34,356 nt of DNA from Methanolinea sp. (GCA_024518585.1 JANIHI010000017.1:1-34356); one strand, 5' to 3'; positions 1-34,356 are shown, numbered from the stretch's first letter. Notes: generated from the sequence alone by a model not told the origin. Translations and numbers: made by a program.

Positions 1-120
1 GAGAAATTTCCCCTCTATCTCAAAGAGTTGGAGTTTCGGTATAACCATCGTGACCGAGATCTTTTTGATGATCTCATCCAAGTATTAGTTAGGTATAGTC
101 AAGTGGCTTATACTGAGTAA
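1..120 (+). CDS. IS1595-family (ISXO2-like) transposase, C-terminal fragment
   Basis: Frame 1 is open from the window edge to TAA at 118-120 and gives 39 residues. They contain YLKELEFRYNHRDRDLFDDL, which matches the conserved C-terminal tail of ISXO2-like DDE transposases of the IS1595 family (Leu-Lys-Glu-aromatic-x-aromatic-Arg-aromatic-Asn-x-Arg, then Leu-Phe). The rest of the gene lies outside the window, so intactness cannot be judged. Base composition is AT-rich, unlike the GC-rich eha genes that begin about 55 bases later, as expected for an inserted element. Family assignment is from recognised motif shape only. Confidence 0.75.
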   Translation, partial: EKFPLYLKELEFRYNHRDRDLFDDLIQVLVRYSQVAYTE

Positions 121-143
121 TCACCAACAAAATATTATTCACC
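1..143 (+). mobile_element. Right end of an IS1595-type insertion sequence
   Basis: The transposase tail stops at 120 and AT-rich sequence continues to about 143, where composition becomes GC-rich. The most likely element end is near 143; read inward on the minus strand this would start GGTGAATAATATTTTG, and an initial GG is usual for this family. The left end is not in the window, so neither the inverted repeat nor the expected 8-bp target duplication can be confirmed. The boundary is an estimate (about +/-15 bases). Confidence 0.5.
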
Positions 144-176
144 TTCCGCACTAATCACCTGTTCGTTGGCGGCCCG

Positions 177-674
177 ATGGATATCGTTCTCCTGACCACC
201 GTGCATATCCTGGTTGCAGCAGCCGTCTGCTGGCTCAATTTCATCACGATAGACATGTTCTTCAAGCTCCCCGAGAGAGGGGGGGTCGTCGGGGCCAGTG
301 CCATCGCCCGGCACATAGAGGCCCGCGGCGGTTCGCTCGACGGCGGGACGATGATGGGAAACATCGTCTCTTCGCCCGACGCGTCTGCAGGCACCCTCCT
401 TGCTGCCTGCGGTGTGTTCATTGCGGGCATCCCCGGCGGCCTGCTGGCAGCGCTCCTCGTCTTCATCGGCAACCGGATCTGCCATGATAAAGGGTATGCG
501 GGGACGACGGGGTGCCTGACAGCGACCTTTCTCGTCTACGGGTTCACCCTTGCCGGGTTCTCTGCCGCGGAGTTCATTGCCGGGATGGTGATCGCAATCC
601 TCTCTATCCAGGGGATATCTCATGTGTACGCAAGCCGGGTCCTTTCCAGGATATGGAGGGTGAGGAGGGGATGA
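177..674 (+). CDS. ehaB: Eha hydrogenase membrane subunit EhaB
   Basis: A 165-residue hydrophobic protein with about four membrane segments, first in this window of the Eha-type gene series. Eha is a membrane-bound, ion-translocating group 4 [NiFe] hydrogenase that reduces ferredoxin with H2. Identity as EhaB rests on length, hydrophobicity and position directly before a recognisable ehaC. The ATG at 177 is the first good start, but the frame is open back to 117, so the junction with the insertion sequence could have replaced the original upstream region. There is no ehaA between the transposase tail and this gene. The stop overlaps the ehaC start (ATGA at 671). Confidence 0.7.
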   Translation: MDIVLLTTVHILVAAAVCWLNFITIDMFFKLPERGGVVGASAIARHIEARGGSLDGGTMMGNIVSSPDASAGTLLAACGVFIAGIPGGLLAALLVFIGNRICHDKGYAGTTGCLTATFLVYGFTLAGFSAAEFIAGMVIAILSIQGISHVYASRVLSRIWRVRRG

Positions 675-925
675 CGCCGGCCGACGTGGCCCTGGTCCTC
701 TGCGGGGCAGTTGCCATATACGCAGGGATCCGGGTTGCCCTCGAACCGGACACGCTCCGGAAACTCCCGTTCCTGAACGTGCTCTCCTTTGCCATCACGG
801 GTATCATCGCACTCCTCCTTCCCCACCCCCTGGGGATCGTGGCTGCCGCGGCCTACTTCGTCGGGTCGACACTCGAGTCAAACGCCATTGCAAGCACGTA
901 TGCCGGGGGTCTCGATCGCGGATGA
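671..925 (+). CDS. ehaC: Eha hydrogenase membrane subunit EhaC (DUF2109)
   Basis: An 84-residue membrane protein starting at the ATG that overlaps the ehaB stop and preceded by GAGGAGGGG as a ribosome binding site. A longer in-frame reading from 512 exists but lies inside ehaB and is discarded. Two to three hydrophobic helices are visible around PFLNVLSFAITGIIALLLPH. Size and order match EhaC/DUF2109, a small integral membrane subunit of the Eha complex whose individual role is not known. The next gene overlaps by ATGA. Confidence 0.75.
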   Translation: MTPADVALVLCGAVAIYAGIRVALEPDTLRKLPFLNVLSFAITGIIALLLPHPLGIVAAAAYFVGSTLESNAIASTYAGGLDRG

Positions 926-1152
926 ATGAAATTGTCGTTGTCATGCTTGCCGCCCTGGTTGTCCTGGGGTGCGTCCTTGCCATCCGGGAGAGCGACCCGT
1001 ACCGGAAGCTGATCGCGCTTTCGCTCATCATTGGCGGGACCATTCCCTTCATCGTGGACAGGGGACTCCTCGACGTGGCCGCCGCAGTGGCACTCATCTC
1101 TCCCCTCTCGACCATTTTCATCCTGATGGCCTGCCCGGGGGGAGAGCCGTGA
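922..1152 (+). CDS. ehaD: Eha hydrogenase membrane subunit EhaD (DUF2108)
   Basis: A 76-residue, almost wholly hydrophobic protein. It carries a short polar segment RESDPYRKLIALSLI between helices, resembling MrpC/NuoK-like small subunits in which a helix pair flanks a conserved polar turn. Order and length fit EhaD (DUF2108). It begins in the ATGA overlap with ehaC and ends in a GTGA overlap with ehaE, so translation is probably coupled. Confidence 0.75.
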   Translation: MNEIVVVMLAALVVLGCVLAIRESDPYRKLIALSLIIGGTIPFIVDRGLLDVAAAVALISPLSTIFILMACPGGEP

Positions 1153-1388
1153 CCCCCGAGTTCCTCCTCGGGCTGTTCCTCATCCTTGCAGGCACGGTGG
1201 GGACTGCCTTTCCAAGGCCAAAGACCTACCTAAACAGGCTGGTCAACCTCGAGATCCCGGGGATCGGGATCCTCCTCGTGATGCTCTCGTACAACGAGGC
1301 GCTCGCCCTCCTCACGTACGGGGGCGTCTCTGCCGTGAGTGTCTTCATCTTCGTCAGGGTTCTCCAGAAGAGGGAGGCAAAAGTATGA
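1149..1388 (+). CDS. ehaE: Eha hydrogenase membrane subunit EhaE (DUF2107)
   Basis: A 79-residue membrane protein. The GTG at 1149 is chosen because it overlaps the ehaD stop (GTGA) and gives the family length; the longer frame from 969 runs inside ehaD and is rejected. The segment NRLVNLEIPGIGILLVML is typical of EhaE/DUF2107 and echoes the small Mrp/NuoK-type subunits. It ends in an ATGA overlap with ehaF. Confidence 0.75.
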   Translation: MTPEFLLGLFLILAGTVGTAFPRPKTYLNRLVNLEIPGIGILLVMLSYNEALALLTYGGVSAVSVFIFVRVLQKREAKV

Positions 1389-1834
1389 TCATCCAGAAAA
1401 TATCACGGGTCCTCTCCAACTATGACAACATCCTCCCACTCTTTGCCGGGGCATGTGCAATCCTCGCTGTCGTTGCACTCCTCTCGCTTCCCCTCCCCTA
1501 TTTCGAGGACCAGCTCTATCCCAAGCAGATCGTCCCGGGGAGCACACTAAACCCCTATGACAGGGGCGGTCCGCCCTTCACGCGGGTTGATATCAGGCTC
1601 CAGTACCCGGAGAATTCGCCGACGGCAGGGTACGTGACTGCGTACCTCACGCCCTTCTCGCTCTTCCTTGCCAGGAACACGATGTACATGGGCACAACGA
1701 TCGTTGCACACCCTGGCGGAATCCTCGACGAGATCCTCTACAACACGCGGGGGCTTGATACGGTGGTCGAACCAACGATCCTCTTCATCTCGTTTGCCAT
1801 CGCTGCCTACATATTCCACAGGAGGGAGGACTAG
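1385..1834 (+). CDS. ehaF: Eha hydrogenase membrane subunit EhaF (DUF2106)
   Basis: A 149-residue protein with one N-terminal hydrophobic helix (about residues 15-38), a loop of about 70 residues rich in Pro, Tyr and Asp, and a C-terminal helix. This layout resembles MbhE/MrpB-like subunits with a soluble loop. Order and length match EhaF (DUF2106). It starts in an ATGA overlap with ehaE; only three bases separate it from ehaG. Confidence 0.75.
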   Translation: MIIQKISRVLSNYDNILPLFAGACAILAVVALLSLPLPYFEDQLYPKQIVPGSTLNPYDRGGPPFTRVDIRLQYPENSPTAGYVTAYLTPFSLFLARNTMYMGTTIVAHPGGILDEILYNTRGLDTVVEPTILFISFAIAAYIFHRRED

Positions 1835-1837
1835 GGG

Positions 1838-2443
1838 ATGGCCTGGAACGAGTACTCATTCGGCCTTCTGGTCGTCTTCCTTGCCGCCCTCGTAGGATTC
1901 CTGGCACTCGCACGGGAACGCGATGACCTGCACAAGCTCCTCCTCGTCGACCTCGTAGAGGTCGCCTCGATCGCCGTCATTGCACTCCTCGGAACTGACC
2001 TTGCCGAGGCACTCATCCTGCCAGGCCTTGTCGTCGGGATCGCCGAGCTCCTCGCCCTCTCGCAGCTTTTCATCGCCAAGGAGGGAATCGCAGGCGTCCC
2101 TGCCCGGGGGCTCAATATCGAGGTCGTGCAAAAGTCCCCTGCGACCGTGATCATCCCCGGCTTCCTCGTCGTCTACGGGATCATCCTCTCGGGGTTCACC
2201 GGCGGGGGGGTCGCTGCCCTCGGTCTTGTCTTCTACTTCATGAGCCACCGGTTCCTCGGCGATTTCCACGTGCTGGAACTCGCAAGCGGGATATCCTGGG
2301 CACTCTGGGTCGCAGCCTTCTTTGTCTTCATGTTCGCACCAGAGTTCTGGTTCCTGGCACTGATGGGGGCTGCAGTTGGCATCCTCCTCAAGGTGATCAC
2401 GAAAATCTCGCTCGTGGGAGTCATGTGGGGTGAGCCGCAATGA
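1838..2443 (+). CDS. ehaG: Eha hydrogenase membrane subunit EhaG (DUF2105)
   Basis: A 201-residue polytopic membrane protein with about six helices. The segment RERDDLHKLLLVDLVEVASI, with charged residues next to a helix, recalls NuoJ/NuoK-like antiporter-type subunits. Length and position match EhaG (DUF2105). It begins three bases after ehaF and overlaps ehaH by ATGA at 2440. Its part in ion movement is inferred from family membership, not visible in the sequence. Confidence 0.75.
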   Translation: MAWNEYSFGLLVVFLAALVGFLALARERDDLHKLLLVDLVEVASIAVIALLGTDLAEALILPGLVVGIAELLALSQLFIAKEGIAGVPARGLNIEVVQKSPATVIIPGFLVVYGIILSGFTGGGVAALGLVFYFMSHRFLGDFHVLELASGISWALWVAAFFVFMFAPEFWFLALMGAAVGILLKVITKISLVGVMWGEPQ

Positions 2444-3096
2444 ACGAGATTGGTGGCATTCCCCTCTTTTACCTCGAGTTCGGGGATATCGTGGCATACT
2501 TCTCCCCCTTCACGCTTGCCCTGTTCCTCCTGGCTCTCGTCTTTTCCGTCTTCGTGATCGTGAGCCGGCCGGAGCGGCAGATCGATATCGCGTTCGGGGC
2601 GGATGCCTTCTTTGCCAAGGATATCTCCCTTGCGGAGCTCCGGTTCCGCAGGTTCATGGCGATCGCCTGCGGCCTGGCGTGCATGGGCGCAATGGTCACG
2701 GGAGACGTCTTTGATTTCACCCTCTTCGTCTCTCTCGTCGGGATCTGCAACGTCGGTATCGTGGCAGCGGTCAAAAATCACCATGTCCAGGACGCTGCCT
2801 ACCAGTACGGCCTCGTCGCCCTCGCGGGGACTGTTCCTCTCTTTTCTGCCGCCGCCATCGTCGTCACAACGACCGGGAGCCTCTCGATGCTCGAACTGGC
2901 GTCACCCGGGGCCCCGGCAGTGCCCCTGATCGCCCGTGCACTCCTCGTCCTCGGGGTGATGGGAGAGGGCATGGCCCCCTTCTACGCGGCAAAGGCTGAG
3001 ATGTTCCGGGCACCCGGGGCCCCCTACGTGATCATGTGTTCGCTCTCGTCCCTCCTGATATTCCTCCGGGTCACGGAGGTGGTCCTCCTCTTATGA
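2440..3096 (+). CDS. ehaH: Eha hydrogenase membrane subunit EhaH (antiporter-like)
   Basis: A 218-residue membrane protein with about six helices and the polar motif AVKNHHVQDAAYQYGLVALA in a central position. This resembles a shortened NuoL/M/N-type subunit, the part of group 4 hydrogenases thought to move ions. Order and length match EhaH. Starts and stops overlap ehaG and ehaI by ATGA. Confidence 0.7.
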   Translation: MNEIGGIPLFYLEFGDIVAYFSPFTLALFLLALVFSVFVIVSRPERQIDIAFGADAFFAKDISLAELRFRRFMAIACGLACMGAMVTGDVFDFTLFVSLVGICNVGIVAAVKNHHVQDAAYQYGLVALAGTVPLFSAAAIVVTTTGSLSMLELASPGAPAVPLIARALLVLGVMGEGMAPFYAAKAEMFRAPGAPYVIMCSLSSLLIFLRVTEVVLLL

Positions 3097-3308
3097 CCCC
3101 TGCAACGCAGAAGTCCCGGGCACTCGCTATTGCCGTGGTATCTGCCCTTGCAGGGATCACTGCGACCGCCCTTACCCTTGCAGGGGCCCTGCCGCCCCAT
3201 GCAGACGCCGCAGTCCTGGTCATCGCCTTCCCGGCCTTCGTCCTGGGCCTCTACCTCTACTGGATGGCACGGGAAGGAGAGGCGGACATACCATTCGTGG
3301 GGTACTAG
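3093..3308 (+). CDS. ehaI: Eha hydrogenase membrane subunit EhaI
   Basis: A 71-residue protein with two helices and a short soluble tail. The ATG at 3093 overlaps the ehaH stop; an upstream in-frame start at 3036 would lie deep inside ehaH and is not chosen. EhaI is identified by position between ehaH and ehaJ and by small size; the sequence itself is not distinctive. It is separated from ehaJ by two bases. Confidence 0.6.
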   Translation: MTPATQKSRALAIAVVSALAGITATALTLAGALPPHADAAVLVIAFPAFVLGLYLYWMAREGEADIPFVGY

Positions 3309-3310
3309 CA

Positions 3311-4153
3311 ATGATAGCCGAGCTCCTCTTCGGGACGTTCTTTGGGCTCCTATTGCTGGGCATCCACCGGAAGGTCATTGCCCGCATCCAGAGGAGACCG
3401 GGACCACCCGTCTGGCAGGAGATCCTGCACATGCTCAAGTTCTCCTTCAAGACGACGTGGGTCCCTGCGACGGCAAGTGCCGCCCTCTTCGTCGGCGTTG
3501 TCCTGGTTGCGATCGGGATATGGACAGCTGCGCTCGCCGTCGTCCTCTCGGGCGGGAGCCTCCTCATCGTTTTTGCCGTTTACATGCTCCACAAGATCGT
3601 GGAGCACGGGTTTGGGCTCTCCTCCGGTTCACCCTACGGGAAGTTCGGCGGTGTCCGGTCTGTCATCTCGGCCGCGTCCGAGATCCCCCTCTTCGTGAGC
3701 GTAGCGGGGATCGCACTCTTCACCCGCTCCCTCATCATATCTGACATCGTCGCCTACCAGGAGGTGCACGGGCCGCTCCTCCTCACGGTACCCCTCGCCG
3801 GCCTCGCAATGTACCTGGTCCTCCTCTCCAAGATGCCTTTTGGCCCGTTCTCCATCGTCGAGAGCAAGGAACTGGTCAGCGGGTACAAGACCGAGCACTT
3901 TGGGGTCTGGCGGGCAGGCCTCGAGGTCTGCAACGGCTTAAAGACGTACGTCCTCCTCACCACGTTTCTCCTGGTCTTTGTGGGCACCATGCCGTTTCTC
4001 TTCCTTCTCGTCGGCATGCTGGTCCTTGTGGTGTCCCTCTCCTTCGTGTGTGCACTCTGCCCCATGCTCTCCCCGTACGACAGCGTGACCGTCCAGACGA
4101 TCATTGCAGGCCTGATGCTCGCCTACGTCAGCATCCTGGTGGTGGTGTCATGA
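3311..4153 (+). CDS. ehaJ: Eha hydrogenase membrane anchor EhaJ (NuoH-like)
   Basis: A 280-residue polytopic protein of the NuoH/HycD/EchB family, which links the hydrogenase module to the membrane ion-moving module. The signature region is PFGPFSIVESKELVSGYKTE, equivalent to the Pro-Phe-Asp-x-x-Glu-x-Glu-x-Glu-Leu-Val-x-Gly loop of NuoH. Seven to eight hydrophobic helices are visible. It follows ehaI by two bases and overlaps the next gene by ATGA at 4150. Confidence 0.85.
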   Translation: MIAELLFGTFFGLLLLGIHRKVIARIQRRPGPPVWQEILHMLKFSFKTTWVPATASAALFVGVVLVAIGIWTAALAVVLSGGSLLIVFAVYMLHKIVEHGFGLSSGSPYGKFGGVRSVISAASEIPLFVSVAGIALFTRSLIISDIVAYQEVHGPLLLTVPLAGLAMYLVLLSKMPFGPFSIVESKELVSGYKTEHFGVWRAGLEVCNGLKTYVLLTTFLLVFVGTMPFLFLLVGMLVLVVSLSFVCALCPMLSPYDSVTVQTIIAGLMLAYVSILVVVS

Positions 4154-4392
4154 TACAAGGTGTTTTGGTCGCAGCATGCCTGATCTATATCTTAATTATA
4201 GCCGCCCAGGCATGGGACCGACCTTCCCTCTGGCTGGAGGGGTTCCTCATCGGGGCGGCCTTGGCAGCAGCAACAGCGGTGTACTGGTCCCGCGACAGGG
4301 TGACACTGGACCGCTGGGAGAAGGCTGCCCTCTGGGCTGCCGTGCTCCTCTTCCTTGGTTATGCCCTCGCACGGCTGGGAGGACTTGTATGA
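4150..4392 (+). CDS. ehaL: Eha hydrogenase small membrane subunit, EhaK/EhaL type
   Basis: An 80-residue membrane protein with three helices. The start at 4150 overlaps the ehaJ stop and the end overlaps the ehaM start. In the reference gene order two small subunits, EhaK and EhaL, lie between EhaJ and EhaM; only one is present here. I assign it tentatively to EhaL (DUF2104-like) because it is directly before ehaM, but EhaK cannot be excluded without a profile search. Confidence 0.5.
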   Translation: MIQGVLVAACLIYILIIAAQAWDRPSLWLEGFLIGAALAAATAVYWSRDRVTLDRWEKAALWAAVLLFLGYALARLGGLV

Positions 4393-4778
4393 AAGAGGCC
4401 CTCTACGAGAAAGACCTGACTGCCATGAAGTATGCCATCCTCGAGAGCAGGCGGCATGACCGGATGGTCCGCGAGATCGCGGCCGACCTGGGTATCTCCC
4501 ACCTCCTGCTCCGGCGATACCTGATGGAGAACCTCGACATGCTCCTCCTCGAGAACCTGCCTGCCCGGTACGAGCAGGGAAAGAAATTCCAGGAAAGCCT
4601 GCCGGAGGTCGAGAGGGCCCTCTCGTCCCACCTCTATACCCGGGCAGTCCCCCTCGTCGGAGAGCGGGTGATGGATGCAATCGTCGCAGAGACAAAAGGG
4701 AAGGTTGCGGCGGGAGTCCCCCTTTCCGAGGCCGTTTCAGTCGGAAAGGCGATGATCCGGCAGGTGATTCTCCGATGA
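4389..4778 (+). CDS. ehaM: Eha hydrogenase subunit EhaM (DUF1959)
   Basis: A 129-residue soluble, helical, charged protein. The start is the ATG overlapping the previous stop, not the longer frame from 4176. The part EIAADLGISHLLLRRYLMEN looks like a helix-turn-helix-type helical hairpin and is the recognisable part of DUF1959/EhaM. EhaM is a non-membrane component always found next to the hydrogenase subunits; its function is unknown. It overlaps ehaN by ATGA. Confidence 0.75.
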   Translation: MKEALYEKDLTAMKYAILESRRHDRMVREIAADLGISHLLLRRYLMENLDMLLLENLPARYEQGKKFQESLPEVERALSSHLYTRAVPLVGERVMDAIVAETKGKVAAGVPLSEAVSVGKAMIRQVILR

Positions 4779-5230
4779 CGATCCTCCAGAAGGTCAAGAA
4801 CTTCGTTCGTTCGCGCTCGATCCACGTCGCGTACGTGGACGTCGGGTCCTGCAACGGGTGCGATATCGAGGTGCTCGCCTGCCTCTCGCCGCGGTACGAT
4901 ATCGAGCAATACGGGATATTCGTCCACAATAACCCGCGTGAGGCAGACATCCTCCTCGTCATCGGCGCGTACACGCCCGGCTGGGAGGAGAAACTCAGGG
5001 GGCTCTGGGAGAAGATCCCGCCCCCCAAGGCAGCCATCGCCATCGGGAACTGCCCGATATCCGGGTGTCTCTTTGCCCGCCCCCACACCCTCGTCGACCC
5101 ACCGGTCGCAAAACACATCCCCATCGCTGCCCAGGTACCCGGCTGCCCGCCGCGGCCGACGGAGATCCTCTCTGCCATCCTCTCGGTGGCCCCGACCATC
5201 TTTGCGGACTATGAGGTGAAGACAAAATGA
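4775..5230 (+). CDS. ehaN: Eha [NiFe] hydrogenase small subunit EhaN
   Basis: A 151-residue NuoB-like small subunit that passes electrons from the nickel-iron site to ferredoxin through one [4Fe-4S] cluster. Cluster ligands are visible: Cys26 and Cys29 in SCNGCDIE, Cys93 in GNCPISGC, and Cys124 in PGCPPRP. The short length, without the extra C-terminal clusters of uptake hydrogenases, is normal for group 4 enzymes. It overlaps ehaM and ehaO by ATGA. Confidence 0.93.
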   Translation: MTILQKVKNFVRSRSIHVAYVDVGSCNGCDIEVLACLSPRYDIEQYGIFVHNNPREADILLVIGAYTPGWEEKLRGLWEKIPPPKAAIAIGNCPISGCLFARPHTLVDPPVAKHIPIAAQVPGCPPRPTEILSAILSVAPTIFADYEVKTK

Positions 5231-6315
5231 AACGGACTGTCGATGTCTCCTTCCCCGTCGGCCCGGTCCACCCCTGCTGGAAAGAGCCTGCCAGGGTGAA
5301 GTGCGAGACCCGGGGGGAGTACGTGGTCTCGGCCGAGGTTGAACTCGGGTACATGAAGAAGGGGATCGAGCGGATCATGAAGGGCAGGCCCTGGCAAGAG
5401 GTCATGTTCCTTGCCGAGCGCGTCTGCGGGATCTGCTCGGTCATCCACAACATGGTCTTCATCGAGGCCCTCGAGCACATCAGCGGGATCGATGTACCCC
5501 GGAGGGCCGCACTCCTGCGGGTCATCGTCAACGAACTCGACAGGATGCAGAGCCACCTCCTTGCCAACTTCTCGTACTGCTATACCATCGAGCACGAGAC
5601 CCTGGCAATGTATCTCCTCGACGTCCGGGAGAAGGTGATGGACCAGCTCGAACGGATCACGGGGGCCCGTGTCACGTGCGCTTACATCGTCCCCGGAGGC
5701 GTCCGGTTCGACCTCCGGCCGGAAGACGCCCAGGCACTCCGCCTGTCCCTTTCTGCCATCGGGGAGGAGGTGATGCGGTACACCGACATGTTCGCCAATG
5801 GTCCCCTGATCGCCCTCCGGAGTAGGGGGATCGGGATCCTCACGAAGGAGGCGGCACGCGAGGCCTACGCGGTCGGCCCGACGGCGAGGGCGAGTGGTCT
5901 TGGCGATATCGACAGGCGCCTGCGCCACCCCACCTACCAGAGCCTCGGGTTCTCTCCCATCGTCAGGACCGAGGGGGACAACTACGCCCGCATCATGGTC
6001 CGTTTCCAGGAGATCGCCCAGAGTATCGGGCTGATCCAAAAGTGCCTGGACGAACTTCCCGCGGGACCGATCCGGGGCGGGGGGATCCCGGGTGCCGGCG
6101 AGATAGCGTACTCAATGGAGGCACCCCGCGGGGAACTGACGTACTTCGTCAGGACCGATGCGGCCGGGCGGGTGCTCGAGATCTCGATCCAGACACCCTC
6201 GATCATGAACATCGAGGCCTGCTGCCACTACATGCTCACGGGTGTCAGTTCGCTTGCGGACGTGACGTCCACGTTCGTCTCCTCTGACCCCTGCATAGCC
6301 TGCACGGAGCGGTGA
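5227..6315 (+). CDS. ehaO: Eha [NiFe] hydrogenase large subunit EhaO
   Basis: A 362-residue NuoD-like catalytic subunit. The nickel-iron site ligands are present: Cys67 and Cys70 in RVCGICSVIHN, and Cys356 and Cys359 in DPCIACTER at the extreme C-terminus. The protein ends three residues after the last ligand Cys, so no long C-terminal peptide for maturation-protease cleavage is encoded. Together with EhaN it forms the H2-oxidising module. HypB, a nickel insertion factor, is encoded elsewhere in the window (25722-26369). Confidence 0.95.
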   Translation: MKRTVDVSFPVGPVHPCWKEPARVKCETRGEYVVSAEVELGYMKKGIERIMKGRPWQEVMFLAERVCGICSVIHNMVFIEALEHISGIDVPRRAALLRVIVNELDRMQSHLLANFSYCYTIEHETLAMYLLDVREKVMDQLERITGARVTCAYIVPGGVRFDLRPEDAQALRLSLSAIGEEVMRYTDMFANGPLIALRSRGIGILTKEAAREAYAVGPTARASGLGDIDRRLRHPTYQSLGFSPIVRTEGDNYARIMVRFQEIAQSIGLIQKCLDELPAGPIRGGGIPGAGEIAYSMEAPRGELTYFVRTDAAGRVLEISIQTPSIMNIEACCHYMLTGVSSLADVTSTFVSSDPCIACTER

Positions 6316-6938
6316 CCATGGCCTTATCCCTCGTCGCGTATATCAGGGAATTTGCCCGGGTGGAATGGGCAAAGAAGTTCCTTGCGGCACGGACAGCACC
6401 CCTCGTCATTCCCCCCTACTTCCGCAACTACCCGGAACTGACCGGCAAGACCTGCACCCACCACCTCTTCTGCATGATGGCCTGTCCAGCCCCCGGTGCA
6501 ATCGATGTCATCCGGACCCCGGAGGGGTGGCAGCCCCGCATCCACGTCGGCCACTGCATCCGCTGTGGTCTCTGCGTCGAGGCCTGCCCGAACGGCGTGC
6601 TCTCGAGCGGCAGGATCCTGGAGTCAATGTTCCTTGACAATACCCGCCTCTCCTTTTCCTTCGCTATTACTGTCGACCTGGACCGGTGCATGGGGTGCGG
6701 GAACTGTGCGGTGGCCTGCCCTGTCAACAAGCTGATCGATGCCCAGATGTCGCACGGTGGCCGGGCGTCGACCGACGACCTCCTCCTGAAAGTGAGCGAC
6801 GGGAAATGCCACGTCCTCCACGTGGAGAAGTGCACGGGCTGCAAGACCTGCGAGCACCACTGCCCGAACGAGGCCATATCGGTTGCCCGGCTGCTGGAAG
6901 CAGTCCATTCGCCGGAGGAGGAGCCATGGACTTCCTGA
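6312..6938 (+). CDS. ehaP: Polyferredoxin, EhaP-like
   Basis: A 208-residue iron-sulfur protein. Three full ferredoxin motifs are CIRCGLCVEACP, CMGCGNCAVACP and CTGCKTCEHHCP; a fourth Cys group, CTHHLFCMMACP, is near the N-terminus with altered spacing. The protein therefore probably binds three to four [4Fe-4S] clusters. The start is either GTG 6312, which continues the operon's GTGA overlap pattern, or ATG 6318. It lies between the hydrogenase large subunit and fwdD and overlaps fwdD by 13 bases, the right position for an electron wire between Eha and the formylmethanofuran dehydrogenase. EhaP assignment is by position; cluster number differs from some EhaP proteins. Confidence 0.75.
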   Translation: MTMALSLVAYIREFARVEWAKKFLAARTAPLVIPPYFRNYPELTGKTCTHHLFCMMACPAPGAIDVIRTPEGWQPRIHVGHCIRCGLCVEACPNGVLSSGRILESMFLDNTRLSFSFAITVDLDRCMGCGNCAVACPVNKLIDAQMSHGGRASTDDLLLKVSDGKCHVLHVEKCTGCKTCEHHCPNEAISVARLLEAVHSPEEEPWTS

Positions 6939-7315
6939 TGACGACCGGAAGGACGATCCGGCAGGGGTCGTACGTGGAGAGGAAGAATACACCCTCCTAC
7001 CGGGATGAAGCCTCATGCATCCGCATGAACCCGGTGGACATGCTCGAGCTCCTCGTCGAGGAGGGAGACGCTGTCCGCGTGACGGGCAATGGCAGTTCCG
7101 TGGTCATGCGCACAAAGCCGGACCCGATGCTCCCGCGGGGGCTCGTCTTCGTCTGCCTCGGGCCGTATGCGAACGTTCTTGCCAGCCCCTGGACGCACGG
7201 GACGGGGATGCCGGACTTCAAGACCATGCCGGTCAGCATCGAACCGACGACGGATGCGCCGCTCCCGGTATCTGCCCTCATGAAGGAGTGCGGGGGGGTG
7301 CCCTATGAGGATTGA
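6926..7315 (+). CDS. fwdD: Formylmethanofuran dehydrogenase subunit D
   Basis: A 129-residue protein equivalent to the molybdopterin-dinucleotide-binding C-terminal domain of molybdo/tungsto-oxidoreductases. Family features are the N-terminal TGRTIRQGSYVERK, the beta-barrel segment VEEGDAVRVTGNGSSVVM, and GTGMPDFKTMPVSIEPT near the end. It completes the pterin site of FwdB. I chose ATG 6926, preceded by GGAGGAGGAG; the longer frame from 6686 overlaps the polyferredoxin and is not used. Whether the metal is Mo (Fmd) or W (Fwd) cannot be told from sequence alone. Confidence 0.9.
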   Translation: MDFLMTTGRTIRQGSYVERKNTPSYRDEASCIRMNPVDMLELLVEEGDAVRVTGNGSSVVMRTKPDPMLPRGLVFVCLGPYANVLASPWTHGTGMPDFKTMPVSIEPTTDAPLPVSALMKECGGVPYED

Positions 7316-8591
7316 GGACGTTGTCTGCCCGTTCTGCGGGTGCCTCTGCGACGACCTTGTCGTCTCCGTGGAGGGGACAAAAGTGCTCTCGGTCGAGAAC
7401 GGGTGCACCCTCGCGACAGAGAAGTTCACCGGCGACCACCGGCTCGCCCATCCCATCCGGAGGACGGGCGGTTCCTGGGAGAAGACCACCTACGACGTCG
7501 CAATCAGGGAGACTGCCGAGATCCTGCTCGATGCGGAGCGGCCGCTGCTCTACGGGTGGAGCGGGACGTTCGTCGAGGCCCAGACGATCGGTGTCCACCT
7601 TGCCGAGCTCCTCGGCGCGGTCATTGACAACACCTCGACCGTATGCCACGGCCCTTCCATCATGGCAATCCAGGAGGTCGGCCACCCGGGCTGCACGCTC
7701 GGCCAGGTCAAGAACAGGGCCGACGTGATCGTGTACTGGGGCGCAAACCCCATCGAGGCACACCCGCGGCACATGAGCCGGTACACCACCTTTGCCGACG
7801 GCTTTTTCGTGAAATCCGCGTTCCGGGACCGGAAGGTGATCGTCGTGGATATCCGGGAGACCGACTCGTCCGAGATCGCCGACGAGTTCGTGAAGGTGAC
7901 GCCGGGCGGTGACTACGCGGTCCTCTCTGCCCTGCGCATGATCGTCCGGGGGAAAGGCGAGCTTGTCCCTGAAAAGGTCTCCGGCGTGACCAGGGAACAG
8001 CTCTTCAGGGTGGCCAATATATGCCTTTCTGCCCGTTTCGGGGCGATATTCTTCGGGCTCGGCCTCACGATGTCCCGGGGCAAGTACAAGAACATCCGCA
8101 ACGCCATCGAGCTGACCGAGGAGCTCAACCGCCACACGAAGTTCACCATCTCTCCCATGAGGGGCCACTGGAACGTGTACGGTTCGAACGAGGTCTTCAC
8201 CTGGATCACGGGCTACCCGTACGCCGTTGATTTCTCGCGGGGGATCGCGTTCTACAACCCGGGGGAGACGACGAGCGTTGACATCCTCCGCCGGAAGGAA
8301 TGCGATGCGTGCCTTGTCGTTGCAAGCGACCCGGGTGCGCACTTCCCGCGTGCATGCGCCGGGCACCTGGCGAGCATTCCCACGGTCCAGATCGACCCGC
8401 ACGTGAACGCTACGACCCACCTCTCGCGGATCCAGATACCTGTCGCCGTGACAGGTATCGATGCCGAGGGGACCGCGTACCGGATGGACGGTGTCCCGAT
8501 CAGGACGCGCCAGCTCTTCTCCACAGACTACCCCGACGACGTGGCGGTCCTCGGGAGGATCTATTCGCTTGTGAAGGAGGCAAAAGGATGA
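7305..8591 (+). CDS. fwdB: Formylmethanofuran dehydrogenase subunit B (catalytic)
   Basis: A 428-residue molybdopterin oxidoreductase that reduces CO2 to formate inside the Fwd complex. N-terminal Cys residues in VCPFCGCLCDDL plus Cys34 bind the [4Fe-4S] cluster. Cys114 in STVCHGPS is the metal ligand, encoded by TGC; some methanogens have selenocysteine here, but this one has not. Length is normal. It overlaps fwdD by 11 bases and fwdA by ATGA. Confidence 0.93.
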   Translation: MRIEDVVCPFCGCLCDDLVVSVEGTKVLSVENGCTLATEKFTGDHRLAHPIRRTGGSWEKTTYDVAIRETAEILLDAERPLLYGWSGTFVEAQTIGVHLAELLGAVIDNTSTVCHGPSIMAIQEVGHPGCTLGQVKNRADVIVYWGANPIEAHPRHMSRYTTFADGFFVKSAFRDRKVIVVDIRETDSSEIADEFVKVTPGGDYAVLSALRMIVRGKGELVPEKVSGVTREQLFRVANICLSARFGAIFFGLGLTMSRGKYKNIRNAIELTEELNRHTKFTISPMRGHWNVYGSNEVFTWITGYPYAVDFSRGIAFYNPGETTSVDILRRKECDACLVVASDPGAHFPRACAGHLASIPTVQIDPHVNATTHLSRIQIPVAVTGIDAEGTAYRMDGVPIRTRQLFSTDYPDDVAVLGRIYSLVKEAKG

Positions 8592-10291
8592 CCCAGGGGA
8601 TCCTGATAAAGAACGCCTACGTGATCGACCCCCTCTCCGGCATCAGGGGCGAGGTCATGGATATCGCCATCCGGGACGGCCGGATCGTCGAGGAAGCCCC
8701 CCCTGGTTCCCAGGTCATCGATGCAGGGGGCTGCCTGACGCTCCCCGGCGGGATCGACTCGCACTCGCACGTGTGCGGGACGAAGGTGAACTTCGGGCGG
8801 TACATGAGCCCCGAGGACATGCGGGCCGGCCGTACCTCCCGCAAGGGCGTCATGCACGTCACGTCCGGGTACAGCGTGCCCACGACGTTTGGAAACTCCT
8901 ACCGGTACAGCACGATGGGGTACACGACGGTACTCGAGGGAGCCATGGCCCCGCTCGAGGCGCGGCATACCCACGAGGAGTTCACGGCAACGCCCCACCA
9001 GGACATGCTCGCCAACACTCTCTTTGACGGGAACTGGTCTGTCATGGAGGCTGTCAGGGATAAGGACGTCAAAAGGGCGGCCGCGATCGTCGCCTGGACC
9101 CTTGCGGCCGTCAGGGGCTTTGCCATCAAGCTGACGAACCCGGGCGGGACCGAGGCATGGGGATGGGGCAAGGACGTGGCAAACATCCACGACCCGGTCC
9201 CCCACTTCGAGGTCACCCCGGCCGAGATCATCTCCACGATGATCCAGGCAAACGAGATCCTGCGACTCCCGCACTCCGTCCACCTCCACTGCAACAACCT
9301 CGGGGTCCCCGGGAACTTCCGGACCACCCTCGAGACGATGGACCTGGCCCCGCCGGCCCAGGGCAACCGGCAGACCCTGTACCTCACGCACGTCCAGTTC
9401 CACTCCTACGGTGGGACGACATGGAGGGACATCAGCTCGAAGTCCGAGGATATCGCCCGGTCCCTCAACAGCAAGCCCCAGGTGGTCATCGACATGGGCC
9501 AGATCATGTTCGGGCGGACGACCACGATGACGGCAGACGGCCCGATGGAGTTCAAGCTCTACATGCTCCACCACAACAAGTGGAGCAACCACGACGTGGA
9601 ACTGGAGACAGGGTCAGGCATCATCCCTGTCTATTACAGCCGAAAAAGCCTCGTCAACTGCGTGATGTGGGCAATCGGCCTCGAACTTGCGCTGCTTGCC
9701 AAAAACCCCTGGCAGTGCCTCCTCTCGACGGACAACCCGAACGGCGCACCGTTCGTGAAGTATCCCGAGATCATCGCGCTCCTGATGAGCCGGAGAATGC
9801 GGGAGAACGAGCGAAAGGAGATCGATCCCCGGACGGAACACTACGTCCCCCTCTTTGCCCTCGAGCGGGAACTCGACTGGTACGACATCGCGGTGATGAC
9901 GCGGGCCGGCCAGGCAAAGGCCCTGGGTATCACCCGGATTGGGAAGGGGTTCCTCTCGCCCGGGGCCCAGGCCGACGTGGCGATCTACCCGTTGAAGCCC
10001 GATCAGCTTGACCCGTCTGTCGATTACCAGCAGGTGATGGCAGGCTTTTCGCGGACCCTCTACACGATCAAGAGGGGGAGGGTCGTTGCCCGGGACGGGG
10101 ACGTCGTCGTCGAGGGGGCAAACAGCACGATTTGGACGCGGTCACGCGTTCCGCCCGGGTATGACATGGGGTCCGACCCGGAGTTCACGAAGAAGTTCGA
10201 CCAGTACTATACCGTCCGGCTCAGGAACTACCCCGTCCAGGACGTGTACCTCCCGCGGGGGGTCTGCATAGAGACCGAGGCTGCACTATGA
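8588..10291 (+). CDS. fwdA: Formylmethanofuran dehydrogenase subunit A (amidohydrolase)
   Basis: A 567-residue amidohydrolase-type subunit that condenses formate with methanofuran at a dinuclear metal site. Visible active-site features are His59 and His61 in IDSHSHVCG, the probable carboxylated Lys181 in FAIKLTNPGG, and Asp382 in LSTDNPNG. The ATG at 8588 overlaps the fwdB stop and gives the family length; the frame is open back to 8300, but that part lies in fwdB. Overlaps fwdC by ATGA. Confidence 0.95.
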   Translation: MTQGILIKNAYVIDPLSGIRGEVMDIAIRDGRIVEEAPPGSQVIDAGGCLTLPGGIDSHSHVCGTKVNFGRYMSPEDMRAGRTSRKGVMHVTSGYSVPTTFGNSYRYSTMGYTTVLEGAMAPLEARHTHEEFTATPHQDMLANTLFDGNWSVMEAVRDKDVKRAAAIVAWTLAAVRGFAIKLTNPGGTEAWGWGKDVANIHDPVPHFEVTPAEIISTMIQANEILRLPHSVHLHCNNLGVPGNFRTTLETMDLAPPAQGNRQTLYLTHVQFHSYGGTTWRDISSKSEDIARSLNSKPQVVIDMGQIMFGRTTTMTADGPMEFKLYMLHHNKWSNHDVELETGSGIIPVYYSRKSLVNCVMWAIGLELALLAKNPWQCLLSTDNPNGAPFVKYPEIIALLMSRRMRENERKEIDPRTEHYVPLFALERELDWYDIAVMTRAGQAKALGITRIGKGFLSPGAQADVAIYPLKPDQLDPSVDYQQVMAGFSRTLYTIKRGRVVARDGDVVVEGANSTIWTRSRVPPGYDMGSDPEFTKKFDQYYTVRLRNYPVQDVYLPRGVCIETEAAL

Positions 10292-11073
10292 GAGTCATCT
10301 TAAAGACACGGCCACGGAAAAAGCCCCATGTCCCGATCGAGGCAGAAGGTATCATCCCCCAGAACTTCCTGCGCAAAAATGATCTGTCCGTGTACGAGGG
10401 GAACCGCGAGCGGCACCTCGAGGACCTCTTCTTCGTGACCGTCGAAGGGCCAGCAGTCTCTCCCGACCAGGTCGAGGTGATCCTGACCGGTGATACCGGG
10501 AGGATCAAGAGGGTCGGCGAGTACATGAACGCAGGCAGGATCATCATCGAGGGGGATATCGGGATGCACTGCGGGAACTTCATGAGCGCGGGGGAGATCA
10601 TCGTCCGCGGCAATGCCGATGCATGGCTCGGGCGCGAGATGAGGGGGGGGCGGATCCTCTGCGAGGGGAATGCAGGCGACTACTGCGGTGCCGGGTACCG
10701 CGGGGAAAAACGCGGGATGCGGGGGGGGACCGTCGAGGTCATGGGGAATGCCGGGGACTTCGTTGCCGAGTACCTCTCGGGTGGGGAGGTGATCGTCCAT
10801 GGAGACTGCGGTGACCTCCCGGGGGTGGAGATGCGGGGGGGAACGCTCGTGATCGGGGGGAACTGTTCGCGGCCCTGCGGGAACATGACGGGCGGCACGT
10901 GCATGGTGCTCGGAGACCCCGGTGAACTCCTCCCTTCGTTCCGGAGGAACGGGTCGACAGAGGCAGAGTTCGGTGGAAAGAAGTTCCGGATGGCAGTATT
11001 CCGCGGAGATGTCGCAAACAGGGGGAAAGGGACCCTCCTTGTGAGGGAAGATCTGAAAAGCTCCCGCCCGTGA
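10288..11073 (+). CDS. fwdC: Formylmethanofuran dehydrogenase subunit C
   Basis: A 261-residue beta-helix protein related to the C-terminal domain of glutamate synthase. Gly-rich repeats are plain (AGRIIIEGDIGMHCGNFMSA, then GGEVIVHGDCGDLPGVEMRG and others), each forming one turn of the helix. In the Fwd complex it scaffolds subunits A and B. It is the last gene of the eha-fwd array. No fwdE, fwdF or fwdG follows; the next gene is a kinase after 115 bases. Confidence 0.93.
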   Translation: MRVILKTRPRKKPHVPIEAEGIIPQNFLRKNDLSVYEGNRERHLEDLFFVTVEGPAVSPDQVEVILTGDTGRIKRVGEYMNAGRIIIEGDIGMHCGNFMSAGEIIVRGNADAWLGREMRGGRILCEGNAGDYCGAGYRGEKRGMRGGTVEVMGNAGDFVAEYLSGGEVIVHGDCGDLPGVEMRGGTLVIGGNCSRPCGNMTGGTCMVLGDPGELLPSFRRNGSTEAEFGGKKFRMAVFRGDVANRGKGTLLVREDLKSSRP

Positions 11074-11124
11074 GAAGGGTGGGGGGTGAGGTTTTCCCGT
11101 GGGTCCGAAAAAAGGCCTTCCCTA

Positions 11125-11160
11125 CACTTTTTAATCCATTGAATGCATCTATTTTTAGAG
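11125..11160 (+). promoter_or_regulatory. Probable promoter region of the hybrid kinase
   Basis: In the 115-base gap after fwdC two AT-rich stretches, CTTTTTAATCC near 11127 and CTATTTTTAGAG near 11148, are candidate TATA boxes. The second would place transcription start a few bases before the ATG at 11189. No strong Shine-Dalgarno sequence is seen, so a short leader or leaderless start is likely. Confidence 0.35.
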
Positions 11161-11188
11161 TATATCGGGATATTCCCATGGTCCTGTC

Positions 11189-14100
11189 ATGATATCAGTA
11201 CTCCTCGTGGACGATGAACCAGCACTCCTTGACGTGACGCAGATATTTCTTGAGCGGGACGGGAAGATGCAGGTGACCCTCTCGGAATCGGCAAAAGATG
11301 CCCTGCAAAAACTCGAAAAGGGGCATTTTGACATCATCGTCGCGGATTACGAGATGCCGCAGATGAACGGTATTGACTTTTTGCGGGAGGTAAAGGCATC
11401 GGGGTACGACCTCCCCTTCATCATCTTCACGGGGCGCGGAAGGGAACACGTGGCAATCGAGGCATTGAACCTGGGGGCGTCCTTCTACCTCCAGAAGGGA
11501 GGTGACCCCAAGTCCCAGTTTGCCGAGCTGCGCAACATGATCGTTCAGGCCGTCCAGAAGAAACATGCCGAGGAGGAGGTCCGCGCAAACCAGGTTCGGC
11601 TCCAGGCCGTCATTGACCTCTACCAGAGGGCGGGGGATGAGACGCACGATCTCTGCATGTTCGCGCTGGACAAGGCTATTGCCATCTCAGGCAGTCGCAT
11701 CGGGTTCCTCGCCTTTGTCAACGAGCAGGAGACCACGCTCACGATGTATGCCTGGTCCCCATCGGCACTTGAGATCTGCAGCGTCAGGGAGAGGAGAACC
11801 GAATATCCCCTTGAAAAGACGGGTCTCTGGGGTGATCCCGTCAGGCAGCGACGGGCCATCATCACGAATGACTACAGCGGCAATGTCCCCGGGAAGAAGG
11901 GGTATCCCGAAGGTCATCCTCCCCTCACGAGGTACCTGGGAGTGCCCATCCTGGATGGGTCACGTGTCGTGATGGTGATCGGGCTTGCAAACAAGGAGTC
12001 CGATTATACCGGGAATGATGTCCAGCAGGTCACGCTCCTGATGGGGAGCCTCTGGCAGGTGCTTTCGAGGAAAAGGACGGAGTCCGAGCTCATTGCAAGT
12101 GAAAAGAGGTTCCGCTCCTACTTCGAACTCCCGCTGGCAGGAATTGCCATTGCGACACCCGACCTCCGGTGGATCCAGGTCAACCAGAAGTTCTGCCAGA
12201 TGCTTGGGTATACCGCGGGAGAACTTGGCACCCTTTCCTGGACCGACCTGACTCCGGCAGAAGACCGGGAGGGGGAGAAGGAGCGTCTCTCCCGGGTCAT
12301 TTCCGGAAAAGAGCAGTCACTCACCCTTGAAAAAAAGTTCCAACGAAAGGACGGCTCACTCCTGGAGGTCGAGGTTTCTGCCATGCCGGTCAGGAAGGTG
12401 ACCGGTGAGGTGGACTACTTTGTCGCCCTCATCAACGATATCTCGGATCTCAAAAGGACAGAAAGGGAACTGCTTGCATCAAACGAGCAGATGTCGGCAA
12501 CCCTCGAGGAACTCAGGGTGACCCAGGACTCTCTCAACGAGTACTGCCACCGGCTGGAGAGGGAGGAAAAGGCACTCCGCCAGAGCGAGACCCGGTTCCG
12601 GACCATGGTCGAGTCTGCCCCGAGTCTCCTCCTCATCCTGGACCGGGACGGCCGGGTGAGCTATGCCAGCCCGCACAGCGCCAGCTTCACGGGATATACT
12701 CCCGGAGAACTCCAGGACATCGCGTTTGACTTCATCCACCCCGACGACGCTCCCCGCGTCAGGAGCCTCGTCCTCCGTTCGATACAAGAAGGGGCGGGAT
12801 TCAGGAACGTCGAGTTCAGGGCCAGGAAAAAGGACGGGGTAACGTGGTGTGCTTCAGGTTCCATGGAACCGCTCCGCGATGAAAAGGGGGAGATCTCAGG
12901 GTTCATCGTCCAGGTCGTGGACATCTCCCCGCAGAAAGAGGCCGAAAGGGCGCTGCGGCAGAGCGAGGAGAGGACGAGGGAGATCCTGGAGACAATCAAC
13001 GACGTGGTCTTCTCACTTGACGGCGAGGGAAAGATCGTTTACACGAGTCCTGCCGTCACCCGTGCCCTTGGCTACAGTCCCGGGGACCTCTCGGGACGCA
13101 GCTTCACCGAGCTGCTCCTCCCCGAAGACGTCACGGAGGCCGTGCAAGGATACGCCGCATTCAGGACGGGGCAGGTGACGGGTCCCCTTGACCTTGAATG
13201 GAGAGTCCTGAGCCGGAGCGGTGATACCCGGTGGTGCCGTCTCTCCCTGCGCCCGATTGAAAAGGACGGCCACTTTGCAGGATGCACCGGGACCATCACC
13301 GATATCCACGATAAAAAAACGGCAATAGAAACCTTAAAAGAGAGAGAGACGTTACTCCAGGGGATATTCAGGGCCACGCCACTGGGAATCGGCCTTGTCA
13401 GGGACCGGGTACTCCTCTATGTCAATGACTCGGTCTGCCGGATGACGGGATACTCGCGGGACGATCTCGTGGGCAAGAGCAGCCGCCTCCTCTATCCCTC
13501 CGACGAGGAGTTCCGGCGGGTCGGGGAAGAGATGGGGAGCCGCATGTGGGAGACCGGGGGAGAGACTGTCGAGAGCCGCTGGGTGAGAAAGGACGGGTCC
13601 CTGATCGAAGTCCAGATAAGCACGTCCCCGCTTGATCCCGCCGACCATGCCTCCCCGGTTGTCTTTTCGGTCAGGGACATCACGGCGGACAGGGAAATCA
13701 TGGCAACCCTGTACGAAAAAGAGCACTTATTACAGGAATTTTTCGATGCATTCCCCGAACCCGCGTTTCTTGTTGCACAGGGCGGTGAGGTCATCATGGC
13801 AAATGCCGCTTTTTCCAAGCGGTACGGGGTATCCCTATCCCTCACCGGAGGCACGTGCGCCTATTCCCTCGTTGACCCGGACGGGAGAAAGTCGCTGGGG
13901 TCAATTGTGGAATCGGCCCTCCAATCAGGAAATCCCGACCGTTTCATGGCTGTGGAGGGGGGGCGGTCCCTATCGTATACCGTTTTCCCCATCAGGGGTC
14001 CCAGCGGGGTGGCATCCCGGGCGGCTGTATTTTCCTTTGACGTGACAGACCAGGAGAAAGAGCGCAGGGCGCTTGCGCTGGACACGAGGAAGCTCTCCCT

Positions 14101-14719
14101 CCTGGGATCGGTCGTGTGCCACGATGCCGGGTCCCTCGTTGGGGCCCTGTGGAAATACCTCGGTCTCATGAAGGACAAGACCGGTGACCCCCTCCTCCTC
14201 ACCTACATCCGCAAGCAGGAGCGGAACCTGGGAGCACTCGCAGGCCTCCTCTCCCTTGCAGAGGTGTACATTGCCCCCCGGATGCGTTCTCCTGCCTGGC
14301 AGGATGTCAGCAGCACCATCAGGAAAGTCGCGGAGATGCACGACCTGCGCGACGTGACGGTCTTCCTTGACTGCGAGGGTCTCATGGTCCGGGCCGACCC
14401 CCTCCTCGGGGTGGTCTTTTCCCAGCTCGTGGAAAACGCCCTCCGGCACGGTGACAGGGTCTCGAAGATCTCGTTTTCCTACCGGGAGGAGGGGGAGGAT
14501 CTCATCCTCGTGTGCGAGGATGATGGACCCGGCATTTCCCCTGACAGGAAGGAGGCAATTTTCGGGGCGGGGGAGGGAGGGGTCCCGGCCTCCGGTCTCT
14601 CCCTCGCCCGCGAGATCCTCGCACTTTTCGGGTTTATAATCCGAGAGACCGGTGAGGAGGGACATGGTGCACGTTTCGAGATCGTGGTCCCGGCCGGTGC
14701 GTTCCGGATTGGTAAATGA
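11189..14719 (+). CDS. Hybrid sensor histidine kinase: REC-GAF-PAS(5)-HATPase
   Basis: A 1176-residue cytoplasmic sensor with no membrane helix. Order: receiver domain (1-125) with Asp8/Asp9, phospho-acceptor Asp53, Thr81 and Lys103; GAF domain (about 140-290); five PAS domains (about 305-425, 475-590, 595-715, 720-845, 850-955), a coiled coil before the second; then a kinase core. The phospho-acceptor is probably His978 in VVCHDAGSLVGALWKYLGL; the family usually reads His-Asp-Ile-x-Asn here, so this box is divergent. ATP-binding boxes are present: N box QLVENALRHG, G1 EDDGPGIS, G2 GVPASGLSLAREI. With the receiver at the front it may act inside a phosphorelay. Ligand and partner cannot be inferred; no separate response regulator is adjacent. 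Confidence 0.9.
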   Translation: MISVLLVDDEPALLDVTQIFLERDGKMQVTLSESAKDALQKLEKGHFDIIVADYEMPQMNGIDFLREVKASGYDLPFIIFTGRGREHVAIEALNLGASFYLQKGGDPKSQFAELRNMIVQAVQKKHAEEEVRANQVRLQAVIDLYQRAGDETHDLCMFALDKAIAISGSRIGFLAFVNEQETTLTMYAWSPSALEICSVRERRTEYPLEKTGLWGDPVRQRRAIITNDYSGNVPGKKGYPEGHPPLTRYLGVPILDGSRVVMVIGLANKESDYTGNDVQQVTLLMGSLWQVLSRKRTESELIASEKRFRSYFELPLAGIAIATPDLRWIQVNQKFCQMLGYTAGELGTLSWTDLTPAEDREGEKERLSRVISGKEQSLTLEKKFQRKDGSLLEVEVSAMPVRKVTGEVDYFVALINDISDLKRTERELLASNEQMSATLEELRVTQDSLNEYCHRLEREEKALRQSETRFRTMVESAPSLLLILDRDGRVSYASPHSASFTGYTPGELQDIAFDFIHPDDAPRVRSLVLRSIQEGAGFRNVEFRARKKDGVTWCASGSMEPLRDEKGEISGFIVQVVDISPQKEAERALRQSEERTREILETINDVVFSLDGEGKIVYTSPAVTRALGYSPGDLSGRSFTELLLPEDVTEAVQGYAAFRTGQVTGPLDLEWRVLSRSGDTRWCRLSLRPIEKDGHFAGCTGTITDIHDKKTAIETLKERETLLQGIFRATPLGIGLVRDRVLLYVNDSVCRMTGYSRDDLVGKSSRLLYPSDEEFRRVGEEMGSRMWETGGETVESRWVRKDGSLIEVQISTSPLDPADHASPVVFSVRDITADREIMATLYEKEHLLQEFFDAFPEPAFLVAQGGEVIMANAAFSKRYGVSLSLTGGTCAYSLVDPDGRKSLGSIVESALQSGNPDRFMAVEGGRSLSYTVFPIRGPSGVASRAAVFSFDVTDQEKERRALALDTRKLSLLGSVVCHDAGSLVGALWKYLGLMKDKTGDPLLLTYIRKQERNLGALAGLLSLAEVYIAPRMRSPAWQDVSSTIRKVAEMHDLRDVTVFLDCEGLMVRADPLLGVVFSQLVENALRHGDRVSKISFSYREEGEDLILVCEDDGPGISPDRKEAIFGAGEGGVPASGLSLAREILALFGFIIRETGEEGHGARFEIVVPAGAFRIGK

Positions 14720-14805
14720 GGGGACTGCTGAATACGGTGTCCTCCCTCTTCCTGCCGGATGAAAAAATGAGAGCGCAAAAATAAGCTTCGGAAAAAAACA
14801 ACCGC

Positions 14806-14860
14806 AATTCTCTCCGAGATACAAGGATACAAAATGAAAATCGCGGATGCGATTTTCAAA
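14806..14860. repeat. Palindromic intergenic repeat, copy 1
   Basis: A perfect 9-bp inverted repeat, arms GAAAATCGC and GCGATTTTC around GGAT (14836-14857), preceded by GATACAAGGATACAAAAT. About 50 bases match copy 3 (29245-29294, opposite orientation) with a handful of mismatches. It sits between the convergent ends of the hybrid kinase gene and the zinc-ribbon gene, a position suited to a bidirectional transcription terminator or a REP-like element. Confidence 0.65.
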
Positions 14861-14882
14861 GTTACCGGGGTGCCTTAAAAAT

Positions 14883-15011
14883 TCAGACCTCTTCGACGTC
14901 TTCTGACTGGCAGGACGGGCACACGGGGTGCTTTCCTACACCCTTGAACTTCTCTCCGCATTCCCTGCACCGGTAATTCTTTCCCTTGACCCGATCCGGT
15001 GGGACCTCCAT
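14883..15011 (-). CDS. Small zinc-ribbon protein (rubredoxin-like)
   Basis: A 42-residue protein with two metal-binding Cys pairs, YRCRECGEKF and HPVCPSCQSED, the pattern of a single zinc ribbon. ATG 15011 has GGAGG ten bases upstream; an in-frame GTG at 15038 would add nine residues and is also possible. A TATA-like ATTATATCC lies at 15075-15084, so the gene is probably transcribed alone. Role unknown; such mini-ribbons are common in methanogens and may bind zinc or iron. Confidence 0.65.
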   Translation of the reverse strand: MEVPPDRVKGKNYRCRECGEKFKGVGKHPVCPSCQSEDVEEV

Positions 15012-15074
15012 GTCTACCGGGCCTCCGACTGTGCACACGGTTCCATCACCTCAGTACCTGGATGGGGTGTGCAG

Positions 15075-15084
15075 GATATAATGG
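15075..15084 (-). promoter_or_regulatory. TATA box for the small zinc-ribbon gene
   Basis: Minus-strand ATTATATCC lies about 65 bases before ATG 15011, or about 38 before GTG 15038. Spacing to the GTG would give a short leader, which is an argument for the longer protein. Confidence 0.4.
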
Positions 15085-15423
15085 TTGCTCACGCATCTTC
15101 CCGTTCCGAGTGCTCTTTCGCCGTGAATGTTTTATCCTGGCCCGGCCAGGCATTTCGCGAGATGGCCTTTTTCCAGGCCCGGCGGGCGACAGAGAGTATT
15201 CGGGCAAGATCCGGTCTTGCCCTGTACCGGGCAAGGAGCCGGGATTCATGGGAGGCCATGGGGCACATCACTGTACCGTCATTCTTTCCCGGGTTAAAAA
15301 TCACGTGATTCTTCCGGCGCACCCGGTTTTCCAGATACGGACCGGGGAGCAGGGAAAGAAGAAAAAGAGGGATTTGGTATCCGCATGGGTATCAGGACAT
15401 GAGAAGTTTCTTGTGCTGCCCCG
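15085..15423. other. Stretch without a supported gene
   Basis: No recognisable gene. The minus strand holds a basic open frame of up to 77 residues (15089-15322, core MASHESRLLARYRARPDL) without a convincing ribosome binding site. The plus strand holds a 181-residue frame (14999-15544) that crosses the zinc-ribbon gene antisense and has no family resemblance. Both are more likely chance frames in GC-rich DNA. Confidence 0.4.
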
Positions 15424-15507
15424 TCACGGGATGACGAGCTGCACCATGGGGACGCAGGTAAACGTCACGATCGCAAGGATCATCAGGATATTGTCTTTTT
15501 TCATCAT
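15424..15507 (-). CDS. 27-residue hydrophobic peptide
   Basis: A tiny frame encoding 27 residues: a charged start MMKKDN, then a hydrophobic stretch (ILMILAIVTF) continuing through a Cys-Val-Pro to the end, long enough for one membrane helix. Support comes from its signals: AAGAGGTACC directly before the ATG as ribosome binding site, and a clean TATA box (ATATTTAAAT, 15539-15548) placed to start transcription about 11 bases upstream of the ATG. No family is recognised. A single-helix regulatory or membrane-associated peptide is possible; a translated leader is an alternative. Confidence 0.5.
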   Translation of the reverse strand: MMKKDNILMILAIVTFTCVPMVQLVIP

Positions 15508-15538
15508 GGTACCTCTTACACTCGTGGCATATCGCCGC

Positions 15539-15548
15539 ATTTAAATAT
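15539..15548 (-). promoter_or_regulatory. TATA box for the 27-residue peptide gene
   Basis: Minus-strand ATATTTAAAT is centred about 36 bases before ATG 15507. With the usual archaeal spacing of about 25 bases to the start of transcription, the leader would be about 11 bases and carry only the ribosome binding site. Confidence 0.6.
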
Positions 15549-15761
15549 GGTGGATACTCCCGGTTCAATGAATGGAAGGACACCCGCGGCCTTATCCGTC
15601 CCTGGTGACCGGGGGTGAGCAATCAGGGACTGGCAGATGGTCATTTCTCCTGGAGGAGACGCCCCCTTTTTTGGTCCCCTCTCCCCTTCGCCTCCCCTTT
15701 TACTTTTCCCGGCAATTCTGTGGAGGAGGGGGCCAAAAATTCCACCGGTTAACCGGATGAC

Positions 15762-16965
15762 TCACTCCGGGCACATCTCGTGGCAGCAGTAGCACCGGAT
15801 ACATTTCCGGCGTGCTATGCGTGCACGGCCATGCACGATTGTTATTGCATGGACGGGGCATGCCAGGGCACACCTCCCGCATCCCACACACCGGGTGGCA
15901 TCCACGTCGGGACAAAGGTTGTAAACCCTACCGAGGTGATGGATGATGCGGAAAATAAAAGGGACCGAGAACCCAGACTTCCCCCTGGCATACGTGCGCG
16001 GTTTTTTGAAATCGCTCTTCCCGAGATCGTCAGGAGGGTCTCCCAGCAGGGAAATACCGTTGCCATCGAGGGAGACGAGCCCCCGGGCGGCGGCACGGGC
16101 CAGGTAGGGGACCTCGCCTGGGTCAAGGGCCATGAGCCTGCAGAGGACAATGTCGGCTGCAAGTGCATCCCTGCTGGCGACGAGGGGGCACCGATCTTTC
16201 GGGGTGAACCGGCTGATGGGCCGTCACCCTCCATTGCCACGATGGCGTCCACGACGTGGAGGGCCGGCGGGGCGCAGAGGAGGAGGTCGATCAGCATCTC
16301 ACCAAAAATATCCGGATCGGGAAACCGGGAGTGAAAAATCGGTTTTTCGATACCGGGGAGTAACCCAAATGTATTCTTTGTTGCCCCTGTGAGCAGGGTC
16401 AGGACGTGGGTCTTCGCCTTGGAGACGCTCACCACGTAATCCGCGGAAAAGTAGGGGGATATGAGGGGAAAACGGGTACAGACTTTTCCGCCGGGAAAAA
16501 CCTTGTCCCTGTACCCACAATCATAGTTGAGGACGCAGCCGTAGTCCTTTTCGAAATCGCTGTACCCCGCTGCCGAATAGACCCGCTCGAGGTTCTTTTT
16601 TGTGTCCCGCGTTCCACCCCCGGGACTGTCTGCAAGGGTGACAGAAGATCCCCCGGCCCGGATCAGCCTGACCAGCTCGCCGGCCACGACAGGGTGAGTG
16701 CATACCGCCTTCCCGGGGGGGAGGCCCTGGAGGAGGTTTGGCTTGACGAGGACTGCCGAGCCGGGGGGGATGATGCATGCAACTCCCCGATCAGGGCAAC
16801 AGCCCTACCGAGTGCTGCACGGACGTTGTCCTGGCGGTAGTCCGGGCAGGCAACAACGGCAACCGGTATCCTGCCCCCACCGTCTCCCGCCAAGGAGACC
16901 TGCCCTCCTCCCGATAGCGGATCCGCGGCAGGCCCTCCCTCATTTGACCGCGGTATCGTAACCAT
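15762..16965 (-). pseudogene. DUF362 iron-sulfur protein, broken by two frameshifts
   Basis: Three successive minus-strand frames together make one DUF362 protein with a C-terminal two-cluster ferredoxin domain. Frame 1 gives IPVAVVACPDYRQDNVRAAL. Frame 2 gives AVLVKPNLLQGLPPGKAV and SVSKAKTHVLTLLTGATKNT. Frame 3 gives MALDPGEVPYLARAAARG and ends with CVGCGRCALACP and CIRCYCCHEMCPE. Joins fall at plus-strand G runs, seven Gs at 16763-16769 and five at 16184-16188; one extra base in each would restore the whole reading frame. The start may be ATG 16965 (overlapping the kinase gene by 26 bases) or TTG 16893, which has GGGAGGAGGG upstream. Either the gene is decaying or two homopolymer errors are present. 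DUF362 proteins are usually iron-sulfur proteins of unknown substrate. Confidence 0.75.
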
Positions 16966-18727
16966 CTCCGAAAAAAGCCTCCTCTGCTTTTCCAATGTCG
17001 TGGAGGAGGTCGCGCATGTCCCTGTAACGGTCGCCGGGTTCCCGGGCCAGGCACTTCTGGATGATGCTGTCAAGCGGTTCTGCCCCGGGTACATGGGACG
17101 AGGGAGGCAGAAACTCTTCCTCCAGCCTCTCCCGCAGGGCTTCAGCAATACTCCTGCCGGGGAACGGGAGCCTGCCCGTGACCAGCCAGTACCAGATGAT
17201 GCCGAGCTGGTAGATATCTGTCCTCACGGTCGTTTTCCCAAACCGTGCAGGATCGAGCTGCTCGGGTGCTGCATGGGAGAGGGAGAAACCATGGAGAGTC
17301 GAATGGACGTTTTCCTCCCCCTCCCGTGCAAGCCCCCAGTCCCCGACCTTTGGCTCACCGTCTCTCCCAAGGAGGATATTCTCTGGCTTGAGGTCCCGGT
17401 GGATGACACCCTTCTCGTGCGCGTACCTGATTGCCTCTGCAATTTTCCTGACGATCTCCAGGGATTTCCCGGGACTGACCGGAACAGGAATGTCCGCGAG
17501 GCTCCCCGGCAGGTATTCCATCTCGACGAAAGGAACGGGGAGGATGTTTGCGGCATAGATACGGACGATGCCCGGGTGGTCCAGTCCCTTCCAGACGTTC
17601 ATCTCCCGTAGGAACGACTTTCCTGTCTGTTCATCCGTCCTGATCGGCACCTTGACCGCGACCCGGGTACCATCAGACCTCCGGCATGCAGAATAGACCT
17701 GGGCGATTCCCCCCTGGTGGAGGAAACGTGCCGCGATATACCTCTGACCGAGGGCGGGCGGGAGCGTGGGCACGGGGGCACCGTCATCATCTTCGAAGAG
17801 AAGGGTATCAGGTACTTCCCCTCCCTGGCTATAGGCCACCGATCTCTTCTCCCTCGCCTGGAAAGCGCCTGCAGCAATGCCTGTCGCGAACGGGACGACG
17901 GCAATGGAGAGAGGAAGGGAGCGCCATGGTTCCCGTATGACGGCCAGGGAGAGAAGGGCACCCACCGTGCAGACAAGGATATGGAGGAGGACAACTCGCA
18001 CATCCAATTGTCCACGGGACGAGGAGATTGCCATTCCAAGTGAGGAGAGGGCCGCAAACCCCATCAGGGGGAGGGAGATGAGGAGGAAGACGGGGTCGGA
18101 TGTCCCCCGCATCGCGGGTAAAAGGAGGGGGAGTGCGCTTGCGAGCAGTCCCGCGGAGAAACAAATGGCCAGGACAGCATAGAATGCGGCAAAGACGCGG
18201 CGGTTGGGCTCCCACCAGCCCCGCCTGCCCTGACCGGGATGGCGGATACTGTCCCGCAGCAGGGCGATGATTCCGGCCCCCCCGCCCACGAGGAGTCCTA
18301 TGGCAAGGGCAAGGCCCATTCCATACCCCTCGTCGACGGGGACCATTTCCCCTACCGGGGGACCTGCAACACTCCCGTTTGCACCGGGGGTCACCGCAGG
18401 GGAGGGGAGGGGGATAGTCGTCTCCTGGGGGGTTGGGAGTGGCCCGGGAGTGCCGGGACCGGTGGGGACCGCGGTTGGCGGGAGTGTCCTTCGGGGGATG
18501 GTCACCGTGGGGGGAGTGATTTTCGGCACTGTCACCGTGGGATGCAGGAATGATTCGTTGATGGCTGGACCCTGTTTGAGAAGGGTCCACAACTCCTCTG
18601 ATACTGACATGTTCGGGACGGGTGTCGGCTTAAGCAGGCCTGACGGGACCCCTGCCTGGCAGGCAGGAAGGACGAGGAGAATGGCGATTGCACACGCAAC
18701 GGCGGCCCTTCCCTCTTTTGCCTTCAT
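16940..18727 (-). CDS. Membrane-bound Ser/Thr protein kinase
   Basis: A 595-residue eukaryotic-type kinase. Order: signal peptide (about 1-25, ending near LPACQAG); Pro/Thr-rich outer stalk (about 30-125); five hydrophobic helices (about 135-290); kinase domain (about 325-590). Catalytic features: Gly-rich loop LHQGGIAQVYSA, Lys in VAVKVPI, HRDLKPEN catalytic loop, GDWGLARE in place of the usual Asp-Phe-Gly, and AAPEQLD. An odd number of helices after the signal puts the kinase inside the cell. The start overlaps the stop of the FHA-regulator gene (ATGA 18724-18727), so both are made together. The stalk suggests sensing outside the cell; the signal is unknown. Confidence 0.9.
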   Translation of the reverse strand: MKAKEGRAAVACAIAILLVLPACQAGVPSGLLKPTPVPNMSVSEELWTLLKQGPAINESFLHPTVTVPKITPPTVTIPRRTLPPTAVPTGPGTPGPLPTPQETTIPLPSPAVTPGANGSVAGPPVGEMVPVDEGYGMGLALAIGLLVGGGAGIIALLRDSIRHPGQGRRGWWEPNRRVFAAFYAVLAICFSAGLLASALPLLLPAMRGTSDPVFLLISLPLMGFAALSSLGMAISSSRGQLDVRVVLLHILVCTVGALLSLAVIREPWRSLPLSIAVVPFATGIAAGAFQAREKRSVAYSQGGEVPDTLLFEDDDGAPVPTLPPALGQRYIAARFLHQGGIAQVYSACRRSDGTRVAVKVPIRTDEQTGKSFLREMNVWKGLDHPGIVRIYAANILPVPFVEMEYLPGSLADIPVPVSPGKSLEIVRKIAEAIRYAHEKGVIHRDLKPENILLGRDGEPKVGDWGLAREGEENVHSTLHGFSLSHAAPEQLDPARFGKTTVRTDIYQLGIIWYWLVTGRLPFPGRSIAEALRERLEEEFLPPSSHVPGAEPLDSIIQKCLAREPGDRYRDMRDLLHDIGKAEEAFFGDGYDTAVK

Positions 18728-19542
18728 CGGACCCCCGTGGAACTCCCCGTGTTCCTCACAAAGACAAGTGTTGCGCCAAAATCTCCCCGGGAGAGGGAGA
18801 CCATGTCACCATCCCGGACCGGGACGGACTCGAAAGGCCGAACCTTTCTTCCATTCAGGAACGTCCCACCGGTGCTTCCCCTGTCCTCGATACTGCACCC
18901 TTTAGGCCCTGCTTCGATCACAGCGTGCGGCCGGGAGATACGACTGACCGACCTGTAGGAGGGCGGAAGTGACAGGGAGCCATTGCCCTTGAGGGACACT
19001 TCCCCCTGGCCCTCTTCCGCCCTCCCGATGGCCGTCCGGCCGGGGGGGAGGGAAAGGACGTGCCCGTCCCATTCCCCTCCCTCCAGGAGGAGTGCCCAGG
19101 GTCCGCATCCCAGCTCGAGCGTCACCTTCTGCTGGATCCTGCTGACCTTCTCCGCCGGCAGCTGTCCACCGGGATAGCGGGAAATGGCGGCAAGGACGCC
19201 AAGGTCGTGGTGGACCCACTCCAGCACACCGGGCACGGGATAATAGACCCAGGCAGGGTGGATTCCCTTTGAGGTCTCCCTGCCAAGGCCAGGGCGCCGT
19301 GTGATGAGTCCGCTGTGGAGGAGCTGTTCGAGGTGTTTTTTTATGGTCTCATACGAGACTTCCGTCCTGGCGGATATCGTCCTTGCATCCATGGGCTCCT
19401 TTTCGAGGAGGACAAGAATACGCAGGCGGGTACTGTTCGAAAGGACGTCCATGTACTCACAGAGCTCCTCGATGAAGCCATGGTCGTCCGCACTCAGGAT
19501 GGTCTTTCCAATCTCCCGGACCTTTTTGTCCCTTTCCTGCAC
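18724..19542 (-). CDS. Winged-helix DNA-binding protein fused to an FHA domain
   Basis: About 272 residues. The N-terminal half is an ArsR-like winged helix: MDVLSNSTRLRILVLLEKEP, then ARTEVSYETIKKHLEQLLHS as recognition region. The C-terminal half is a forkhead-associated domain, which binds phosphothreonine: TAIGRAEEG, the Ser/His core in VSRISRPHAVIE, and STGGTFLNGRKV. Such a protein could read a kinase's phosphorylation state and act directly on a promoter. GTG 19542 is chosen because the longer frame to 19746 runs into msrB. Its stop overlaps the start of the membrane kinase. The partner relation is inferred from this overlap. Confidence 0.85.
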   Translation of the reverse strand: MQERDKKVREIGKTILSADDHGFIEELCEYMDVLSNSTRLRILVLLEKEPMDARTISARTEVSYETIKKHLEQLLHSGLITRRPGLGRETSKGIHPAWVYYPVPGVLEWVHHDLGVLAAISRYPGGQLPAEKVSRIQQKVTLELGCGPWALLLEGGEWDGHVLSLPPGRTAIGRAEEGQGEVSLKGNGSLSLPPSYRSVSRISRPHAVIEAGPKGCSIEDRGSTGGTFLNGRKVRPFESVPVRDGDMVSLSRGDFGATLVFVRNTGSSTGVR

Positions 19543-19628
19543 CCGGATCCCAGTAAAAGTGTAGACCCCGGGATAGAAGAGAATGCCGGTAGAAAGACCG
19601 GTACCGCCAGGAGAGGATGAAAAATCCC

Positions 19629-20033
19629 CTAGCGCCCTTCCTGCCGGCCCGACGGGGTGAAGGAGAGGGCTAGCCCGTTGATGCAGTAGCGGGTCCCCCC
19701 CGGGGCCGGGCCGTCGGAAAAGACATGCCCGAGGTGTGCACCGCACCGGGCGCAGAGGACTTCAGTCCTCGTCATCCCAAGGGAGGTATCCTTTGAAAAG
19801 AGGATGTTGCCTCTGTCAACGGGTTCCCGAAAACTCGGCCATCCTGTCCCGGAATCAAATTTTGCGTCGCTTGAGAAGAGGTCGGTGCCACAGCAGGCGC
19901 ACCGGTAAAGGCCATTGTCATGGCAACGGAGGAGGCGCGAAGAGAAAGGGGGTTCTGTCCCTTTCTCGCGTGTGACATGGTAGACGTCTGGCGGGAGGAC
20001 AGATTTCCATTCCTCCGGCGACCTGAGTACCAT
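19629..20033 (-). CDS. msrB: Peptide methionine-R-sulfoxide reductase MsrB
   Basis: A 134-residue enzyme that repairs R-methionine sulfoxide in proteins. Features: VTREKGTEPPFSS near the start, zinc-binding Cys pairs in YRCACCGTDLF and VLCARCGAHLGHVF, KFDSGTGWPSF, and the catalytic Cys in TRYCINGLALSF. ATG 20033, with AGGTG just upstream, fits the family start; the frame is open to 20108, adding residues unlike MsrB. It lies 86 bases upstream of the FHA regulator, same strand. An oxidative-stress enzyme in a strict anaerobe is not unusual. Confidence 0.93.
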   Translation of the reverse strand: MVLRSPEEWKSVLPPDVYHVTREKGTEPPFSSRLLRCHDNGLYRCACCGTDLFSSDAKFDSGTGWPSFREPVDRGNILFSKDTSLGMTRTEVLCARCGAHLGHVFSDGPAPGGTRYCINGLALSFTPSGRQEGR

Positions 20034-20129
20034 GCACACCTGCTCGTATTTTCCCCTGGTTGCGTTGAACAGTGTAACGGTCGGCTCACACGTACCGGCT
20101 GGTTCCATGGGAAGGGAAAAAGTTTTTTT

Positions 20130-21008
20130 TCAGCCTTTCCTGCGAAAACCAAAGGCTATGAAGAGTCCAAGAGCAACGGGAGCGAGGAGAGCGGGGAGTC
20201 CCCCCCTCCCGGTCGCGGGAGATGTTGTCGCGGGGACGAGGGAGACGCTCACCCGGGCAGTATCACCCCCGACAACATCAACAGACGAGACGTATTCCTG
20301 GAATCCGGCACTGGAGAGGGAGACCGAGTGACTCCCGGCCGGGAGGTCATGGATGACGAGGGGGGTGACACCCCTGAGCTGGCCGTCGACTGTCACCGAT
20401 GCTCCGGGTGGAACTGATTCAACAGAGAGTGCCCCTTGCATGACGGGGACCAGGGTTATGGGTACTTTCATCACCTCGTTCCTGGGAACAAAGAGGGACT
20501 GTTGGTACGTTTCGAATCCTTCCCGTGTGATAACAAGGGTATGGGGACCCGGCTTGACGTTATAAATGATGAGGACCCCCGTGGGGGGGACCGAACCGGC
20601 ACTGGTACCGTCCCAGGTAACATCTCCCCCCGTAGGGGTCACCATGAGGTGGACTGTGCTGTATTCAACGACAGGCTTTGCACTCATGGCCACGTAGATG
20701 TGGATGACCTGGCCCTTCTTTGGCACGGAATTGATGACCCCGCGGTAGGTGGTATACCCCTCTTTCTGAAAAGTATATGTCCTGTAATAGGGCCCTGTAA
20801 CGTTGACGGGAATGTCGAGGATTCCGTCCCTGATGACACCCGCAAGTTGCCCGTCGAGGTAAACCTCGGCGCCCTCGACATTCCCGTGGAACCGGTAAAT
20901 ACCCGTGTCCCCCGCAGCCCCCGTGTCTGCAGACACCGGTGCAAAAAGGGCAATGAATGCACAGAGAATGATACACGCAAAAACTGGACGTTCCATACGC
21001 TCCACCAT
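20130..21008 (-). CDS. PEGA-domain surface protein
   Basis: A 292-residue exported protein: signal peptide (VFACIILCAFIALFAPVSAD), then three PEGA-type beta repeats, recognisable by AEVYLDGQLAGV, GDVTWDGTSAGSVPPTG and ASVTVDGQLRGVTPL. A Ser/Thr stretch leads to a C-terminal helix (LPALLAPVALGLFIAFGF) followed by Arg-Arg-Lys. This tail resembles archaeal surface-anchor sorting signals. The start may be ATG 21008 or ATG 20996, the latter preceded by GGTGGAG. The protein probably sits on the outer face of the cell membrane; a binding partner cannot be named. Confidence 0.8.
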   Translation of the reverse strand: MVERMERPVFACIILCAFIALFAPVSADTGAAGDTGIYRFHGNVEGAEVYLDGQLAGVIRDGILDIPVNVTGPYYRTYTFQKEGYTTYRGVINSVPKKGQVIHIYVAMSAKPVVEYSTVHLMVTPTGGDVTWDGTSAGSVPPTGVLIIYNVKPGPHTLVITREGFETYQQSLFVPRNEVMKVPITLVPVMQGALSVESVPPGASVTVDGQLRGVTPLVIHDLPAGSHSVSLSSAGFQEYVSSVDVVGGDTARVSVSLVPATTSPATGRGGLPALLAPVALGLFIAFGFRRKG

Positions 21009-21038
21009 AGACCTATATATATGCGGAGGGTGTGCGCC

Positions 21039-21047
21039 TATTTAAAT
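21039..21047 (-). promoter_or_regulatory. TATA box of the PEGA protein gene
   Basis: Minus-strand ATTTAAATA sits about 35 bases before ATG 21008 and about 47 before ATG 20996. A second AT run (ATATATATAGG, near 21012-21022) is closer to the start and probably lies in or near the initiation site. Confidence 0.5.
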
Positions 21048-21118
21048 GTATCACAAAAGGGGGGCGACCGTGGCTGTATTTCCCTTGCAGCAGGGTATTT
21101 TTTTACCTGTGAATTGCA

Positions 21119-21137
21119 CATGATACCTCTTGGTCAC
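21119..21137. repeat. Short dispersed repeat, copy 1 of 2
   Basis: CATGATACCTCTTGGTCAC here matches 17 of 19 bases with 24187-24205. Both copies lie in intergenic DNA just after a T-rich stretch. The match is short, so chance or a shared small regulatory site are both possible. Confidence 0.3.
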
Positions 21138-21250
21138 CGGGAGGGGTGAGGGGAGGCCCCGAGCGTAAGGACTATCGGTCCGGGGACGTATCTATTGAAC
21201 AGGGACACCGCGGACCGGTGTCGGCCCGGGTGTGCCCTGGTGATGGTCCC

Positions 21251-21412
21251 ATGGTGCAAAACAGGCACGGAACTCCATGGAATGACGATGCTGGCAGGCC
21301 ATCCGGTTACTGTGTCTGCCCTCTCTGCGGGTACCGGATGCAGCGGCCGCCTGCTGTCCCCTGCTATACGCTCCGCTGCCCGCGATGCGAGACCGGGATG
21401 GTGCAGGGATAA
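21251..21412 (+). CDS. Small double-CxxC zinc-ribbon protein
   Basis: A 53-residue protein ending in a typical zinc-ribbon module: VCPLCGYRMQ, the linker PPAVPCYTLR, then CPRCETGMVQ. This Cys-Pro-x-Cys-Gly-Tyr ... Val-Pro-Cys ... Cys-Pro-x-Cys pattern is widespread in anaerobe proteins of unknown role. ATG 21251 with GGTGATGG just upstream is chosen; a GTG at 21146 would add 35 residues without resemblance to anything. It stands alone between the PEGA promoter and tRNA-His. Confidence 0.6.
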   Translation: MVQNRHGTPWNDDAGRPSGYCVCPLCGYRMQRPPAVPCYTLRCPRCETGMVQG

Positions 21413-21506
21413 AGCTGTGCCGGCTGGCAAAAGGGGCACAAATACCCCCCGGCAGGCGGTGATCAGAGCAGGAAAAGAGATTCCCGGTTTCCCATGGGAT
21501 AAGAAA

Positions 21507-21579
21507 GGCCAGGGCCGAGACTCGAACCCGGGTCGGGGGATCCACAGTCCCCTAGGATAACCAACTACCCCACCCTGGC
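21507..21579 (-). tRNA. tRNA-His (anticodon GTG)
   Basis: A complete cloverleaf of 73 nt. Acceptor arms GCCAGGG and CCCTGGC pair fully, the anticodon loop is CTGTGGA with anticodon GTG, and the T loop region GGGTTCGAGTCTC is standard. The discriminator is C73, the histidine identity base. The base before position 1 is T, not the G-1 that tRNA-His needs, and no CCA is encoded, so both must be added after transcription. Confidence 0.95.
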
Positions 21580-21613
21580 AGGATGTACCCTTCTCTTTTA
21601 CACTCCTGCACAC

Positions 21614-21624
21614 TTTAATATATT
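21614..21624 (-). promoter_or_regulatory. TATA box of tRNA-His
   Basis: Minus-strand AATATATTAAA is centred about 40 bases before the tRNA 5' end, a normal archaeal tRNA promoter position. Confidence 0.6.
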
Positions 21625-21662
21625 GGCACTGCTTACAAGGAAGGCGTAAACAACGCCCGGTG

Positions 21663-21672
21663 TTTATATAAT
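21663..21672 (+). promoter_or_regulatory. Probable promoter of the aIF5B gene
   Basis: TTTATATAA lies about 125 bases before the ATG at 21797, giving a leader of about 100 bases. Directly before the start, GGGGAGGAGATGAA is a strong ribosome binding site. The divergent tRNA-His promoter is about 45 bases away. Confidence 0.5.
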
Positions 21673-21796
21673 TCATCGTGTGCCAGTATAGTGCACGGTT
21701 TCACTGCCCGTCAAAGCCAGGGAAAAATTACCAGATGAAGCCACGGGCCCGTCCCTGGTTTTATCTCCACACCGACGGGAATGGGGAGGAGATGAA

Positions 21797-23572
21797 ATGA
21801 AAGATAAAGGGAGAATCAGGACACCAATCGTCTGTGTTCTTGGGCACGTGGACCATGGAAAGACGTCCCTCCTTGACCGCATCAGGGGCTCCTCGGTTGT
21901 CGCTACGGAAGACGGTGCGATCACCCAGCACATCGGGGCAACAATTGTTCCCATCGATGCCATTCGCCGGATGAGTGGTTCCATGGAGAAGGTCCCGCTC
22001 AACGTTCCCGGGCTCCTCTTCATCGATACTCCCGGGCACCACGCGTTTACGACACTCCGTGCCCGGGGGGGGGCCCTTGCGGACATGGCCGTCCTTGTCG
22101 TTGACATCAACCAGGGCTTCCAGCCCCAGACGATAGAAGCCCTGCAGATCCTTCGGACATACCGGACCCCGTTCGTCGTTGCTGCCACGAAGATAGACCG
22201 TCTCCATGGCTGGAGAGTCCACCGGGACGAGACATTCCTTGCGAGTTTTGCCAGGCAGAATGACCGGGTCAGGGAGATCCTGGAGACACGGTTGTACGAG
22301 ATTGTGGGTAAGCTCTCAGAACTTGGCTTTTCTGCCGAACGCTTTGACAGGGTTACCAATTTCCAGAGAAACCTGGCAATTGTCCCCCTGAGTGCCCACA
22401 CAGGCGAGGGTATCGCCGAGCTCCTCATGGTCATGATAGGTCTTGCCCAGAGGTACATGGAGCAGGACCTCTCCCTCTCGGCAGAAGGGCCCGGCCAGGG
22501 AACGATTCTCGAGGTCAAGGAAGAAAAGGGCCTGGGAACGACGCTTGACCTCATCCTGTACGATGGAACGCTCTCGGTCGGTGATGAGATCGCGGTGGCA
22601 AAGCAGGACGAAATCATCATCACAAAGGTCCGTGCCCTCCTCCAGCCTCGCCCCCTCCAGGAGATCCTCGTGGAAGACAGGTTCTCGCGCGTCAAGTCGG
22701 TCACTGCCGCCGCAGGAATCAAGGTGAGTGCTCCGAATCTCGAGGGTGCTGTCGCGGGGTCCCCTGTGCAGGTGGTGCGGGGGAATGCCGATGAAGCCAT
22801 CGCAAAAATAAAAAGGGAGATGGAGACCATCAACGTCCACCTCTCCGCCGAGGGGCTGATCATCAAGGCTGACACAATCGGCGCCCTCGAGGCGCTCTGC
22901 AAGGAGCTCGAGGAGAAAGAGATCGGGGTGATGAGGGCGGGGGTGGGTTCTGTGAGCCGCCATGACCTCATCGAGGCAATGACGATAAAGAACCCGTACT
23001 ACCGCGTCCTCATCGCGTTCTCAACGCCGGTCCTCCCTGACGCGGCCGAGATGATGAGGGAACCAGGTTTTCCGGTCAGGGTATTTGAAGGTCGGGTTAT
23101 CTACAAGCTCGTAGATGACTACATCCTCTGGCGGGATGAACTCAAGCGGAAGGCAGATCAGCAACGGTTCGAGCAGATCATCTTCCCCGCAAAGATACGC
23201 GTCCTCCCTCACTGTATCTTCCGCCAGAGCAACCCGGCCGTGGTGGGGGTCCGGGTCCTCGGGGGGACATTGCGTACAGACGTTACACTCATCCAGAGAG
23301 ATGGCAGGAAAGTGGGACACGTCAAGTCGATGCAGCTGAACCAGGAGAATATCAAGGAGGCCCAGACCGGGGCGGAAGTGGCCATCTCAATCGAGGGTGC
23401 AACCGTTGGCAGGCAGCTCGATGTTGACGATGAACTCTACGTGGACATCCCCGAGAGGCATGTCAAGGTCCTCGAGAAAGAGATGTTCTCCCACCTCCCC
23501 GTCCATACGCAGGAGGTACTGGCAGAGTTCACCACGATGAGGCGAAAGGAGAACCCGTTCTGGGGGAAATAG
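21797..23572 (+). CDS. infB: Translation initiation factor aIF5B (IF2-like GTPase)
   Basis: A 591-residue GTPase that helps join the ribosomal subunits and position initiator tRNA. GTP-binding motifs: G1 GHVDHGKTSL (residues 16-25), G3 DTPGHHAFT, G4 ATKIDR. The archaeal form lacks the long N-terminal region of bacterial IF2, and its length is usual. No intein interrupts the G domain. It is followed by the structured intergenic stretch at 23616-23688 and by the S6e gene, same strand. Confidence 0.97.
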   Translation: MKDKGRIRTPIVCVLGHVDHGKTSLLDRIRGSSVVATEDGAITQHIGATIVPIDAIRRMSGSMEKVPLNVPGLLFIDTPGHHAFTTLRARGGALADMAVLVVDINQGFQPQTIEALQILRTYRTPFVVAATKIDRLHGWRVHRDETFLASFARQNDRVREILETRLYEIVGKLSELGFSAERFDRVTNFQRNLAIVPLSAHTGEGIAELLMVMIGLAQRYMEQDLSLSAEGPGQGTILEVKEEKGLGTTLDLILYDGTLSVGDEIAVAKQDEIIITKVRALLQPRPLQEILVEDRFSRVKSVTAAAGIKVSAPNLEGAVAGSPVQVVRGNADEAIAKIKREMETINVHLSAEGLIIKADTIGALEALCKELEEKEIGVMRAGVGSVSRHDLIEAMTIKNPYYRVLIAFSTPVLPDAAEMMREPGFPVRVFEGRVIYKLVDDYILWRDELKRKADQQRFEQIIFPAKIRVLPHCIFRQSNPAVVGVRVLGGTLRTDVTLIQRDGRKVGHVKSMQLNQENIKEAQTGAEVAISIEGATVGRQLDVDDELYVDIPERHVKVLEKEMFSHLPVHTQEVLAEFTTMRRKENPFWGK

Positions 23573-23615
23573 ACTTATTATAGTATTCGCCCAATGGTAT
23601 AGGTACTTCATGGAA

Positions 23616-23688
23616 GCCTTGCCGGGAGGGATCCCTCCCCCCTGTCGCGACAGGGGCACGGGTTCACCAGAACCGGCCGGCTGCAGGC
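23616..23688 (+). ncRNA. Candidate structured RNA: four-way junction between infB and rps6e
   Basis: An outer stem GCCT...AGGC (23616-23619 with 23685-23688) continues as GCCGG...CCGGC (23621-23625 with 23677-23681). Inside are three hairpins in a row: GAGG-GATC-CCTC, CCCCTGT-CGCG-ACAGGGG and GGTTC-ACCA-GAACC, each with a four-base loop. All stems pair perfectly by eye. It does not fit a tRNA: no loop has seven bases and no T-loop consensus is present. It could be an untranslated leader element of the S6e gene, which starts 37 bases downstream, or a free small RNA. No known family is recognised. Confidence 0.45.
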
Positions 23689-23725
23689 GATCGGATGATC
23701 CATTTTCCAGAGGAGTGACGAAAGG

Positions 23726-24130
23726 ATGGCAGATTTCAAGATAGTACTGTCTGACCAGAAAACCGGACGATCTTACAAGCTTGACGCGAGCGGCGGGGCA
23801 GCAGGGGCCCTGGTGGGGAAGCGTATCGGCGACGAGCTTGATGCCGGGGTCTTTGGTCTTCCGGGGTACAGGATGCAGATCACGGGCGGTTCCGACAGGA
23901 ACGGAACACCGGCCCGCCGGAACCTCCCGTTTGCCGGCAGGCGGAAAGTCCTCCTCTCGGCTGGAGCGGGGTTCAAACCAGCACGGGAGGGGCAGCGTCG
24001 GAGAAAAACCGTCCGGGGGAACGAGATCACACCGGATTTTGTCCAGATCAACGCACGCATTGTCCAGTACGGGGAAAAGTCCCCCGACGAGTACTTTGCA
24101 AAGCCTGCAGCGGAAGAAAAGAAACAATAG
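23726..24130 (+). CDS. rps6e: 30S ribosomal protein S6e
   Basis: A 134-residue archaeal/eukaryotic-type ribosomal protein. Family marks are FKIVLSDQKTGRSYKLD at the start, GKRIGDELDAGVFGLPGY, and GRRKVLLSAGAGFKPAREGQ with the later RRRKTVRGNEI. The ATG at 23726 has GAGGAGTGACG upstream. The gene lies 153 bases after infB and may be co-transcribed with it or driven from the AT-rich stretch near 23575. It ends before a T-rich region (24140-24175) that probably terminates transcription. Confidence 0.95.
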   Translation: MADFKIVLSDQKTGRSYKLDASGGAAGALVGKRIGDELDAGVFGLPGYRMQITGGSDRNGTPARRNLPFAGRRKVLLSAGAGFKPAREGQRRRKTVRGNEITPDFVQINARIVQYGEKSPDEYFAKPAAEEKKQ

Positions 24131-24186
24131 GCGGGCATCTTTTCATAAATTCCCCTTCATTTTTGTCTTTTTCCAAATGAAACACC

Positions 24187-24205
24187 CATGATACCTCCGG
24201 GTCAC
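24187..24205. repeat. Short dispersed repeat, copy 2 of 2
   Basis: CATGATACCTCCGGGTCAC matches 21119-21137 with two mismatches. It lies in the convergent gap between S6e and the DUF2240 gene, 15 bases before the palindromic repeat copy 2. Confidence 0.3.
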
Positions 24206-24219
24206 TTGCTCCCCCTGGT

Positions 24220-24243
24220 GAAAAACGCGGATGCGTTTTATTC
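24220..24243. repeat. Palindromic intergenic repeat, copy 2
   Basis: Arms AAAACGC and GCGTTTT surround GGAT (24222-24239); the core GCGGATGC is identical to copy 1. Outside the hairpin there is little similarity to copies 1 and 3. Like them it is between convergent gene ends (S6e and DUF2240). Confidence 0.5.
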
Positions 24244-24309
24244 GAAATGGCTTTTGCCACTCTCAACAATTCGTCTGCCTGCCTCCCGATGAGAATCATG
24301 TCGTTTTTC

Positions 24310-24774
24310 CTATGGGGACTTCAGGACATGGTCCCGGAGGGACGGCAGGAGGTCCTGGAATTCAACCTGGTATTTTCGTGCCAGGATTACGACTGCCGCC
24401 TCTGTCATCAGGTTTCCGGAAAACTTCTCCTGGACGATCCTGTTGACCTCCGCGACAACAGCGCCCCGCGATAGACCAGCCTGTCTGGAGATCCGCAGCA
24501 TGAGGTCATCAACCGGGTCTGCCCGCTCAAAGACGGACGGGCCGGGTTTGTACCCTGGCGGGATATCGACGAGAGAGATATCGAACAGGGGGTGAATCAT
24601 GTCACCACTCGCCTCGACGAGGCCCTCTTCCAGGGCGCGCGCGATGATCCTGTTGGCCTGCTCGATGTTCATCCAGTGCTGTTTGAAGGCGAGGTAGTAG
24701 ACTATCTCGCTCTTCTTGAGGTGCTCCTTGTGGGCCTGCTTGAAGGGTGCTGCGATCGTAACAGAAAGGCTCAT
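24310..24774 (-). CDS. DUF2240 family protein
   Basis: A 154-residue soluble archaeal protein. It begins MSLSVTIAAPFKQAHKEHLK, continues with YYLAFKQHWMNIEQANRIIA and IHPLFDISLVDIPPGYKPG, and then a helical C-terminal half. This order is typical of DUF2240, a euryarchaeal family of unknown function whose helices suggest a winged-helix-like fold. ATG 24774 is preceded by TGGAGGACGGGG. No clear TATA box is seen close by. Confidence 0.75.
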   Translation of the reverse strand: MSLSVTIAAPFKQAHKEHLKKSEIVYYLAFKQHWMNIEQANRIIARALEEGLVEASGDMIHPLFDISLVDIPPGYKPGPSVFERADPVDDLMLRISRQAGLSRGAVVAEVNRIVQEKFSGNLMTEAAVVILARKYQVEFQDLLPSLRDHVLKSP

Positions 24775-24864
24775 CCCCGTCCTCCAGAAGAAACGTCCGC
24801 TTGTGGTACTCTGTCCTGCAGTGCTATCAACTGTTCGCCGTGCGCAGAAGAAGAGGAGAAAATG

Positions 24865-25107
24865 TCAACAATCGACGATTATCTCCTCGAGAAAACAACG
24901 AATGACGAAAAACAGGGTTACTTTCCTCCTTCCTGAATCCTCGCAAGGAAAAGGTGTACCTTTTTTGAGTGATTTGGCCCCGTTCTTTAAATCCTTCGTA
25001 TTTCCCCCCAATTGATTTACAATACGGTTATTGGAGCGAACGATTAATCCATGAGAATATTTATATTTTAATAGATACAATAAATATTCGACAAAAGTCG
25101 TATCCAT
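24865..25107 (-). CDS. Possible small protein, 80 residues, unrecognised
   Basis: A minus-strand frame with a strong ribosome binding site, AGGAGGAGGACAGTGTG before the ATG at 25107. It begins MDTTFVEYLLYLLKYKYSHG, is basic in the middle and hydrophobic at the C-terminus, and is AT-rich. No family is recognised. The start lies in the left arm of the inverted repeat at 25092-25158, so a hairpin in the message would involve the start codon. It may equally be a chance frame. Confidence 0.25.
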   Translation of the reverse strand: MDTTFVEYLLYLLKYKYSHGLIVRSNNRIVNQLGGNTKDLKNGAKSLKKGTPFPCEDSGRRKVTLFFVIRCFLEEIIVDC

Positions 25108-25158
25108 CACACTGTCCTCCTCCTACTCACTTGTGTACTCTTCTGGATACGACTTTTG
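25092..25158. repeat. 15-bp perfect inverted repeat
   Basis: CAAAAGTCGTATCCA (25092-25106) and TGGATACGACTTTTG (25144-25158) are perfect reverse complements around a 37-base loop, with a weaker inner CACAC/GTGT pairing. It lies downstream of the S8e stop on the minus strand. It could be a terminator or mRNA end structure, a target-like trace of a small mobile element, or a structured leader for the frame starting at 25107. Confidence 0.6.
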
Positions 25159-25238
25159 AAATCCCCGGGTCGAGTGCACCTTTTACGGGAGATTTCTGGA
25201 AAAAACCGGAAAAAAGTACGATAAAAAAAGTATGATAA

Positions 25239-25616
25239 TTACGGGATCAGGACCGCGTTAATGCTGCCTTCCTGGCCTGGCCTGCTGACGATGCGGGCAC
25301 GACCAATCTCGGTCCTGATGACGGCCCCCTTCGTGAGGAGGTTTCGCCTCACGTAATTGGGGTTTGCCACGTTCTCCTCGACCGTCTCTATCAGCGCCTT
25401 GCGGACGGTCCCCGTGCGGGGGTCTGCCACGTTTGCATATTCTGCACGCATGGTGCGGACCTTTGTGTTCCCGCCGGTGATCCGCACGATTGTCCTCCTG
25501 TCCTTGCCAATGTGACTGTCGGTGGGGGCCGACCCAATCTCCCGCCTCCTCTTGACGAGACGGAGACGGTACCTGCCTCCTGTTGGTTGCCTTACAGATC
25601 GTCCTTGCCAGAGCAT
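25239..25616 (-). CDS. rps8e: 30S ribosomal protein S8e
   Basis: A 125-residue archaeal/eukaryotic ribosomal protein with the typical start MLWQGRSVRQPTGGRYRLRL, the central TIVRITGGNTKVRTMRAEYA, and the end VSRPGQEGSINAVLIP. It has GGGGAGATAGA before its ATG and a TATA-like ATATTAAAA about 70 bases upstream. It is transcribed away from the DUF2240 gene across the AT-rich gap. Confidence 0.95.
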   Translation of the reverse strand: MLWQGRSVRQPTGGRYRLRLVKRRREIGSAPTDSHIGKDRRTIVRITGGNTKVRTMRAEYANVADPRTGTVRKALIETVEENVANPNYVRRNLLTKGAVIRTEIGRARIVSRPGQEGSINAVLIP

Positions 25617-25683
25617 TCTATCTCCCCTGTCTCTCTCCTTACCTTTTCTCTGCCGAACGGCACGGGTGGTCCCGGCCAGGGTC

Positions 25684-25693
25684 TTTTAATATT
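25684..25693 (-). promoter_or_regulatory. TATA box of the S8e gene
   Basis: Minus-strand AATATTAAAA lies about 70 bases before the S8e ATG, within the 105-base gap after hypB; the leader would be about 45-50 bases. A second AT run (AAATTTAATAGGG) lies about 25 bases further upstream. Confidence 0.5.
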
Positions 25694-25721
25694 TGCACCC
25701 AGCCCTATTAAATTTCACCCG

Positions 25722-26369
25722 TCACGCGAGGAGGGCATCGAGGATTGGCGAGACCCCCTCTCCCCTCTTCAGGTTAGTCCGAAACACCCTCATTCCCGGG
25801 TGGTACCGTTTCATGTCGTTCTCCATGCGGTCAAGGTTGGCCCCGACCAGGGGTGCCAGGTCGACCTTGTTGATAATCCCGATATCACAGTCGCGGAACA
25901 TCATGGGATGCTTGTTCACGACGTCGTCCCCTTCTGTTGAGCTGACGATGACGCACCTCTTCTCTGCCCCGAGGGGAAAGTCCGTGGGACAGACCATGTT
26001 CCCCACGTTCTCGATGAAGAGGATATCGATGGAATCAAGGTCGAGAGCCTCGAGGGCATGCTCGACCATGTGGGCGTCGAGGTGGCATTCCTTCCCGGTG
26101 TTCGCGTTGACCGCAGGGATGCCCAGGGCACAGATCCTCTTATAATCGTCGTCCCCATAGACGTCTCCCGCAATTGCTCCCGGTCTTAACCCCCGTTCCT
26201 GCAGGAGAGGCACGATTTGCTCGATCAGGGCGGTCTTGCCGGAGCCGATGGCGCCGAGGAGGTCAAACGCCCGCACCCTGTGTTCCCTGAGATGGCGGGC
26301 GTTTTCTTCCGCGATACGCCTGTTGACATCGTAGACATCCTTCTCGATCCGGACGTCGATATGGTGCAT
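25722..26369 (-). CDS. hypB: Hydrogenase nickel incorporation GTPase HypB
   Basis: A 215-residue GTPase that loads nickel into [NiFe] hydrogenases such as the Eha enzyme encoded at the left of the window. Motifs: P-loop LLGAIGSGKTALIEQ, NANTGKECHLDAHMV with the metal-binding Cys-His, FIENVGNMVCP, and NKVDLAP for guanine. The start at 26369 is chosen because the TATA box lies between it and the longer frame start at 26417. HypA is not adjacent. Confidence 0.93.
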   Translation of the reverse strand: MHHIDVRIEKDVYDVNRRIAEENARHLREHRVRAFDLLGAIGSGKTALIEQIVPLLQERGLRPGAIAGDVYGDDDYKRICALGIPAVNANTGKECHLDAHMVEHALEALDLDSIDILFIENVGNMVCPTDFPLGAEKRCVIVSSTEGDDVVNKHPMMFRDCDIGIINKVDLAPLVGANLDRMENDMKRYHPGMRVFRTNLKRGEGVSPILDALLA

Positions 26370-26393
26370 ACCAGAATTCTTGGATGCTGAACA

Positions 26394-26402
26394 GTTTATA
26401 GG
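26394..26402 (-). promoter_or_regulatory. TATA box of hypB
   Basis: Minus-strand CCTATAAAC is centred about 29 bases before ATG 26369, so transcription would begin almost at the start codon. This indicates a leaderless message and excludes the upstream in-frame ATGs. Confidence 0.6.
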
Positions 26403-26425
26403 TTCACCACCATACATGTGAAGGG

Positions 26426-26698
26426 ATGAAAGGCGAACGAATACTCTACCCGTGCTACTTCAATTCTGCCCTGAAACGGGGAGAGGGACGACGTGTCCCC
26501 CTTTCCCGTGCCGTCCGCGACCCCACCCTCGCCGACCTGGAAAGGGCAGCAAAGGGGTCAGGCCTTTCGTTTCGGCCGGAACAGAAACACTATCCCTCCC
26601 GGTGGTGGCTTAGGGAAGGCCGGATCGTTGTCCAGTGGGACGAGAGCAAGGAGAAACTCCTTAAGAAGATATCAGCCCTCCTGGGCAAGGGGAAGTGA
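26426..26698 (+). CDS. srp19: Signal recognition particle 19 kDa protein SRP19
   Basis: A 90-residue protein that binds the 7S RNA and prepares it for SRP54. Recognisable parts are ERILYPCYFNSALKRGEGRR at the start, VPLSRAVRDPTLADLERAAK, and KHYPSRWWLREGRIVV. Length is normal for archaea. It is divergent from hypB with only 56 bases between start codons, and is followed after four bases by the PHP gene. Confidence 0.93.
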   Translation: MKGERILYPCYFNSALKRGEGRRVPLSRAVRDPTLADLERAAKGSGLSFRPEQKHYPSRWWLREGRIVVQWDESKEKLLKKISALLGKGK

Positions 26699-26702
26699 GA
26701 GG

Positions 26703-27353
26703 GTGTACGACCTCCATACGCACACGACCATGACCGATGGTGAGATGCTCCCGATCGAGATCATCCGGAGGATGGCGGTCCTCGGGTATACTGAAGTGGC
26801 CATCACTGACCACGCTGATCCCACGAACCTCGCGACCCTCCTCCCAGCCCTTGAAAGGCTCATCCCGGCCGCCCGGGCCTTTGGCATCACCCTCCTGCCC
26901 GGTGTCGAGATCACCCACGTGCCACCCCCGATGATCCCGGAACTGGCCCGTGAGGCAAAGAGGTTGGGGGCACGCATCGTGGTCGTGCATGGAGAGACCC
27001 CGATGGAGCCCGTAGCCCCCGGGACCAACCTTGCAGCCTGCAGGTGTGAGCATGTGGATGTCCTCGCCCATCCGGGGCTCATCACCGGGGAGGAGGCAGA
27101 ATCGGCCCGTGAGCATGGGGTGGCACTCGAACTGACGTCACGGGGAGGGCACAACAGGACAAATGGTCATGTCGCCCATGCCGCCCTGGCTGCGGGGTGC
27201 GAGATCGTGATCAACTCGGACGCTCATGCCCCGGGAGACCTGCTCGATGCGCGCGCAAAAAACCTCGTCGGGAGGGGTGCCGGGCTCACCCGTGACCAAT
27301 GCGACCATATTCTATCTTTAAATATCGTGGATTGGGTATCTGGTAAAAAATAA
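26703..27353 (+). CDS. PHP-domain phosphoesterase, histidinol-phosphatase family
   Basis: A 216-residue PHP-fold metal enzyme. All metal motifs are present: YDLHTHTTMTDGE, ITDHADP, LLPGVEITHV, VVHGETPME, VDVLAHPGL and VINSDAHAPGD. The GTG at 26703 is chosen because the first metal motif directly follows; a longer frame to 26493 lies inside srp19. It probably hydrolyses a phosphate ester such as histidinol phosphate, but the substrate is not established, and related archaeal proteins include nucleases. Confidence 0.85.
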   Translation: MYDLHTHTTMTDGEMLPIEIIRRMAVLGYTEVAITDHADPTNLATLLPALERLIPAARAFGITLLPGVEITHVPPPMIPELAREAKRLGARIVVVHGETPMEPVAPGTNLAACRCEHVDVLAHPGLITGEEAESAREHGVALELTSRGGHNRTNGHVAHAALAAGCEIVINSDAHAPGDLLDARAKNLVGRGAGLTRDQCDHILSLNIVDWVSGKK

Positions 27354-27373
27354 TATTTATACATTTTCATTAC

Positions 27374-27440
27374 ATTTATATACTAAAAATTTCAATATAT
27401 ATAAATTACTAAACTCTTCGGTCTGTCGCCACAGACAGAG
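27374..27440 (+). promoter_or_regulatory. Promoter and leader hairpin of the gar1-tfb operon
   Basis: The 105-base AT-rich gap has TATA-like runs TTTATATAC (near 27376) and ATATATATAAAT (near 27398). Between them and the GTG at 27459 is a hairpin: GTCTGT-CGCC-ACAGAC (27421-27436), extended by CTCT with AGAG across a small bulge. If transcription starts near 27405 the hairpin is in the mRNA leader. Confidence 0.5.
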
Positions 27441-27458
27441 GAATAAGGGGCTTTTCGT

Positions 27459-27695
27459 GTGAAATCCATTGGTCTTGCTGTCCATGCCGTAGGGAAACGT
27501 ATCCTGGTGGTCCGGTGCGATCCGGCACAACTCCCCCGGCTCACCAGCGAGGTCATTGACAGGCGCATGAAGCCGGTTGGCAGGGTGGTCGACGTCTTTG
27601 GAAATGTTTCGTCGCCACTTGCCGCTGTTCTCTGTAAGGGGCCGTGTGCGGTGCCGGCTGGAGAGAAGTTATTCATTCGCCAGAAAAGGGAGTGA
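27459..27695 (+). CDS. gar1: H/ACA RNA-protein complex component Gar1
   Basis: A 78-residue protein of the Gar1 family, part of the H/ACA guide-RNA machinery that makes pseudouridine in rRNA. The fold-defining parts are GKRILVVRCDPAQLPRLTSE and RRMKPVGRVVDVFGNVSSPL, where Gar1 usually has Ile-Gly-x-Val-x-Asp-Val-Phe-Gly. The GTG at 27459 follows AAGGGG. It is six bases from tfb, an arrangement often seen in Euryarchaeota. Confidence 0.85.
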   Translation: MKSIGLAVHAVGKRILVVRCDPAQLPRLTSEVIDRRMKPVGRVVDVFGNVSSPLAAVLCKGPCAVPAGEKLFIRQKRE

Positions 27696-27701
27696 TGAGA
27701 C

Positions 27702-28712
27702 GTGCAGGAAGTTGAGAAGATCAAGGTTCTCCAGAAAGAGAGGGAAGCCCTCAGGACCAGGTTAAAAGAACGGGTCAAGGAACATGAGAAGAAGGCCGAA
27801 GACCATACCGAGAGGGTCTGCCCCGAGTGCGGGAGCCGCCAGCTCGTCCATGATTACGAACGTGCAGAGCTGGTATGCCAGAATTGTGGCCTCGTCATCG
27901 ACGAGGACTTCATCGACAGGGGGCCCGAGTGGCGTGCCTTTGACCACGACCAACGGATGAAGAGGTCCCGGGTGGGCGCCCCGATGACGTTCACCATCCA
28001 TGACAAGGGGCTCTCGACCATGATCGACTGGAGGAACAGGGATTCCTATGGCCGTGCGATATCGAGCAAGAACCGTGCACAGCTCTACAGGCTACGGAAG
28101 TGGCAGCGGCGTATCCGGGTGAGTAATGCAACAGAGAGGAACCTTGCATTCGCCCTCTCGGAACTCGACAGGATGGCCTCTGCCCTTGGGCTCCCCCGGA
28201 ACGTGCGGGAGACTGCCGCGGTTGTTTACCGGGACGCGGTCGACAAGAACCTCATCCGCGGCAGGAGTATCGAGGGGGTCGCGGCTGCCGCCCTGTACGC
28301 AGCATGCCGCCAGTGCAGTGTCCCCCGGACACTCGATGAGATCGCTGAAGTGTCCCGTGTGTCCCGCAAGGAGATCGGACGGACATACCGCTTCATCTCC
28401 CGTGAACTTGGCCTCAAGCTGCTCCCCACGTCCCCCATCGATTACGTGCCCCGCTTCTGCTCGGGCCTCAATCTCAAGGGAGAGGTCCAGAGCAGGGCAG
28501 TGGAGATTCTCAGGCAGGCAGGCGAGAGAGAACTGACGAGCGGGCGTGGTCCGACAGGAGTGGCAGCAGCTGCCATTTACATCTCCTCCATCCTCGGCGG
28601 CGAACGCCGGACACAGCGTGAAGTTGCAGAGGTTGCAGGCGTCACCGAGGTGACCATCCGCAACCGGTACAAAGAACTTGCAGAGAAACTCGATATCGAG
28701 ATTATTCTCTGA
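27702..28712 (+). CDS. tfb: Transcription initiation factor TFB
   Basis: A 336-residue archaeal TFIIB homologue that bridges TATA-bound TBP and RNA polymerase. It has an extended basic/coiled N-terminus (about 1-37), a zinc ribbon ([26 protein letters not shown]), the B-finger region with [19 protein letters not shown], and two cyclin repeats (about 145-330) with the DNA-contacting end [20 protein letters not shown]. The GTG at 27702 has GGGAGTGATG upstream. The T tract after the stop ends transcription. Confidence 0.97.
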
Positions 28713-28727
28713 TTTTTTTTTTTTTTT
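28713..28727 (+). terminator. T15 tract after tfb
   Basis: Fifteen consecutive T residues begin directly after the TGA stop of tfb, followed by more T-rich sequence (GGGATTTTTATTC). Long T tracts are the intrinsic terminators of archaeal RNA polymerase. Confidence 0.8.
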
Positions 28728-28850
28728 CCACGGGATTTTTATTCTCGCGTTTTCCTGATTTTCAGACCGGAAGCTATACTCCTGACCCTGCCGTGACCGT
28801 CCGGTCGCTTCAGGGAGCTTGAAATTTTTCAAAAAAGAAAGGAACCGCAA

Positions 28851-28922
28851 TGGACTCGACGGGATTCGAACCCGTGGCCTTCACGTTGCAAACGTGACGA
28901 TCTACCCCTGATCTACGAGCCC
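28851..28922 (-). tRNA. tRNA-Ala (anticodon TGC)
   Basis: A 72-nt cloverleaf with acceptor arms GGGCTCG and CGAGTCC. The G3:U70 wobble pair, the main alanine identity element, is present, and the discriminator is A73. The anticodon loop is TTTGCAA with anticodon TGC, and the T arm carries GGGTTCGAATCCC. CCA is not encoded. Confidence 0.96.
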
Positions 28923-28962
28923 TGTGCCTGCACACCTGCGGCATTCCATTTTTCGACGGAAT

Positions 28963-28975
28963 CCATATAGTTGTT
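28963..28975 (-). promoter_or_regulatory. Promoter element of tRNA-Ala(TGC)
   Basis: Minus-strand AACAACTATATGG, about 45 bases before the tRNA. The same AACAACTATAT occurs before the second tRNA-Ala at 29457-29470. CCATATAG may also serve as TATA box for the plus-strand gene at 29036. Confidence 0.5.
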
Positions 28976-29035
28976 ACTGATCGGTGGATCAAAAGGAAGA
29001 TGTGGCAACACCACCAATGATCGGCGCAGAAAGCC

Positions 29036-29221
29036 ATGGCGCAACTTATTATCGAACCTAAGAAAGGAAAGGACGGTCAGATTGAGTACGTCGTGAATTA
29101 CCACGACAAAAAGAGCGACAATTCGTTCACCATCACCACCACATCAGACCAGGATGAAGCACTCGAAAAGCTGAAAATGACCCTTCAGGGTGAAGTGCAG
29201 GCAATGGTGCAGAAGAAGTGA
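29036..29221 (+). CDS. Small soluble protein, 61 residues, unrecognised
   Basis: A charged 61-residue protein with a beta-beta-alpha look: QLIIEPKKGKDGQIEYVVNY, then SFTITTTSDQDEALEKLKMT and an amphipathic C-terminal helix. It is likely real because codon use and start context are normal and the protein is well balanced. No family is recognised with certainty. It lies between two tRNA-Ala genes on the opposite strand, and its 3' end faces palindromic repeat copy 3. Confidence 0.65.
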   Translation: MAQLIIEPKKGKDGQIEYVVNYHDKKSDNSFTITTTSDQDEALEKLKMTLQGEVQAMVQKK

Positions 29222-29239
29222 CCGGCACGAGGGGTCTCT

Positions 29240-29295
29240 TTAACGATGAAAATCGCATCCACGATTTTCATCTTGTATCCTCGTGTCTCTGAGAG
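29240..29295. repeat. Palindromic intergenic repeat, copy 3
   Basis: Arms GATGAAAATCG and CGATTTTCATC around CATCCA (29245-29272) form an 11-bp stem. Read on the minus strand, the flank GAGGATACAAGATG matches copy 1 (14820-14836) closely. It is between the convergent ends of the 61-residue gene and tRNA-Ala(CGC). Confidence 0.65.
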
Positions 29296-29354
29296 AGTCA
29301 CGTGGTTTTTTTGGGGCCACATCACCATGCCTGAAAATTTTTTAAAACTCCCGA

Positions 29355-29426
29355 TGGACTTGGCGGGATTCGAACCCGCGGCCTTTACGTTGCGAACGTA
29401 ACGATCTACCCCTGATCTACAAGCCC
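29355..29426 (-). tRNA. tRNA-Ala (anticodon CGC)
   Basis: A 72-nt cloverleaf with acceptor arms GGGCTTG and CAAGTCC, G3:U70 wobble and A73 discriminator, so alanine identity is clear. The anticodon loop is TTCGCAA, anticodon CGC. It is nearly identical to the tRNA-Ala at 28851-28922, differing in compensated stem pairs and the anticodon, which points to duplication. Confidence 0.96.
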
Positions 29427-29456
29427 AGGTCGGATTATGATATTTCTCGGGTAGCC

Positions 29457-29470
29457 GGATATAGTTGTTG
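29457..29470 (-). promoter_or_regulatory. Promoter element of tRNA-Ala(CGC)
   Basis: Minus-strand CAACAACTATATCC, about 35 bases before the tRNA 5' end; shares AACAACTATAT with the other tRNA-Ala promoter. Confidence 0.5.
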
Positions 29471-29544
29471 CCCGGGGAAAGGAGAGAGTCCTGCCGGAGA
29501 CTCCTCCCCCCCTGCACGGTGAAAAAAATACCTGGTCTTTCTTT

Positions 29545-29886
29545 TTAGTCGATCCAGTCGAGGATATCGTTCTCTTGCCCGGGACTCCGCCTCACCTGCC
29601 GTGGGAGGGAGAACTCGATGACTTTCTCCCGGGGAGCCCCCGCGGGGTTCCGCGGAGCAGGTTCCGGGAAGAGGGGGATGCTCCCGGTGTCGGTGCGAAA
29701 CGGGATCTCGTCGGCAAGGATGAGGGGTTTTGGAATCAGGGGCTGGTCGTCAGGGGGTGATGTGGCCACTCCCGGTGGCTCCGGGACCAGCGGCACACGT
29801 CGCTCGAGGAGGAAGTCGACATAGTCCTCCACTTCTTTCCGGAGGTCGGGAGGAAGCCTCGCAATCTTCTCGTCAAGGGGTGCCAT
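29545..29886 (-). CDS. DUF2281-like small protein
   Basis: A 113-residue protein. The N-terminal 30 residues (LDEKIARLPPDLRKEVEDYV, then DFLLERR) resemble DUF2281, a helical module also found in toxin-antitoxin antitoxins. The rest is Pro-rich and low in structure, ending ENDILDWID. No toxin-like gene is adjacent. It is the last gene of a minus-strand group beginning with thioredoxin, 45 bases after the aldolase. Confidence 0.55.
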   Translation of the reverse strand: MAPLDEKIARLPPDLRKEVEDYVDFLLERRVPLVPEPPGVATSPPDDQPLIPKPLILADEIPFRTDTGSIPLFPEPAPRNPAGAPREKVIEFSLPRQVRRSPGQENDILDWID

Positions 29887-29931
29887 GGGAGGGGACCATC
29901 CTTTTCTTCTCGTTTCTGATCCCGATGGGAT

Positions 29932-30501
29932 TTATTTTCTTTTGTCTTTCCCGGGACCCTGGTCTTTCGTCCTGCCGGCAAGGATGAGGACGCGACAGCT
30001 GTGCTCTGCAAGGGACGTGAGGATATAGGCCTCTTCGAGCGTCTTTCCTGCACAGAATGTCCCGTGTCCCCTGACGATGACGATGCTGTGCTCCTGGAGC
30101 AATGCCGTAACGTTATCTGCCATCTCTCTGCTGCCCGGTGCACCGGTCGCCACCGGGATCATGGCTGCGAACATCAGGCCCTCGCTGTCCTCCGGGACTA
30201 CCTCGTCCCGGTCAAGCGAGATGGCAACAGCATGGACAGGGTGGGCATGGACGATGGCCCCGTGCATACTTGAACGGTAGACCGCGCGGTGCAGCTGGTA
30301 CTCGCTGGATGCTTCCCGGGGGACATCCCCCTCGAGGGGGACAAAGACAGGTTCCCCGGGATTATCGAGGAACGCCCCCGTGCGGGTGATCAGGAAACCC
30401 CTGTCGCAGCGGACGCTCATGTTCCCAAAGTTAGCCGAGACGAGGCCTTCTGCATGGAGACGTCTTCCCACGCTCTCGAACTCCATTGCGTACATCGTCA
30501 T
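29932..30501 (-). CDS. Class II aldolase (fuculose-phosphate aldolase family)
   Basis: A 189-residue zinc aldolase. Motifs: SANFGNMSVR near the start, catalytic Glu region ASSEYQLHRAVY, zinc ligands in VHAHPVHAVAI, GHGTFCAGKTLEEAY, and the last His in AEHSCRVLIL. The methanocaldococcal homologue MJ1418 makes lactaldehyde, a precursor of the lactate in coenzyme F420, so a role in F420 synthesis is plausible; the neighbouring F420-dependent reductase fits. The start is ATG 30501. Confidence 0.85.
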   Translation of the reverse strand: MTMYAMEFESVGRRLHAEGLVSANFGNMSVRCDRGFLITRTGAFLDNPGEPVFVPLEGDVPREASSEYQLHRAVYRSSMHGAIVHAHPVHAVAISLDRDEVVPEDSEGLMFAAMIPVATGAPGSREMADNVTALLQEHSIVIVRGHGTFCAGKTLEEAYILTSLAEHSCRVLILAGRTKDQGPGKDKRK

Positions 30502-30539
30502 GGTTCACACCCGGGAAAAGGGGAGGGATAAAACCCCTG

Positions 30540-31190
30540 TTACCTGAACTCTATCCCGACATCCCTCATCCTGTTGAATCGGGCGATGTTGAGGAGGAGG
30601 GGCGTTAAGCATTCGACCATGCAGGACGCCGCAAGCGGTCCGGCATCGTAGGACTTCAGGTAGGGGACGCTGTTGATGAGTTCCATCACGGTTGCCTTTG
30701 CCTCCCGGTCATCGCTGCAGACAGGGACAGCAAGGTGCAGTTCCTGGTCGAGAGCCCGCCACTTGTTTGCGGCAACGGTATTGAACGCCGTGCAGAGACG
30801 GGCTCCCGGCGGGAGGAGTCTTTGAATCATCAATGCCGCGGACCCCTCGGGTGGGGGTGTATACACGAAATAATCGCGTTTTTCCATCGGGTTGACGGGA
30901 GAGACCACGATTTTCCCCGCGAGGCCCCGGAGGCCCGACACGGTCCCGGCAACATGAGAGAACGGCACGGCCAGGATGACGATATCGGACGTATCCACCG
31001 CCTCCTGGTTCGTCCTGCCCTCGCAGCTGCAGGGCAGCCCGCGCTGCCGCAGGGTCTGCAGGCAGCACTCGCTGCTGTGGACAGCCTTTTCCTCTTCGCG
31101 GGACCCGATGACAACCTCGTGCCGGGAGGAGAGCCTCATGGCAAGCCCCTCCCCGATATCCCCCGTCCCGCCCACGATTCCTATTTTCAC
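30540..31190 (-). CDS. npdG: F420H2:NADP+ oxidoreductase
   Basis: A 216-residue enzyme that moves hydride between reduced F420 and NADP+, giving NADPH for biosynthesis. The NADP-binding start is MKIGIVGGTGDIGEGLAMRL with GSREEEKA as the phosphate-binding region. The family middle is ILAVPFSHVAGTVSGLRGLA, PVNPMEKRDYF and FNTVAANKWRALDQ. Length is normal. It begins two bases after thioredoxin, so the two are co-transcribed, and the aldolase follows after 38 bases. Confidence 0.93.
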   Translation of the reverse strand: MKIGIVGGTGDIGEGLAMRLSSRHEVVIGSREEEKAVHSSECCLQTLRQRGLPCSCEGRTNQEAVDTSDIVILAVPFSHVAGTVSGLRGLAGKIVVSPVNPMEKRDYFVYTPPPEGSAALMIQRLLPPGARLCTAFNTVAANKWRALDQELHLAVPVCSDDREAKATVMELINSVPYLKSYDAGPLAASCMVECLTPLLLNIARFNRMRDVGIEFR

Positions 31191-31192
31191 GA

Positions 31193-31465
31193 TCAGTCCA
31201 CCAGCGGCAACAGCATTGACTCAAGCGTCTCGGCACTCGTGACCCCTTCAAGGCTCCGGACCACACGCCCGTCCTTCTCGATGACAAGGGTGGGCACGAC
31301 CCGGATGCCGTACCTGTTGGCCATGTCCATGTGCTGGTCAACGTCCACCTTCCGTATCTCCACCCGATCACCCATCTTCCTCTTCAGTTCTTCAAGGATT
31401 GGCCCTTGTCGCTTGCATGGTCCGCACCATTCGGCAAAAAAGTCGATCAAAACCGGTCTGCTCAT
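31193..31465 (-). CDS. Thioredoxin-family protein
   Basis: A 90-residue thioredoxin-fold protein with active site AEWCGPCKRQ and the cis-proline in IRVVPTLVIEKDG. It lacks the first strand and helix of bacterial thioredoxin, which is common for small archaeal thioredoxin/glutaredoxin-like proteins. As first gene before npdG it could be linked to NADPH or F420-driven disulfide reduction; no thioredoxin reductase is nearby, so the electron donor is open. Confidence 0.9.
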   Translation of the reverse strand: MSRPVLIDFFAEWCGPCKRQGPILEELKRKMGDRVEIRKVDVDQHMDMANRYGIRVVPTLVIEKDGRVVRSLEGVTSAETLESMLLPLVD

Positions 31466-31519
31466 TGTATTCCCACGTGTCTTAGTGGAAGAAAAAGGAA
31501 CTTAAAGATTTTTATTGGT

Positions 31520-32974
31520 TTATTTGGAGAGGATTTCCTTGATAATCTCGCCGTAGGCCGGACGGGTGACCGCAACACCGATGATGACCCCGAGCATCGT
31601 GATGATGGCAAAGCCCCGGAGGCTCGAGAGGTCCATCAGCGCAAGCGGGACCATGGCAATGATGACAGTCGCTGCCGAGACGAGGATAATTCCGAGTGCC
31701 CGGCCCAGGCGCTTCGTGTAGAGTGTGGGAGAGGGTACCTTCCCCTCGTGCAGGATCTCATCGGTGATAATAACGAGCTGGTCGATTCCCGTCCCGAGAA
31801 CCGCGACGAGACCGGCAATCGCTGCCAGGTCGAGCTGCTGGATGAACGTGGCTATCCCCAGGAGGATGACGATCTCAGAGAGGTTCGTTGCCATCATCGG
31901 CAGCACGATTGCCGGTTCCCTGTACCGGTAGTAGACCACTGCACCAACTGCCGCCGCGGCAATAATGAAGGCCACGGCACACATGAACCTGAAGTAGTCT
32001 GAGAGCTCTGCCGGGACGAACCCTGAACCTGCCACCGTGACACCCACGGGGAGCGCCCCGGCCCGCAGGTGGATCTCGAGGTTCTTTGCCGCCTCAAGTC
32101 CGGCGTTCCCCGAGCCTGTGGATGCGTAGAGCTGGCGGATTTGTTCGACGGCGAGCTTTGCGGCCAGTTCGTGGGAGAGAGGTGCACTGTAGACGATAGT
32201 GCCGTCAAGAACCATGTCCAGGTAGTGGGCATCGGGGTTTTCGACTGCCCCCGTCCGGATGGCGCCCTCCTGGAACTTGGCTGCACCCTCCTGGCTGAGC
32301 GTGAAAGAGACCCCCCAGACCGTGCTCCCTGGCGGCTCGTGGCTCGGGACGCCGACGGTCGTGATGCTGTCCCCGTAGAGGACATGCTCGGTCTCGTTCC
32401 CGGTCGTGTGGATGCGTATCTCGAACTTGCCCTGCTTGCCGACGATTTCCTTGGCCTGGGTCAGGCTGATGCCGGCCAGCTCAACCCTGATGTAGTGGGA
32501 GACGCCTGAGAGCCCAATGAGGGGGTTGACCCGGGCATCTTTCGTGCCGAGGGCGTTTAACTTGTTCTCGAGGATTCGCTTGATATCTTCTGCCGTCTGG
32601 CGGGAAATCCCCTGCTCGTAGGATGTCAGGCGGCCACCGGCGTCAGTGAAGTCCCGTTCGAGTTCCTCTCTCGGGACGAATTTCCTGATCTCGATCCGTT
32701 TCTCGTCGATAATGACAACATCGGCATCCAGCGCTTTCTGGAGGTCCCCGGCAAAATCACCGACGGGCCTGTCCGTCTCAAAACCTGCGACAACTGCCTG
32801 GAACTCCATCTGCAGCCAGGTCCCCTCCTGCAGGTCAAGGCCGTACTGGATGTTGGTGGTGAATTTCCCGTCCTCAAACCGGGGGCCAATCGCGATCGCT
32901 GCACCCACGACAAGGACAATCATCAGGGCGACCTGCCAGTGGCTCACGATCGCCTTGATCTTTCCCGACGTCAT
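31520..32974 (-). CDS. secD: Protein-export membrane protein SecD
   Basis: A 484-residue membrane protein of the RND family that helps protein release on the outer side of the membrane. One N-terminal helix (about 12-31), a large outer domain, then five helices. Typical parts: NIQYGLDLQEGTWLQME after the first helix, AVLGTGIDQLVIITDEIL in the middle helices, and TMLGVIIGVAVTRPAYGEII near the end. ATG 32974 overlaps the secF stop (ATGA 32971-32974); the longer frame to 33118 lies in secF. Confidence 0.95.
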   Translation of the reverse strand: MTSGKIKAIVSHWQVALMIVLVVGAAIAIGPRFEDGKFTTNIQYGLDLQEGTWLQMEFQAVVAGFETDRPVGDFAGDLQKALDADVVIIDEKRIEIRKFVPREELERDFTDAGGRLTSYEQGISRQTAEDIKRILENKLNALGTKDARVNPLIGLSGVSHYIRVELAGISLTQAKEIVGKQGKFEIRIHTTGNETEHVLYGDSITTVGVPSHEPPGSTVWGVSFTLSQEGAAKFQEGAIRTGAVENPDAHYLDMVLDGTIVYSAPLSHELAAKLAVEQIRQLYASTGSGNAGLEAAKNLEIHLRAGALPVGVTVAGSGFVPAELSDYFRFMCAVAFIIAAAAVGAVVYYRYREPAIVLPMMATNLSEIVILLGIATFIQQLDLAAIAGLVAVLGTGIDQLVIITDEILHEGKVPSPTLYTKRLGRALGIILVSAATVIIAMVPLALMDLSSLRGFAIITMLGVIIGVAVTRPAYGEIIKEILSK

Positions 32975-33825
32975 CGTCCACCCCGCTTGAGCACGAACCA
33001 TTTTATGATCCCGGCGTTCGTAAGCCACGTGTTCATCATGTCCACGACCAGCCCGATCAGGAGGACGGTTGCAATCTCCCAGATGACGGTAATCTGCCCA
33101 ATGAATGCAACGACCCACATCGCACAGACCGCAGCAATCGTTGTGGTGGTCATGATGATCCCTGTCTTGAATGCCCCTACAAGTTTTTCCTCAAGCTTCC
33201 CCTGCCGCTTGAGGACACGCATCGTAAGGAGGATATCGGAGTCCACGGAATACCCGATCAGCATCAGGAGACCGGCTGTTGTCGGGAGGGAGAGCTCGAT
33301 CCCGACGAGGCTCATCCCCGCCGCCGTCATAACGATGTCCGCGAATGCAGACAGGACGACTGCCCCGGCGGGAACAAACGAGCGGAACGCAAGGAAGACA
33401 ACGACTGTCATCCCCAGGAACGAGATGACCAGGGCAATCAGAGCCTGTTGCTGGAGTGTCGCCCCAAACGACGCCCCGATCTGGTCGATCTTTGCATCCG
33501 GGTACCGCGAACCGATGGCTGTTGCGAGTCTCTGGAGGCTGGCGTCATCCATCGGTCCGAATTTCAGGTATTTTCCATTATTTACTCCTTCGCCGACAGA
33601 GAGGAGGGGGTAACCTGCAAACGCGGCCCGTATCTGATCGGGCGAATCGGTCGTAAAAAGGGTGACCGCCGTGCCCCCCGAAAAATCGATTCCCGGTCGG
33701 ACCGGCATCCCCCAACTGGCCATGTTGAGACCGAGGATGGCCAGGCAGAGGACGAGGAGGACCATGGGGACCAGGACCATCTGCCGGGGGGTATACCTGT
33801 TGACATCATAACCGACAAGTCCCAT
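32971..33825 (-). CDS. secF: Protein-export membrane protein SecF
   Basis: A 284-residue six-helix partner of SecD. It has the first helix near residue 20, PVRPGIDFSGGTAVTLF (the SecF Gly-x-Asp-Phe-x-Gly-Gly motif), TTAGLLMLIGYSVDSDILLT and the terminal helices TVLLIGLVVDMMNTWL. Length is normal for archaea. It is first in the secF-secD pair. The DUF2551 gene is divergent, 194 bases away. Confidence 0.95.
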   Translation of the reverse strand: MGLVGYDVNRYTPRQMVLVPMVLLVLCLAILGLNMASWGMPVRPGIDFSGGTAVTLFTTDSPDQIRAAFAGYPLLSVGEGVNNGKYLKFGPMDDASLQRLATAIGSRYPDAKIDQIGASFGATLQQQALIALVISFLGMTVVVFLAFRSFVPAGAVVLSAFADIVMTAAGMSLVGIELSLPTTAGLLMLIGYSVDSDILLTMRVLKRQGKLEEKLVGAFKTGIIMTTTTIAAVCAMWVVAFIGQITVIWEIATVLLIGLVVDMMNTWLTNAGIIKWFVLKRGGR

Positions 33826-33989
33826 ATCCTAGTTATTGGTGATTCATGCGCAAAAACCCTTCTTGAATCCGGGAAACATCATCTCCCAGCACAGGTACGT
33901 ATTCTCACGCATTTTCCGGCTGCAATCGCGAAAATGACCTGTAATAACACTCCTCTCCCTGCCATTCCTTCCGGTTTTAAAGAGAAATG

Positions 33990-34000
33990 CTTATATAAAT
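33990..34000 (+). promoter_or_regulatory. TATA box of the DUF2551 gene
   Basis: CTTATATAAAT is centred about 26 bases before the ATG at 34020, so the message probably starts at or next to the start codon (leaderless). Confidence 0.65.
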
Positions 34001-34019
34001 CTTATAGTGAGTACCGTTC

Positions 34020-34334
34020 ATGAGATCTCCGCACGAGATCAAGGCAGTCATCGAGAGCCGCCTGCGGATGTACCTTTCGCGTGACCAGACCGGGATCAGG
34101 CGTGCGATGCTCAGACTCTTCCTCAAAATGAAGACTCTCACGATATCACGGATTTGCGAGATACTGAACCGGAGGTTTTCCATCAGTTACCATTCCGTTG
34201 CAGCGATGGTAGGGATCATCGCATCGCGGATTGGGATCCTCCATGTCAAGAAAAACAAGGAAGGGACACACAGCATCTACCAGCTCAAGGAGCAGTACGT
34301 CGATCTCGTCGCCCGCATCGTCGGCTCCGGGTGA
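34020..34334 (+). CDS. DUF2551 family protein
   Basis: A 104-residue basic, helical protein: IKAVIESRLRMYLSRDQTGI, then FLKMKTLTISRICEILNRRF and SYHSVAAMVGIIASRIGILH. The regular helices suggest a winged-helix DNA-binding fold. DUF2551 is found in methanogenic Euryarchaeota and has no known function. It is complete, ending 22 bases before the window edge, and has its own TATA box. Confidence 0.75.
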   Translation: MRSPHEIKAVIESRLRMYLSRDQTGIRRAMLRLFLKMKTLTISRICEILNRRFSISYHSVAAMVGIIASRIGILHVKKNKEGTHSIYQLKEQYVDLVARIVGSG

Positions 34335-34356
34335 CCAGAACCCTTCACAATTTTTT

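What the first reader, a model, noticed from the sequence alone, without database searches (positions are those of the whole stretch)
16940..19542. Candidate two-gene phospho-threonine signalling system: membrane kinase plus winged-helix/FHA regulator
An FHA domain, which binds phosphothreonine, is fused to an ArsR-type winged helix. The gene overlaps by ATGA with a membrane Ser/Thr kinase that has a Pro/Thr-rich outer stalk and five helices. This gives a complete short path: outside signal, kinase, phosphothreonine, DNA-binding reader. It is a eukaryotic-style alternative to the two-component systems that dominate in these archaea. I know of no characterised archaeal system of this design.
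Basis: partly seen in the sequence, partly recalled or inferred. Interest (0 to 1): 0.72.

Follow-up and report, generated by a model that had tools for sequence, protein, structure and literature searches.

The report
Archaeal kinase–FHA DNA-switch gene pair
In one order of methane-making archaea, a membrane protein kinase is almost always encoded next to a DNA-binding protein that can read phosphorylated threonine, which looks like a complete but untested outside-to-DNA signalling route unlike the usual histidine-based ones.

Summary
On the minus strand a winged-helix–FHA regulator (19542–18724) overlaps by ATGA a membrane Ser/Thr kinase (18727–16940). Pairing is conserved: 69 of 75 full-length regulators in 61 genomes have the kinase just downstream on the same strand; at least four of the six exceptions look like contig breaks, and one is followed by a PP2C phosphatase. 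The kinase keeps every catalytic residue, and DWG is invariant (40/40), a family signature rather than decay. The family is confined to the window's order (Methanomicrobiales); all 72 FHA hits there lie in this regulator. New here: an invariant Thr in the regulator's disordered N-tail followed by two hydrophobics (TΦΦ), and the same motif in the kinase's juxtamembrane linker (30/41 versus 4.7 in shuffles). Partner-specific co-evolution, PP2C genes beside the pair in nine genomes and, in some genera, an upstream palindrome add support. Best reading: the kinase phosphorylates its linker and the regulator's tail, and FHA reads these marks to change DNA binding. It works like mycobacterial PknH–EmbR but is not a member. 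Phosphorylation, DNA binding, signal and targets are untested.

The parts
18724..19542 (-). Winged-helix-FHA regulator (P0001, 272 aa, GTG start)
   Evidence: AF2 model of residues 9-272, pLDDT 86
19501..19503 (-). Thr14 codon: invariant threonine in the disordered N-tail, proposed phosphosite and FHA ligand (motif T-I-L-S-A-D-D)
   Evidence: Thr at a fixed 16 residues before Tyr30 in essentially all of about 100 distinct regulators, +1 always I/V/L
19300..19437 (-). ArsR-type winged helix (residues 36-81)
   Evidence: Pfam HTH_5, HTH_20, TrmB above cut-off
18754..19098 (-). FHA domain (residues about 149-263)
   Evidence: Pfam FHA; Foldseek hits to solved FHA domains, best DgcB with its phospho-tail 6hc1; R174, H206, N230 invariant, S203 mostly S/T, Rad53 N107 equivalent is G225
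16940..18727 (-). Membrane Ser/Thr kinase (P0002, 595 aa), ATGA overlap with the regulator
18344..18658 (-). Outer Pro/Thr-rich stalk (residues 24-128), predicted disordered
17828..18328 (-). Five predicted transmembrane helices (residues 134-300)
17783..17806 (-). Juxtamembrane motif T308-L-L-F-E-D-D-D, proposed phospho-docking site for the regulator's FHA domain
   Evidence: T-hydrophobic-hydrophobic in 30 of 41 linkers versus 4.7 (sd 2.0) in shuffles
16970..17767 (-). Kinase domain (residues 321-586): K359, E375, H443-R-D445, N450, D463-W-G465, A487-P-E489
   Evidence: alignment A2

Best explanation
A lineage-specific writer-reader phosphothreonine module linking the cell surface to DNA. 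The extracytoplasmic part of the kinase (a stalk here; beta-helix/NosD or PEGA domains in relatives) senses an unknown cue. The cytoplasmic kinase domain phosphorylates Thr in its own juxtamembrane linker (T308 in the window) and Thr14 in the disordered N-tail of the partner regulator. Both lie in a T-hydrophobic-hydrophobic-x-acidic-like motif. The regulator's FHA domain reads these marks: docking on the phosphorylated linker brings regulator to kinase, and binding of pThr14, in cis or across a dimer, repositions the winged helices and changes DNA binding. PP2C-type phosphatases, encoded beside the pair in some genomes, would reset it. In some genera a direct target is probably the pair's own promoter, through a GGTTSA-N5-TGAACC palindrome. 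Shown here: genes, domains, intact catalytic residues, pairing, co-evolution, the two Thr motifs, the upstream palindrome in relatives. Inferred: phosphorylation, FHA binding of these sites, direction of the effect on DNA binding, signal and regulon.
For: Pairing: 69/75 full-length regulators have the kinase downstream on the same strand; several junctions overlap by 4 nt. Different neighbours across families argue against plain synteny. Partner-specific co-evolution: distance correlation r = 0.64 for 40 pairs; reshuffling partners within the same genome reaches this in 9 of 5000 trials. Kinase catalytic set invariant in 40/40. Regulator tail Thr essentially invariant, never Ser, +1 I/V/L in 99/99, +3 L/I/V in 73/99. 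Same T-hydrophobic-hydrophobic motif in 30/41 kinase linkers, shuffled mean 4.7, maximum 12 in 2000 shuffles; Ser version 4/41; 18/29 outside the window's subclade versus 3.6. Only 1 of 7 usable linkers of kinases without a neighbouring regulator has it (Fisher p = 0.005). Best fold match is DgcB's FHA bound to its own phosphorylated N-tail (PMC6733907). PP2C within 400 nt, same strand, of regulator or kinase in nine genomes. Upstream palindrome: 31/92 loci versus about 6.5 shuffled; spacer 5 gives 19 hits, other spacers at most 3.
Against: No biochemistry. The canonical FHA Asn (Rad53 N107) is Gly in nearly the whole family, and the pThr-contacting Ser is Glu in 3 of 42, so pThr affinity must be tested. 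The window's tail has Ser, not a hydrophobic, at +3. The second pair of the window's genus lacks the motif in its linkers (most have DVTRA[V/L]). G007 keeps the window-type kinase without its regulator, so the kinase may have other substrates. No palindrome was found upstream of the window's own regulator, where msrB lies 86 nt upstream. In PknH-EmbR itself, phosphorylation seen in vitro was not detected in vivo (PMC9239209).
Confidence: 0.6

Rival explanations
1. Sequestration: the FHA domain binds only the phosphorylated juxtamembrane linker of the kinase and holds the regulator at the membrane, away from DNA. The regulator is not itself a phospho-switch, and the tail Thr is structural.
For: The T-hydrophobic-hydrophobic motif recurs in otherwise unconserved linkers, 30/41 versus 4.7 in shuffles, and is mostly missing in kinases without a neighbouring regulator.
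Against: Thr14 lies in the low-confidence tail about seven residues before the first helix, yet is essentially invariant with the same hydrophobic context; a structural role there is hard to see.
Confidence: 0.2
2. Phospho-independent regulator plus general kinase: FHA serves as a dimerisation or protein-binding scaffold, and the kinase acts mainly on other proteins such as envelope or S-layer components.
For: Rad53 N107 is replaced by Gly in nearly all members; G007 keeps the kinase without its partner; lone relatives of the kinase exist in a genome without the regulator.
Against: Phosphate-contacting R174 is invariant and S203 is Ser/Thr in 39/42; co-evolution and shared Thr motifs; PP2C neighbours.
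Confidence: 0.13
3. The kinase is a pseudokinase because of DWG and its altered glycine loop (H337, A342).
For: The window's glycine loop reads HQGGIAQV instead of GxGxxGxV.
Against: K359, E375, H443, D445, N450, D463 and the Pro-Glu of APE are invariant in 40/40; the second loop Gly is kept in 40/40; DWG is invariant across the family.
Confidence: 0.03
4. Genomic inertia: the two genes stay together by vertical inheritance without acting on each other.
For: Within the genus, neighbours such as msrB, PEGA and infB are also conserved.
Against: Across families the neighbours change while the pair stays; duplicated pairs co-evolve as partners.
Confidence: 0.04

Closest known systems
PknH-EmbR (Mycobacterium tuberculosis)
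   Same: Membrane Ser/Thr kinase encoded just downstream of a winged-helix-FHA transcription factor in one operon; FHA needed for interaction with and phosphorylation by the kinase (PMC9239209).
   Different: EmbR has an OmpR-type winged helix plus BTAD; here the head is ArsR-type with no BTAD. The archaeal kinase has several membrane helices, and beta-helix or PEGA outer domains in relatives. No sign of common descent as a pair.
ArnA/ArnB with kinases ArnC/ArnD and PP2A (Sulfolobales)
   Same: Archaeal FHA protein in transcription control with Ser/Thr kinases and a phosphatase (PMC6509490, PMC10470591).
   Different: ArnA is Zn-ribbon-FHA with a vWA partner. Here the FHA protein carries its own winged helix and is encoded with a membrane kinase.
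GarA/OdhI and DgcB (self-binding FHA proteins)
   Same: N-terminal phospho-Thr tail bound by the protein's own FHA domain; DgcB tail complex is the best fold match.
   Different: Output is a metabolic enzyme partner or a GGDEF cyclase, not a DNA-binding head.
PknB/StkP-type Hanks kinases
   Same: Kinase domain, best PDB sequence match.
   Different: No PASTA domains; DWG instead of DFG; altered glycine loop.

Membership tests
PknH-EmbR type system | Transcription factor with C-terminal FHA encoded next to a membrane Ser/Thr kinase | tested here: met
PknH-EmbR type system | OmpR-type winged helix plus BTAD (SARP) in the regulator | tested here: not met
   Pfam finds HTH_5/ArsR and no OmpR-type or BTAD domain; the model has only two helices between winged helix and FHA
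PknH-EmbR type system | Kinase phosphorylates the regulator through FHA recognition | not testable with these tools
   Motif evidence only
Hanks-type Ser/Thr kinase | Catalytic K, E, HxD, N, DxG, APE | tested here: met
   Invariant in 40/40 except A487 (A/S); K359, E375, H443/D445, N450, D463/G465
Hanks-type Ser/Thr kinase | GxGxxG loop | tested here: inconclusive
   Second Gly kept 40/40; first is G in 25/40 and H in the window; third is mostly A
PASTA kinase (PknB/StkP) | Extracellular PASTA repeats and a full-length model match | tested here: not met
   NCBIfam PASTA-kinase model 178.9 bits, cut-off 450, kinase part only; no PASTA among Pfam hits of 41 members
FHA domain | Pfam FHA above gathering score; phosphate-contacting Arg and Ser | tested here: met
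   44.7 versus 20.7 bits; R174 42/42, S203 S 33, T 6, E 3
FHA domain | Canonical Asn (Rad53 N107) of the SxNGT loop | tested here: not met
   Position 225 is Gly in 98% of the family, SxGGT
ArnA (Sulfolobales FHA repressor) | N-terminal Zn-ribbon joined to FHA | tested here: not met
   No Zn-ribbon among Pfam hits; winged helix instead
Two-component system | His kinase and receiver domains in the pair | tested here: not met
   No HisKA, HATPase or receiver hits in either protein

The most novel reading that the evidence does not exclude
An order-wide archaeal Ser/Thr counterpart of the two-component system: dedicated membrane kinase, FHA-winged-helix response protein and PP2C, where one pThr-hydrophobic-hydrophobic motif in both kinase linker and regulator tail is read by the same FHA domain, giving docking and switching with one recognition code. 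It would be the only use of FHA in these archaea.
Probability: 0.5. Interest if true: 0.78.

Novelty: new variant of a known kind. Interest (0 to 1): 0.68.

Why it matters
Membrane-to-DNA signalling through Ser/Thr phosphorylation is hardly known in archaea. The literature held here states that FHA proteins are conserved only in Crenarchaeota within the archaea (PMC10470591), but this survey finds an FHA regulator in most sampled genomes of another order, nearly always beside a kinase. That gives a defined kinase–substrate–reader set with named candidate phosphosites, testable in vitro with short peptides and a soluble kinase domain.

Tried and rejected
Inactive kinase because of DWG: rejected, DWG and catalytic residues are invariant. 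Chance neighbours: rejected. Synteny alone: unlikely. Regulon search with the exact palindrome in 23 genomes of one genus: 0–4 sites per genome, more than the reversed control, but most examined sites lie inside genes, so no regulon is claimed. Palindrome in the window: below chance level. Inverted repeats around the window's regulator start: only one, within the end of msrB. A first test of the linker motif over 75 residues was uninformative because membrane helices raise the background; the 30-residue linker test replaced it. Broad Thr conservation in the kinase activation loop was noted but not pursued.

Full report
The sequence observation is correct. The regulator runs from 19542 to 18724 on the minus strand and the kinase from 18727 to 16940, sharing ATGA. 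Pfam places an ArsR-type helix-turn-helix and an FHA domain in the first, and a protein kinase domain in the second, all above curated cut-offs. A model of the regulator (pLDDT 86) shows winged helix, two helices, then FHA. A model of the kinase shows a signal helix, a disordered stalk, five membrane helices, a disordered linker and a confident kinase domain. By topology the kinase domain is cytoplasmic.

Pairing is conserved. Searching 61 genomes of the order gave 75 full-length regulators, and 69 have the kinase downstream on the same strand. Of the six others, four have contig ends shortly after the regulator, or their kinase match at a contig end; a fifth (G014) has regulator and kinase on separate contigs and was not resolved. 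The sixth (G018) has a PP2C phosphatase gene directly behind the regulator. Gene models of 40 pairs give mostly overlaps or short gaps between the genes. The window's own genome has a second, diverged pair. Neighbouring genes differ between families. Regulator and kinase distances correlate (r = 0.64), and reshuffling partners among pairs of the same genome reached that value in 9 of 5000 trials. The sequences in that test are related, so the number is not a strict probability.

Distribution. The family is strong in the window's order, and none of the roughly 220 sampled genomes from the rest of the phylum matched at 1e-12. One family (f6) mostly lacks it. All 72 FHA hits found in the order lie inside this regulator family; four other genomes of the phylum have FHA hits outside it. 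This qualifies the statement in PMC10470591 that FHA proteins are conserved only in Crenarchaeota.

The kinase is expected to be active. Lys359, Glu375, His443, Asp445, Lys447, Asn450, Asp463, Trp464 and Gly465 are the same in 40 of 40. DWG is therefore a signature of the family; human CK2, an active kinase, also has DWG (general knowledge). The first and third loop glycines are relaxed, which leaves some doubt about ATP handling.

FHA residues. Gly173, Arg174, Arg201, His206, Ser223, Gly226 and Asn230 are invariant; Ser203, matching Rad53 Ser85, is Ser or Thr in 39 of 42. The Rad53 Asn107 position is Gly. The position match is my reading of the conserved motifs; in DgcB the equivalent Asn97 contacts the bound tail (PMC6733907). 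This is the main reason to test pThr binding directly.

Two threonine motifs. In about 100 distinct regulators a Thr sits 16 residues before Tyr30 (15 in two), in a tail of low model confidence, followed by I/V/L at +1 in 99 of 99 and by L/I/V at +3 in 73 of 99. The count used a Thr-anchored pattern; the one sequence it missed carries Thr as well on inspection, and one degenerate second-copy regulator (L090) lacks the motif. DgcB, GarA and OdhI bind their own phospho-Thr N-tails with FHA, and in DgcB the +3 residue is a valine in a pocket. In the kinases, the 30 residues before the kinase domain, otherwise hardly conserved, hold T-hydrophobic-hydrophobic in 30 of 41, against 4.7 (sd 2.0, maximum 12) in 2000 shuffles; with Ser in place of Thr it is 4, and reversed 6. 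Excluding the window's subclade it is 18 of 29 against 3.6. Of kinases without a neighbouring regulator, 1 of 7 with a readable linker has it. The preference for Thr over Ser is what an FHA reader would impose. The linker motif was noticed before it was tested, so the test is not fully independent of the discovery.

Third partner. PP2C-type phosphatases lie within 400 nt on the same strand in nine genomes, in three arrangements: upstream of the regulator, downstream of the kinase, and just after the regulator. In the window's genome the only PP2C hit is elsewhere (C16).

Possible operator. Upstream of 92 regulators, GGTTSA-N5-TGAACC-like sites occur with up to three mismatches in 31, against about 6.5 in shuffles. 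At two mismatches, spacer 5 gives 19 and any other spacer at most 3. Several loci have two copies 21 bp apart, often 40–60 bp upstream of a TATA-like AATATAAAC. Many of these loci are related Methanoregula sequences, which inflates the count. The window lacks it. A position upstream of TATA would fit activation of the pair's own promoter; this is inference.

Signal. Outer parts of the kinases vary: NosD in 8, beta-helix in 6, PEGA in 6 of 41 members. In the window the outer part is only a stalk, but a secreted PEGA protein is encoded upstream. In the window's genus msrB sits directly upstream of the window-type regulator in 10 of 11 other loci. A surface or redox cue is possible but unproven.

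Comparison. The logic matches PknH–EmbR (PMC9239209), but the DNA-binding head differs and no BTAD is present, so it is not a member. The same paper reports that EmbR phosphorylation was not detected in vivo, a caution for the present model. It differs from Arn by domain make-up. I found no paper describing this family; the library holds only open-licence papers, so that is not proof of absence.

Verdict: a real, conserved, lineage-specific signalling module whose mechanism is well supported by sequence but untested. New variant of a known kind.

Noticed in passing
window 15762-16940, minus strand: The gene downstream of the kinase, DUF362 with a ferredoxin domain, is split over frames (DUF362 part 16687-15842, Fer4 part 16133-15762): a frameshift or assembly error near 16133, perhaps a second near 16790.
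   Followed up: partly
G000:C13:6321-9576 (L008): A second regulator-kinase pair; its kinase has a PEGA-like outer domain and a long TTSPPTT repeat stalk, next to hydrogenase-like genes and an endonuclease V-like gene.
   Followed up: partly
L080:5595-7052 (G007): Natural loss: the window-type kinase is kept with its TTLFED linker, while its regulator and msrB are gone.
   Followed up: partly
L090:5116-11600 (G018): Regulator, PP2C, an acyl-CoA synthetase-like gene, a degenerate second regulator without the tail motif, and a kinase in one stretch.
   Followed up: partly
upstream of regulators, e.g. L093, L134, L148, L178: Palindrome GGTTSA-N5-TGAACC, often two copies 21 bp apart.
   Followed up: partly
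G265, G304, G310, G328: Four genomes outside the order carry FHA hits; in three of them the hits cluster, two or three within a few kb. They do not match this regulator family.
   Followed up: no
L250, L251 (G034, G023): Tandem arrays of three membrane kinase-like genes in which my HRD and DxG patterns were not found: possible pseudokinases.
   Followed up: no
window 11189-14719: Receiver-GAF-multi-PAS histidine kinase near the pair, conserved nearby in the genus.
   Followed up: no
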